Source: Acanthamoeba sp. SK_2022b (taxonomy: Eukaryota > Discosea > Longamoebia > Acanthamoebidae). Taken from it: DNA of 64,000 bases. How positions within the stretch are numbered: the first letter of the stretch is position 1; each line of letters starts with the position of its first letter. The stretch is from positions 124,001 to 188,000 of the forward strand of contig JANDJZ010000045.1 in the NCBI GenBank assembly GCA_027943245.1, read 5' to 3'. A program made the translations under genes and the position numbers. Shown here one piece after another: positions 1 through 64,000 of this stretch. The notes beneath the pieces are model-generated. The model saw only the letters and a list, made by a program, of their open reading frames with translations, was not told the origin of the DNA and ran no database searches.

Positions 1-972
1 CCGGATTAGCTTTTTGCATTTTGCTCCAGCTCTGGCAGTTGTTGAGATTTGTAACATCTTCATTCAAGGCACGTGGGTGAACACCTATCCTCTGCCGCCC
101 GATGCTTCGCGCTTCGGCATGGCGTTCGATCAGATTGCACAGGACAATCAAGAGTGCGCACCTGCTCTTTCGCCTTGCTCAGAGCCATCTGGCCGCTGCT
201 GTGCCGCTCACCTCGCTGCGGCCTCTAGGCTTCTGAGGGGCGTCCTTGAAGATCCGTCTGGCGAGTGGCCCATCATCGGCCCATTCTACAACAGCTGCAT
301 GAACATGGACCTCAGAAACCAGCTTCGCGGGACGCCAGCCCTCGCCATCCTCAATGAGGTGTCGGAGGTGGGCGATGTTGACAGCTTTATGTCCGCCGTT
401 GGTTACCTGCACGGCATTGGCCTCTCCACCCTCTTCTCGTCCTAGTAAGCACTCTCCAGCGTCCACCCAAACGCATGTGTGCATGCGCCTTTGCGCAGCG
501 CTGCCGAGCCTCACGGCAACGCACGCGTGTGTGCCGACGACTGACCGACCCGTATCTGTTCCCGTTCCAGTGTCGGCGTCGATGCCCTGAACCCCACCAG
601 CAACATCTTCATCATCGGCCAGGGCGGACTCTCCCTCGACGTTCCCAGCGATTACAACGGTACTCTCATCTCAGCTGCCCCCTCTCCGGAGAGGTCCATC
701 GCCATCTTAACGCTCGACGGTCGTGCAGACCAAAAGTTGCTCGCCCAGTTTGGCCAATACGTCCAGCAGATCTTCACCCTTATTGGGATGGACCCACTCG
801 CAGCGAAGGTCAGCTCTCCTATCGTTCCCCTTATTCACGAGGTGCACTCACTCTTTAGTACCGGTGCACACGGCAGAAGTCCGCCGTGAACGTGCTGACC
901 ATCGAGCAGTCGCTTGCCAAGATCTCCCTCTCCCCTTCTGCCCTTCGGTTCATTCCTCCGCCAATGCGGCCC

Positions 973-1045
<73 letters not shown>

Positions 1046-3365
1046 CGCGCGCTGCGAGTGATGGGGGGGGGAGATGTTTGCTCATCAACAACCACTGTGC
1101 AGTGACCCTTATGCCACCTACAATAATATGACTCTGGCTCAGTTCTACGAGCTGACCCCCAACATCAGCCCGGATGCATGGAATGCCTATTTCGAAGAGG
1201 CTGGCCTCCGGATTGACGGTGCATCCCACTCGCACTACAACCTTCAGAAATTCTTGCCTCTACTCATCTCCGTTTCGTTCAAACTTCAGCCTACGACTTG
1301 GGCTACGTGATCGACGTAGAGACGCCGACCTTCTTCTCGAACCTGTCCTCCCTGGTATGCGCTTCTTTTGCCCACCCTGGATTGGATGGTGGGGAGAGCC
1401 CCCACACTGGGCATCGAGTTCAAGAGTCGTTTGCCTCTCTCCCTCATACACTGCACGCCTTTGATCGCTGCCAAATCCAGTTGAGCAGCATTCAGGACCC
1501 CGCGGTCTGGCAGAGCTACGTGCAGTGGGCTGTGGTCAACCAATTGGCCCCGTCGCTGTCGCAGGACTTTGTCGATGCCAACTTCGACTTCTTTGGCAAG
1601 ATCTACTCCGGTACACCACTACTCTCTCCCCCTCAATCCGTATCTGGCCATCGGCCGTGAGCAACGACAGGCCTGCGCGGCGGTCTGACATTCATCCGCG
1701 TCATCCCAGGCAAGAAGCAGAACGCTCCCCTCTGGAAGCGGTGCGTGCAGCAGACGGACATGTCCCTAGGCGAGCTCCTCGGTCGCTACTACGTGCTCCA
1801 GGACTTCCCGGCTCTCTCCAAGCAAATGGCGAGCGACCTCGTGCAGCGTATCGAGGACGCATTCCTCGCCAATCTGCCCAGTGCGAACTTGCCTCTTTGC
1901 GCACTCACACGCACCACCGAAACTCTGTGAAAGTGCTTTTCTTGAAACTTACCGATTTGTCTCGTCTTTCGCCCGCAGGCGTGGACTGGATGGACGACGC
2001 AACGCGTGCACTCGCTGCCCAGAAGCTCAACATGGTCAAGAACCTCATCGGTGCCGCTCCCAAATCCCGTGTGATGGCTGATCGCCTGGCAGGCTGGCCG
2101 CAGTCAATCGAAAACGCTATATCTCACCTCCCCGTCCCCGTCGTGCGTGTAGGCTATCCCGAGCACTGGAAGGACTACTCCAGCCTCGACATCACACGCT
2201 ACCATTTTGTCGACAACCTGGTGATGTGCAACAAGTTCGCCACCGCAGACCAGGTGGGCCGTTACCCTTGTTCGAGATCGCATCTGGCTCTCTCCTACTC
2301 ACGCACACGCTTGCTCCCTTACGTTCACAGTTTGCGCAGCTGAGCCTTCCCGTGAACAAGGGTCGCTGGCAGATGACTCCCCCGACAGTGAATGCGTACT
2401 ACGACCCCACGCTGAACGAGATGGTGTTCCCTGCCGGCATCCTGCAGTCGCCTTGGTTCTTCAACGCCACCTACCCGCCTCAGGTGAGACCTCATTGAAG
2501 CCCGAGCGCAGTTCGATCGGAAACCAATCGGAGGATGACCTTAACCCTTCCCCCCTTCCTCCCTCTCGCTGCAGATCAACTTTGCTGGCATTGGCAGCGT
2601 GATGGGACACGAGCTTACTCACGGCTTCGATGACCAGGGAGCCAACGTACGAGCGCGCAGTGCCTGCTGACTCTCCCTCTCTATCTCTAATGTATCCCCG
2701 CACACACGCATACAGTACGATGGCACCGGAAAGCTGCACCAGTGGTGGCCCGAGGCCGTCAAGAAGCGGTTCGAGCAGCGCACCCAGTGCGTGTCGAACC
2801 TCTACTCCTCGTTCGAGGTGCGTTTGCGCCAGCCTGGTATTGCCCGTGGTTCCAACCTCTTCACAATTGCTGATGTGTGCGTGCCTGCGTTGCGTGACTT
2901 TTGAAGGTTCTGCCTGGCTTGTACGTAAACGGCAACCTCACGCTCGGAGAGAACGTGGCCGACATTGGTGGCCTGCACGAGTCCTACATCGCCTACCAGA
3001 CCTACGTCAAGACGCTCCCCACTCCCCCGCCCGAGATCCTGCCCGGCAAGACCGACAAGCAGATGTTCTTCATCGCCTACGGCCTTCATTGGTGTGAGGT
3101 GGGATCTCCCTTCCCCGCATGACATTCCTCACGCTCCCCGCTCCTCGCTGGGTGTTGGTCGACTCACGCACTCCGCTCACGCACAATTGCACACGGTTAG
3201 GTGGACACACCTGAGGCTCTGAAGCGGCAGGTCAACTCCAACCCGCACTCGCCCGCCCGCTTCCGTGTGAACGGACCGCTCTCGCAGCTGCCCCAGTTTG
3301 CCGAGGCCTTCAGCTGTCCCGCCGGCTCGCCCATGAACCCGACCCAGCGGTGCAACATCTGGTGA
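1..3365 (+). CDS. M13 family metallopeptidase (neprilysin/endothelin-converting enzyme type), 5' partial
   Basis: A zinc endopeptidase that cleaves peptides, usually at the cell surface or secreted. The window starts inside the gene; the first exon seen carries [16 protein letters not shown] M13 N-terminal sequence (from about position 60). Later exons show YNSCMN (about 287), the zinc motif [11 protein letters not shown] (about 2609-2640), the third-ligand motif ENVADIGG (about 2950) and the C-terminal RCNIW ending in TGA at 3363-3365, the usual M13 Cys-x-x-Trp end. About ten short GT-AG introns interrupt it; one holds a long (TG)n(CG)n tract at 974-1052. All metal-binding and catalytic residues visible are intact, so it is probably active. 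The signal/membrane anchor lies outside the window. Family assignment is firm; exon borders are approximate. Confidence 0.93.
974..1052. repeat. Compound (TG)n(CG)n microsatellite in an intron
   Basis: About 32 TG units run straight into about 8 CG units. It lies inside an intron of the M13 peptidase gene. Alternating purine-pyrimidine runs of this kind are known to favour Z-DNA. Confidence 0.95.
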
Positions 3366-4096
3366 TAGAAACCACTCGACAGCACGGAGCTTGAACATGC
3401 GCCTGCGTGGTTCCAGCGTCTCGTGACGCCGCACAACCCGCCACCCGGATACTTTACACGCGATAGATCGCCCACAACCGGCGGCTGTTGCGAGAGAGGA
3501 GAAGCAAGGAATGATTGGCTGGGAAATATAAATAAATGTGTCGAGCCACTATTGGTGGAATTTTTTTACGAATTGGAATTCCGTAGAACAAGGAACGTTG
3601 TTGTCTTGGCGATGCGCGATGTCGTGCGTGCGACGCAGGTTGGTGGCCGAACTTTCGCCCTTGTGACCTCATCACGCAGGTGATCGACGTGCACCGCCGC
3701 GCGCGGTGGCGTGCTCCGGCTGGTCGGCTACGGTGTGCGCCCTTGCCGCGCTTTCTCCCAAGCTCCCCGCAAGTCTCTGCTGGGCCGTCGCCGCTCGACG
3801 GTTGCCTTCCGCCAACCCGACGGACACCCACTCCACTTCCGGTCAGCGTTTTTAAGGCGCCGAGCACGATCATACAACTCTTCACACACGCACGAAACCT
3901 TCCACCACCGCTTCCTTGACTCTCTTCTGCCTCCTGCCTGGCGTCGAAGACTTTGCTCCGACAAGCTCCCCCCCCCCACACACACGATTCACGAGCAGCT
4001 GCGTCTCACGAGCGTAGAAGGCTGAACGATCCACACTCGTTCGCCTCTCGCACAGATCTTCGCCAGAAAACGCGCCCTTCCGCACCCCAGAAGACG
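3366..4096. other. Intergenic region with CCAAT-like motif
   Basis: No convincing gene. It holds the 3' flank of the M13 peptidase gene, a 12-mer GATTGGCTGGGA at 3513-3524 followed at once by an AT-rich AAATATAAATAAAT stretch, and pyrimidine-rich sequence before the ATG at 4097. The 12-mer recurs at 31485 and 38193. Confidence 0.5.
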
Positions 4097-4393
4097 ATGG
4101 CCGCTGTTCCGACCTTCGCCTTCCCGCCTGGTTGCGTGCAGATGGCCCTCACCACCATGGGCCTCTCTCTCGCTCCACACTCTGGCCACCGCCGAACTCC
4201 CCACACTGCCAGCCCGACCACCACTTCACCTTCCGAGCAACCCAACCCGAAGAGAAAGGTGGAGCCGATTAAGGGCTCCGAGCCCAACCTGTGCACAACC
4301 AACGCCACCGCCATTTGTTGCCTCGAGCAGCACCACCCCTCGGCTGGTCGCATCGAAACTCCTCTCCAGCTGCTCCTCATGTATTGTCTTTAA
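4097..4393 (+). CDS. Small hypothetical protein (98 aa)
   Basis: An uninterrupted frame from ATG 4097 to TAA 4391-4393. The product is Ser/Thr/Pro-rich in the middle, has a short basic patch PKRKVEP that resembles a nuclear localisation signal, and several Cys residues near the end. I recognise no domain. It sits 158 bp upstream of the F-box/WD40 gene on the same strand and could instead be part of that gene's 5' leader. The codon composition is GC-rich like the neighbours, but support for real coding is weak. Confidence 0.3.
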   Translation: MAAVPTFAFPPGCVQMALTTMGLSLAPHSGHRRTPHTASPTTTSPSEQPNPKRKVEPIKGSEPNLCTTNATAICCLEQHHPSAGRIETPLQLLLMYCL

Positions 4394-4551
4394 AATTCGA
4401 ACAAATTAAACAAAATAGAATCAATTGCAACCTCTGGGTCGCACACTTCTTCACGTCTTGTTCTGTGCGAAAAACCGGAAAAAGCTGGAAGGGAAAAAAT
4501 GCTCAAAACTTAAACAACAATACGAGAGAGTTTCAAGAGAGTAGCAAGGGC

Positions 4552-6583
4552 ATGGACAGCGGGACGAAGAAGAGGAAGCGGGCGGACGAAGCCACTGACT
4601 TTTTGTGCGCCGAACAGGCGCCGCCTGAAGAAACAAAGGGCCACAAAAAGCGACACAAGCGGACTCCGGTACGGCGCCGCACAGTTGCACGTACCGCTAA
4701 GGAGGGTCCTCACGCGGTGGTGGCTTGGGCTCAGGTGGGATTGACGGCACTTCCGGCAGAGTTGTTGTGTGCCGTGTGCACGCTGATGGCGCCCAGGGAC
4801 GTGTTGGCGGTAGGTAGGACGTGCCGTAGTCTCGCCTTCGTGCTTGACGAAGACGTCGCCATATGGCGCCCCCTGCTACTCCACCGCTGGGCCGTCGAAG
4901 GTGCGTCATAGCAGCCCACAGGCGTGGGAGTAGGTCACTTCAATAATGTGCGACTTGAGTTCACAGGTCGAGCCAAGACGAGCGAGCCACACGGAGAAAC
5001 CCAGTCGTGGAAGGACCTCTACCGCCGTGCGGCCTCCCATGAGCTGCTCTGGGCCAAGGGCAAGGCGCACGGGACACAGGCCACCGTTCGCAACAAGGTC
5101 GTGGGTCGAATCGCGTTCGTGGGGAATCGCGGATTGCTGGCCATGGTTTCCGATGAGCTGGCAGGTACACACCCACACGTACCCCCAACCAACTGGCTCT
5201 GCAGCTTAGCTCGGTTCCCTAACCGAACCGATGGCAACCAAGTGTGGGATTTGAATTCGGGCAAAGAAGTGCAGCTGCTCAGCATGCGCCCACACGGCAC
5301 CCTGTACGTTCTGTCCTCCCTTCTCTCACTCTGTGCGCACGGGCCTGGATGCTCACATGTTGCGCAGAGCGTTGCACACATACAAGCATCGAATATGGAC
5401 GGCCGACAGCCAGAGCGTGCGTGAATGGTCGACTCCGGGCTACACCATCGACACCCGCCAGGTTCTGCCGGGGGTAGGGTATGCCACATCCTGGCGTCCA
5501 TCCTCGCGCACTCAGAACGCCCTTCTTGACATCATTGCGCACCTTTCCGCCGGCGTGCAGACCGATCTCCTGCATCTCGGGGAACGACATCCTGCTGGTG
5601 GTGGGCCACGGCTGTGGCTCCATATCGACCTGGTCGGCTTTCGACGGCGCCTTAATGGGGCACGTGCGGTCCGAATCGGGGCTTGTACGCATCCCGTCCA
5701 CTGCACGCGTGGCGTTCTCGATTCTCCTCGTGTTGACACCAGTGTCGATGTTGGTGTCTGTCGCTAGCCGGTGGTCGACATTAAGCTCAGCGGGAGACAA
5801 TACATGGCCACTCTTCACCATAACCTGGTGGGCGTGTGGGAACCGTTCAGCCTGAAGCTTTGGACCAGCTTCCGAGGTACGGCTTCCCCTTCGCGCTTGT
5901 ATGCTTGACCTGATTTGACCATGATCAAACGCCGAGTCAGTTGGGGAGCCTTTGGAGGGGCCCTGGGCCATCGCCATGCACGGCGCCATCCTGGCAGCGA
6001 GCACTGTCAACCGCATCAGGTGCGATCCCATCTGCCCCACAGGTTACTCTGGCCGCACGCTCACCTCCAGGCGCTGTGACCCAGCGTGTACGACCTCCGA
6101 GGGGAGGACAAGTCGATCCCAGTGTGGACTCTGCCCACGCCCGAAGAAAGGAAACAAGAGCTGGAGGTGGCATACCTCGGGGTTTACATGCAGGTGTCCT
6201 ATCAGTAGTCGACACGGTTAATAATTTTATTACTTCAAGTTAATATCGTTTTTATTATTATTTTGATATTTGTTGTTCTATTTAGATATCTGATTTCGTT
6301 TTCTTGGCTACAGGATCGGTTCCTGGTGGTGGTCCAGCGGGCGATGAAGCGAAACGCGGTGGCGATCTACGACCTGGTACACCGCCGGCGAGTGCGAACG
6401 CTGCCCGCCCACAATGCGCCTCACAACCTGGCGACCTACAAGCGAGGCATCGCGTGGTCGGGCTTCCTATCGCCTAGCATCGAAGCCTGGCGCTTCACCT
6501 ATGGTGAAGACGAAGAGGACTGCAGCGACTCTCGGCAACCTCCTGCCAACCCGCAAGCAGAGTCCCCTACACGAAGCGAGTAG
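4552..6583 (+). CDS. F-box / WD40-like repeat protein
   Basis: Probably a substrate-recognition subunit of an SCF ubiquitin ligase. From ATG 4552 there is a basic N-terminus (KKRKR), then an F-box: LTALPAELLCAVCTLMAPRD with downstream W in DEDVAIWRPLL. After the first intron come exons rich in WD-like signatures: VWDLNSGKEVQLL (about 5240), IWTADSQSVREWS (about 5390), STWSAFDG (about 5628), LVGVWEPFSLKLW (about 5825), and AVAIYDLVHRRRVRTL (about 6357). It ends TAG 6581-6583. About eight introns split it; one (about 6220-6313) is strikingly AT-rich. The family call is good; the exact substrate is unknown. Confidence 0.8.
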
Positions 6584-6854
6584 GGATTACTTTTTGAATA
6601 GAAGCAAACCATGTGGCGATGGCTCAGTGCTCTGTTTTCTCCAGGGTTATACCAAAACAGTACTTCGCACAAAAGTGGTTGGCATGTGACAAGTGTGGGC
6701 CCACCCTGAGATCAGGAAATTACACCACAACACACCGAGTTTAAAACTAATACCACATACATCCGAAGTGTGGGTTGGCTCCTCAAACAAGAGCCAGCAG
6801 CTGTGGCCATGACAGTGGAGATGATCTTATGCCCACTCATCTGAGGTTTTACTC

Positions 6855-9085
6855 TTAATCGAGCACAATCACGTCGGCTTCCTTGGCGCACTGGTCGCCA
6901 CCGTTGATTGACGCTCGCCTCGATCTCTTGTGCTTGGGCCCGCCCTCCTCCTGTCCCACCTCCCTCTCGCCTTCCTGCCCGGCAACCAACTGTCCATTCG
7001 CCACGCCGTGTTCGTCTCCCTCGCTCTTGGGATCGCGTCTGATGGCCAAGGCCATGGACCTGACCTCGTCTGGTGGCGACGCTCGCAAGACGCGGGCCAG
7101 GGCCGACTTCTTGCCGCAGGCAAGGACCTGTGGCGGGATGGGCGGGATGTTGATCGTGAAGCGAGGCAGGAAGGGCAAGCTCTCCTCAAAGAAGGACGAG
7201 CTGAACTCATTGTAGTTGACGATGATCGGCTGCCCCTTGAGTATCTTCGTCGTGGCCGTAATCACGACGCGCAGCTGCAGGGAAAAAAAAAACAAACAAA
7301 AACAAAACAAAAAGCACCACAACCAGGCGGCCATTAGCGGAAAACTACGTCGCACGGCACACAGACGCGCGTGCCAGCCGAAGATAGCAGACCTGATTCC
7401 TGCACCACACGGTACACATGGTGGCGTTCTGCCGGATGTAGAAGGCGGTTGTGGGCGCCACTGAGTTCACAAAGCGCATCTCGTTTCCCTCGTGTTCAGC
7501 GTCGATACACAGCTGCTTGTCTCCCAGCTCGTCGCCCAGATCGGGCGGGTACCTGCCGTGCGGCGCGGGTGCGGTTACGGCCGAGCCAACCTCCAACCTC
7601 CAACCTCTAAAGTAATGACGCACCAAAAGTTGGCCACGTAATGCGAGTCCTGGATGTCCTTCTGGTAGCGGACCCGCCCCACGTACTCGCCGATCATGTC
7701 GTCTCTTTCAATATCCATCAATGCTCGCACCTTCGTGTGCGCTCGCGACCATGAGACAACGGTACGCAACACAAGAAAGGGGGCCCACAGACAGGGCAAA
7801 TACGCTACACCGTGGCGGTGGGTACCTCGTATTGCTTGTTGATGCCTTGCTTCTTGAGGTTCGTGCAGTAGGCCCAGTGGCCGAAAAAGATCTCCTGCAC
7901 GTAGACCTGCCCTCCCCCCCCCCGATTAAACGCGAAGAGAAAGACAGTGTGTGAGAGCTGCTCGACACGATAATAGCTCCCTAAAGGGCAGAGGAGTATG
8001 TAGGGGGGAGGTGGTAAGACACCTTGGCGTGCAGGTTTTGGTGGAGGTAATAGGGTGTGTACTCCTCCCAGTGGTGGCTGTGGGCTGCGATGAACTCGCA
8101 GTCCTCCGGGGCGATGTCGTCCCAATTGTTCACCGCCGTATACCGCACGGGACTGTTACTCGGCAGTTTGCAGAGTGCCAGCGCGTCTGAGATAATGAAA
8201 ATAGCATCGACACACACATGTTAGAGAGGCGACAACCGTTGCATATAGGCTTGCCATACGCACGACACGCAGGCTTGGGGTGAGCCTTGGATGGGGAAGG
8301 GGCACTTACTTTTCTTGGCGATGTTAATGTGGCTGGGGCAGTAGAAGCCCTCACTCTCGACGTATTCACCGCCTGAATCAATGGCGCAAGGATAGTGGCA
8401 GATGTATGTACAGCTTGCTATCCGGCAGCCCACCGACGCCCGCTTCTTCTTGCATCGCTTGCACAACTGTGGGGAGGGGGCACGTCCGAGGTGAGGGGAG
8501 ATCAAGGCGAGGGTAGCCAAAGTACTGCTTGCGAGAAAGGAGAGATACGAGGGCGTGGGAGACGACGCGGTTAACGAGGTCAGGATCGGTTTCGTCTGCG
8601 ATGCGGGAGGCGTAGTAGAGGCAGTCCGAGTGCGCCCAGAGGAGCTTGCGACCGAACCGGCTAGTCCTGAAGCCCATCCGCTTAAGATCGCCCCATCGCG
8701 ACCCCTCCTCAAGGCACAGCGCGCAGCTCGGCTGCCCCGTATGGCTGGGAGCCTCTTGTGTCTTGGGTTTGGGGCTGCCGTAGATGGCTTTCCTTTTGCG
8801 CGGCCTGCCTCGCTTTCGTTTGATCTCTGCCCCGGCCCGGAATTCATGAGTGGAATGCACAACTGGGACTAGCGCTAGATGAACACAAATTTAATGTGGC
8901 TGGGCCTTACCTTGTTCTGGCTCGCTTGTGTTGGGTTCATTGGGGATTGCAGGAGGCAGCACTTCCTCGCAGCTGGTCATCTTCGGCCTCGGTCCTGAGA
9001 CGCTCCCAAGGAAAATGACCTCTTCATCTTCCTCTACATTTGTCACGCTACTGCCCGATACTTGTTCTCGCGGCTCCCCCTCCAT
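6855..9085 (-). CDS. AT-hook / extended PHD / SET domain protein (putative lysine methyltransferase)
   Basis: A chromatin protein. From ATG 9085 it shows an acidic N-terminus, an AT-hook (KRKRGRPRKRK, near 8815), an extended PHD finger split by an intron (CALCLEEG.., WAHSDCLYY, then LCKRCKKKRASVGC, CHYPCA, GFYCPSH), and a SET domain in the C-terminal half (MIGEYVGRVRY near 7690; MRFVNSVAP near 7480; GQPIIVNYNEF near 7220). It ends in a lysine/arginine-rich tail. The usual SET motif RFINHSC is replaced by RFVNSVA, so AdoMet binding may be altered, while the Tyr of the closing NYN motif is present. An in-frame TTG at 9130 is preceded by a stop with no ATG between, so ATG 9085 or an upstream exon must supply the start. 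Confidence 0.8.
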
Positions 9086-9209
9086 CACAGTCGAATAATC
9101 TAGTGGAAGTAAAATCTCTTTTGCCGCCAAAAGCGCCGTTCTTTCTTGTCTCCAATTTTAATTATTTTTCCTTGTTTTCCGCTGCAGCGCTGGTTCCTCC
9201 AACCCTGGG

Positions 9210-10143
9210 TCACATGATGTGCTTGCCGGCTTCTCGGACGCTGAGGGGCGAAAGGGTTGAACGGTTCTCCTCAATGAAGCGGAGCACGGCCTCGGGTTCG
9301 ACACGTGCGTGTTGCCTGGGACAGGTCCCACGCTTGAGGAGCGAGAAGGGGGCAAACGCTAGCGTGGACACACTGGCCGTACCTGAGCGCCCAGCCGATG
9401 GCCTTGCGAATGAAGAACTCCTTCTCGTGAGCCCGTCGTTTGCAGAAGTCGAAGAGCTTGGCTTGATCTGTGTCCTTCTGCAGCGCGGCTGTGAGCCAAG
9501 GTTTAGGATTGGAGGGTGCGGCGTACCTTGTAGTTCAGCTGGTGAATGATAGCGGTTCGGCGCACCCACATGTGGTCGTCGTCGATCCACTCATCCATAC
9601 GTGCCGCCAGGTCGGGGTGCTTCTTTATGAGCCCGCCGATCAGCTTGGAAGCGACCAGGTCCACACTCTGCTCCGTCCACATCCGTGAGTCGCCGCTCAA
9701 GCCTTTTGGGGGCAGTACACGTACATCCCACCAGGGCTTTTTCCTCACCATATACTCAAACGTCTCGAACAGTTCTGTCACGTTGGTGGTGAAGGGCCAA
9801 TGTGGTCAGCTCGTAAGGGGGTACCTCGCGAGGCTCCTGTACCTTGCGTCCACAGTTTCTGGTGCTTGACTGCCAGATCGATGGCGGACATCTGATACTC
9901 CCGCTCCTCCATCTTCCACAGCTGCTTTAAGACCGTGGCCAACTCGTGGTCGTCCGCCAGGACATGCTTGGCAAAGATCTCCTTCTGCGCTTGCCGCCGA
10001 AGGGGGGTCCTTACTCCCAAGAAAACAAACTGGTTCCTCAAGTAACTCTTGCAAGCGGATGCAACTTTAGCATCAGCCCTGACGCGAAAGTCGCGCGCCA
10101 GGTCCTTGACGAGGACGTGCATCCGCTTCTGTCTCGTCGCCAT
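9210..10143 (-). CDS. DNA alkylation repair enzyme, AlkD-like
   Basis: A HEAT-like-repeat DNA glycosylase family that removes 3- and 7-alkylated purines. Start ATG 10143 (MATRQKRMHVLVKDL), end TGA at 9210. Landmark pieces are TPLRRQAQKEIFAK (exon 1), a KKPWWDVR segment that matches the family's Trp-Trp-Asp active-site region, DDHMWVRRTAIIHQL, EKEFFIRKAIGWALR, and a C-terminal LSPLSVREAGKHI, all in family order. Three introns. Length of about 230 aa is normal. It is head-to-head with the MORN gene across a 517-bp spacer. All key residues I can see are kept. Confidence 0.87.
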
Positions 10144-10660
10144 CAAAAATTACTCCTTTTACTAGGAAGTTTTTCAAATAAAAAGATTTTTTTAACGCTT
10201 TCTTTTCTTCTTTCACGTCATCTCTCACATCTTGAATCATGCGCCGAAGCTCATCTTTGCTGCCGTCTCGCCAGCTTCTGTCAGCTTCTCCCGTCCGCCA
10301 TGCACGCGCGATTGTGGGTGGTTCTCGACAGATACAGACTCGTGCTGCAGTTCCGGGAGCAAGGCCGTCCAATTTAATCTCTACACCACGCCCTGCGCCC
10401 CTCGGAGTAGGATGCCCCCTTGTCTCGCTTCTTCCACTTATCTCACGTAGTATGTGTCCACCGTTTATGCAGCTATGGCGCGGAGTCCTTCGTAGGGCTC
10501 TCAGCTCGCAGGACAGGCCCCACGTCGAGAGTCCGCACGAAAGCACTGCCACGCCCAACATCGGTGCGGCTGCACTGACTTGTTCTGTATTACACGCACC
10601 CGTATCGGGTGCTCATGCGCCTCGTTGCGATGTTGTGCCTTCCCTCCAGACGTAGACGCG
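10144..10660. promoter_or_regulatory. Divergent intergenic region between AlkD-like and MORN genes
   Basis: This 517-bp stretch between opposed starts holds no gene I can support. Near the AlkD end it is AT-rich (10145-10195). A possible splice acceptor (TTCCCTCCAG, about 10640-10649) just before ATG 10661 suggests a non-coding 5' exon of the MORN gene may lie here. Confidence 0.4.
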
Positions 10661-12003
10661 ATGTTCGCAACGCCTGAGGACATGGGCGAGCACTGGCTGC
10701 AGATGACCATCAACGACGATTGGGAACGCGCCCCGGACAGTCCTGATGTGACTGAGCCCGCTGATCTCAACTTCGCCAAGTAAGTCGCCGCGACGCTGCA
10801 CTGACCACCGTGTGTAGGGCCTGACTCACGGTACGCCGCAGGTACCTAGGCATGCTTGACGAAAGAGGCTTGCCCACAGGAAAGGGGAAGCTCTTCTCGC
10901 AAGACAACCAGGAAGGAATCTCCATCTACTACTTTGGTGAGTTCAAGAACGGCAAGTTTCACGGCAGGGGACGATCAGTCAACATCGAGCACATCGAGCT
11001 GACCAAGGAAGAAAGGAAGACGCTGCCCAAGAACGTCTACCAGTGGACAGGCAGAGTCTCCTCTTCGCTTTCAGCCTGAGGCACTACGTAGTCTTCTGAA
11101 CCTCGCTGACTGCGCTTTCTCTCCCTCCGCAGGCAAGGAAAAGTTGCTCCAGCTCGGCACCGTGTACGAGGGCAACTGGGAGGAGGGAAGAATGCATGGT
11201 AAGGGCCGCCTCACCAGCCCTGACGGGAGCGTCTACGAAGGCGATTTCACGATGGTGAGCAGCTGCGAATCTCAACCTCTCCCTGCTTCGTCACGCCGTC
11301 ACGCTCACGCTGTTCGAGTTTTTCGTATTGGTAGGGCCAGAGAACGGGCATGGGCAAGATGATCTCAGAGGAGGAATACTATTTCTATTCTGGCGAGTTC
11401 GAAGATGGGTGAGTAGTTCGCTCTATGACACGTGAATATAGCGATGCTGGCGAATGTGTGCGCTAATATGGAGTGATTGCTAGGGTCTACCACGGCAAGG
11501 GAACCCTTCGGTCCAAGAACGGTGATTTGTTCGAGGGGCAGTTCGAGCGAGGAACGATGCGGCAGGGCAAGGGCAAGATCGCGCTGGACGAGGGATTCAT
11601 CTACGAGGGAGAGATCTTTGACGGGGCTCCCAGCGGCTACGGCAAGCAGTACCACCCGGGTACGCGCTCCTCTCTTGAGTCGTGCGTCATGTGTTTGTGC
11701 GTGTTTAGGGTGTATTGACGAACCGTCGTGATGGCTCGTTTGCAGACAAGAAAGAGGGCTACGAGGGCAACTGGGCCGACGGTGAATACCGGGGTAAAGG
11801 CAAGCTGTTCACCCCCGACGGCGGCACCGTCGAAGGCACCTTTGAGAATGGATTGGTACGGCCCACGCCACACATCCTTGTCAAAGGCGAGTAGTAGGCC
11901 TCCGCTCACCCTTGGCGGGTGGCAGCTCGAAGGACCCGCAACCTACACCGACGCCAATGGGAACACCCGCACGCTGACCTTCAAGAAAGGCGTTCCCCAG
12001 TGA
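10661..12003 (+). CDS. MORN repeat-containing protein
   Basis: MORN repeats are ~23-residue beta-hairpin units, often linked to membranes or scaffolding. The frame opens at ATG 10661 (MFATPEDMGEHWLQM) and passes through about seven MORN units: YFGEFKNGKFHGRGR, YEGNWEEGRMHGKGRL, YEGDF, YSGEFEDGVYHGKGTL, FEGQFERGTMRQGKGKI, YEGEIFDGAPSGYGKQY and YEGNWADGEYRGKGKLF. It stops at TGA 12001-12003. About six introns, several cutting within repeats at similar places. No other domain is seen, so it is a pure MORN protein of about 300 aa. Partner unknown. Confidence 0.85.
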
Positions 12004-12296
12004 GCAAGCGATTCTTTTGCCGTCATAAAAGAGAATAAGGTCGCGCGTGCGGTGCCGATCAAGCGAACAGAAAACGTTGAAAAGCGGCCGACACGCGCGG
12101 ATGCTGGTCGACATAAAAGAAAAGCGAAGCAGAAGTGGTGGCGCGGAGCAAACAGATTAGAAGCAAGCACGCCTGCCCGCGCATCCCTCTGCTTTGACCG
12201 CGTTAGTCTCACACTCTGATCTCGGCGCCAACCCAAGCAAGATCCACAAGACGAGATCCCTGCGCCAACTGCACCTCTTTCACCTCTTGCGTGAGT

Positions 12297-13434
12297 ATGT
12301 ATAAAAATGGAACCTACGGATCGATAAGCGGCGCTAGTGGCAGCTCCATGGGGCAGAGCAATAGCAAGAGGAGGGAGGCAGATGAGAAGGAACGGAGGAA
12401 GGCACGAGCAGCCGCTAAGATGAGTGATGATCTTGACATCAACGCGATCTTGGCTGCGACCAGCATTACCTCGATCACGGGACAACCTTCGAAGGGTAAT
12501 CCGCCGACAAAGCAGCAAGAGCCCCAAGAAAGGCATGTGGATCGAGGGAATGGTAAGGGCAAGGAAAAGGTGCGAGATGGCCAGTCTGCCAGCGATAGGG
12601 GGGCGAGACACAGCCAAAACGGCAAGAGGGACGAGCCAATTTTCCACACTGTGTCCCTCGCGGACACGCTCGAAGGCATCGCCCTCAAGTATGGCGTACA
12701 GGTGCGTTTACCCCGTCCATGTTGTTCAATATCGCGTTTTTTTTAATCCTAAAAAATCAATTCATGCAGGTAGCCGACATCAAACGTGTAAATAGGCTTT
12801 TCTCAAATCAGGATTTGTTTGCGCGAAAGGAGCTCGTAATCCCTTCGCCTGAGGTTCGATTTTTTTCTAAACACCTTACCTGCCTAGCACAATTATCATT
12901 TTTGTCTTGCAACCGCAGGAGCTCGAAGATCAAACCGTCAGACCGAGGCGCAGCTACGAAAAGGACATCACCTCTCCCCGAGGGAGGCGCAGCTTCGAGA
13001 AGGATGCACCCAAGTATATTTACCCCGCTACACCTGAAGATGAAGTCGTACGTCCTTTCTGCTTCTTCACGTCTCCACCTTTCGGATTTCTGCGTCGCGT
13101 TGCCGTCTTTGGGTGGCAATTGTCGCTGTCTCTGCGGTACTAAGCGAAGGAGCTCTTCTCCCGTGTTTGCTTGCAGGCTGAGCAGAGACGGTCTCTCCTC
13201 GGTTTCAGCAGCAGCTTCTCGTCAGATAATGGAAGGGCAGCCTTCCGTGGCCAAGACACCGAAGGTGCTGGCGTCAGGTAGAGCTCCTACTCCACCAGCT
13301 CCACGCGCGTCTTGGCTACTTGGTCGTAGCCTGAGCCTTCTTCTTTCGTTGTTGTTTCACTCAGGATCAAGCAGATGGGCGCCAAGGTGAGGAGACGTTT
13401 GGAGGAAGAGGAAGATACGCTCTACGGCCTCTAG
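12297..13434 (+). CDS. LysM domain-containing protein (LYSMD-like)
   Basis: Start ATG 12297, stop TAG 13432-13434. The N-terminal third is Ser/Gly-rich and charged, with no signal peptide. The LysM domain follows: FHTVSLADTLEGIALKYGVQ joined across an intron to VADIKRVNRLFSNQDLFARK and ELVIPSPE, the full beta-alpha-alpha-beta unit. The C-terminal exons are basic and low-complexity (two RRS/F-x-EKD segments, near 12950 and 12990). In form it resembles the intracellular eukaryotic LYSMD1/2 family rather than secreted peptidoglycan-binding proteins. Four or five introns. Ligand unknown. Confidence 0.82.
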
Positions 13435-13841
13435 CCTGTTGTCGCGACCGCGACTCAGCGACCTATTTATTCAAAGGGGATCCACCACCCCGTCCCCGAC
13501 GTTTTATCCTGTCAGATCTGTTCTCCTCCTCTTCTGTCTTTGCGCCTAGGCGCACGCAGGCGTGTAGGCGCAATGTACATACCCCGCCGGCCCCGCCACA
13601 GTCCTCCAGGGCCTGCTCGGCGCGTGGGCAGTGGACGAAGAAGTTCATCTTTTGTCCCCAAAAATTGTCTGCGCACAGCTACATTGCTGCGAAGTATCCT
13701 ACATGTTGTGATGTTCCACTCAGATGACCAAGAAGATGGGTGGGTGGTCGGAAAGAGGCCTGCCTTCTTCCACACGGGGAGATCAACGGAAGGAACCGCC
13801 GATGCTCCGTTTAGTGCGTTCCTTTGGTTGCAACAGAGCTC
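13435..13841. other. Convergent intergenic region
   Basis: 407 bp between the 3' ends of the LysM gene (+) and the RhoGEF gene (-). I see no gene, repeat or RNA in it. Confidence 0.6.
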
Positions 13842-16112
13842 TCACTTGGTGGTGCCAAAGAACAGCATGATGGAGGCGCGGGTGCGTCTCGTGGTGAGGT
13901 CAGGATTGGACTCGCGCAGGATCTTGAGGTGATCCCCAAGCTCCCCGTCGATTTCCCCCTCGCTCTCCTCGTCCCCGCTGCTGTCATCCGGGTTGGTGGC
14001 CTGTCTAGAGCTCGGCGACACTGCCGCTTGTGTGGGCAGAGCCTCCTGCGAGGCTGTCGGGCTCAAGGCGACGGACGAGAGGTGCACGCTGGGCGCACGC
14101 GCTGGCACAGGCGGCGGCACGCGGGTGGGTACACTGTGCGATGACACAGCGCCGCCAATGGCCGACCCGGACGACGGCGACGGCGAATGTGCGCCGGTGG
14201 CGGCAGGTGAGGTAGCGGTGGCTCCGGGTGAGGCAGGGGTGGTCTTTTTCGAGGCGAAGGGCCACATCTTGCTCGGCGTGGCGAAGCGCTTCCTTTTAGA
14301 TTTGTGGCGCCCCTTGGTGGTGTCGCCCTTGTCGCTGCCGGCCAGCGCGGTGCCCTGTTCGGCGATGAACTCGAACAGGTTGACTTCCTCTGTGGCCTGC
14401 TTGCGGTGCTCGGCCGAGTCCGCCTCCTCCTTGGCCTTCTCTCCGGTGGCCACGTCGGTCTCGTAGAATGTTTTGATCGCGCCCTCGTCTTCCTCGTCAT
14501 CAGCGTCGTCGTCGTCGTCATCGACCTCTTCTGTCATCTCTCCCGTCTTCTGCGATTGACTCTGCTTGTCGCTGCTGCCGTCCTCGTTGTCGCTGTCGAG
14601 CATTTCTTCGAGGGAGAGAACGCGCGTCCTCTTCTGGATCCACTCGTCCTCCGCGAGTATGCTGTCGGCACGAATGGCGCGCGTGCGGAGCTGCAGTTCG
14701 TCGCGCTCCTTCCGCTCCCTCTCCTCTCGCTCTCGCCGCTCGGACTCGACCTTGGCCTTCTCCGTCTCGAGCAGCTTGCCCACGCCCTGGCTCATGCTCT
14801 TGAAAAACGCCACCGACCCGCGCTTCTCCGCGTCGTCACCGTCGAGCTTTACCGCCCCGGTCGCCGCCGCTGCCTGCGAGGGCGTCTCTGCCTTCTCGTT
14901 CGATCGATACAGGCTGCCGCGCGGCCGTGGCGGAACCGCGATGATGGCTTGCGGTTGGCTGCCGGTCTCTTCATTCTTCTTCGCCGTCGTGGCCGCGGCA
15001 GCTTCGGCGGCTTTCGCTCTTTCGTCGGCCTCGAGCAAGAGGCGATCGCGTGCGGCGAGGTCGTCTCGCAGGCGCTTGATCTCGAGCTCCTTGTCGAGGT
15101 CGCTCTGCTTGAGCTTCTCGATCTCGGCAAGCATGCTCTTCTTCTCCTCGAACTCGGACTCCATGAATTCCTTGAGGCTCTCGATCAGCTTTCGCTGCTT
15201 GTCGATCTTGCGCTGCAGCCGCTCCAGCGCCTCCCTACGTTCCTCCTCCGCCTTCTCCTTCTCCGCCTTCTCCTTCTCCGCCTTCTCGTCGACCTTTTCC
15301 CTGGCCTGTTCCCTTTCCTTGGCTTCGCGGACCTGCGTGCGCTTGTCGATGGCTTTCCTGATCTTCCCCGTCCACAGCTCCCTGTCCGCCGCATTCCTCG
15401 CATAGAACACGAACGACTTGCGCGTGCTGCCCTCCTTCTTGTCCTCCTGCTCCCCATCAATCTGGAATCCATTCAATCGACCTGGCTCCCGAATCCCCAT
15501 GTCAGCCCCCCCCCCACAACAACTTACTGCAAAGCAACACACACGTGCCTTTCTCTTTTTGGTCTTCCACGCTCTTGATGGTGGCGGTGGCCAATGGAAT
15601 GGCCGCGACGAACTGCAGAAGATTCTTGCTGCCGAGGAACGACGCCTTCTTGCTCTGGTGGAGGGCGGGAAGATGGTCTGCCAATTGGCAAAGAAAGAAG
15701 AAAGAAAGAAAGGAAAGAACCGCGCAGTGGGTGCGTGGAATGGGGCGCGGGCACACGCACCTTGGATTTGGCGATGACGAAGAGATCGGAGAAGAGGTAG
15801 CACTGACGGACGGTCACCCGTGCGCCCGATTGGATGAGCTGCGCCAGCTGCCCCTCGTGCTTGTAGTGCCGTCCGGCCTCGGCTAATCGGATCTGCGGTA
15901 TATCACACGCACGCACGCCTTGTGAGAGACAGGCCGGAAATGACCCGTGCTGGGGCGTGAGGGGGTGCCCTGCCTTGCAGTTGGCCATCGAGGTCTCGAT
16001 GATCATCATGGTGTGAATGTTCTCGGCCTCCTTCCTCGAGATATTTATGTAGGTCACCTGCACAAAGCATCGATCAACAAGACTACTAACGCCCGGTATT
16101 GTGTGTGTGTGT

Positions 16113-16174
<62 letters not shown>

Positions 16175-17900
16175 CAAAGACAGATAGAGGGGAGGGGGGG
16201 AGAACCATCTTCTCGAGGGTTTCAAGGCACTCGACCTGAAGCTTGTAGTCCCGGTGGTCCGTCGGCGTGTTTTGCAACAGATTCTGGGGAAAGGTAGGAG
16301 GTGAGAAGAGTGAACGTGTGCATGTGTGACGAGAGCGGAGGAGCGCACCTTAAACATGAGCGGGTACTTGCAGATGCGCTGGATGGGCTTGATCATGTAG
16401 TCGCGCAGCGAGAGGTTGTTCGCATCGGCCTGAAGGCTTTGCGTCTGCAGATAGCAGCCAACACGGTGAGAGATCGGCCAACAGCTGGGGCGAAGGCAGT
16501 GGCAGGCACGCCTACCCGTAGGAACTGAGCGAAGGCGGGGATCTGCTTGGCCCGCTGGATGGCGTCCATGGACTTCTTGTAGTTGCTGCAGTAGTGCTTG
16601 TAGACCACAAAATTCTTCGACTGTCGCCACACAAGTGAGTCGGCTAGGCTGGGCTGAGTTGGTGAACACAGTGACACAGCAGAAGAGAGGACCGGCGCGA
16701 ACCATTTCCTTGAAGATGTCGCCCACGTGATACGAGATCGAGCGCCCCTTGGAGGATGTCTCCAGCACCACGTCACCCGTGGCTCGCCTGTATCGAACCA
16801 TACAAATGTGTGGGGGGGGGGCATGAATCTCGTGAACGAGAGAGAATGCCATCATCAGACAGGGGGGATACCCGGTGGAACGAGCCGGCGAGATCTTCTC
16901 CACGCCGAGACGTTTCATCAGCTGAATCCAAGTGCGTGCGAGCAGTGAAAAAGAGTCAGTCAAACACGGATCTCATGCGCCCTACAAGGGACAAGTGCCG
17001 GCCGCTCCAACCTTTTGAAGCAGGTCGCTGTGTATGCCTAAGATTATCTCCACGTTCAAAAAGATCTGAGGGATCTCATGCGACGGCAGCAGCTCCCCAT
17101 CTCGGATTGGCGTGAGATACAGCTGCATGGCACAACACACAACACACGACGCACAGTGGTGAATCGAACGAGCTGAGTAGTCGGCTAGCGTGGAGGAAGG
17201 GCAGCAATGGGTACCTTGACAAGCATCTTGAGGTCTTCGACGTAGAGGTACTCGGTATTGAGGATTTCCTGGATGATTTGGAAACGCTTGAACTGCGCGG
17301 CGATCTGGGTGTCCATGGAGGTGGTCTTGCGGTCGATCCCCACACACGTGCTCGTGCTCGGCGTGCGCGCCTCTCTGCGGTGCTTCGTGTCAACGATGCG
17401 TGCACATGTTGCACAGAAAACAGGGCAGGGGTGGGAGGCAATACTCTGCTTCGCTCACTGCCGGGAGTGTGGTCGACGCGGAAGACGCCAGCACTTCCTG
17501 CACGACGACAGGTGGGCGACAATATCAAAGGTTACAGCAGCTTCGGTTGTCTCATGAACTGCTACGACCAAAAGGGCAGTGAAACGACACGAGGTGGGTA
17601 CCTGTACGGGTGACACGCCGGTTGGTGGTAGGGTGTTGAAATGCTGCGATTGCTTTCTGGCGGCACCCACAACATGTCGCTGTCCGCCCTGGTCCGGCTG
17701 CTTCCAGTGTTAGCTATAGTCGTCCCCCTTCGTTTTCGTTCTTTGCAACCTTCGCTTCGTTCTTCTCCCCCCAATGAGGAAGCGGAGGAAATGAAAAAGA
17801 AGCTGGCGGTGGGCGAGGCAGGATATCCATGGAACAAAGCTTGAGTGAGAGGCCGTACCGGTCGCGCTGCAGTCACGCCACTGCCCTTCTTTCCAAACAT
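13842..17900 (-). CDS. RhoGEF (DH-PH) protein with long charged coiled-coil C-terminus
   Basis: Activates Rho-family GTPases. A plausible start is ATG 17900 (MFGKKGSGVTAAR). The DH domain spans exons with FQIIQEILNTEYLYVEDLKM (about 17285-17225), LYLTPIRDGELLPSHEIPQI, SKNFVVYKHYCSNYKKS and the conserved LSLRDYMIKPIQRICKYPLM (about 16400-16350). The PH domain follows (VTVRQCYLFSDLFVIAKSK near 15790; TRKSFVFYARNAADRELWTG near 15390). The last large exon encodes a long Glu/Lys-rich coiled coil, an acidic patch near 14500 and a Ser/Pro-rich tail ending MLFFGTTK at 13842. One intron holds a (GT)n tract; another appears to use a GC donor at 15973. The 5' exons are the least certain part. Confidence 0.85.
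16100..16172. repeat. (TG)n microsatellite in RhoGEF intron
   Basis: About 36 dinucleotide units with a single interruption, lying between two DH-PH exons of the minus-strand RhoGEF gene. Confidence 0.95.
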
Positions 17901-18189
17901 CTGAGCTTCCAAATCTACGGCGCCGTTGCTCCGCCTCTCCCCCCTTTGCTGCTTCGCTTTGCCCTCGTCCGCGCCGGGAACGAGAAGCCACCGCAATTTC
18001 CTTTTCGTCCAATGCCAGCCCGCCCACCGGTGTTTCTCCGCTGGAGGTCCTGCTGCTTCGGTCGAGAGTCCTCTCGAATCGAGACGGGTGGATGGTACAC
18101 TACGTGTAGAGACTAGCTTGCAAAAAACGAAGCGTTCATTTGGCAGTCACCGGGGATGGTGATCCAGCCACTCAAGGGCGTAGTTCTGG

Positions 18190-19720
18190 TCAATCGCGTC
18201 CTCGGAACCCGCCCCTACCACCACGGCCACCTCGGAAGCCGCCACCGCGACCGCCACGGAAGCCGCCACCGCCTCGCCCACCACGGAAGCCACCGCCGCG
18301 ACCGCCGCCACGACCTCCTCGGAAGCCACCGCCGCCACGTCCACCACGGAAGCCACCACCGCGACCGCCGCCGCGACCTCCTCGGAAGCCGCCGCCTTCG
18401 CCCTCGCCGCCATCACCGCCGCCTCGGTAGCCACCGTTGCCCGTGCCGTAGGTCTGCGCCGCGTATTCAGCGCTCTCCTGCTTCTTCTGCGCGACCTTCT
18501 GCTTGAAATGCTTCTCCTGTTGTTGCGTTGTTGTGTTGAGAAGAGATGGAATCGACAATCAAAGCTCTGGTGAGGACCGGGGCGTACCCGCTGCTTTTGA
18601 AGCTTGTCTCTCTTGGTGTCGATCTTTTGCCTCCGAGTGGCGCTGTTGCCTCCGCCTGTGTGGAAAGAGAGCAATCCAACCCAGCCATGAGAAACGCCAG
18701 CGCTCAGAGGGACTCTTGGGCTGCTGTATTAATCTGCATGCAGATAGGTAGGAGTCGGTTAGGTGTACCTCCAGCGGTGAGCTCTACGTTGATCTGCCTG
18801 CCATCCATGCTGGTGTGGTGCATCTTCAGTGCTTTCTGTGGGGAAGAGGCGGTCAGCGTTGGTGGGCTCGGGCTCCCCCAGCGGAAAAGCTCTCGAGAAG
18901 ACAGCGCATGAGAGGAGACGGTACCTGCAGGGCGAAGAAGTCGTTCACCTCGAGGAAGGCGCAGCCACGGGGCTCGTTGGTCCCCTTCTTTGTCAGCAGG
19001 CGCACGTCCACGATGCTATCTGCGCGAGTGGATTAGAGCGGGTCTGAAACACCCACGGAGCGGCAGGCACCTGCGAGGGCCCGGAAGTGTTCCGTGATAC
19101 TCTCTTTGGTGGCTTCGTATGAGAGGTTGCCTGCAGAGACACGTAAGCGATTTAATCGTTTTTACATGTAATATAAAATTTAAAATATAATTGTAGCGAA
19201 GTCGGATGAATTGCAAGTGGCAGGACTTACCAAGGAACAGGATGTATCGCTTCTTGGCAGCGCCATCATCATCCTCTTCCTCCATCTGGTCTTGTTTGCC
19301 CTTTTTCTTGCCCTTCTTGGTCAAATCACCCTCGCCGCTTTGGTCTTCAGCGTTCTCATCAGAGCTGACCTTTCTACGTTTCGTCTTGGTTTTCACCTTT
19401 GAAAGGGGAACTAGGCTCACCTCGCCGTTTTCATCTTCAATCAACTCCTTAATCTCCTCCTGCTCATCATTGTCCGCAGCGATCTTTTCAGCCTCAGCTT
19501 CCTTCGCTTCCACCTTCACCTGTTCTCTCTTCCTCTTCTTGTCTTTGCTGCCGTTCGCGGTAGGCTTCTTGGGCGATTTCTTACTCGATTTAGTGGCGCC
19601 ATTTGCCGGTGCGGCAGCCGCTGGCGCCGATCGCTTGCCCTTGGCCGGAGGCTGGGTGGCACTGGTGGTGGTAGAGGATGACAGAGGAATGAAGTCATCT
19701 TGAGCTTCGATGTCCGACAT
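18190..19720 (-). CDS. RRM/RGG nucleolar RNA-binding protein, Nop6-like
   Basis: Start ATG 19720 (MSDIEAQDDFIPL), stop TGA 18190-18192. The N-terminus is Lys- and Glu-rich with nuclear-localisation-like basic runs (KDKKRKREQ). A single RRM begins KKRYILFLGNLSYEAT, crosses introns through DSIVDVRLLTKKGTNEPRGC and KALKMHHTSMDGRQINVELT, and is followed by AGGGNSATRRQKI. The INVELTAGGGNS block is the mark I know from fungal Nop6, a small-subunit ribosome biogenesis factor. The C-terminus is about 75 residues of FRGGRGGG repeats, usual for nucleolar proteins such as fibrillarin. Five introns. The role in 40S assembly is inferred from the family. Confidence 0.83.
18204..18430 (-). repeat. RGG-encoding GC-rich tandem repeat
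   Basis: A coding tract in the last exon of the Nop6-like gene that repeats GGTGG/CGG-type codons for Arg-Gly-Gly and Phe-Arg-Gly-Gly. Confidence 0.85.
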
Positions 19721-20085
19721 CTTGGGGGGGGAAAAATGCGAGTGTGCACCGCTTGAAGGATCTCAGGTGGATAAATAACACAAAAATAATAAATCACAAA
19801 GAAACACAATCCCTTCCGCCGTTTTTCCCACCCAGTCCCTCGCTCTTCTACATCCCACAGGCCTTTCGTCGGCGTGGTGGTTCTTGAGGATCAGCGAGTT
19901 GCAGCCTTTTTTCGTTTTAAATGGGCCATCGATCCCTGGCAATACTGGCCAAATGCAAAAGAGACGAGCAAGAAAAGAAGGATGATTTATGAGGTCCGCT
20001 TTACAGGCTGAGGAAGAACTGGTCGACTGGCATCGAACGATTATATCTCCTCTCGCATGGGTTTCGCTGTATGGGGGGGGACATT
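19721..20085. other. Intergenic region, no gene seen
   Basis: 365 bp upstream of the Nop6-like gene and downstream of ATP synthase epsilon, both on the minus strand. AT-rich just upstream of 19720 (19765-19805). No feature supported. Confidence 0.5.
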
Positions 20086-20301
20086 TTAGTGAGCCCCAGC
20101 GGAGCCGACAAGTTCGGTGGCCTTCTTGGCATCAGCCTTGTCCTGGCCCTTGCCGAGAATCCACTGCTCGATCTTCATGTTGACGCTGTCCCTCTCGGCG
20201 GCCTTGGCGCGGAAGGGCTCCTTGAGGGCCCTGCGGGTGAGGATGGCGCAGGTGTTCGAGTAGCGCAGGTACGAGAAGCCAGCAGATCTCCACGACGACA
20301 T
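20086..20301 (-). CDS. ATP5F1E: Mitochondrial ATP synthase F1 subunit epsilon
   Basis: A 71-residue protein in a single exon, ATG 20301 to stop at 20086. It opens SWRSAGFSYLRYSNTCAILTR and continues RALKEPFRAKAAERD, the strongly conserved eukaryotic epsilon-subunit pattern (Trp near the N-terminus, GxSYLRYSN, RxxLK). The short family length (about 50-75 aa) fits. It packs against the central stalk of F1 in the mitochondrial matrix. The Lys/Asp/Ala-rich C-terminal extension beyond residue 50 is longer than in animals. It is head-to-head with the SAM-PB1-PAS gene, 309 bp apart. Confidence 0.93.
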   Translation of the reverse strand: MSSWRSAGFSYLRYSNTCAILTRRALKEPFRAKAAERDSVNMKIEQWILGKGQDKADAKKATELVGSAGAH

Positions 20302-20610
20302 GTTTGATTTGATTGATTTACTTCTCGATCAATTCGCGCAGTTCTCTTTTTGCCCGCCCCCTTTTCTTGGGGAGACCCCCAAGACCGGCCATCCGGCTTT
20401 GCAGGCAAAAAGCACACCACCGCTTTGCCGATCAAGACCGAACTCCTCGGGCGCTCTGATTGGTGGTTGATTCCGAAGCTGCCGGCAGTACTCTGGTAGT
20501 TTCCCAGCAGAGTTTGTGACTCCGTGATAAAAACACTCAATCCCGAGCGGGATGCAAGCAAACCAAACCCAACATCTGACCCTTTGCACCTACACAAGAC
20601 AGAGACATCG
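20302..20610. promoter_or_regulatory. Divergent promoter region (ATP synthase epsilon / SAM-PB1-PAS gene)
   Basis: 309 bp between two opposed start codons. It contains GATTGGTGGTTGAT (about 20457), a CCAAT-box-like element. No coding frame is credible. Confidence 0.4.
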
Positions 20611-23193
20611 ATGAAGGCACTAAGAGGCAAGGGAAAGGAGGCCAAGAGCGATCGCTCCGGAGGGACGACGAGCGTGCCCAAGCGGTGGAGCGGACACTTC
20701 TCCAACGTGTCGTCGACTAACAGTGATGGCGGCACTCCGCTCACGCTTGACGGGCTGCTCGAACACGAGCAAGCCATGGAGAACTCCAAAAGCGCCACCG
20801 CCTGCGCCCTGACACGCCTCAAGCGCACCGACCCGGCCGAGTGGACCGTCACCGACGTCGGGGTATGGCTCGACTTACTCTCACTGAGCGAGTACCGGGC
20901 CGAGTTCATCAAGAATGCCGTATCCGGGTCTGAGCTTCGAGAACTGGACAATGCCGACTTCCTCTCCCTCGGAGTCGTGAAGGTCACTGCCCCGAGTCCA
21001 CAATCTGTGTTGTACCCTGCGGGAAGTGAGTGCTGACGTCAGCGTGGATTGTGCTCGGAGGTCAGGTGGGCCACAGGAAGAAGCTGGAGCGACGGATCAG
21101 AATGCTCCAGCACGGGCTGGACCCGCTGGCCGACGAAGACGACTGTGACAGCTTGTCGTCGCATTCGCACTCTTCTCTTAACTCGTCTCACTCGACCAAC
21201 TCCAAGACCTCACAGAAGGTGAGCATGTCCGCCTGTTATGACACCTCCACTATCTCCCCCTCGCGCGTATTGCCTCTATCGCTCTCTCCCCGTTGCTCCC
21301 ATGCGTAACCGCTCTCATGCATCAGTTCATGCACCGACTGACGAGCTCTTGCGCCACCTCAGTCTAGCGCCAGTGTGGTCTCGGAGGGGCTCCAGGCCAA
21401 ATTGAAGAAGGACAAGGTGCGCAGTGAAAACAATAGGTGTTGTGTGCGTGCGTGACTGTGCACAGGGGTTGTGTGAAGGAAGCTGATATAACATGTGGCA
21501 CAGATCACGCTCAAGCTCGTGTTCAAGGACGACATCTCGCTGCTGCACGTGTCGCCGATGATCGAATTCTCCGAGCTGGGCAAGAAGATAAAGAAGGAGT
21601 ACGGGCGTATGATGGAAATCAAGTACAAGGACGCCGAGGGCGACTTCATCCGCGTAAAGACCACCAAGGCCATCCGCAGCGCCATCAAAAACTGGTCTGG
21701 CCAAGGTTTCGTGCCGACGCCAACTTCACACCTCTCCCACCTGTCTCAGAAAACGGAACACTGACTGTGGGGTGACATGGTTCAGGTTCGCTCAAACTGC
21801 TCCTCTCGGAGAAAAAGAAGAAGGTGACCAAGCGCAACTCAGACATCATGGATACGATGATCGACGGCGTGGTAACGATCGACCGCAAGGGCAAAATACT
21901 CGTGTTCAACAAGAAGGCTGAAGAAATCTTCGGCTACCGCAAGAAGCAGGTGCTCAAGAAGAAGGTAAACATGCTCATGCCTGCCGAAGTGGGCCACCAG
22001 CACGACGGCTACCTCAAGACCTATCAGCGCACCAAGAAGCGACACATCATCGGCATTGGCCGGGAGGTCACGGCACAGCACGCTGACGGCCACGAGTTTC
22101 CCATCCATCTCTCCATCAGCGAGAGCAAGAACAACGATGAGACACTCTTCACCGCCACCATTCGCGTGATTAACGCCGCGGCGGCCGACCCTGCCAAGGC
22201 GTCGACCGTCGCCGGAAGCGTGTCAACCGCCTCAACTGACGTGACGATGTTCGGCCTGCTGGACTGTCTGCTCGACGCGACGGTGGTGATCAACCAGCAC
22301 GGCGTGATCCAGTTCTGGAACAAGGCAGCCACCGAACGACTCGGCTACTCCAAGGAGGAGATCATCGGGAAGAACATCAAAATATGCATGCCCGCCTCAA
22401 TCGGAGGTAAACCTATGCTCCAGTTATTGTCTAGGGTTCACGATTGCTTACTCATTTATTCTTCATTTGTGCAGAGAAACACGACGCCTACATCCAGCGA
22501 TATCTGACGACGGGTGAGGGTAAAGTCGTGGGAGTGGGGCGCAACGTGGTAGCGCAGAAGAAGAATGGTGAGATCGTGCCGGTGCACCTGTCGCTCACAG
22601 AACAGCAAATCGGACCGGACCGACGCTTCTTCACCGGCGTCATGCGCGCCGTAGAAGAGGAGCTCGAGCAGAAGAAGACCGTCCTTCAGCAGGAGCGGGA
22701 GATCATCGATGACCTTGCCGTCCCGGCGATGATCACGGACGAAACTGGTACTGCCTTTCTCTGCACGCACGAACTGTTATGCAAGGCAGTTCCGTGATCA
22801 ACTCACGGCCTTTGTAAATTCACACAGGCAAGATCCATGGATACAACAGCGCGATGACAGGCTTGCTGGGCTATGGCCTGATAGACGTCATCGGTCGCAA
22901 CATGTCCATGCTCATGCCTGGCGAGATGGCCAAGTACGAACTCTCCATGCTTGGCTCTTTACCCCTGTATGAAATTTGACTGCTAATCCACCCTTGATGT
23001 CGTGGTAAACATCAGAGAACACGAGAGCTTCATCCACGCCTACCTTAAGCAGGGCAACGTTGCCACGTTGCGCGCAGGGCGGGACGCGGTGTGTATTCAC
23101 AAGGACGGTTCGATGCTGCCCGTTCACCTGAGCCTCAACGTCAAGACGGATGACTCCAAGCACATCTTCACCACCATTTTCCAAAAGATGTAA
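20611..23193 (+). CDS. SAM-PB1-PAS-PAS-PAS signalling protein
   Basis: Start ATG 20611 (MKALRGKGKEAKSDR), stop TAA 23191-23193. Domains in order: a SAM domain (WTVTDVGVWLDLLSLSEYRA, LRELDNADFLSLGVVKVG, then GHRKKLERRIRML in exon 2); a Ser-rich linker; a PB1 domain (ITLKLVFKDDISLL with basic Lys, and YKDAEGDFIRVKT as the acidic OPCA-like loop); then three PAS domains. PAS1 has DTMIDGVVTIDRKGKI and EEIFGYRKKQVLKKKVNMLM; PAS2 has LDATVVINQHGVIQFWNK and GYSKEEIIGKNIKICM; PAS3 has GYNSAMTGLLGYGLIDVIG. Each ends with the PAS-core form PxHLSxxE. No output domain such as kinase or cyclase follows. It probably senses a small ligand and assembles through SAM and PB1. Confidence 0.87.
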
Positions 23194-23306
23194 ATTGTAC
23201 ATTTAGTTTGTCACATACCCCACCCAACAGCTGCCCTCCATTTGCTTGTTTCGTAATTATTTTCGGCAACTATTTCAAGAAACATTTTCAATAGTTTGGG
23301 CAAGAG

Positions 23307-24819
23307 ATGGAAGTAGCAGAGCAAGGAGGGGCCGGAGATGTACCGGTGTCCGTGCCGGTGTGCAGGCATTGGCAGCGGATGGGGTGGTGCCTCTACGCAG
23401 AGCGCTGCCGCTTCCTCCATCCATCCGCCGCCAGCAACGGAACAGATGCGGCTGAGGGAGCCCCTGCGCCTGCACCCACCTCCTCCAGTCTCGCCGAGGA
23501 CCGTCGTATCGCCTTCACCAAGTACGTCCCTGGCCCTCTCACTGGCTCATTGCCGTGACGCCGACCTTGCCATCGCTTCTTCGCCCAACGCCAGGCTGAG
23601 CAACGAGCGACGACAGAACAGAGGAGCGGGGCGGCGCAACAAGATCATGAACCGCAGCAAGGCCGGTGCCTTCCGGTGCGACGTTGCAGGCCCGCTTCTA
23701 CTTGCCCAGGCCGTGGAGGCTGACTGGGTGGCTGTGGCAGGCGCTGGCTTTCGGACACTTTCGGGCGCGAGCTGCTGGGGTCGGGCGCGGGGGTGCTGGA
23801 CATCGCTGGAGGCAAGGGCGAGCTCTCCTTTGAACTGGCCAACCTCAGCGGCCTCCCCACCACCGTGGTCGACCCGCGTCCGCTTCAGCTCGACCGCTTC
23901 CGCAAGCGGTACATACAGGCAGCCTCTGTGCGTGATGCATGTGTGTGCGGCGCCGCTTACTTGTGATCGACCTTGGTCGCAGGTTGTTGGTGGGAATCTA
24001 TCACAGGACGGGACCGTGGCAAGCCTACAACCACCTGCCGGCGCCTGCTGATGCGTCGCATGTGCGAACTCCAGGGCACCTTCGCACCTTCTTCGACGAC
24101 CACCTGTTGCGCCTGCTTGAGCTCCAACAGCAGGGCCGGGGCGACGTACGTCGCACTGCAATCTCGGCTCATCTGTCCGCACTCACACGTCACACCCGAC
24201 ACACAGGAGGCCGCCAAGGGTTTCCAACGCATGCTGGCCACCGCCCAAGCGGTCGCGTGGACGGAGAAGGGCCTCATCTCACAAGAGCAAGAAGAGGAAC
24301 AGCACCAGGAGACTGAGGCCGTTGGTGACGACCACTCGGCCGATGACACGCAGCCACAGCTCTCAAAGAACGACAGCAGAGAGGGCGACGACGATGCGGG
24401 GCTAGTAGAGTGGCCTGCGGTATACGAGCTGATCACGGGCTGCTCTCTCATCGTGGGCCTACATCCGGACCAGGCCACCGAAGCGATCGTTGACTTTGCC
24501 CTGCGATGGTGCGTCAGGCCTTGCTGCTCCTCACTAGTGACGCACAGCGACAGTCGCTCATTCAAACCACAAACGTTGATGTGTGCGTGGGCCACGCAGG
24601 GGCAAGGGGTTTGCGATCGTGCCGTGCTGCGTGTACCACAAGCAGTTCCCGCGGCGACGACTGGACGGGGCGCCGGTGACCACCTACCAACAGTTCGTGG
24701 CCTACCTCACGGCCAAGGCGCCCGACCGCATCCAGACGACCACGCTCGACTTTGAAGGCAAGAACCTTGTCCTCTACGCCCTGCCCCCAGGCCGCGAGAA
24801 CGACCAAATACATAAATAA
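23307..24819 (+). CDS. CCCH zinc-finger class I methyltransferase
   Basis: ATG 23307 to TAA 24817-24819. The N-terminus has one C-x8-C-x5-C-x3-H finger (CRHWQRMGWCLYAERCRFLH), typical of RNA-binding CCCH proteins. After an intron, a basic helix (RRQNRGAGRRNKIMNRSK) leads into a Rossmann methyltransferase core: motif I VLDIAGGKGELSFELANLSG (AdoMet loop GGKGELS), then TTVVDPRPLQL as the acidic strand-2 end. A linker rich in Glu/Gln/Asp near 24290-24410 is followed by LITGCSLIVGLHPDQATEAI and GKGFAIVPCCVYHKQFP, which carries the motif IV-like Pro-Cys. The substrate is unknown; RNA is a fair guess from the finger. About six introns. Its 3' end is 51 bp from the convergent CCA-enzyme gene. Confidence 0.72.
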
Positions 24820-24870
24820 ATAAATAAACTAAAAAGAGACAAAGAAACGGAAAATAACTTCTACTCCGCA

Positions 24871-27800
24871 TCAAGGAGCGGACAGGGTCTTTATGAAGGC
24901 GATGGCCTCCTCCTTGGTCGATCGCCCGAGGTTGGCCATCTGCCAGGATACCAGCTTGGCCTTGACTTCGCCTGCATGTCGTTTGGCCGACCAGGCCCCA
25001 GGGTATCAGAGCCAACATCATTCCCAGATGGGAGGGAAGACTTGGGGAAAGGGAGGGCTAGGCATGTACCGACAAACGTGCTGGGCCGCACCTGCAATAT
25101 CTCCATGATTTCACGGCCCTATGCCCAGAGAAGGCCGAGGTGAGCCACCCGACGCGGGAGGGAGAGGGAGAGAGGGAGACAAACCGACAACAGGGGCTGG
25201 ACTTCGCTCAACGAGGCCAAACCCGAGTCCTTCACGGCCCTCACGAAAGCGTTGCCTGAGGACGTGCGGGGAGAAAGCAGGTTGGGTGGTGGAGTCTTGC
25301 ATGCAAAGCGGAACAGAGAGATACCGTCACTGAGACCGGCAGCAGAGTGCGGCAGGCCGAGCAAGTGCGTCCGGGCGATGAAGGCCAGTTGCGCGGCCGT
25401 CTCCCAAGCGAGCCCACCACTCGACCTGGCGGCGTTTTCCCGTTCAGTGTTGGCTGTGCGTGCCTCTCCCTCGCTGTGTGCGTGCGCGCCTTGCATACCC
25501 ATCAATGGAGCGCATCCAGTTTCCCAGTTCTACGCGATGGGCGAGCAGGACGCGGGGCAGAGGCTCATCCTGCCCCCCGGTGCCGCTTGCCGATTCCAAC
25601 TCGAGCTTGTCGATGAGGGGAAGCAAGCGCTTGGTCGCTATGAGCACGTCAGCAACGCACTTGGCGTGGTCGTTCGAAAGCTGCAGCCATAGCACAACGA
25701 CCACAGATCGACCCGACGTGCGTGTGGTGGTGTGGTGAGAGACTGCCGGGAGGGGGGCGATGCGGAAGGGCTGACGCACGGAGAGGGCGTGTTTGAACAG
25801 GGCCTCCGTGTGCGCCCTGATCCGGATGTGTTCCATATGGGCCATCTCGTCTTCGTCGTGTGTGTGGATGACGGTCCCGTCGCGCTCGCCGAGGAGCTGC
25901 ACGTCGACCCCTCCGCTGGTGGCTACAGGTGTGTGCGTCGCGCCGGCGCTGACGCCGACCAGCGCGGGGAGGAGGAACGACGACGCCAGCGCGAGTCCGT
26001 TCCCGATGAGCAGCGACCCCGACACCGAGGGCGCACCGAGTGTGAGCTCCGTGCCCGCCGGTGCGTCCTTGATCAGCCTGTGATGCGGAGAGGGAACACT
26101 ATTGGTCACTGCGCCGTCCGGCGAGCAGAGGTTGGTCAGCTCGGCGTGCGCAGGCGTTACCTGAACTGCTCGCGCAGACACCGCAGTGCGTTACGCTTGA
26201 GGTCGTCGGACCACGACCCAAAGATGACTTGAGCGCCGGTGGCATCTTGCATGGGCCGTCGCTGTTGGGGGCGGCCGTGGAGCCCTGCGTCATCATCGTC
26301 GCCGCTTCTCCCGGTGTCCTGGTCCGTGTGGGGCAGGTAGGGCGGAAGGGGGAAGACGACGTCGTGTAGGTCCAGCGCAGCGATCTGCTCGAGGGCCTCG
26401 AGCGTCTTCTCGGCGCCGAGGCGAAGCATCTTGTTGAACTCCGCGCCCACCCGCTGTCGGCTCACCTTGTCCCTCAGCGCCTCATGTACCTCGGGTTTCT
26501 GCATGGCCTCGAACAGCTCCGGAACGAAGTTGAACGAGAGCGTAGCCTTGAAGCGTATGCCACGCAACACCCTGCGCACACCACACAAAGCGAGAGAGAG
26601 AGAGAGAGAGAGACTACGTGAGCCAACCAGTCCACCGGTGACCACTCGACAGCGGGTGAGGCCAGGCACCGCAGGGGGTCTTCCAACAAGGTGGACAGAG
26701 GCTCGTCGGGAGTGCGTAGCAGGCCAGCCTCGAGATCGGCCAACCCCTGCCACCGTGCGTTTGCACACCGCCAAGAGTGTCAGTCACACGCGCCGCCCAG
26801 GCCAAGGAGGGAAAGAGAGAGGGAGATGTACGTGGCCGGTGTAGTCTTCGATACGGTTTTCCCTGATGTTGTAATAGAGGGCGTTGATTGTGAAGTCCCG
26901 CCGTTGGCTGTCTTGTGTCGGGCTGCCCAAGCCCTGTCATAGCCACAATGAAACCATCCGCACGCGTAAAACATCGAGCATGAGTACTCATGTGAGTCAT
27001 TGCACCTGCCACAGGCGAGCGATGCATGGCACGCAACGACACGACAAGCATGCGGAGGCGTACCACAGAGGTGGGTATCCGACTGCCCGACCCGTAGCTC
27101 TCCGTGCGCAGGTTGACCAGGTCCACCGAATGCCCAAAGACGGAGAGCACCGCCGTTTCGAGGTGTTTGGACTTGGCCGGATTGGCTGGCACAATGCCTG
27201 CCGCCCCCGCCCAACACCACATTAGCGCGTGCTTTTGCTGGCATAAGAGAGTGGGAAGGAAGGCGAACCGATTCTGGAGAGGGGCAGTTTGTTGATCTTG
27301 TTGTATTTCATGATGAGGCGTGCAAAGTCCTGGCCCATCATATTGTTGAGGGCGATGTCCAGGTCCACCTTCTCCTGCCTCTGTGACTTGGCTGCCGAGC
27401 CAGCAGACGAGCCCTTGGCTTCCAAAAGCTGCCAGGCGCGCACGATTGATGGCGTGAGTTGCACTTGTCCCTCTCGTTTTCTGGCGGTTCGTCCCTCGTG
27501 GCTTGGCCGAGTACCTTGTCGCGCACCCAACCGCCAGCGACTCGCAGCTCGGTATTGGGGTTGCTGGCCTTGACGACATCTACAAAGTAGTCGAAGATCT
27601 TCCGCTCCTCCTCATTCACCGTGATGCTTGCTCCGGGCAGCTGTGGGGCGTCAAAGCAATGCTCTCGCGATACCGCAAATGCAAAGCACGACCATGCGCG
27701 GTGAGTGCTGCGAAGAAGGAGAACGCAAGTACCGTCTTAAGGTTGGGGGGTGACTTGCTGCGGGGACGAGTTGCGGTGAGCGTGCCTGCAGCCGTCGGTC

Positions 27801-28052
27801 ACGCCTTTCAGCAGGCTTTCGCAAAGGCCAAGGCGAGAGGGGAGGAGGACCGGTGGAATGGGAGGCGCTGTGCCGTGGCGTGGATGATGAGAAGAAGGCG
27901 GTTGAACGGCCTCGGGCAAGGCAGAATCTTTCTGAGGTGGCAAATCGTGCGGTTGCGGAGCTGACCAGCCGAGTAGCGAGAGGAGGAGGAATACGAGAGG
28001 CTAAGCACAGCGCTGGGCGCCAACAACTCACGCGTAGGGAAGTGCGCAGCAT
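24871..28052 (-). CDS. CCA tRNA nucleotidyltransferase (tRNA CCA-adding enzyme)
   Basis: Adds and repairs the 3'-CCA of tRNAs in cytosol and mitochondria. The nucleotidyltransferase head is clear: ELRVAGGWVRDKVLG (about 27540), the catalytic DxD in VDLDIALNNMMGQDFA (about 27360), then RRDFTINALYYNIREN (about 26905) and EDPLRCL with VLRGIRFKATLSF (about 26570), the template/arginine region. Beyond this the long class II C-terminal helical body runs to TGA at 24871 (EEAIAFIKTLSAP). A likely start is ATG 28052, giving an Arg/Ser/Ala-rich leader (MLRTSLRVSCWRPALC) that looks like a mitochondrial targeting peptide. The splice from that leader into the PQLPG exon is not resolved. About ten introns; one carries a (GA)n tract near 26590. 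Confidence 0.86.
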
Positions 28053-28159
28053 GGCAAGGACATAGGAGGCAAAGGAGCCGGCAAGGTAGTAAAGTGGAAG
28101 TGCGCCGCTGATCAGGTAATAGTATGCGCAGGTAAACAAAGGAAAGGCAAAAGTGGAAG

Positions 28160-28232
28160 TGCCTCACGTGAGGATCGAACTCACGACCTTCAGATTATGA
28201 GACTGACGCTCTACCGACTGAGCTAGCAAGGC
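28160..28232 (-). tRNA. tRNA-Met (CAT), elongator type, copy 1
   Basis: A 73-nt cloverleaf on the minus strand starting GCCTTGC and ending GTGAGGC plus A discriminator. The acceptor stem pairs throughout (two G-T). Anticodon loop CTCATAA gives CAT. The B box is GAGTTCGATCC. A TTTT Pol III stop lies within 8 nt of the 3' end. It lies 108 bp upstream of the CCA-adding enzyme start. Confidence 0.95.
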
Positions 28233-28873
28233 CACTTGCTTCGATGGGTATGGTAATGAGGTGTATTTACTCAGACTAAAACTTGTTTCCGTGGCATACA
28301 CCGTTGTGGGTGGGGTGTGTGGTTGGTTGGTGGTGAAGACTAGAACATGGAGAGGGGTCAAACAAACAAGAACTGTGTGAGCTTAGAGGTGACATTTCTT
28401 GTAAATGAAGAAATTAAACAGCTATAATGTTGGGATGTAATTGATAGCAGGGCAGTGGTGGTAAAATAAGCAGTAACCAAAATCCCTGTATTAATTTTTC
28501 AATTTTTTCTTACTAACTACATAAGCAAGCCTTCTTGGCAAGTTCAGCCTAGCACTTATGAATGGTGATGGTACTGTTGGTTGCAGGCCAGGTGAAGTTC
28601 ACCACTCCTAGAAGTGCACCTAAGCATTCCATAGGCCATGGCAGGCAGGTGTCAGTTCCACCAATCCAGATACAGCAGTATGTTTTGTGTTGGGAACTGG
28701 GTGTTCTTCAGCAGCACCCAACTTCTCCACTTGAAGGCAGTGGCTGAATTTTCTTTATTGTACAAGAAGCAGCAACCAGGACGCTTAACAGGAGGAGCTG
28801 GGGCAGGGTAAGGAGCATACGCAGATCTGTATGACCTTGTGGAATATTAAGCCACATAGCTGAGATATAACCA
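28233..28873. other. AT-richer intergenic, no gene seen
   Basis: Composition drops noticeably in GC compared with the flanking protein genes. I see no reading frame, repeat family or RNA fold I can support. Confidence 0.5.
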
Positions 28874-28944
28874 GCATCCGTGGTCCAGTGGCAAGATTTC
28901 CGCCTGCCACGCGGGAGACCCGGGTTCAATTCCCGGCGGATGCA
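28874..28944 (+). tRNA. tRNA-Gly (GCC)
   Basis: A 71-nt cloverleaf GCATCCG...CGGATGC plus A. A box TGGTCCAGTGG, anticodon loop CTGCCAC giving GCC, B box GGGTTCAATTCCC. It ends in a CTTTT Pol III terminator at about 28948. Confidence 0.95.
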
Positions 28945-29707
28945 TATCTTTTACCCTTTCTTGTTTGGCCGCGTCAGCACGTCTTGCCCAACCTTTTGAT
29001 GGCAATGGCAGCATGTGGAAGCTGCAAACCAGTTATGAAAATCAGATGTTTTGTACTTGACAAAATGCATTGGTCAACATGGATTGTGTTTTAATTGTTG
29101 GAACTTGAACTCTTCTAACCCTTCACAAAAGTTTTGCAGTACCTTGGTGCCAATTGAAAACAGTGGCAGAATGTCTTGGTGTGGAGTAAAAAACACATAA
29201 CAAGACAAACTGGTTTTTCACAAACATCTTTAAAGGTTGGTACCAATGCACATTGGGTCTGAGTGATTTTGCACATGTTACAGCCCAAATTTGGTAAAGA
29301 TACATAAAGTGAAATTTCTTCTAAATACCTTGTATCTCACCTAAAATATGTACATCTCTGGGCTGGTGGAAGAACTGATGTGCATCGGTTCAACACTTCT
29401 CTTGTGGGTGAAGATCTATGATGATGAAAAAGTGATATCTTGAAATGTATGAAATGCCAAGATGCCCTTGGGTCAAGCTCTGGTATACATGATTCATTTT
29501 GCCAGTTTTGTGGTGGGAATACGGCAAAAGGATGTCCGGGGCCAAAGATGGTCTCATTCTTTATACAACATCCGTCGCATGTTGCGAAGAGATGCAAAAT
29601 CTGATTAAACAAGAGAAGAAAAGAAAGCAAACAAGGCAAAGGAGAAAACTACAGGCTTTCGATTGGATTGTATTTGATCTCAGCAAAAAATGGCCTTGAG
29701 TAGCTCG
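28945..29707. other. AT-rich intergenic between tRNA genes
   Basis: About 760 bp with no supported gene. Frames in it are short and of ordinary AT-rich composition. Confidence 0.5.
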
Positions 29708-29779
29708 TCCGCTGTGGTGTAGTCGGTAACATTTATGGTTCTCACCCATGCGCCCCGGGTTCGATTCCCGGCAGCGGAA
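29708..29779 (+). tRNA. tRNA-Glu (CTC)
   Basis: A 72-nt cloverleaf TCCGCTG...CAGCGGA plus A. Anticodon stem TATGG/CCATG encloses TTCTCAC, giving CTC. B box GGGTTCGATTCCC. TTTTT terminator within 6 nt. Confidence 0.94.
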
Positions 29780-29873
29780 CATCTTTTTGGGTTGTATATC
29801 TGCATATGGAATCTGGATGCATTTTTCTGTACTGGCTTACTTGTGACTTTGATGTTATGCAACTTATCATGAT

Positions 29874-30016
29874 ATTCCTGTTTTTGTGGTAGCTGCAACG
29901 CAAACAAAACCTCAACAAAATGAGAGCACAGTAAAAACCACAACAAAACGGGAAATAACCTCTCTTTAGTGGTTTGGGCAACTTTTGAGCATTGCAGCTT
30001 CCACAAAAACAGGAAT
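29874..30016. mobile_element. MITE-like inverted-repeat element, copy A
   Basis: A 143-bp unit whose ends are near-perfect inverted repeats of about 24 bp (ATTCCTGTTTTTGTGG.AGCTGCAA, mirrored at the right end). It begins and ends inside TA dinucleotides (TATTCC...GGAATA), which would fit a Tc1/mariner-type TA target. Copy B lies 230 bp further on. Confidence 0.7.
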
Positions 30017-30093
30017 AAACAGATGCCAGTAATGCCACGCAATATGAAGGTTCATTTAATTGGCTTATTCACGGGAACTGCGGCCCTTCAGGA

Positions 30094-30166
30094 GCCTTGC
30101 TAGCTCAGTCGGTAGAGCGTCAGTCTCATAATCTGAAGGTCGTGAGTTCGATCCTCACGTGAGGCA
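30094..30166 (+). tRNA. tRNA-Met (CAT), elongator type, copy 2
   Basis: Identical in sequence to the copies at 28160 and 30495 but on the plus strand. Acceptor GCCTTGC/GTGAGGC, anticodon CAT in CTCATAA, TTTT terminator at about 30171. It lies between the two copies of the 143-bp inverted-repeat element. Confidence 0.95.
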
Positions 30167-30245
30167 CTTCTTTTAAGTTCTCCATTTGTCTCCAGTGTGC
30201 ACGCCCACCGCCAGCCATGTCCCAGTGAAAATATAAGATATTTAA

Positions 30246-30389
30246 ATTCCTGTTTTTGTGGTAGCTGCAACACAAACAAAACCTCAACAAAATGAGAGCA
30301 TGGTGATAACCACAACAAAATGGGGATATAATCTGTCTTTAGTGGTTTGGGCAACTTTTGAGCATTGCAGCTTCCACAAAAACAGGAAT
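30246..30389. mobile_element. MITE-like inverted-repeat element, copy B
   Basis: 144 bp, same orientation as copy A and about 90% identical by eye, with the same terminal inverted repeats. The internal part differs by a few substitutions. It separates tRNA-Met copies 2 and 3. Confidence 0.7.
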
Positions 30390-30494
30390 AATGGGTTCAT
30401 TGTTCAGTAGCAAGAGAGAAACCTTCTCCTGGGATCCAAGGTTCACCTCGGCAACAAGGTGAGTTGTTTCACGACAGGAAAGCAAAAGGTGAAG

Positions 30495-30567
30495 TGCCTC
30501 ACGTGAGGATCGAACTCACGACCTTCAGATTATGAGACTGACGCTCTACCGACTGAGCTAGCAAGGC
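30495..30567 (-). tRNA. tRNA-Met (CAT), elongator type, copy 3
   Basis: Identical to copy 1, same strand. The downstream flank on the minus strand (ACTTCACCTTTTGC) also resembles copy 1 (ACTTCCACTTTTGC), which points to duplication of gene plus terminator. Confidence 0.95.
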
Positions 30568-30665
30568 TCCCTGTATACGTGCCGCTGGAGTTGTCTAATT
30601 GTTACCACCTACCGGAGCAAAAAAATAAAACGTGTCCGGTGTGCTGCCGCGCAGCACAAGCCAAG

Positions 30666-31058
30666 ATGAATCCCAGGAGAGCAGACGTGCTGCGACTGTA
30701 CAAGCGCGCCATCGGTCTGGCGGGCCCGTACGTGGATTCGCCGGGTGTGCGGGAGTTCATGCGAACGGAGATGGTGCGGGAATTGACATCGCACGGTGTG
30801 TCACGGGAGAAGATTTTGGAAATCGAGCAGGTGGCCCAGAAGAGGGAAAACTTGATCGAAGCTTGCAAAGACAATGTGCGAACTCTCTTCCGGGATCGCA
30901 TGGACGAGAAAAATCAAAGCGAGATCGATTACATGCTACGCCAGGGCGAGGTAGAGTTGGCAGCCGTGGAAGACAAAATCATCCTTCAGAAGCGCAAATT
31001 TGGCATGGTGAAGGAAGGCGGCGACATCCGTTACGTCATCACACCAAGCGAAGAATAA
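30666..31058 (+). CDS. LYR-motif (Complex1_LYR) protein
   Basis: A 130-residue protein in one exon, ATG 30666 to TAA 31056-31058. The N-terminal helix carries VLRLYKRAIGLA, with the Leu-Tyr-Arg/Lys signature and a distal Phe (VREFMRTEMVREL), as in LYRM proteins. These small basic mitochondrial proteins bind acyl carrier protein and help assemble respiratory complexes or Fe-S clusters. The C-terminal half is a charged helix, longer than in the smallest members. I cannot tell which LYRM subgroup it is. Confidence 0.75.
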   Translation: MNPRRADVLRLYKRAIGLAGPYVDSPGVREFMRTEMVRELTSHGVSREKILEIEQVAQKRENLIEACKDNVRTLFRDRMDEKNQSEIDYMLRQGEVELAAVEDKIILQKRKFGMVKEGGDIRYVITPSEE

Positions 31059-31603
31059 ATGGCTCACATCAATCTTCAGTGCGCAACTGGCAGAAAAAGG
31101 AAGCCGGCCAGCCTTAACGAAACCGCCCACGGCTTCGCCACTCTCACCAAAATGGTGAGCGTAGTTTGTTGGTGTGCAGCCAGCAACGACCGCTGCACGG
31201 CCGCTCCAACGGTCATAAACGCCTTATAGGAGTTAGACTGGCCCGTCTAACCTTCTCATTTTTTTCTGTTGGTAGGGCCCGCAACGGACATTGGCCGGCC
31301 CTCCCACTGCCGGGCGGAGAGGGTGTGCGCTACGGTGGCCGACAGCAGGGTCTTCGGCTTCGTTTTCCTGTTGCAGTTTCGCCCAAGGGCCAACGGCGAG
31401 AGGCGGACGTCGCTTCCAACCTTGGCGTGGCCACGCCCCGGTGTTTTGTGACCCGCTCCGGAAAAACAATCATAGGGCGGGTCTGATTGGCTGGGAAAAA
31501 GAATATCAGCGCAAACTCCTCTCGCTGCTTCTTTGTCTTCTCGGCGCGTGTCTAGTCCACCTCTGCTGCTCTCAGGTCCACCCACCAAACACCCTTCCCT
31601 TCC
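31059..31603. promoter_or_regulatory. Upstream region of S-adenosylmethionine synthetase
   Basis: 545 bp with no supported gene. The 12-mer GATTGGCTGGGA lies at 31485-31496, 108 bp before the start codon, and is followed by AAAAAGAATAT, a candidate core promoter. A pyrimidine-rich leader runs to the ATG. Confidence 0.5.
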
Positions 31604-32995
31604 ATGGCTTCCTCCAAGACTTTCCTCTTCACCTCCGAGTGTGTGTCTGAAGGCCACCCTGGTAAGGCTTCTCTTCCGCTGTTCTCTCCGCGCTCCTCCA
31701 ACGGCTCTCTCTTCCGTTGCGAGATGATTGCAAATTTTTCGACGATCGCTCTTGAAATTGACGAGATCTAGGGGTCTAACCGCGATTTCTGCTGTATAAT
31801 TCAGACAAGCTTTGCGATCAGGTTTCGGATGCCATCCTGGATGCCTGCCTTGCCAACGATCCCTACAGCAAGGTCGCTTGCGAAACCGCCAGCAAGACCG
31901 GAATGGTGATGGTGTTCGGTGAGATCACCACCAAGTCGTCCTTCGACTACCAGAAGGTCATCCGTGAGACCGTCAAGAGGATTGGCTTCACCGATTCCTC
32001 CATCGGTAAGTGCCGCAGGCATTTCCTTTTCCGGATTCGGTCCGGTCCGGAAATTAATTTACTAAAATTTGTAATGCAACTGTACAGGCTTCGACTACAA
32101 GACCTGCAACATCCTCGTTGCCATCGAGCAGCAGAGCCCCGACATTGCTCAGGGTGTGCACGTCGGCCGTTCGGATGACGACCTCGGTGCCGGTGACCAG
32201 GGCCACATGTTCGGCTATGCCACCAACGAGACCCCCGAGTTCATGCCCATGACCCACGTCCTCGCCACCCGCCTCTGCCAGAGGATGACCGAGGTCAGGA
32301 ACAAGTCCATCCTCTCCTGGATGCGCCCCGACGCCAAGACCCAGGTCACCGTCGAGTACAGGAACGAGAACGGCACCCTCATCCCCCTCCGTGTCCACAC
32401 CGTGGTCATCTCCGTCCAGCACTCCGAGGACGTGACCAACGAGGAGATCCGCAAGGGTCTCATGGATGAGGTCATCAAGCCCAGCATCCCCGCTCACCTC
32501 CTCGATGACAAGACCATCTTCCATCTCAACCCCTCGGGCAGGTTCGTCATCGGTGGTCCCCAGGGTGACGCCGGTCTCACTGGCCGTAAGATCATCATCG
32601 ATACCTATGGTGGTTGGGGCGCCCACGGTGGTGGTGCCTTCTCCGGCAAGGACCCCTCGAAGGTCGATCGCTCGGCTGCCTACGCCGCCAGGTGGATCGC
32701 CAAGTCGCTCGTCGCCGCCGGCCTCGCCAACCGTGCCCTCGTGCAGGTTTCGTACGCCATCGGTGTCTCGCACCCCCTCTCCGTCTTCGTCGACTCGTAC
32801 GGTACCGCCCAGGGTGGCCGCACCGATGAGGATCTCCTCGCCATCATCAAGTCCAACTTCGATCTCCGCCCCGGTAAGATCATCAACGATCTCCAGCTCA
32901 GGAGGCCCATCTACGAGAAGACCGCCTACCACGGTCACTTCGGCCGCAACGACCCCGACTTCCTGTGGGAGCAGCCCAAGAAGCTTACCTTCTAA
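31604..32995 (+). CDS. S-adenosylmethionine synthetase
   Basis: Makes AdoMet from methionine and ATP in the cytosol. Three exons: 31604-31661, 31805-32005 and 32088-32995, giving 388 aa, the family's normal size. All landmarks are there: [20 protein letters not shown] across the first junction, the adenine-binding [12 protein letters not shown], and the glycine-rich P-loop-like [18 protein letters not shown]. The metal-binding Asp and active-site Lys residues of the family look intact. Codon use is strongly biased to C-ending codons, as expected for a highly expressed gene. The MULE transposon begins 92 bp after the stop, so it lies in or next to this gene's 3' UTR. Confidence 0.98.
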
Positions 32996-33078
32996 GCGGA
33001 CACGAAGTAGCGCACTCGACACACACCGTATTTTAGCCCCTTTATCAAAAATACAAAAACAATCCAAAAATTAGAAAA

Positions 33079-33087
33079 ACAAAAACA
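33079..33087. repeat. MULE target-site duplication, left copy
   Basis: ACAAAAACA, matched exactly by the right copy at 35627-35635. Confidence 0.95.
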
Positions 33088-35626
33088 GGTTCCGTCTTAA
33101 AATTGGCACGTTGGACCGGTTGGGCTGGACTTGCGGTCCAATTCCGTGGCCCGAGCGGATTTTTCCATGACCCGCTTGGACCGTTTCAGGAATATTTTGC
33201 GTTTTGAAAACTTTCAGGATTGTTCCAGAAGATCTTATCTTGCGCCAGCACGCGGCGCAGTCACATCGATGCGACTGAACTTGCAACACAACAACATGAC
33301 GAACCAAAATGCAACAACCTTACTTGCGGACCTTGCTTTGTTGTGCGAGGAGGAGAGGGCCGCGTATTGCACGCGGCCTCATCCTTCCGCAGCCTCAGCA
33401 GTCACGCAGAAGGCCCACGCCCCGGCCACAGCCCACGTCCACAATCTTCAAGAACAAGAAGAAGCTAAACGCAGTGAAGAGGAGGAAGCCAACAGTGGTG
33501 AGGAGGAATCTGACGAGAGTGAAGAGGAATCTGACAATTGCGAGGAGGTAGATGGATTCAACCCTTCCCCGCCCAAACGCCTTCGCCTTGGAAACGGTGA
33601 CCACGCAGACACCTACAACTGGTGGAAAAATGGGACTAAGACTGCAAAAGGCATGGTACGCCGCTATTATCGCTGTGGCCACATTGATGAACGAGGGGTC
33701 AGGTCATGCAACGCCACTAAAGTTGTGTGTGTCACGACCTCTGGTCAACAAACAATCTCTTACCCTAAAAAACACTCCCACCCACCACCTCCACCACCAT
33801 CACGGCTGGAGGAGGAGGTGCGCACAAGGATGAATGAGAAGATGAGGGACCCGTTTGCCTCTCCTGCGCGTGTGGAGCGAGAATTCATCCTTGCTCTCCC
33901 AACGGACGTCCCTCCCTCCACACGCAATATTCCAACCCCCAAGCAGCTGCGTAACAGCAAATATTATCAGAAACGCAAGCGCTTGGGTGGTGGCGACGCT
34001 TTGGAGAACATCATCCAGAGGTTTGTCAGGGAGAAGACATTTGTGCGTGAGGTAGGCCTCTTACCCTTCCATTACATCATTATGGTTGCAAAAGATGCAT
34101 GCAATGTCTTCCGTGACCATGGTGGCGTGCTGTATGTGGACGGCACCTTTGATTTGGTGGAGGGGCACCTTATACTGACCACGATCATGGTCAAGGTGGG
34201 CAGGATTGGTGTGCCGGTGGCCTGGCTGCTGTGTGAAAGCTCTCAAGAAGAGTACTATGTGTACTTCTTCACGTTTGTGCGTGACCTTGTTTGTAAGGAA
34301 GCTGGTCGCCTCCCACCCATGGTGGCGATCTTTGCAGACTACGAAGATGCACTCCGCAATGCAGCCAAGACAGTGTTTCCTGGCGTGAAAGTGTTTGGTG
34401 ACTCATTTCATTTTGCTCAGGCAAACCTCCGTTGGATGGCCAAACATGTTGGGAGGGAGTATGAAGGTGAGCTAGCACCACAACTCCGGCACCTCATGGA
34501 CGCCCCCACTGCTGCTGAGGGCAGGACACGGCTCAATGCCTTTTGCAACTACTGGTTGAATAAAGTACCCAATTATGCTGAGTACTTTGTCTCCATGTGG
34601 AAGCAACGGTGGCCACCGAATTTGTGGGCTGAATTTGGGCGTTGTGTGCTCCTTCGTGACCTACCTTCAGGGGATCACATCTTGGAAGGGTGGCACAACC
34701 GCATACAGCATCACATTTGGCCAAAGCCCCACGAGGCCACAGACCATGCTATCTCTCACTTGTGGGATGAATGGGAACAGCACTACCGGCTCATTCAATC
34801 TTCTTCTTTGATGGCGGCACATGAAAAGGAGAAGCAAAACGATGCCCAGCGGTGGCAGAAAAAGGCAGCCACATTGCCATCAAGTGCACCCCCAGGTGGG
34901 CTCTCTCTGCTGTCATCATTGCCTTCATCTTCTTTATTGTCCTCCACACCTGCCATTTCCTTCCCCCAGGAAGAAGAAGAAGAAGAGAACGATGTTGGCA
35001 GTGGAGCAAGCCAGGGGGGCGTGACAGTGCACTGCACAGCAACACTGCCATCAATACAAGCTGGCCTCTGCCCCATGTGCAAACAAACCAAAGCAAACTC
35101 TGCTTGCACACTTCGGGCATGCCAGGCCTGTTGTGCACAGGCAGTGGCATCAGACTGCCACGTCACCAAACACCGCGCACTCAAGGAAAAAGCTGTCCAT
35201 GGGCCTCTTCTTGCTAAACTGGAGGAGTTGCTTGCCCTCCCTGAAGGACAACGCCCACCATTGTACATTCAGTACATGGGAGGCCAGAAGAAAGGTGCTG
35301 TACGCTCGGTCGTCCCTACGCATTGGGCTGCGCATCCTTCATCTTTCTACGCAATCTGCCAAGAAAGTCAAATTGAAAAAAAGTACTTCACCTCGCGGGT
35401 TGCAGAGTGGCGCGAGTGCTTCTGGACCCCTGCATGAAGCAGGCGCTGAAGGTTGCAGTGCGATGTTAACTGCAAAATAAACAAATGTTTTTTTTAATTT
35501 TCGAGTCCAAGACCAACATTCAGACACCTTGGACCGAACCAATTTTTTTCCCTTCTGTTCCACAACTGCGAATTGGACCGCAAGTCCAGCCCAACCAGTC
35601 CAACGTTCCAATTTTAAGACGGAACC
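33088..35626 (+). mobile_element. Intact Mutator-like (MULE) DNA transposon
   Basis: A 2,539-bp element. It starts GGTTCCGTCTTAAAATTGG and ends in the inverted match, with terminal inverted repeats of about 57 bp (33088-33145 against 35569-35626) that differ at only a few positions. It is flanked by a perfect 9-bp duplication ACAAAAACA (33079-33087 and 35627-35635), the usual MULE target-duplication length. The single large ORF inside is open. Intact ends, target duplication and ORF all point to recent insertion. Confidence 0.95.
33167..35437 (+). CDS. MULE transposase with WRKY/GCM1-like zinc finger
   Basis: An open frame of 756 codons from ATG 33167 (a second candidate ATG is 33269) to TGA 35435-35437. 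Order: a short N-terminus; a very acidic Glu/Ser stretch (about 33450-33550); a WRKY/GCM1/FLYWCH-like finger (RRYYRCGH, RSCNATKVV, KKHSH; ligands C-C-H-H); then the MULE DDE core. Core motifs are LYVDGTFDLVEGH (first Asp, about 34133), FADYEDALRNAA and VKVFGDSFHFAQANLRW (second acidic region, about 34335-34440), and DHILEGWHNRIQHH (the Glu-Gly-Trp-His of MULEs, about 34680). A C-terminal Cys-rich finger (CPMCKQ, ACQACCAQ) follows. No stop or frameshift is seen, so the protein may be active. Confidence 0.92.
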   Translation: MTRLDRFRNILRFENFQDCSRRSYLAPARGAVTSMRLNLQHNNMTNQNATTLLADLALLCEEERAAYCTRPHPSAASAVTQKAHAPATAHVHNLQEQEEAKRSEEEEANSGEEESDESEEESDNCEEVDGFNPSPPKRLRLGNGDHADTYNWWKNGTKTAKGMVRRYYRCGHIDERGVRSCNATKVVCVTTSGQQTISYPKKHSHPPPPPPSRLEEEVRTRMNEKMRDPFASPARVEREFILALPTDVPPSTRNIPTPKQLRNSKYYQKRKRLGGGDALENIIQRFVREKTFVREVGLLPFHYIIMVAKDACNVFRDHGGVLYVDGTFDLVEGHLILTTIMVKVGRIGVPVAWLLCESSQEEYYVYFFTFVRDLVCKEAGRLPPMVAIFADYEDALRNAAKTVFPGVKVFGDSFHFAQANLRWMAKHVGREYEGELAPQLRHLMDAPTAAEGRTRLNAFCNYWLNKVPNYAEYFVSMWKQRWPPNLWAEFGRCVLLRDLPSGDHILEGWHNRIQHHIWPKPHEATDHAISHLWDEWEQHYRLIQSSSLMAAHEKEKQNDAQRWQKKAATLPSSAPPGGLSLLSSLPSSSLLSSTPAISFPQEEEEEENDVGSGASQGGVTVHCTATLPSIQAGLCPMCKQTKANSACTLRACQACCAQAVASDCHVTKHRALKEKAVHGPLLAKLEELLALPEGQRPPLYIQYMGGQKKGAVRSVVPTHWAAHPSSFYAICQESQIEKKYFTSRVAEWRECFWTPA

Positions 35627-35635
35627 ACAAAAACA
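35627..35635. repeat. MULE target-site duplication, right copy
   Basis: ACAAAAACA, identical to the left copy at 33079-33087. Confidence 0.95.
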
Positions 35636-35708
35636 TTACCCACCTTTCCTGTTCCTTCCTTTTGGGCCCAACGGAAGGAGGAGACGCCTGTGTGCAAGAA
35701 ACTACCAC

Positions 35709-38077
35709 ATGCAGTGTCCTCGCTGCGGGGCAGTGGGGTCTGGGGAGCAAGTAGATGGGGAAGGCATGGTGTGCATGGACTGCGGATGGGTATTGGATGC
35801 GACACTAGCCCTGGTTGATGAATGCGAAACCCATGTCCTGACATCGGGAGCTGTCGTCAGCCAAGCCACAGGAACCTTCGTCGGGGTGAACGACAATGGA
35901 GAAGGCCACTTGATCTATGGCGGCGGCATACATAGTCAGATCCTCTCCTCTGCCATTCGATCCAAGAGCCGCCAGGTGCCCCCCCCCACCACTCTTAATC
36001 AACTTTCATCACTTTCCCGTTCCCGTGTTGTGCTCAACTTGATTCATGGCAGGAAGCGATAGGGCGCATTTTTGACAACGTGAGCCCCCAGCTGGGTCTT
36101 GGGAGCAACTCCAAGAGGCGTATGTGCTACATCCTGGACCAGGTGCTTGGGTTTCTTGATGATAGCAAGAGGCGCTATACCAAGGAGAGGAAGGGCTGGG
36201 ACGCGGCCATGAAGGGAATGGAGACCGAAGAGGAGAAGAAGAAGCGGAAGGGACTCGAGAAGAGACACAGGGATAAGGAGCTACACCGCAGTTCCGTGCT
36301 CAGTCGCGTCCAGCCTCTCGCCGGTGCTATTATCTACGCCGTGTGTCGGGAAGAAGGCAAACCTGTCACGCTCGGCACTGTGGCGGTGCGTTTCAGCTGC
36401 TCCTGAACTCCTCCTCCACTCCCGGCGCACTAATCGGTTGCACGCACAGATGGCCGTGGGTGAGGGGTCGTATTCGGTGGGCAAAGCCTTCACGCAGATG
36501 AAGCGACACCTGAACATCGGCACCCAGGAAATCGATCCAATTCTTTTCATCGAGCCCGCCGTGTCCAAGCTCAAACTCCCCACGTCGGTAGCCATTCGCT
36601 CGCATTGCCGTTTTGGCCAACCCCTCCCCCACCGACTTGTCCCCTCTCTCCACATAGGAACACAAGACTCTCCGCAACCTGGCCGTCGCGATTCTGGAGT
36701 ACGTGGCAGACAAGGAGTGGATCATGGAGGGCAGAGTCAGGGCCGGAGTGGCGCTGGCCTCTGTGATGCTGGCCGCCGAGCTTTCCAAGATCAAGATTAG
36801 TGCGTCTTCGCTCCTTTCTGTCCATCAAATCAGGCGACTGATATTCACTCGTCGCTCATAGACGGGCAGCTGATGACGCATCCAGACGTCAAACTGAGGA
36901 CCATCAAGGAAAGGGTCGCCGAACTGAAGAAGGCTATGATTCGATGCGCCGACGAATACCTCCCCTTCCCGTCGGGCACGGTGACCAGGTATGGCAGCTC
37001 CGCCACCGGCGTCAACCTGCCCCGCAGTTAGACCTAACGTTTCCGTTTGGCCATTTCTTGTGCTACGCAGGCAGAACCTGCACTACTTTGCCGATCAGAT
37101 CATTAAGGCAACAGCGTGTATAAACGACGCCAAGAGGGAGGAGGTCACGCGCAAGTTGATGGAGGACCATGCTCGTCAGGAGCACGAAAGGCAACAAAGC
37201 TCCACATCCGACGGCGCCGAGAAAGCCACAACGACCACGACCGCCTCCTCTGCAGCATCAGTGGACGAAGCTACGATCAAACTGAGGGCCAAGTCACAGG
37301 TCGGCACCATCAATCCGCTCTCGTTCACGCGCGCGGAGGTATGTTCCTTGCCGCTCTTCTTTGAGGAAACACAAAGAAGGCTGATAGGCAACGTCATCAT
37401 CGTTACAGGCGGCGCGGCAGCGGAGGAGAGTGAAGCTCGCAAAGGCCAAGCAGCGCCTGGCCTTGCTGCTGAAGAAGTCACCCATGGCCATGCAAGTGCT
37501 GGGGCCGACAGGCGAGAAGATCAGGGCCGAAGGGCTGATGTTGCCCGCTCCCGTAGCGCAGCCCCCCGCGCAGGTCGTTGTCAAGCTTGAGCGCGAGGAG
37601 AAGCCACAAACGCATCTGCCCTTTGAGCCTCTGTCGGCGCGACCCCGAGCGACCTGCAAGCGAAAGCGGAAGCAAGAGCAAGAGCAATGGGAAAAGTGCA
37701 AAAAGGACAAACGAGAAAGCGAAGAACGCCGGCCAGACAAGAAAGAGGACGAGCAACAAGAGCTCGACGAGGAGGACTGGAAGATTGAACGATGCCTATT
37801 ACTGGGCGTGAGCGAAACCATGATCTTGGAGGGGAACTACGAGCTAGGCGAGAGCCTCGCTGAAGTGTTGCCGCCTGTGTCGCGGTCCGAGGAGCTTAGC
37901 GAGAGCGACATGCCTGAGGACGAGTTGAAAAACTACCTTCTTTCCGGAGAGGAGCGGGCGCTCCTCAACGACGTGAAGCATCACTGGCTCAACGCCGAGG
38001 AAGACCGCAAGACGTCCGACGCAGGCAGCAACGAGACCGCCGATGATGACGATGCCACCAGCGACGAGGACGCCTGA
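35709..38077 (+). CDS. BRF1: TFIIIB subunit Brf1-like (TFIIB-related factor)
   Basis: Recruits RNA polymerase III to tRNA and 5S promoters. ATG 35709 opens directly with a zinc ribbon (CPRCG ... CMDCG, 18 residues apart), then SGAVVSQATGTFVG as in Brf N-termini. Two cyclin folds follow: the first starts GRIFDNVSPQLGLG and includes LAGAIIYAVCREEGKPVTL; the second has LRNLAVAILEYVADKEWIMEGR and GVALASVMLAAELS. The C-terminal exon has ELSESDMPEDELKNYLLSGE followed by HHWLNAEEDRK, which fits the conserved Brf1 homology block that binds TBP. A charged ~45-residue stretch (about 36150-36285, KEEKKKRKGLEKR-like) interrupts the first cyclin fold. It ends in an acidic tail at TGA 38075-38077. About six introns. 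Confidence 0.85.
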
Positions 38078-38492
38078 CGCCTGGACAAATACGCAGATTT
38101 TGTAGGGTTGTACAATCAAGCAACCGGCGTTGGAGGAGAGAGGGCGAGGGGAAAACACGCAGGGTTGCTGTCTGGGCTGTGTGCGGTGGTTCGATTGGCT
38201 GGGATAGCACCGCCATTGGTCAAGGCAATTTTTTTCTGAGGATAAAACCGGGCATGAAAGTGTCGAAGAAATTCGCAGCTCCAAACGCGGATAGGCAGTT
38301 TACTTTCCGCGACGCAGAGGCAAGCCGAGCTCGCGTGTCGATTAATCAAATCTCTCTCCACTTCGGCTGTCAATGGGCGAGGAGGAATCAAGCTAAACGC
38401 ACACGGAACTTTCCCTACTCGCACACTCGCGTCCTGTATACAATTATTCTGTAGATCCTTTTATTATACACGACTCCTCTACGCACCACAAG
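38078..38492. promoter_or_regulatory. Intergenic/promoter region
   Basis: 415 bp between Brf1 and the membrane-protein gene. The 12-mer GATTGGCTGGGA recurs at 38193-38204. AT-rich just before ATG 38493 (TTTTATTATACACG). No gene seen. Confidence 0.45.
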
Positions 38493-39356
38493 ATGGGAGG
38501 CGAGACGGACAACTTGCCAACGCGAAGGCGCACAAACTCGGGGCTCGTGGGCTCGTCTGCTGTTATCTCACCGAAGAAGGAGGATGCCCACTACTCCAAA
38601 CCAACTCTGATACGCTGTAGATACTACTATGTTGGTTGTCACGAAATGGTAACTTCCCCCCCAAAGCATCTATGACGCGATAGATGAGGACGCTCATGCG
38701 CTCAGGTTTCCTCAGATCGAAAACAACAACTATGTTCAGCATATGGAGGAGTTCCAAACCGAACATCTGCGGCAGCTGGAAGCTATGGTGGCGCTTCAAT
38801 CGCACAAAATCTCGAGCCTCGAAGCCGCACAGTCCGCGGCTGCCGTTGCTGCACAGCTCCTGGAGGAGCTTCCCCGCGTTCGCGAGCCGGTGTGCGCACC
38901 TCAGGCGCAGCCGCCGTCGGCGAAGGAGCTCCTCGACGCGGTAGCAGGCCTCCTGGACAAGCAGGTCTCTTCCCTCCTCTCCTCTATTCGCGAGTTCATG
39001 GCGCCCCGGGCCGAAGATCTCGACACACCCGGCCTCAAGACGTGGCAGATACTTCACCTCTTCGTCCTCTCCTTTGTTGTCTTCTGTTACCTGTCTCTTG
39101 CCGGCACGTTCTTCCTCCCTTTTGGGCAGTGAGCTCGCCCCAGGCCCGGCTATTGACACGTCTGTTGGTTCGCCTTGTCACAGGGATGGGCAGGCTGTGG
39201 GCGGTGCTGCAGCTCGTGCCCCTTGTGGCCTACGGCTCATTGATGACTCTCCACTGGTGGTATGCGCTGCTCTTCTCGCCAGCCGCCAACACCGTCATCT
39301 CGCTGGGCGTGGTGTGTCTCTGGGGCAGTATCAGCCTCTTCCTCCCTGTATTCTAG
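38493..39356 (+). CDS. Predicted multi-pass membrane protein, unknown
   Basis: Start ATG 38493 (MGGETDNLPTRRR), stop TAG 39354-39356. I recognise no family. The N-terminal half is soluble and has a helical Gln/Glu/Ala segment (MEEFQTEHLRQLEAMVALQS) that may form a coiled coil. Three hydrophobic helices fill the C-terminus: WQILHLFVLSFVVFCYLSLA (about 39040-39100), WAVLQLVPLVAYGSLMTLHW and ANTVISLGVVCLWGSISLFL. It ends only three residues after the last helix, so the C-terminus is almost buried. Three exons; the first junction (near 38630) is not resolved. Confidence 0.6.
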
Positions 39357-39512
39357 GCCCCTGTCACTTTTCTCTTCACCCCTTGTTCATACCTCGCCTG
39401 TACAGACATTGTTGCCTTTCTTTGTTGAATAAATCTCTCTCTTGTCCCTTCGTGTGGGAAGAAGGGAATAGAGAAATGATTTGTTTATCTATTTTCTTGA
39501 AGGAAAGGGAAG

Positions 39513-41013
39513 ATGGAAGGCGTGAGCAAGCTTGTGGGGGCAGCGTTGGCAGAGGTGCCCTTTGAGTGGCCTCACGATAACCCTACGGCCGTGATGGCGC
39601 TGGTCAGGGAAGCGCGAAGCCATCTGCTGCGTGGCTCCACCGCCCGGCTCTACCTCCTCCTTGTAGGCACCCAGCAGCGAGCCCATCGAGTGGAGGTGTC
39701 GCCCCCCTTCCCTTCTCATAAATAGCGGGATGGTGCCTCACTGGTCGGGGTATCAGGAGAAGGAGCTGGAAGAGGCGCTGGCTGGGTACTACGCCACGGC
39801 GCTGGAGGTGGACGACGAGCTGGAGGTCGTGGTGCTGCCACCCTTCACCCTCCACAACTACGACCCTCGCACCGACCTACGTGACATCGCCGTCCTACTC
39901 AGCTTCGCGCCCAGTAGGTCCTTCTCTCCCCTTCCCTTCAGCACATCGCACTCACAGACGCCGGTCAGGGTCGGTCGAGGAGCAGGTGCAGTTGAACGCC
40001 ACACGATCGGGCAAGGGGCTTTCGCCACTGTCCTTCGGTCAGCTGGAGACAGTGCCCAGCACTGCGATCCATCACACGCTCGCCCAGGGTGGTGCTCCCG
40101 TCTCCTTCTTTCGTTCCACTCCACTCATAGCTCCTATCGCTTGCGAGCAGGCTTTCCGACGTACAAGGAAACCGTGCTTGGGGGCACCTTCGATCGATTG
40201 CACGCAGGTCACAAGGTATCGGCCGAGCCGACATGTCTCAGGGCTTGCATCATTTATGACGTGCTGCGGTCACTCATCTCCCTGTCATCGTATCACGCGC
40301 GCAACAGATCATGCTCACGATCGCCGTGCTCTCCACCGAAGAAAAGATGGTGGTGGGCATCACCGGTACCTCTGGGACCCCTCAACTCTCTCCCCCACAC
40401 ATTGCCTACCGACCTCTTTGCTCTCTGATTGTAATCAGGCGACGAGATGCTGAAGAACAAGAAGCACGGCGACGTGATGCAGCCCTATCAACAGCGCGCA
40501 GCCGTGGCCCTGGACTTTCTCAACGCCATCAACCCGTCGGTGGCTTATGAGGTACGTCCCATCGCGTGTAGCTGCCCCTCCTTTCTCTGTCCTGACCTCG
40601 CGGCCTGCTGCGCAGACCATCGAAATCAATGATCCCTACGGACCAACCCTCACCGGACCCACATTCGACGCCATCATCGTGTCCGAGGAGACCCAAAAGG
40701 CACGCCAGCAGACTACAACTCTCGCATGAGAGAGAGAGAGAGAGAAGAATGTAACTCTGCTTTTTCGTGAATTGTGCGCAGGGGGCCATCGACATCAACG
40801 ACAAGCGTAAGGCCAATGGATTGCGCCCACTGGAAGTGATCATCGTGAAGCTTGTCATTGCTCCTCCTGATCTCGGGTAAGTGGTCCTCGTCTGCATTTG
40901 TCTTCTTCTCTTCTGAGGTCCATCTGTCTCTTGTCCACAGAGGGGGCAAGCTCAGTTCTACCGCGCTGCGCGAAAAGTACAAGAAGCTGCACCCTCAGGG
41001 CACCCAGAGCTAG
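39513..41013 (+). CDS. Phosphopantetheine adenylyltransferase (eukaryotic CoA synthase-type PPAT)
   Basis: Catalyses the fourth step of coenzyme A synthesis, ATP plus 4'-phosphopantetheine to dephospho-CoA. ATG 39513. After an N-terminal extension (ELEEALAGYYATALEVDDEL, HNYDPRTDLRDIAVLL) comes the nucleotidyltransferase T/HxGH motif: TVLGGTFDRLHAGHK (about 40175-40215). Then MLTIAVLSTEEKMVVGIT, PYQQRAAVALDFL, the DPYGPTLTG loop, DAIIVSEETQKG and the C-terminal GGKLSSTALREKYK (the SSTxLR motif). It ends TAG 41011-41013. No dephospho-CoA kinase domain follows, so in contrast to animal COASY this is a stand-alone PPAT. About seven introns; a (GA)n tract lies in one near 40730. Confidence 0.9.
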
Positions 41014-41277
41014 CCCAGGCCCCCTCTCGCTCCGGCAAGCTTTTGTTGGTTACCAAAACGCCAATAGCGCAGCGCAAAAGAGACTGCGCGGGATTCGATC
41101 GCACGCGACTTTTCGTTTCGTTCTTTCGTTCGTTCTTTCGTCTGGATGCCGTCAGCTCCTCCACTTCCTGCGGTCGGCTACTCGCCCATAAAAAAAGAAC
41201 GCGCCAAGCAAGCAAGCAAGCATAACAAGCTCCGACGACAACGCACTCACTTGTCTCTCTGTGTGTGCTCGACAGCC

Positions 41278-43062
41278 ATGGCTATGCGACCACGTGTGCA
41301 AAGAAGAGAGGGCAGGAGGGTGAGTTGGTACGAGGAAGAGCCCCACTTCGAACAGACTCGGTATGACCTGCGCTCCAGCGGTCGGCATGACGAGCACGAC
41401 GAACAACGAGAGCGTGGCTTCCGCTTCAAGGCTCGTCGTCCCAGCCTGCGCGTGGGAAGGCGCCAAGCTCGCTCGCCCTCGCCCGTCGGCTCGACGGGCA
41501 GCCTCAGGGAGATGCCGCGGCGTAGGGAAGACACCACCAGGCGGCTTGCAGCCAGGCCTCTGGGAGACTACGTGGTCCACCCACTCGACGACTTTGATCG
41601 TTACATGCTGGCCAGAAGAGAACGGGTAACGATGGTGGGGGGAAATTTGGACCAGTTGTGGCTGACCTGAAGTCATCACCAGCCAGAGAAGAGGAGGAGG
41701 GAGCACATCAGACCTGCGGCCCGCGAGATGGAGCGGATCGCCTACATGGGAGGTCGTCGCGGGCGCGAAGACGAAGGCGAGGGCTACTACGACAGCGGTG
41801 ACTACTCGGAAGACACCGACGAGTACGACCGCTTTCGTAGAATGCGTCGCGGTCGTAGGATGAGAGACTACGACGAACATAGAGGGCGCCAGATGACCAG
41901 AAGAGCCGACCTGGTGGCACGGCGACGCGGTCGCCCAGGGGAAGGCGGAGAGCAAGAGGAGGAGGACTACGAAGACTACCCCGGCCATCAAGAAGAGGAG
42001 GAAGAGGTGGAAAGCGATGAGGGCTACAGCGACGAGGGCGAGGGTCTGGTGAGCGCTCCGGAGGAGCTGGACGAGGACGAGGAGTACATCACGGGCAGGC
42101 GCAGGCCCATTCGCAGCAGAAGGTCACGTCATGATGCATACGACGAAGGCCAAGTCAGGCAGCCCCTGAAGAAAAGAAGGAGAGGCGGCGACGGAGAAGA
42201 GGGCCAAGGTGAGGAAGAGGAGGAAGACCAAGGGCTCGAGTTCACGGTGGACGAACGCGGGTATGGCCACAGCCCAATGATCAAGAGCCGAGACAGGAAG
42301 AAGATGCACGAGGAGGAAGAGGAGGTGCCACATGGCCGGCGGGCGAGGAGGCTCCCTGCGAGACAGACACACCGCCACCCCACCTACGAGGACATGATCG
42401 GTACACCATTCCGGCGAACCTCACTTCAGCAGTAGTCCTCGTTTAAAGGCTCACCTCCTTGTGTTGTGTCGGTTATGGTACTGGGCGCAGCTGAAGCGCT
42501 GGTCAAGGTGGGCAAGAATGGCAAGGCCAGTGGTGTGGCCATCTTCAGATACATCCACGACCACTTCGACATGCCCGCCAACGACCGACTCGTCAGGAAT
42601 CACCTCCACCAGGTATCGTTCGATTGCCTCTTCTTCCCACGCCAATGCGCTCACGACTGCGTGCTTGGTGCGTCAAAGGCGTTTGAGCGGCTGATCGATG
42701 ATGGGAAGCTGCGCCACAAGAAGGCGTCATACGTGCTCCCCCGTAACCTGCTGTCCGAGTATGACGCCAAGTACGGCGAGAAGACCGAGGAGAAGCAGAA
42801 AGAAGGGCAGGGAGAAGAGAAGGAGGCTGAGCAAGGTTCGCAGGAGGAGGGCGCCGAAGTAAAGTCGCCCGAGGTGCAGAGCAAGAAGGCCAGGGTTGAT
42901 AAGGCGACCACCGAGCAAGCGGAGAAGGCCAGAACCGAAGGCGGTCGGCAGGAGGAACAGCCAGGAGAAACGACGCCTAAAGAAGGCGACAAGAAAGAGG
43001 TGGAAGCGGTCTCCACATCGACGAAGAAGGGCAACGGTGGTGGACGCAAGAGGTCGCGTTAG
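41278..43062 (+). CDS. Linker histone H1/H5-domain protein with long charged arms
   Basis: ATG 41278, stop TAG 43060-43062. The N-terminal ~350 residues are a low-complexity Arg/Glu/Asp/Tyr-rich region with several SR dipeptides. The winged-helix H15 domain is assembled across two introns: HPTYEDMIAEALVKVGKNG, SGVAIFRYIHDHFDMP, RLVRNHLHQ joined to AFERLIDDGKLRHKKASYVL, the expected order and length (~75 aa). The C-terminus is a Lys/Glu-rich tail ending GRKRSR. Canonical H1 has a short N-terminal arm and a Lys/Ala/Pro tail; here the domain is far downstream and the arms are acidic as well as basic. It probably binds nucleosomal linker DNA, but may be a specialised variant. Confidence 0.83.
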
Positions 43063-43155
43063 GGCGGTGGAAGCTCGTCAGCCTTTGCTTCCGTCGATTG
43101 TGGTAAGCGATTGCGTGAGGACAACGTCAGCAATAGGGAACTTGTCCTGTTATGA

Positions 43156-43997
43156 TCAAATGAGGCAGTCCAAAATCCAGTTGTCAATGATAGCTCCAAC
43201 CAGGAGATGACCTTGCATCTCCGGGCCGCTCACGCGTGGTACCGAAGAGAAGCGGGCATGCCAATAGGCGCCGACGCTGGATGCCGCAATCTCTTCTCCC
43301 TCATTGAAGTAGACCTGCTCGCCATCGCCCTTGTCCGGCCACACTCGGAGCACTTGCGCTAGAGCTCGGTTGCGTGCGGGATTGGCGATGTGAGCGGGCA
43401 GGAGGAGGAACTTGGGATGGGCTCCCACCCACACCTCCCCATCTTTGTCGACGTCGATGTTATCAACCATCGAGTGCAAGCCGACGGAGTTGACCAGCTG
43501 CAGGGGTTGGAAGCCCGACGTGCCTGCCACAAGACGAATGAGTTGACGCCACTCAACGAGCAATCGAGAAGACAAACCTGGGTGGAGAGGCAAAGTGGAA
43601 ATGTTGTAGGTGAGGATTTCTCCCGTGCCGGCGTCGCTCACGTAGAGAAGCGATCGGTCCGGACTCGTGTTTACTCCGTTGCCCGTGTGCAGTCCTTTGA
43701 TAGCCTCGTGCCACTGGAGCCCATCAAAGTACACCACGTTGGAGGGGAACAAGTTCGGAAGCACCTGCAGGTCGTGCAGGATGTTGAACAACAGGCTCTG
43801 GGTCGTGTGGTCGTTGGTCACGAAGAAGGCGCGCTCTCCAATTGGGACCACATCATTGGGCGAGATCACCTGATCGCTCTCGAAGGTCTCCACATAGAGA
43901 AGCTCTTCCGGGGCCCTGGGCGAGATCGTAAATTTGTGTATTGAGTGTCGCACCGGTGAGCTTCGGAATGCGTGGGCGATGACAAACAGAAAGCGGT

Positions 43998-44065
<68 letters not shown>

Positions 44066-44628
44066 GGTAGGCAACGCGGTGGCGCCGATGAACGACTATT
44101 AGTTGATGTTCACGTTCTTAGACAAGACACGCAGCGCAAAAACCTACCTTGCTCGTTCGACGAAGCTCTGAGGAGCCCCACGCCGTGAGGACAGCTGAAG
44201 TCGTACGCTGAAGGGAAGCCGATGAGGCGAACTGGGGTGACCCTTGCGGGCGCTTCAGAGCTATCGGCCTGTGAGAGGTTGTATAGGAAGATGCCGCCTT
44301 GCTCGTCATACTCAGGGACTGCGCGGAAGGCATTGGCACGGAAGTTGCAGACGGAGAGGAAGGCAAGCCCCAAGTCATGGTCGATGACAACGTCCTCCGC
44401 GCCCCCTTCCGCCGGGACTTTGTCCACAAACCACACAGAGCGAGCAATGAGTAAGGAGAGGTCAAGAGCACAGCGATTTGACGTACGCAGGACGCGGGTG
44501 CAGTTGAGTCGGGTTGGCTCAAATGTATCAAAGGTGTGGTGGACTATCAGCACGCGCCCAACAATAGCGGACAGGACTGCCACCAGCGCCACGCCCACCC
44601 ACACCACTCGCCCCCAGCTCCTGGCCAT
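43156..44628 (-). CDS. Paraoxonase/arylesterase-like membrane-anchored six-bladed propeller
   Basis: ATG 44628 opens with a basic residue and one hydrophobic helix (VVWVGVALVAVLSAIVGRVL), an uncleaved anchor or signal. The propeller follows: RLIGFPSAYDFSCPHGVGLL, RAFFVTNDHTTQSLLF (with the N-D that binds calcium in PON), GNGVNTSPDRSLLYVSDAG, DNIDVDKDGEVWVGAHPKFL and a C-terminal MQGHLLVGAIID-like segment. These are the blade signatures of the serum paraoxonase/strictosidine-synthase superfamily, which hydrolyse lactones or esters using Ca2+. The stop is TGA at 43156. Three introns; one carries (GT)n at 44001-44064. Substrate unknown. Confidence 0.8.
44001..44064. repeat. (GT)32 microsatellite in PON-like gene intron
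   Basis: A pure dinucleotide run on the plus strand, intronic to the minus-strand PON-like gene. Confidence 0.95.
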
Positions 44629-46574
44629 ATCTTGGTAAACAATTTTTATTTCGGGCTTCGCGTTGCATTTTCTGGGGCTTGGGGGCCCAATTTCGGGCCA
44701 ATTCCACTGTCTGGGAGTAGTGGGTATCGCCCTCTGAAAACCAAGTCTTTTGTGGTTTGTGGTCGCATCACTTAGAGACTTTCTTCTTCATCTCTATCTG
44801 CGTGACACCTCAACAATCAGTGCTTCTGAAGCAGCAAGATTGAGGTGAGCTGATCTGTGAAGCATAGCCCTGAGATTTGGCATGAAGTCACTGCAGTTAA
44901 AAAGCGTGTTGGATCTAGGGATGTGCATTTCAAGCTTAGAGGAAAGACAGGTGGTGCACTTGCCATGGCTTACCGTTGATATCCAGTCCTAGGTTGGCTT
45001 TGCATTGGCAAACACCAATACAAAGACAGATTTTTCCAGCCTTGGAATGATCTTTGCAGTGGTTTCTCTCTTCCATTTGTGTGATTACAACACCAAACCC
45101 TCTTCAGCCTTGAGATGACAACAAGAAGGAATGCCCACCCCAGCTGGTTTTGTTAAACCATCTGTAAATTTAACTTCATGTGCTCTCCACATGCCAGTGA
45201 GCCATTGAATCACCAACCACAGCACCATAGCCTATGGAGACCAGGGACATGATCCATGGCCTGCTGTTCAACTTCCTGCTGGGGTCAACCAAGGCGACCA
45301 TCAATGAGCTGCTCTTCAACTTGCTCAGGGGCAAGGAGCCCTTTTCATTGCACCATGCTTAGGAGCATGCCCAAGCCCACAAGAAGGGCAACTACAGCTA
45401 CCTCTTCTCAACCAGTTTCCACAAACATGAGGAAGCAAAAAGCACAGCAAATGCTGTGGCAAGGGCATTGTCTCCCTTCTCTTGCATGACCATGCTGTCG
45501 CTTCCCACCTTGGTGGTGGTAGCAGCACATCCAGGTGTATCCCAGATATTGAGTTGAGGAGAATTTTGGCTGTTTTCTAGTTCTGTGTAGTGCAGGTTCA
45601 TTGTCTTGCTTCTTTGCGCTGGGCTTTCCTAGCTTCTTCCCTTGCTACACCATGCTGTGGTAGGATACTGTTTGGGGGAGTTGGAAGGTGTGGCATTGCT
45701 TGCTTTCTTAGGAGGGCTGTAGTTATTGTGAAACTTATGATTGTGGCTGGGTCCAAGATCTTGGTTTGTCAGATGGCACAATCAGCAGCTTTGCACCTTT
45801 TCAACTGGGATGGACTTTTGTTCTCTGCCAATGGTTTCATCTTATTGGGCCTACTAGGAACATAAGCCACAGCTGCATGGACGCCAAAAAACAAAGGTTG
45901 CCCCACATGAGCATACTTGCATGCTTAAGCATGCTGGGCCTCAGCTGATTCATCAGTTATAGCATAGAATCCTCTACTCTCCTGCATCAAAAATGCAGTT
46001 TCCTACTATTATTCCAATCTGAAGATTTTGACAACATAAAATATGAACATTTTATCAGAGAGGAGTTGAGGGTCATTCAAAATTAAAACACTTGAATAAA
46101 TCTTTGTTGTGCTCAATTTCTATGCCCATGAAAAGTAACCTTAGGTTCATGTACACCTGATTATTGGTTGGTTAAAAAATCAATAATGGTACTTTTTGCA
46201 CTTAAATCACAAAACTACAACCAATTTAGTAGCTTTGAACCCTGACCATTTGCAAAAAGTACCATTGACTTTTTAACCAACCAAAAATCTGGTGCACAGA
46301 AGAAGTGGCATGTACAGAGTATGAAGGGTAACGTTGGGCCATGTACATGCATTTTTGGTTCATCAAATGGCACACTTTATCCTGCTTAACGCTTTTCTCA
46401 TGGCATGTCCTCTGTATCCCAGACTTATCTCAATCCATCTCTTTGCCGAGCCACACAAGCTAATCACTCCAATTGGAACTGAAAGAGGATGTGTATCTAT
46501 TTATGTTGGGCAGCGACCCTGGCGGTGCTTCGCCTTAAAATTGAGACACTGCTCGTTCAGCCACTCTCATCTTG
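44629..46574. other. Gene-free AT-rich stretch
   Basis: Nearly 2 kb without a credible gene, AT-rich for this window. Between about 45250 and 45490 a frame reads like decayed coding sequence (MIHGLLFNFLLGSTKA then LLFNLLRGKEPFSLHHA, stop, EHAQAHKKGNYSYLF), possibly a transposon remnant. A 130-bp hairpin element sits at 46162-46290. Confidence 0.45.
46162..46290. mobile_element. MITE-like inverted-repeat element
   Basis: Left arm 46163-46200 and right arm 46251-46288 are inverted repeats with a few mismatches (left ATTGGTTGGTTAAAAAATCA, right ends in TTTTTAACCAACCAAAAAT), separated by a 50-bp loop. It has no coding capacity. Clear target duplication not seen. Unrelated in sequence to the elements at 29874/30246. 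Confidence 0.6.
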
Positions 46575-47106
46575 CTAATGCTGGTCGGAGTGGTGTCTCC
46601 GGAGCATCCCGTGCCCATCGGAGGAGCTGCCATGGCGATGTAGGGTTTCGAGGTCAATACTGAACCTTTCCTTGACGTAGGGCGTGTAGACGTCCTCCAA
46701 CGGCTCATCGCTGAGGTGCTCCCGTAACTTGCCGACCTGCCCAGAGAGCAGAATAAAGAGGGTGAGCTGAATGAGGTTCATCGCTATGGACGAGCTCTGG
46801 TGGAAGCCTACCAGGTGCAGCCGATCAGGGTGGGAGCGGAAACGGTGCCAGGCATCCAGAGAGATCCATGTTTGCGTGGTGAGGTGCTTGTGCTTGTGCT
46901 CCACCGACCACAGGTGCTCGCTACCGATGAAGCCTGTAAGGGGTGAGTGCTAACATTTCATGCACAATAAACAAGGGTTGGCAGCGCGAACCATCAGCAT
47001 TCAGGGCCAGCTTTCGCAGGTCGCGCATGTGCGTCAAGAACCACGCCTCGGAGCCCTCCTTCACCCACCTCACAATGTTGGTTCGCACGAAGCCGGGTCT
47101 CGCCAT
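46575..47106 (-). CDS. Small protein with ABM-like (dimeric alpha-beta barrel) domain
   Basis: Two exons, ATG 47106 to a stop at 46575, about 150 aa. The central part reads LRKLALNADGFIGSEHLWSV, then a Trp strand (TTQTWISLDAWHRFRSHPDR). This order (helix, GFI-x-x-E, strand, W-x-S-x-x-x-x-W-x-x-x-x-x-H/S-P) is the pattern of antibiotic-biosynthesis-monooxygenase-type barrels. N-terminal MARPGFVRTNIVRWVKEG is basic and could be a mitochondrial leader. A C-terminal hydrophobic stretch (AMNLIQLTLFILLSGQVG) and an acidic tail follow. The fold assignment is from pattern only; function unknown. Confidence 0.55.
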
Positions 47107-47304
47107 GGTATTGTGCCTTGTTGTCGCGACGCACAGACACCTAGATAATTTATGATAATGTATGATGCCTAAGAATCGTGGAATGTCGGCTGAAATGTCA
47201 ATGAATAGTGGCTCAAGTGCCCGCGGCAGCTATCCGGAGGGACCAAACTTTTACTGCGCTAGCACAAAAGACAAGAGGCGGGAGGAGGTCAGGACAGAAC
47301 TCCA

Positions 47305-50300
47305 TCACTCCATCAACATCTCAACATGGATGTTGGGCGGCGGAGCTGCGGTGATGAAGGCCAGCTTCCGATTGCTGAGCAGTGGGTCCTTGGCTTGACC
47401 GGACAGTGAGGGCTGTCGCTTGGCCGCCAGGCCGACGGCCTGGCCGGCGATGCCCGACCCCGATCCGCCACCGGGCATCTCACCCGCGCCGCCCGCGTAG
47501 AGGGCCGACTCCGTGCCGGACGAAGACAGCGACGCCGTGGCGGCGTCTCGCTCCTTGTCCTTGTCGTCCTTGAAGTAGATGTTGGCCTGGCCTTCCCTGA
47601 GCCCGTCGCGCCACTTGCCTTCGAACTTCTCGCCCGACAATCCATTCACCCACACACCGGCGCCGTGCAGCTGCAGATCCGAGGGTGGCCGCGGGTGGTG
47701 AGATCGCAAAAATCCCAAGCAAAATTCGAAAAATACCAAAAACACAAGTAATAATAAAAATAATAATAATGATAAACACCGTGACCAGCAGATGACCGGA
47801 TGAGCGAGTGAAGTGAGAGGGAGGGCGGCAACATACGACGTCCTTGCGGAACTGGCCGTCGTAGGTAGAGTTGTCCGAGAAGGCGGCCTTGCCCTTGCCG
47901 TTCCGCCTGTCGTTCTTCCATTCGCCCTCGTACTTGATGAGGTACCCGGTCTTGGCGGTGTAGGTGCCCATGCCCTCTCGCACGCCCTTCTTCCACTGCC
48001 CTACATACATGCTTCCGTCCGCGTATCGCATCGTTCCCTGTGCATGCGCAAGACGTGCAAACGGTCATGTTAGTGGCTTCCCTCCCTCACTCGCTTGTGA
48101 AGAGGTGGGCGCGTACGGTGCCCTCGCGCTTGTCGTTGACAAAGTCGCCCTCGTACACGCCGTCGGCGTTGGTGAGCGTGCCGAGGCCGTGCTTCTGGTC
48201 GTTCAGGTACTGTCCCTGGTATTCCTCGATCATGAAAGACGAGTCGTGCTTCAGGTACTGCTTGTACACTCCTGCTCACCATTCCCCGGCCCTCCCCAAG
48301 TCAGCGTTTCTTCCCAAGCGCCACGCGCCATGTACAACGGGACCGTACCGATGCCATCGCGCTTGCCGCTCACCCACTCGCCTGAGTAGGTCTTGCCCGC
48401 CGGCAGCGTGAGGTGGCCCTTGCCGTGGAACTGCGCGACCGGTTGCTTAGTAAGTTGCGATAGCGCCTGCTGCCGAAGAGAGGGCGGGTGTTCGAACCTT
48501 GCCGTCCTTCCACCCTCCGGCGTACTGTACACCGGTGACACCAATGAACTGGCCCTGGCCATTGGGACAGTTTTCGGCCCAGTTGCCCTTGTAGACGTCA
48601 CCGTTGGCGAACGTCATGTCGCCCTTGGCGTGCCGCTTGCCGTCCTTCCAGCCGCCGGTGTACTTGGCGCCCGTGGGGTAGACCATCGCGCCAGCACCGT
48701 CTGCGCCGAGCAGAGAGATCGAAGTTGAATTGATAATGTGCGGTGAAACATGTGGGAGAAGGCGAACGCACTCTGCACGTCGTCCCTCCAGTCGCCTTCG
48801 AAGATCTCGCCGGTGGAGAAGACCATCCTACCGTAGCCGCTCTTCTTGTCCTCGCTGAACTCGCCTTCGTAGGTCGACCCGTGCACCTTCATCACACCCT
48901 TGCCATCTATCTACTCGCAGCCCAACGCAATAATGATGAGCAAGCGAGCCGACGATGCTCGGCTCTCTTCAATAGATGGCCGTCGCGCTTTAAACAGGGA
49001 GGCGCATGGTACCATGCCGCTTCGCCAGTCGCCCTCGTAGTAAACCGAGTTACGGAATTGGAAGACGCCCCAACGACGCTCGCCCAATTCCTGAACGGAC
49101 CGGTGCAGAAAGGAGTCAGAGAAACCAAGAAAGACAGCGGAGAGACCCGTTATCTGTGTCATGCAAGAACATGCGTGCCTTGTTGATGGGGTGCTGCTGG
49201 ATGTTCTTAGCGCCTTCCATGGCGTTTCGGATCTCCCTGAGCCATTGGGCCTTTTCCTCGGCCGTGTTGACCTTGATGTTGTACACCTTCGAAGGACCCA
49301 TTATGTCGAAGAAGTACTGATTCTTCTTATCTGTTCTCATGTGCACGTGTAAGTGCGCCCGCGCGTTAGGTCCGCCGCGTGCCAAAACTCTACTTCGTGT
49401 GCGCCGCGCGTGTGCGTGTGCGAGATTATATAAAGAGAGGAGACGCGCGATGGTACCGAGAGAGGGATCGTCCTTGAGCCAGACCAGCTCTAGCGGCCAC
49501 TGGAACTCCTTCGAGTCGGCGATGGCCTTCTTGCCCAGCTTGGACAGCTTGGACTAGACAAAGAGAGAAGTGGAGCGGCGTTAAGTCGGCGAATTCATCG
49601 GACAAAGTAGGGCGCCCGGCAACGGCGGTACCTTGGGGAAGGGGACAAGGATGTCATTGAAGATGAGGAGCTGCAGCTTGCCGCCGCCTACCGCAGCGGT
49701 GGGCAGCTCACCCTCACGCAACAGTCTCCTGTGCGCGGCCAACAGTCCTTGCTGCTCATTGTTTGGGCCGATAGGAGGAGGCAAACATCATCAGGCATCA
49801 CTGCCTGTCACGTGATCTGGCGAGGAGAGGGGCGCGTACGAAGGTGGAGTGGGTCGAGATCTCCAGCAGTCGCTGCTGCTTCTCGTACTCGTGCAGGCCC
49901 TTGTCGATCTTCACGGCGACGTCATCAACCTAAACAGAGGGAAAACGATGTCGCGTGAGATGGTGAGGAGTTTCAGCCTTCCGGGGAAGTAGAAGCTGAA
50001 GTCTGGGAATACCTTAGCAAGCGCTTGCTTGAGGAGGTTGTGATCGGGATGTTCCTGCGGGGTATGTCTGACCATGTCCTCAAGCAGCAGCTTGTATCGG
50101 GGGATGCGCTGGATGGGCATGATCAAGCAGGCCTCCACTCGAATGTCGACAAGCTCGTCCAACTCCTAATCAGTATAAGAGTGCAAAGTTAAGGGGGGCC
50201 AAGAAAGCGGAAAATGGGCGGGCAGCCGCATTCGTATAAGTTTGGTGGTAGGGCGACTGTAGTACCCTGACTTTGTTGCCGAAGGCCTGATCCTTCATGA

Positions 50301-53291
50301 AGTTGGTGTAGATGGAGAGCGCCGTCTCGTAGCGGTTTTCGTAGTCGGCGTACATTTTAAGGAAGGGCGCCTGAATGAAAGAGTTCGCATTTTAGCTCCG
50401 AGTTCAGGCTGTGGCTATCACACCTCATCGGGGTTATAAGTGTTGTGCGTACGATGGTCAGGAAGACGTCGCCGATGGTCTGTTCCTCGTTCCAGTTGCT
50501 GATGCACACCTCCAGACGGCTGAGCAGCTCCTCATTGAGCGGAAGGATGGAGGGCAGGGTGCTGAAGATCTTGTTGATGCCCTCGACAGTAAGCTTCGTC
50601 GAGGGGTTCTCCACCAACTGGGCCGCGCAAAGCTCCAGCAGCGGCTGGTGGTAGACCTGGATCAGCCGCTTCAACGAACTGATGTAGCTTCGCTCCGTCT
50701 CGATGATCTCGTTGGAGATCTTCGTTCTTCGCTCTGGCACGCGCAACTACGTTTTGAGAATCGCACACATTACACTAACCGGGGGAGAGGTAAGCCTACC
50801 GAACGGAGTCTCGGGTTTCTTGGGCGGGGGTGGAGGCAGCATCTCTTCGGGTGGGGCGGGCAGCTCATCGAAGCTAGGCGGCGTGGGCGCGGAGGAGGCG
50901 AGGATGGGCAGCGCAATTCCGCCCATAGGTATGCCGTGCATCGTGTAAGGCCTGGTCATGCGTGCGTTGGCTAACGGTGAGCAAGAAGTGGGCCAAGGAC
51001 GAACGTCAATCGAGAGAAGGATCGCTGATGGCCATCATACCGAACGGGAGGCGTGAAAGGCGCAGCGGCCTCTTCTGTGTCCTCCTCGGAGTTGGCTCCG
51101 TCGGCAGTGACATCGGACATGGAGCCCTTCCGCTTCATGCTGAACCGTGCCTTCAAGCTGGTCAGGCCTCGGTCGGGAAGCTTTTTCTCGCCGCTCTCCT
51201 CCTCGCTCAGTGCGCCTGCATTGTTTTCGAGAACAAGAGGGAACAAAACGCTCAGTCATACGACTTAAGGCGCAGGACACATCTCCAAGAAAGAGGAGAC
51301 GCACGTCCGCTGTCGGTGAGCTTCTTGCGGAGATCTTCGGGGTCCTCAGCCCTGCTGGACTTGCGCATGAGCTGATTCTCCAGCGCCTTCTTCTTGTCAT
51401 CAAAGTCTGAGGCGTTGAACGAAGCACAGTAACCCATTAGTGAGCCACTGCGCGACGCGGAAGGTTTGGGAGGGGGAGAGAACGCGAGGTGACGCACTGT
51501 CGGGATCACGTTCGGGCAAGGGCAGGGGAGGCTCGTCTGCGCTGCCGATCTCGGGGGAGTCGGTTTTGTTCTTGGGGTCCTTCTTCTTGACGATCTCCTT
51601 GAACTTGCCCATGCGCATGCTGAGACGGTTCTTGACCTTGGCGTTCTTGGCCTCCTCATCGGCCGCGCTCGGACCAGGCGACGGCGGCGAGGTCGGCGCC
51701 TCACCGCCGCTGCTCGGGCTCGACGCCCCGTTGGGTCCGAAGTTGAGCGAGGACAGCGCTGCCTGCGCCGCAGCAAAAGATGGCGATCGGGGCTACGTGG
51801 TAGGCAACGACGCGACAATGGGGTCAGAACGCGGCGCAGTCAGTTATGTCAGACAGCAGGAGTGAAGTGGTGGCGTGTACCTCCGCGCCGGGCGAGGCTC
51901 GTGGTGGCAGGGGCGAGAAGCCACCCGAAGGCGGGCGCATGCCTGCCGGAGAGGAAGCGCCGCCTGGAAATGACATCAAGACCACACCATGGGGCGTGAG
52001 TGCGTGTGGAACGCATTCCAGCTTCGACGAAAGCCAGCGAAAAACAACAGGATGCTACCAGAGGGGCTGAGCGGCGGAAGGTTGGACGGCATGGTGGGGG
52101 GCACGGGCGGCGAGGCGCCAGGGGCCATCGACACCGGTCGCCCTCCTGGGCTCCCCGGAGGCAACGGTCGAATACGTCCGTCTGCGCACCCTCTGAAGGT
52201 GAGCGAGAGGGAAAGGGAAGGCCCATGGCCATCGCCACCAGAAGAAGATCGAGGAAACGCACTGGGCATGATGACGGAGCCGCCGCCGCCGATGGGGGGA
52301 GGAGGCGGAGGCGGGAGGTCGAGAGCGGAGAGCGGAGGGAGCGCGTCGGCAGAATCGCGAGAGGGAATGGAGGGAGGGAGATCGGGCGGCGGCACACTGG
52401 GAGGCGGCGGGAAGGACGGCGGAGGCACGTTCGGCGGGGGCGGGAAGGACGGCGGAGGCGGGAGCAGTGACGGCGCTGACATCGAGGGCGCCAGGCCTCT
52501 TCCACGGCCGCCTTCACGACCACAACACGTAGTTAGGCCCAACACCATGTCTGCGCAGGGCGCAGAGCTTCAAATCAAGCGCGTACCGCGCCCAAAGGCG
52601 GGAGGCTCGGGCGAGGACGGGGAGTGTTCGCGACCCTGTGGCGCGGACGCGTTCAGAGGAGAGGCCCGTCCTCTTCCTCTCCCGCCTGCGTGAACACGCG
52701 TTAGAGGGTCATTTGGGGGGGGGGGCTAGCACGCGAAATGTTGTTTTCGGGGGGGGGGTACCCATGGGAGGAGCGTAGCCTGGCAGAGGCGGCAGTTCGG
52801 CGTCGTCGTTGCGAGGCGGAAGAGAGGGGGGCGGCGTATCGTCGGTAGGAGGGTCCACCAACGCGTTCACTTGGTTCACTGCTCAGCCACCCATGACGGC
52901 AAAGGAGGAGAAGAAAAGGCAACCGTTAGGGTGGGCAGCAATAAAAAGTCAAAAAAATACAATACATAACAATAAAAATAATACAAACACAACAAGGGAT
53001 TGAACTGAAGCCTTCATTTTAGAGGGCTGGGACAAGAACGAAGACGACCAATTTGGAGGGGGGGGGGGAGTCAAAGAGAAAAGTAGTACCCTTGATTCCA
53101 CCACGACCGCGGCCTCCAGGAGGACTGCCCGGAATAATAGTAGAGTGGCTCGAGCCAAGGCCCGAGGGTTGATGTGGCTGCGTGCTTCCTCCTCGTCCCC
53201 CTCGTCCACCTGGACCGCCACGACCGCCCGGTCCGAGCATGCTCTTCATCTGCTGGAGCATCGTCGGGTCCATCGACAAACGCTTGTCCAT
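47305..53291 (-). CDS. Large proline-rich / RhoGEF (DH-PH) / MORN-repeat protein
   Basis: Start ATG 53291 (MDKRLSMDPTMLQQMKSM), stop TGA 47305-47307. Order: RGG-like Gly-rich exon; formin-FH1-like polyproline exons (about 52850-52300; SFPPPPNVPPPSFPPPPSVP and LPPPPPPPIGG); Ser/Lys-rich linkers (DFDDKKKALENQLMRKSS, LTSLKARFSMKRKGSMSD); the DH domain (KISNEIIETERSYISSLKRL near 50720, NKVRVL, CLIMPIQRIPRYKLLLEDMV near 50120); the PH domain (GKLQLLIFNDILVPFPK, QYFFDIMGPSKVYNIKVNTA with KAQWLREIRNAM); then about 12-13 MORN units from 49130 to 47610 (for example YEGEFSEDKKSGYGRMVF, YKGNWAENCPNGQGQF, YVGQWKKGVREGMGTY). The tail is Gly/Ser/Ala-rich. About 20 introns; I did not resolve all of them in the proline-rich part, so one or two neighbouring short genes there cannot be excluded. 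Confidence 0.82.
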
Positions 53292-53712
53292 GTTTGCGTC
53301 CTTCTTTGCCCAACGAGCTCTACTTTTCCCTTTCGCTACTACTTGTACACTCTTATGCTTTTGAAAAAGAAAACCACCTCGGCCGTCGGACGGCAACCAC
53401 TCGAGCCGGTGTGGTGTTCGCCTTGTGCTTACCGTCCCCGTGGGCAGGAAGTTGGGGCGGCCGTTGGGTGGTGGCGGCGCAAATTAAAAGTCGACCGCAG
53501 CTTGACGACGACACTTCCCCCTGCAACCATAGTTATTAAAAGAGATTAATATTTTCTTTTAACCATAGTTATTAAAAGAAAAAATATAACATATGGAATG
53601 GTAAGAAAATATTTTTCTCTTACATTTTTCGTTTGTATTGCTTTCGCGCTTGATTGCTCAAAGCAAGGTTGTTGTGTAAAGCAACAAAAATCAGAAGGCT
53701 CTGTGCACGAGG
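53292..53712. promoter_or_regulatory. Divergent promoter with AT-rich direct repeats
   Basis: 421 bp between the opposed starts of the RhoGEF/MORN gene and the chromo/SANT gene. AACCATAGTTATTAAAAGA occurs twice, at 53525 and 53561, with AT-rich sequence after each. No gene seen. Confidence 0.5.
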
Positions 53713-54346
53713 ATGGTACGGAAGAAGAGAGCGTCTAGGATGTCTACAGTACGTCAACACCTGGGGTTGTTGTGTACATGTTCGCTCATTCATCCAATCT
53801 GGTACTGAAACGAAGGGGCTGCAGGGCCCACGCACGCCTGTTGTTGCCAACAGGGTCGCCCACGATGAGGAGTACGAGGTCCAGGTGCGTCGACTCCACT
53901 CCCACCCGTGGAGAGCTTGGCTCCTGATCTGTACTCGACCCAGGTGCTACGCACGAGAGTGGTGAATGGCGTGGAGGAGTCGTTCGTGCACTGGGTCGGT
54001 TGGGGCGCGGAGCACGACGAGTGGATTCCCTCGGCCAACGTGAGCACAGTCGGGGCCGAGCAGCGGGAACCGGAGAGGAGGGAGCAGGAGCTGCGTCGAA
54101 TGCAGAAAGAGCCGAGTCTGAAGAAGGAAGAGGCCGAGAGGAAGCAGAAGGAATGGGAGGAGAAGAGAGACAAAGAACTGCAGCAGCATCAACAACAGGA
54201 GAAGGAGCAGGAGAAGGAGCAGGAGAAGGAGCAAGAGCAGGAGAAGGAGAAGGAGAAGGAGAAGGAGAAGGAGAAGGAGAAGGAGAAGGAGAAGGAGCAA
54301 GAGAAGGAGCAAGAGAAGGAGAAGGAGCAGGAGCAGGAGCAGGAGA

Positions 54347-54387
<41 letters not shown>

Positions 54388-55059
54388 AAGGAGAAGGAGA
54401 AGGAGAAGGAGAAGGAGAAGGAGAAGGAAAAGGAGGAGCGCGAGGTAGCGCAGATAGGGAAAGACCAGGAGATAGAGAAAGAGAAAGAGAAAGAGAAAGA
54501 GAAAGAACGAGAGCAAGAGGGGGAGAACGAACCGAGGAGCGAAAAGCAAGTAGTCGTTCCCGACAGTCAGGAGCGGCGACGAGCGTCGCAGGGCGGGGCC
54601 AAAGGCGCTCGTGGCGCGAAGAGGAAGCGAGCCGGACACGCGGACGCAGGGAACGACCTCGACGCGAAGACGGAGCCCGGCGAAGACGAGGTAGAGGAGA
54701 GCCAAGATGGCGAGAAGACGGAAACGCAGAAGCAGAAGAAGAGAGCGCGCAAGGGAAAAGCAACAAGGACCGACCAAGGTCGAAGCGAAGATAAAAATGA
54801 GGAGGAGGAGGACGACGAAGACAATGGTGAAGAGGACAGCGACCAGGACTATGGGGTCGAGCGTGAATGGCTTCGCAAGCCGTGGACGGCTCACGAGGTG
54901 AGCCAGCTGGAGGAGGCCGCGGAAGAGGCCACCCAACTGGACGGATACGTGTCGTGGACGCACGTTGCCTCTCGGCTAGGCAACCGCACTCCCAAGTGAC
55001 CTACACCCACTCCTTCTCTTCTTGTGCATGTGGACGGACACTCAAGCAGGTCTCATGCC

Positions 55060-55118
<59 letters not shown>

Positions 55119-58100
55119 GTGTCTTTGGCGTGGCGTGCAGGTCGTGCCAGCGCAGATGGGAGCGACTGCAATCGTGCCGCGCCTATTACAGGTCGCCCCG
55201 AGAGATGAAGAAGAGAGAAGTACGTCTCTGTCTGTCTGTGTCACTCGAGCCTTGTCAAATATCGCTTGACTTTCCGATCCTGGGATCTCCTCAACCTGAT
55301 GGATGGTGGTTGTCCCCCCCCCCCTTTTTCCAGAGGATGATCAGCGCGAGCCGCAAGCGCCCTTGGACTGAACAAGAGGAGGCCAAACTCATGCGGGAGG
55401 TCGCCAGGCGGGGACTCCACTATGACAGCGGTACCGTGTCCTCCCCCGGGCTTGTCTTATCATGCGACTTACTGTTTTGCTGTTTTGTACGCGCGTGATG
55501 GCTCGATTGTTCGCACACAGAGCTGTGGGTCGAGCTGGAGTCCAAGTTCAGGCGGTCCGCGGGGGCGCTGCAGCTGCGTTGGTCGGAGCTGCACAGTCAG
55601 AGAGGCCGCGCCGTGAGCCTCAATAGCGACGACCAAAGCAGGTACGGCCCTTGCCTCCCTCCCTCCCTCCCTCTCTATCTCTTCGCTCCATGAGACTCGC
55701 GTGGCGACTTGTGACATCTCGGGTGTGTTTGGGGGGGGGGTCACCTCAGTGATGACTTTGACTACACGAAAGGGAAGGGGAAGAGGGGCGAGAGAAGGAG
55801 GAGGAGGAAGAAGACCGGTAAGGGGGGCGATGCATTGAACCGCAGGCGAAGTCGAAAGCTCGCGTTCCAATCGAGTCAGGAGGTCGACGCCTCCGCCGAG
55901 GAGGAGGAAGAGGAAGAGGAAAAGTCTTCATCAGATGAGCAGGAGCAGGAGCAGAAGAACAAGCGTCGACAAAAACGAGCTGGGGACGACGGAGCGGACG
56001 ATGGCAGGAACAAAGGCAAGGGCAAAGAGAAGGTCGGCGATGACGACAAGGATGAGAGCACGGACGAGCGGGAGCGGCGCAAGGTCGACAAGGCCCTGGC
56101 GCCCAGGCCTAGTTCCAGCTCGAGCTCCAGCTCGAGCCAGCAAATGGCTCGCTACCGCCGAAAGCAGGTGCAGGATGTCGATGATATCCAGGACGACGAC
56201 GACGACGAGAAGAAGAAGAAGAAGGCTAAAGGAGCGACCAGGCGTGAGGCGAGCGGCAACGAGGAGGAGGGCTCGCCCTACATCAGCCTCGACGAAATGG
56301 ACTACCCCGCGGTCCAAGGCCAGGACTCTCCCCATATCGAGTGGCCCACTGTTGGTGAGGACGGCCGTGATGACGTCAGCGGCGGCGTATGGCAGGACGT
56401 CGCCGACAACGACGGTGACGAGGAGATCCCCTGGGACGGAAGGTCAACCGCCAGAGAGGCCCAACCAACTCTCGACCGAGCGGACGAGGAGCAGGACGAC
56501 GAGCTGAAGGTCGAAAGAAGAGTCGCATCGCCGCAGGTATTGGAGGAGGAGGAGGAGGCCAGCGACGACGATCTCGTTATCATCGAGGTGGACTACCCTT
56601 GTCCCCCGAACGAACCGACCAGTCTGCACAAGCCTGCGGGCGACGACAGGCAAGAAGAGGCGGAAGAGGCGGAAGAGGAGGAAGAGGACGAGGGAGGGGA
56701 AGTGGGCGAAAGCAGTGAGGAGAGGAAGGAGAGGGAGAGGCTACAGGCAGAGAGGCTTCACGCGTGGGTGGAGCGTCAGCGCGAGTTGAACCTCGAGAAA
56801 TACGGCCAGCGGACGCTCTCTCCCAGGCTCGCCAGCAGGACTCTGCCGCGGCCGAACAGGCGGAGGCGCACAATCGCCGGAGAACATGAGGAAGAAGAAG
56901 AGCTGCAGCGCGAGCGTGCCGAAACCAGCGCCGAAGGAGCCCCACGTCACGGCGACGTCGACAAGATGAGACGACGGAAGCCAAGACGCACGATCAGCAC
57001 AGACCTTGCCGCGCAGGAGGGGGAGGGCGTTGACGATTTCCTCATGGGGCGGGACCGCAAGCGGCGCCGAGGGCACGAGAGTGCAGGCGAGGGGCCCGAC
57101 GGGGTGAGGAGTGAGGAAGAGCGGCGCAGCAAGCGAGCGCGCACCGACTCGGCGATGGACGAGAACGGCTGGGCGCCCGTTGTCGTCAATGCATTCCGAG
57201 GCTGCGAGGGCGAGGGCGAGGGCGAGGGCGAGGGCGAGGGCGAGGGCGAGGGCGAGGGCGAGGGCGAGGGCGAGGGCGAGGGCGAGGGCGAGGGCGAGGG
57301 CGAGGGCGAGGGCGAGAGAAGCAGAGAAACGGCGGAGGGTAGGGACCAGGAGGAGGAGCGGGAATGGGAGATGATCGCCCACTTAGAGACAGTCGCCCAC
57401 GAGAGAAGGGAAGCACTCAAGGCCAAGCGCAGACGTGCCCACGAGGAAGCCGTAGTCGGCGACGACGAGACCGCGGAGACCGAAGAGAGGGAGATTATAG
57501 AACGAATCGAGAGCGCGGTAGCCAAGAGGAAGAAGGCGGTCGACCGCGCCAGGCTCGAGCGAGCGAAGACGGCCGACAATTCCGAATGGCATGTCGTGTA
57601 CGGCGACGCGTACGAAGTCGAGGGCCAAGGCGCCGCCGAGAAGGCGACGATGAGCCGAGAGGCGCGGAACGAGGAGAGGAGACGAACCGAGCGCGACGTG
57701 ATCGCCGACATCGAGCGAGCGGTGCGGCGACAGCGGCGCAAGAGCCTCCAGGCCGAGCACCTGCGTGACCAGCGCGAGCGAGATGCGGCGGCATGCGCCG
57801 AGCGGCAGCGTGAAGCCCAGCTCGAGGTCCGCGAGCAGACGGTCAAGATCGAGAAGCTGCTGACCAAGAGGCGGCGCAGGCAATCGAGTCTAGGCCTCCC
57901 CGTTTTGGAAGGCCCAGGCCAAGCAGGCGACGGTGATGACGGCATGGACGAGCTTGAGGAAGACGTGGATCACACAGTGAAAGAGCTGAGGCGTCTGGTG
58001 GAGCGCCGCCGCCGCGAGCAGGAGGCGAGGAGGAGACAGCGACTCGAGGACGAGCGACGACAGGAAGCCGAGAGGCGTGTCCGGGAGGCGGAGGAGCGCA

Positions 58101-58144
58101 AAAGGGTCGAGCAGCTGCACCGCTACTGGCACCAGCGCGGTTGA
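53713..58144 (+). CDS. Chromo-barrel / SANT (Myb-like) protein with long charged simple-sequence arms
   Basis: A tiny first exon (53713-53748, MVRKKRASRMST) splices to 53825-53884 and then to 53944. Exons 2-3 give a chromo-barrel (Tudor-knot) domain as in MSL3/MRG15/Esa1: VAHDEEYEVQVLRTRVVNG then FVHWVGWGAEHDEWIPSANV. A long Lys/Glu/Gln tract (54197-54512), then a SANT/Myb repeat LRKPWTAHEVSQLEEAAEEA, WTHVASRLGNRTPKSCQRRW split by the (TG)n-containing intron. A second Myb-like unit: KRPWTEQEEAKLMREVARRG and ALQLRWSELHSQRG. The final exon (about 55750-58144) is some 800 codons of Glu/Arg-rich coiled coil with an acidic centre and an EG repeat (57206-57313). It stops TGA 58142-58144. Probably a chromatin reader; methyl-lysine binding not confirmed. 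Confidence 0.82.
54197..54512 (+). repeat. GAGAAG/GAGCAG coding repeat (Glu-Lys/Glu-Gln tract)
   Basis: A nearly pure purine run of about 300 bp inside the chromo-barrel gene, coding for EKEKEQ-type repeats. Homopurine mirror symmetry makes it a candidate for triplex (H-DNA) formation. Confidence 0.9.
55061..55117. repeat. (TG)28 microsatellite in chromo/SANT gene intron
   Basis: Lies between the exon ending GNRTPK and the exon starting SCQRRW, shortly after the donor. Confidence 0.95.
57206..57313 (+). repeat. (GAGGGC)18 coding hexanucleotide repeat
   Basis: Eighteen exact GAGGGC units, coding for (Glu-Gly)18 in the last exon of the chromo/SANT gene. The coding strand shows repeated GGG runs with 3-nt loops, a G-quadruplex pattern. 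Confidence 0.95.
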
Positions 58145-58518
58145 GCCTCCCCTCTGAGGATCAGACAACCGACATGTGCGCTAAGGTGTAAGGAGGAGGG
58201 CAGAGGGCAAGAGAACAATCATTCCTTGATTGGTTGAGAACGACACGAAAAGTAAGTGGGCGAGGAGGTCGGCCTTGCAAACTTTTGGCTTATGGGCAGC
58301 GAAGCTGTCTTCGTCCCTGGTGAAGCCATGTATGAGGGCTTTCCAACCTCCTTGTACAAGGGGTGATGCTTATCGGGTTCAAGCGCAAGGACGGCGTCGC
58401 GCAAAGGTTTGGCGTGGGCGAGAAGAAGGTAAGCAGGAAGGCTGTCTGAGTATACTTGATGCCAAAGCTCTACACGCAACCAACACGGCATGCCGCATGT
58501 GGGAAAGCCACCTCCCGC
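58145..58518. other. Convergent 3' flanks, no gene supported
   Basis: 374 bp between the chromo/SANT gene (+) and the ZnF-UBP/ARH gene (-). A minus-strand frame at 58219-58491 reads without stops but has no recognisable domain or ATG that fits; I treat it as chance or 3' UTR. Confidence 0.4.
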
Positions 58519-61026
58519 TCACGCGCCGTGCGACACGGGGTTTTTCTTGACCTTCTTGGCCTTCTGTCTGCGGTGGCTGTCCTCTTGATCTTCATCGACG
58601 TCGGTGTCGGCCTCCTCGGCCATCTCCTCGAACGACTGCTCGATCACAGCCTGCGCGACGTTGGTGAGGCCGAGCAGGTTGAGGAAGCGCACGACCTTGC
58701 GGTCGAGCCACGCCTTGTTGGGCATTGCCGCGAGCCAATCCTTCGGCAGTGCCGAGTACCCGTAGCGCGCTCCCCACAACGCGCCGCACACAGCACCGTT
58801 CCTGGTCGTTTTGTCAATGTGAGTCGGTGAGGCAACGAGGCGCAAGTGAGGAGAAGGCATACGTGTCGGCGTCACCTCCCTCGCGGATGAGCAAGTTGAT
58901 CATGTGCTTAAAGTCGCTGGACGCGCACAGGCCCCAGAAGCCCGACCCGACACACTTAAACGTGTAACCTATCTTGGACGCAGCGTCCAGCTCGAGGCTA
59001 TGCAGGCTGGCCTCCGAGGCGTCGCGCTTGATGTGTTGCTTGAACTCCTCCTCATATTGCGGCTCCAGCAGCTGCATGTCGTGCCACGTTGTCGTGTCAT
59101 CAGCCCAAGAGCAAAGACAAGTGCCAACTGGGGAGCGCGGCATACCTTGAGTCCATGGGCGACGGCCTCGTCGATGAGTTGCTGCAGACGCTCGCCAGAC
59201 CACTCGACGTCGTGGCGCTGGAGCATCATGGCGATGGCGGTGGCGGTCGCCACGGAGCTGGCCAGGCACCGCGAGTCAAAGTGAGTGACCTTGGCGATGC
59301 GGACGGTGTTGGCGACGACCCGGTCGAGGTCGTCGTGGTCAAGGATGCCCAGGACAGACGTTCGCATGACCGCCCCGTTGGGCGCGGCGTTGCGGTTGAG
59401 CCTGATCCAGGCGGCCTCGGCCGCGGCGTGCGGATCTTGCAGGAACTGCGGATGGTACACGACCTGAGCCGTGGTGGCGCCCAGCCCCATGCCCGACGCG
59501 TCGCCCAACTCGGGGAAGCCCCGTTCAATCCACCGCTGGCCATGCGCGACTGGGTGAGTGAGGCGCACAGCGTGATGCAGCGAAATGTGTCGCAGAAGGA
59601 GTAATAACGGTGGAGGCTGCGGTACCAGGAGCTTGGCTGCATAGCGGTGCTCGTCGACGGAGCCGTTAAGCTCGAGGATCGTCTCCAAGATGAGGATCAT
59701 CTGGTCGCTGTCATCGGTCCTGTGATATTGGTGTGGGGAGCAGTGTCCGCTTGATGAGCCATGGTCATGCAAGACACCTGTGTGAATGCACAGAATCTCA
59801 AGAGGGCGCCTACCAGTCGCCCCGCTTCCAGCGTCTATTGTGGGCGTTGAGTTGGTAGTCGGGAAAAGGCACGGCCTCGCTGCCATACACCCGCTGGATC
59901 TGCTTCTTGTTCATAAACTCGGTGGCTGATGATGCAGATAAAAATATAAAAAGTAGAAAGAAATATCAGTTAAAATAAAGCCCAGGCAAGGATGACACAG
60001 AGTGGATGAGGAGTGGCAACAGGCGCAAAAAGGAGAGGCCGCTTACCGAGCCCAACGGCGTCCCCCAGGCAGTTGCCATAGATGCAGCCGAGGATGCGAT
60101 CGATCTTCTTGTCGGCCAGCACCGACTGGTCCAGCTCAGCAAACCACCACGCGTCCTCGCCCGGCGGCCCCGACGACGAAGTTGACGACGACGACGGCGT
60201 ACCTTCCGCGTCCGTGTTGGGGACCGTCACGAGCTGGACTGTTGACGGCCAGTGGTCGCGAATGAGTCAAATATACCTAGCGTGAACGATCGCACGAGAG
60301 AGCGTACTCTCTTCTAGCGCAGCCTCACCGATGACCTTCCGCTCCTCGAATGGAGCACTGCCGAACTTGGCCTCGTGCAGAGCCGCGAACAAGGGCCACA
60401 GTTCCTGCAGGACGCAAGGCGTGTGTGAGACCCACATTCGCGGATGGGCGAGCTCCTCCAAGCTCGTATCCTTTTTTTTTTGGTGTGGACAGTCGTACTC
60501 TTGCAACGATGTAGCTTTCGCATTCGTAGCACCAGAACGACAGGTCGGAGAAGCTGTGGGCACGGCACGGTCCACAAAGCGTTGCGTTGTCCACGCGCAT
60601 TTCGAGTCGAGAAAAACGGCAGGCTGCCGTCAGCAGGCAGGTAGGCAGAATTACCTGCAGTTGATGGCGTGATGGGACTGCTCATGGTGTGCCGCTGCGT
60701 GTCCGTTGACGTAGCGGCTGCAGAAGACGCCGTAGCAGCCCAGGCACAGCCAATTCTCGCCAGCGTGCCCGCAGTCAATGCAGCCCCATTCCAGCAGCTC
60801 CGCTGCCCACAAGGTTAAGGTTAGGATTCCTTGCTCAGGTCGTTATTATTTGACTTTAACGCACCATCAACAACGAAGTTGGTTGGCTGTGCATGGACAT
60901 GAGTCTTTACGTGTGGGCAGTCCCTCTTCGGCTCCCTGTGTAAAGATTGTCAAGAACTATGCAAAAGGCAAAGATCTGCAGCGGCCAGTACACCGAAAAT
61001 CCAGCAAGGTCGTCATCCTGGTTCAT
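58519..61026 (-). CDS. ZnF-UBP domain fused to ADP-ribosylglycohydrolase (ARH)
   Basis: Likely start ATG 61026 (MNQDDDLAG). Exon to 60865 carries RDCPHVKTHVHAQPTNFVVD, phase-matched to exon 60802-60655 (ELLEWGCIDCGHAGENWLCL, GCYGVFCSRYVNGHAAAHHE), exon 60553-60499 (FSDLSFWCYECESYIVAR), exon 60404-60329 and exon from 60238. Together these give a full ZnF-UBP: CPH, CxxC, CxxC, Cys, three His, CxxC; the ubiquitin-tail pocket residues (Trp in ENW, Arg in SRY, Trp and Tyr in FWCY) are kept. The ARH domain starts RILGCIYGNCLGDAVGLATE, has WTDDSDQMILIL (Mg-binding DD), PNGAVMRTSVLG, and the second metal motif EGGDADTNGAVCGALWGARY across an intron. It stops at 58519. The first exon and its splice site are the weakest part. 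It should bind free ubiquitin C-termini and cleave ADP-ribose bonds. Confidence 0.85.
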
Positions 61027-61373
61027 CTTTGGTGTGGCTTTCCACGAACTGTATTCTTTTCTATGTGCGCTAATCCTTTTTATTTCTTGCAAGTAATTGG
61101 TTATTTACAAGCGAAAAATGAAATGTACCGGAGTGATTACTTGGGACTGGCAAAATCATCTCAGGGCAGCACCAATGTTTGCAAGTGCACTGGTGGATCT
61201 CCTCCAATGGTAGATGGAAAGATCATGGAACTGAAGGAGCTGTGCCCCATGGTTCTGTACTTGCATGGTTTTCCTTATGTCGCAAGCTGCCCTGACTTTG
61301 ATCATGCAAAATTTGGAAAAAAAAATATCAACCTGTGAATAGGTTGAAATGGATGAGTGCACAAAAAAACGCT
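61027..61373. other. AT-rich flank upstream of ZnF-UBP/ARH gene, no gene seen
   Basis: 347 bp between the gene start and the mariner-like element. Likely holds the ZnF-UBP/ARH promoter. Short frames here match nothing I know. Confidence 0.45.
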
Positions 61374-61561
61374 ATTGATGTTCCACGGTTTTGTGGCACC
61401 CAAGCTCAAGAAACCTGACAAATGTCACTCTTGGTGCCTCAGACCTTGGTTTGGGTGTCAGGTTTCCTGAACCAGGCGCTGTGACAAGAGTTTGAGTTGT
61501 TGGCACTTGCAGTGCAAGTTTCTGTCAGAAAAAAGCATTTTTTTTGTATTTAAATTTTGGA

Positions 61562-61784
61562 CTGGTCAGCAGTCATGCTGGTTGGCAGTCGTGGCCATTG
61601 GTTGGCGGTCTTGCTGGTCAGTTGGCAGTCATGCTGGTCAGCAGTCAGCATTCATGCTGGTCAGCAGTTGCAGCCATTGGTTGGCGGTCATGCTGGTCCA
61701 CAGTCAGCAAGCATGCTGGTTGGCAAGCACACTGGTCAGCAGTCTTGCTGGTCAGACTGGGCAGCGGTCAGCAGCCATGGCTGG
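61562..61784. repeat. GCTGGTCAGCAGTCA-type minisatellite
   Basis: Imperfect tandem copies of about 15-30 bp built from CATGCTGGTCAGCAGTC and GGTTGGCGGTC, inside the mariner-like element downstream of its transposase (3' side). Confidence 0.8.
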
Positions 61785-61830
61785 CATCAGGGGTGGGGGT
61801 GGTGATGGTGGCAGTCAACCAAGGGCAAGG

Positions 61831-63344
61831 TCATGACACCATGATCTGCAGCATGTTCATGCCACTACCAAAGAACAGAGCCCACTCCTGCTGCCAGCAC
61901 ATAGATGCTGGCTCAAGGTCATTGAAGAGCTCCAGGTGTAGTAGCTTGCCGCAGAAGGGGAGAGTGTTGGCACACTGGTTGTAGTACCTGGCAACGTGAG
62001 TGGAGTAGTGCACAGCATTGTTGGCTGTGATTGTCGCCAGACCCTCTCTGATGGCCTCCTCAAGCCCAGCACAGTTGGAGAAGGTAGCCCACCACACATA
62101 GGCCTTGATTTTCACAAACACATACTCAATGGGGTTCATGAAGGGGGAATAGGGCAGGAGGAAGAGGTGGCAGATGCCTTGGTTCTGTGTGGAGACAAAG
62201 AGAAGGGAGGAGCAAGTCAGCATGCACACCCACACGCACACACACACAACAAACAAGGGGAGATACCTTGAGCAGCTCAAGAGTCACATGGATCTCATTG
62301 GTGTGATGGATCAATGCATTGTCAAGGAGGATGAGCACGTTCTTGGGCAGCAGTGGTAGGAGGTCAAGCAGGAAGAGGCAGAAGTCATCTGCTGTCATCC
62401 CACGCTTGCCCTTCTCACAGCTATGGACAAACTTGTGAAAGATCATCCCAGTCTTGCACAGGGCAGCAATGAGGGTCACGTTGTTGCCCTTGGGCAGCAC
62501 CAAGAGCCATGCTGGTGTGCCCTTGAGCGAACAGCCCTTTGTGACACGCACATGTAGATTGCTGGGCATCTCATCAATGAAGACAAGGGGGCAGCCCATG
62601 AACTCTTGCATGCGATTCACAACAAAGTCATACCATTGCATCTTGACCAAGTCTGTGTTCCATTGCTCAGGGATGATGATGAGGTCCTTGTACAACACAT
62701 CCACAGTCTCAAAGATCCTCTCAAGCACACATGTCCTTGCCACACTGCATGTGGAGGTGGGCAAGGATGTCCTTGAGGGTGAGCCATGGCGTGGCCTCAA
62801 TCCAGTCAAGGATAAGAGCCACATCCTCACCATCAAGCTTGGGCTTGGGACCACAACACTTCTTGGTCGGCCATGGTGGAGCGTCATCACCAAGAGCAAG
62901 GGCCTGCTCTTGGTCCTCCTCATCTTGTGCAGCTCGTGAGATGCAATGCGCTGAAGACAAGGAGATGTTGTAGGCCTGTGCTGCCTCTGTTGGGGTCATC
63001 TCCCCCCTGAGCACCTTCTTGCCAACAAGGGCTCACACTTCCTCACTGATCATCTGCTTCCTCACACCTTCCTTGGGTGGTTCTATCCCAGCCACTTCCT
63101 CTCCTCATGTGGCAACCAACTGCACCAGCGCTTCTTTCTTCCTCTCACTTGCTTCCACTTGTGTGACAAGCATGCGGAGCTTCTTCCTCTTCCTCTTCCA
63201 CTTCTCTGTGAGCTGGTCGTTCTCCTTGGAGACTAGCACCAGTGCCTCTTGTGGGTGGACATAGGGTAGCTCAATGGAGGTGGGGGCGTTGTGTGGCAAG
63301 CTGTGGTGGAGCTCATCCTCGCTCAAGATCTCTTCGACGTTCAT
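61831..63344 (-). pseudogene. Broken Tc1/mariner-family transposase
   Basis: Begins ATG 63344 (MNVEEILSEDELHHSL) and ends TGA 61831. An HTH-like segment (VLRGEMTPTEAAQAYNISL) precedes the DDE core: LVFIDEMPSNLHVRVTKG (first Asp), NVLILLDNALIHHTN (second Asp) and LPYSPFMNPIEYVFVKIKAY (Glu). A GT-AG intron of about 85 bp lies between ELLK and NQGICHL (62185-62270). It is broken by two in-frame TGA codons (near 63096 and 63033) and a frameshift near 62725. The two stops could each come from one C-to-T change in a CGA Arg codon. It is unlikely to make a working enzyme. Confidence 0.87.
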
Positions 63345-63524
63345 TGTGGCTGAAAATAAAAACGAATTCAGGTGCCAAATACTTGAGCTTTTGTGTCTGC
63401 GTTCTGTTCTTGCCTTTCACAAAATCTGAATTTGGGTGCATGGACCTGGGCTTTCCTGCCAGAATCCTGGCCGCAGGGTCAGGAAACCCGCACCTCTGAA
63501 CCAAGAAACTGTGGAACGTCAATA

Positions 63525-64000
63525 GTCATCTACTGCTGGTGCTTGGTACAATTAAAGGTTTGTTTTGATTAATCAAAATGTTCCTAACTAACGCGCTGAT
63601 CATACTGTACGCAGGCAGGAGTGGCAAGGCGGTTGCCCAACAAGACCACCAACGTCCTGTCGTCCGACAACACTGCGACCCCAAACGGGGAAGCTGACGC
63701 AAGCGACGCCACCGAGACCGACCAAGTCACGAGTTATACCGCTCACCCACCAGACCCCGTCACCAAAGTGGTCGAACATCACGATCATAACGTGGACAAT
63801 CCATTAGTCTTCGACTTTGAAACCCTATGGAACTCTTCCGCGGTGCGCGACACCATGCCGGTTCGGTCAGAAACGGACGACGAGCCTTTGTCAGAGGCGC
63901 TTTACAAGATGCGAGGGCATTAGCCTTCAACTGAGTTACACCCTTGCGAACAAAGTTTACACACATCCTAGGCATCGCCAAGTCTCGCAATGAGGCCCTT
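63525..64000 (+). other. Possible exon of unknown protein at window end
   Basis: After a candidate acceptor (ACTGTACGCAG, about 63604-63614) a frame runs AGVARRLPNKTTNVLSSDNT to a stop at 63923, about 103 residues, hydrophilic and Asp/Thr-rich (PLVFDFETLWNSS). No ATG starts it, so it would be an internal or last exon, with earlier exons left of the mariner-like element or none at all. I recognise no family. Confidence 0.3.

What the first reader, a model, noticed from the sequence alone, without database searches (positions are those of the whole stretch)
58519..61026. ZnF-UBP ubiquitin-tail reader fused to an ADP-ribosylglycohydrolase
Seen: five consecutive exons join in phase from a complete ZnF-UBP (all zinc ligands and the Trp/Arg/Trp-Tyr pocket for the ubiquitin C-terminus) into an ARH domain with both metal motifs (TDDS and GGDADTNG). 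Known: ZnF-UBP of HDAC6 and USP5 binds the free Gly-Gly tail of ubiquitin; ARH1 removes ADP-ribose from arginine, ARH3 from serine; Legionella SidE effectors ADP-ribosylate ubiquitin Arg42, leaving the tail free; amoebae are natural Legionella hosts. Inference: this enzyme could be guided to ubiquitin and strip ADP-ribose from it, a host repair or defence activity. I know of no described protein with this pairing.
Basis: partly seen in the sequence, partly recalled or inferred. Interest (0 to 1): 0.88.

Follow-up and report, generated by a model that had tools for sequence, protein, structure and literature searches.

The report
Ubiquitin-tail reader fused to ADP-ribose remover
An amoeba gene encodes one protein that joins a module predicted to grip the free end of ubiquitin to an enzyme that should remove ADP-ribose tags; the same pairing occurs in other eukaryotes, which suggests a little-studied link between two protein-tagging systems.

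Summary
The fusion is real. The minus-strand gene at 61026-58519 has 11 GT-AG exons and encodes 554 aa: an HDAC6-type ZnF-UBP, then a complete ADP-ribosylglycohydrolase (ARH) domain. A Balamuthia protein with both domains matches at 58% identity over 90%. After Met1 the next methionine, Met197, lies past the catalytic Glu195, so a separate ARH gene would lose that residue. Zinc ligands, ubiquitin-tail pocket and both metal motifs are present. A model of the Balamuthia relative fits HDAC6-ubiquitin and MJ1187/DraG structures. A Legionella-specific role is not supported: Pelomyxa, Capsaspora and a sea anemone have the pairing, and the fused ARHs are not one clade. The same finger sits on sirtuins, and this genome seems to encode one. 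No paper on the pairing was found (open-licence library). Most likely a ubiquitin-tail-guided ADP-ribosylhydrolase, probably arginine-type; whether ubiquitin itself is the substrate is open.

The parts
60992..61026 (-). exon 1, start codon at 61026, aa 1-11
   Evidence: GFSVEPK over junction 1/2 shared with relatives
60865..60935 (-). exon 2, first zinc ligands C18 and H20 (CPH)
60655..60802 (-). exon 3, ZnF-UBP core: C43, C46, W53, C55, C58, C63, R65, H70, H74, H80
60499..60553 (-). exon 4, ZnF-UBP end: W92, C93, Y94, C96, Y99 (ubiquitin-tail pocket)
60329..60404 (-). exon 5, end of the finger region and start of the linker
   Evidence: model of the relative P0002
60047..60238 (-). exon 6, Ser/Pro-rich linker and start of the ARH; no methionine
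59814..59925 (-). exon 7, catalytic Glu195 (ATEFM) and Met197
59626..59719 (-). exon 8, first metal motif TDDS
59146..59535 (-). exon 9, ARH core including the TH motif
58863..59071 (-). exon 10, ends inside the second metal motif GGDAD
58519..58801 (-). exon 11, rest of the second metal motif (TNG), ARH end, acidic then Lys-rich tail, stop

Best explanation
A 554-aa single-chain enzyme. Shown by sequence and by the model of a 58% identical relative: an N-terminal HDAC6-type ZnF-UBP with its zinc ligands and the pocket for a free Gly-Gly carboxylate; a linker of roughly 30-45 residues predicted to be disordered; a complete DraG/Tri1-like ARH domain with two-metal site and catalytic Glu. Inferred: the finger binds the free C-terminus of ubiquitin or of unanchored ubiquitin chains and so brings the hydrolase to places where such ends occur; the ARH domain then removes mono-ADP-ribose, most likely from arginine, either from ubiquitin itself or from proteins found together with free ubiquitin chains (aggregates, aggresome-like bodies), much as HDAC6 ties a deacetylase to the same signal. 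The flexible linker would let the active site reach many faces of a bound ubiquitin or of a neighbour.
Confidence: 0.6

Rival explanations
1. Ubiquitin itself is the substrate: the enzyme removes ADP-ribose placed on ubiquitin by pathogen effectors or by an unknown host transferase.
For: Modification of a ubiquitin side chain such as Arg42 or Thr66 is described (PMC11668277 section 5) and leaves the tail free, so the finger could hold the modified ubiquitin. Human ARH1 is weak on ADP-ribosyl ubiquitin, seen only at 10 uM enzyme (PMC10951314, passages), so a targeting domain would help.
Against: Carriers as far apart as Pelomyxa, Capsaspora and Actinia do not point to one pathogen. I know of no host enzyme that puts ADP-ribose on ubiquitin arginine (recall, not searched). 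The same finger sits on sirtuins, which points to targeting in general.
Confidence: 0.25
2. The ARH acts on O-acyl-ADP-ribose or on O-linked (serine) ADP-ribose, clearing the product of ZnF-UBP sirtuins or of PARPs at the same sites.
For: ARH3 hydrolyses serine-ADP-ribose and O-acetyl-ADP-ribose (PMC11668277 section 7), and ARH domains are said to act on O-acetyl-ADP-ribose made by sirtuins (PMC9503650, passages). The finger is joined to SIR2 in 14 of the 18 hits and seemingly in this genome. The genome has 31 PARP exon matches. Fold scores do not separate ARH3 from DraG.
Against: By sequence Tri1 and DraG rank first, and PDB hits put MJ1187, 2cwc, Tri1 and DraG above ARH3.
Confidence: 0.2
3. 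The finger does not read ubiquitin but another C-terminal peptide or partner, and only localises the hydrolase.
For: Residue 64 is Ser where HDAC6 has Gly, and a fused subgroup lost the pocket Arg and Trp.
Against: Arg, both Trp, the Tyr residues and the zinc ligands are intact in the window and in most relatives.
Confidence: 0.15
4. Two neighbouring genes read as one (gene-model artefact).
For: No RNA data for this genome; the 5/6 junction lies in a variable linker and aligns loosely.
Against: No methionine between aa 1 and 197; in-phase junctions; relatives with both domains, some from transcript assemblies.
Confidence: 0.02

Closest known systems
HDAC6 (ZnF-UBP part)
   Same: Same finger type and pocket residues, best structural matches for the finger; an eraser tied to a ubiquitin-tail reader
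   Different: The eraser is a deacetylase in HDAC6 and an ADP-ribosylhydrolase here; the finger is C-terminal in HDAC6 (PMC13292185 abstract) and N-terminal here
DraG, dinitrogenase-reductase-activating glycohydrolase
   Same: ARH fold and two-metal site; profile match
   Different: P0002 scores 70.4 bits against the DraG cut-off of 337; no finger in DraG (recall)
Tri1, ADP-ribosylarginine hydrolase (immunity protein; PDB 6dre/6drh named Tri1 by recall)
   Different: 84.6 bits against a cut-off of 490; no finger (recall)
ARH1 and ARH3
   Same: Same superfamily and fold
ZnF-UBP + SIR2 proteins (e.g. Pelomyxa P0161)
   Same: Close ZnF relatives outside ARH proteins among proteins of 298-949 aa; pocket W53, R65, W92, Y99 in 15 of 15 rows
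   Different: Catalytic partner is a sirtuin
Balamuthia P0002, Pelomyxa P0010, Capsaspora P0122
   Same: Same two-domain pairing; P0010 has a long extra N-terminal part
   Different: Known only by automatic names, no described function found

Membership tests
ADP-ribosylglycohydrolase (PF03747) | Profile match over the curated cut-off, whole length | tested here: met
   211.7 bits against 26.2, profile 1-287
ADP-ribosylglycohydrolase (PF03747) | Two-metal site (TDD and DxDT) and catalytic Glu | tested here: met
   E195, T231-D233, D458, D460, T461 (roles by recall)
ADP-ribosylglycohydrolase (PF03747) | ARH fold | tested here: met
ZnF-UBP (PF02148), HDAC6 type | Profile match and zinc ligands | tested here: met
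   57.3 bits against 22.7; 12 Cys/His ligand positions present in the window (ligand assignment by alignment and recall)
ZnF-UBP (PF02148), HDAC6 type | Pocket for the ubiquitin C-terminus | tested here: met
   W53, R65, Y66, W92, Y94, Y99 as in HDAC6
ZnF-UBP (PF02148), HDAC6 type | Binds the free ubiquitin C-terminus | not testable with these tools
   needs a binding assay
DraG (TIGR02662) | Equivalog cut-off | tested here: not met
   70.4 (P0002) and 74.2 (P0122) against 337.05 bits; relatives tested, not the window protein
Tri1 (NF041672) | Equivalog cut-off | tested here: not met
   84.6 (P0002) and 70.4 (P0122) against 490 bits; relatives tested, not the window protein
HDAC6 | Deacetylase domains | tested here: not met
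   Pfam at E 0.001 lists only zf-UBP and ADP_ribosyl_GH
Arginine-specific ADP-ribosylhydrolase | Hydrolyses ADP-ribosyl-arginine | not testable with these tools
   inferred from DraG/Tri1 similarity

The most novel reading that the evidence does not exclude
Eukaryotes carry a ubiquitin-tail-directed NAD+/ADP-ribose pathway in which one ZnF-UBP reader was joined both to sirtuins (which could write mono-ADP-ribose or release O-acyl-ADP-ribose) and to an ARH (which erases it), so that both enzymes act on the same free-ubiquitin-marked sites. This amoeba appears to encode both.
Probability: 0.15. Interest if true: 0.85.

Novelty: new variant of a known kind. Interest (0 to 1): 0.62.

Why it matters
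It would be a eukaryotic enzyme built to connect the ubiquitin and ADP-ribosylation systems in one chain. The direct cross-talk listed in the review I read in part runs through DELTEX ligases, CteC and Legionella effectors (PMC11668277 sections 5 and 9), and human ARH1 is poor on ADP-ribosyl ubiquitin (PMC10951314, passages). Here is a conserved and testable candidate with a pocket that can be mutated and a hydrolase that can be separated from it.

Tried and rejected
Two-gene artefact: rejected. Second ZnF-ARH gene in this genome: the other ARH loci fetched (L001, L002, L004-L008, 1.5 kb flanks) gave no match to my ZnF model; of the 14 ARH exon matches, those on contigs C530 and C188 were not fetched or examined. 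Bacterial fusions: 0 of 80 bacterial loci (the best 80 of 92) matched my ZnF model, but 7 of the 80 hold under 450 bases before the ARH match and could not show one. P0070, P0073, P0130, P0134 and P0145 come from unnamed metagenome contigs but group inside the eukaryotic ARHs. Viral relatives: 2 distant ARH-only matches in viral contigs, 22-25% identity. One fused clade: rejected, AU p 4.3e-6; old fusion with losses and repeated fusion cannot be told apart. That tree used 77 rows: 27 fused (window included; P0079, a weak finger match, dropped), 36 unfused chosen because named or from transcripts, 14 bacterial, out of 241 domains long enough. A first tree (80 rows) held one very long branch, L001, and was rebuilt without it. 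ZnF tree (40 rows): ARH and SIR2 labels interleave, 9 changes each, but starred branches force only one and one long row (L009) sits at the root, so a single origin for each is not excluded. The finger search took only proteins of about 298-949 aa, so HDAC6-sized proteins could not appear, and it missed most fused ARHs known. Host partners: ART (PF01129), DTC (PF18102) and MavL-like (PF16062) gave nothing, but the controls were silent too. Literature: searches returned 0 papers; the 20 of 233 listed showed nothing on the pairing; one search listed one paper, whose passages concern viral and bacterial systems and mention no ubiquitin reader; one search listed one paper, seen as a listing only. 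Species: not identified; best named relative Balamuthia, and no hit listed or 22 bore the name Acanthamoeba (names cut short, many absent). Window neighbours were scanned only lightly.

Full report
Gene model. On the minus strand, 61026-58519, eleven exons with GT-AG introns of 56-121 bp join in phase into 1665 nt: 554 aa and a stop. Pfam places zf-UBP at aa 43-101 (E 1.9e-15) and ADP_ribosyl_GH at aa 179-482 (E 2.3e-62, full profile).

One protein, not two. After Met1 the next methionine is Met197, just past the catalytic Glu195, so a separate downstream gene would lose that residue. The search with the joined protein gave 575 hits, 120 listed; 20 of the 120 carry both Pfam domains, best Balamuthia P0002 (58% over 90%, E 9.1e-192), and six of the 20 are from transcript assemblies (P0005, P0008, P0011, P0013, P0022, P0026). 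A second search with a profile of 18 of the 20 added two with both domains, Capsaspora P0122 and metagenome P0130. Of the 160 proteins seen in the two listings, 27 match a finger model built from the family, truncated ones included. Most exon junctions align clearly with relatives; 2/3 and 5/6 fall in variable stretches and align loosely, so the finger-to-ARH junction rests mainly on phase, splice sites and the missing start codon.

Anatomy. In the 22-row alignment (window plus 21 relatives; P0022 and P0028 start too late to show the first two residues): W53 17 of 22, R65 18 of 22, W92 21 of 22, Y94 18 of 22, Y99 22 of 22; Glu195 and TDD 22 of 22; D458, D460 and T461 21 of 22, the miss being Actinia P0107, which ends early. 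Against the reading, P0070 and P0073 have lost the pocket Arg and the first Trp, and P0076 that Trp. HDAC6 R1155 and Y1184 are stated to mediate ubiquitin binding (PMC13292185, passages); ZnF-UBPs are stated to recognise free C-termini, in HDAC6 those of unanchored chains at aggresomes (PMC7659471, passages). The TH motif said to take part in ARH catalysis (PMC9503650, passages) is invariant in the 18-sequence alignment.

Spread. Named carriers: Balamuthia, Pelomyxa, the sea anemone Actinia and, by its entry name, a Physarum transcript (P0022, truncated finger), and Capsaspora. In an ARH tree of 77 chosen rows the 27 fused rows need 11 label changes and a single fused clade is rejected (AU p 4.3e-6); the window groups with P0002 and P0003 (support 96). 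None of 80 bacterial loci matched the finger model, though 7 lack enough upstream DNA. The fusion is old with repeated loss, or recurrent; the tree cannot tell.

The same reader on sirtuins. Searching with the finger region of P0002 alone returned 18 of 154 candidates: 3 fused ARHs (the query among them), 14 with zf-UBP plus SIR2, and one SIR2 protein without a zf-UBP call. Only proteins of about 298-949 aa could appear, and most fused ARHs were missed, so this is not a ranking of all ZnF-UBPs. The pocket is intact in the SIR2 rows (W53, R65, W92, Y99 in 15 of 15: 14 database proteins plus L014). In the window's genome, contig C437 holds zf-UBP and SIR2 matches on neighbouring reading frames; I did not build a full gene model there. 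Its GVWTL stretch is the motif that a paper calls conserved in class IV sirtuins (PMC7376869, one passage). In Acanthamoeba castellanii 65% of 17 sirtuin genes rise in Legionella infection and silencing sir6f lowers bacterial growth (PMC7468528, abstract and passages); the passages name no ZnF-UBP, so this is only a lead.

Function. The best reading is a ubiquitin-tail-guided ADP-ribosylhydrolase. Human ARH1 is weak on ADP-ribosyl ubiquitin (PMC10951314, passages), so targeting could matter. A Legionella-specific purpose is not supported by the spread, and ubiquitin as substrate is one option beside proteins that travel with free ubiquitin chains and beside O-acyl-ADP-ribose made by sirtuins. 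The genome has 31 PARP exon matches, so endogenous ADP-ribosylation is likely.

Literature. Searches for ADP-ribosylglycohydrolase with ZnF-UBP, zf-UBP, HDAC6, and UBP with sirtuin, macrodomain and domain architectures gave no paper on the pairing; the library holds open-licence papers only. PMC11668277 was read in sections 5, 7, 9 and 10; the other papers were seen as passages, abstracts or listings as stated.

Verdict. Observation confirmed with a corrected exon count; mechanism plausible and testable; a new pairing of known parts, present in databases but undescribed as far as my searches reach.

Noticed in passing
L014:1030-2296 (G000:C437:44970-48101): A ZnF-UBP followed by a sirtuin (GVWTL, class IV-like) in the window's genome; the same pairing recurs in Pelomyxa and environmental proteins. 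Gene model not built.
   Followed up: partly
proteins P0070, P0073, P0130 (metagenome): Fused ARH proteins whose finger keeps Cys/His positions but has lost the pocket Arg and the first Trp; a reader that may have changed its ligand.
   Followed up: partly
proteins P0041, P0135, P0139, P0151: Another fusion: leucine-rich repeats with ARH, in Balamuthia, Anaeramoeba and unnamed sources.
   Followed up: no
window 62126-62992, minus: ORF with a DDE_3 transposase domain, E 4.2e-9.
   Followed up: no
window 57204-57316: 18.8 perfect copies of GCGAGG, coding a Gly-Glu run inside an 809-aa charged plus-strand ORF (55715-58144) that points toward the gene.
   Followed up: no
window 61569-61668: Imperfect 20-23 bp tandem repeats upstream of the gene start.
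   Followed up: no
genome G000: 31 PARP-domain exon matches at E 0.001 or better.
   Followed up: no
protein P0107 (Actinia tenebrosa): Fused protein model that ends before the second metal motif; a truncated gene model or an inactive form.
   Followed up: no
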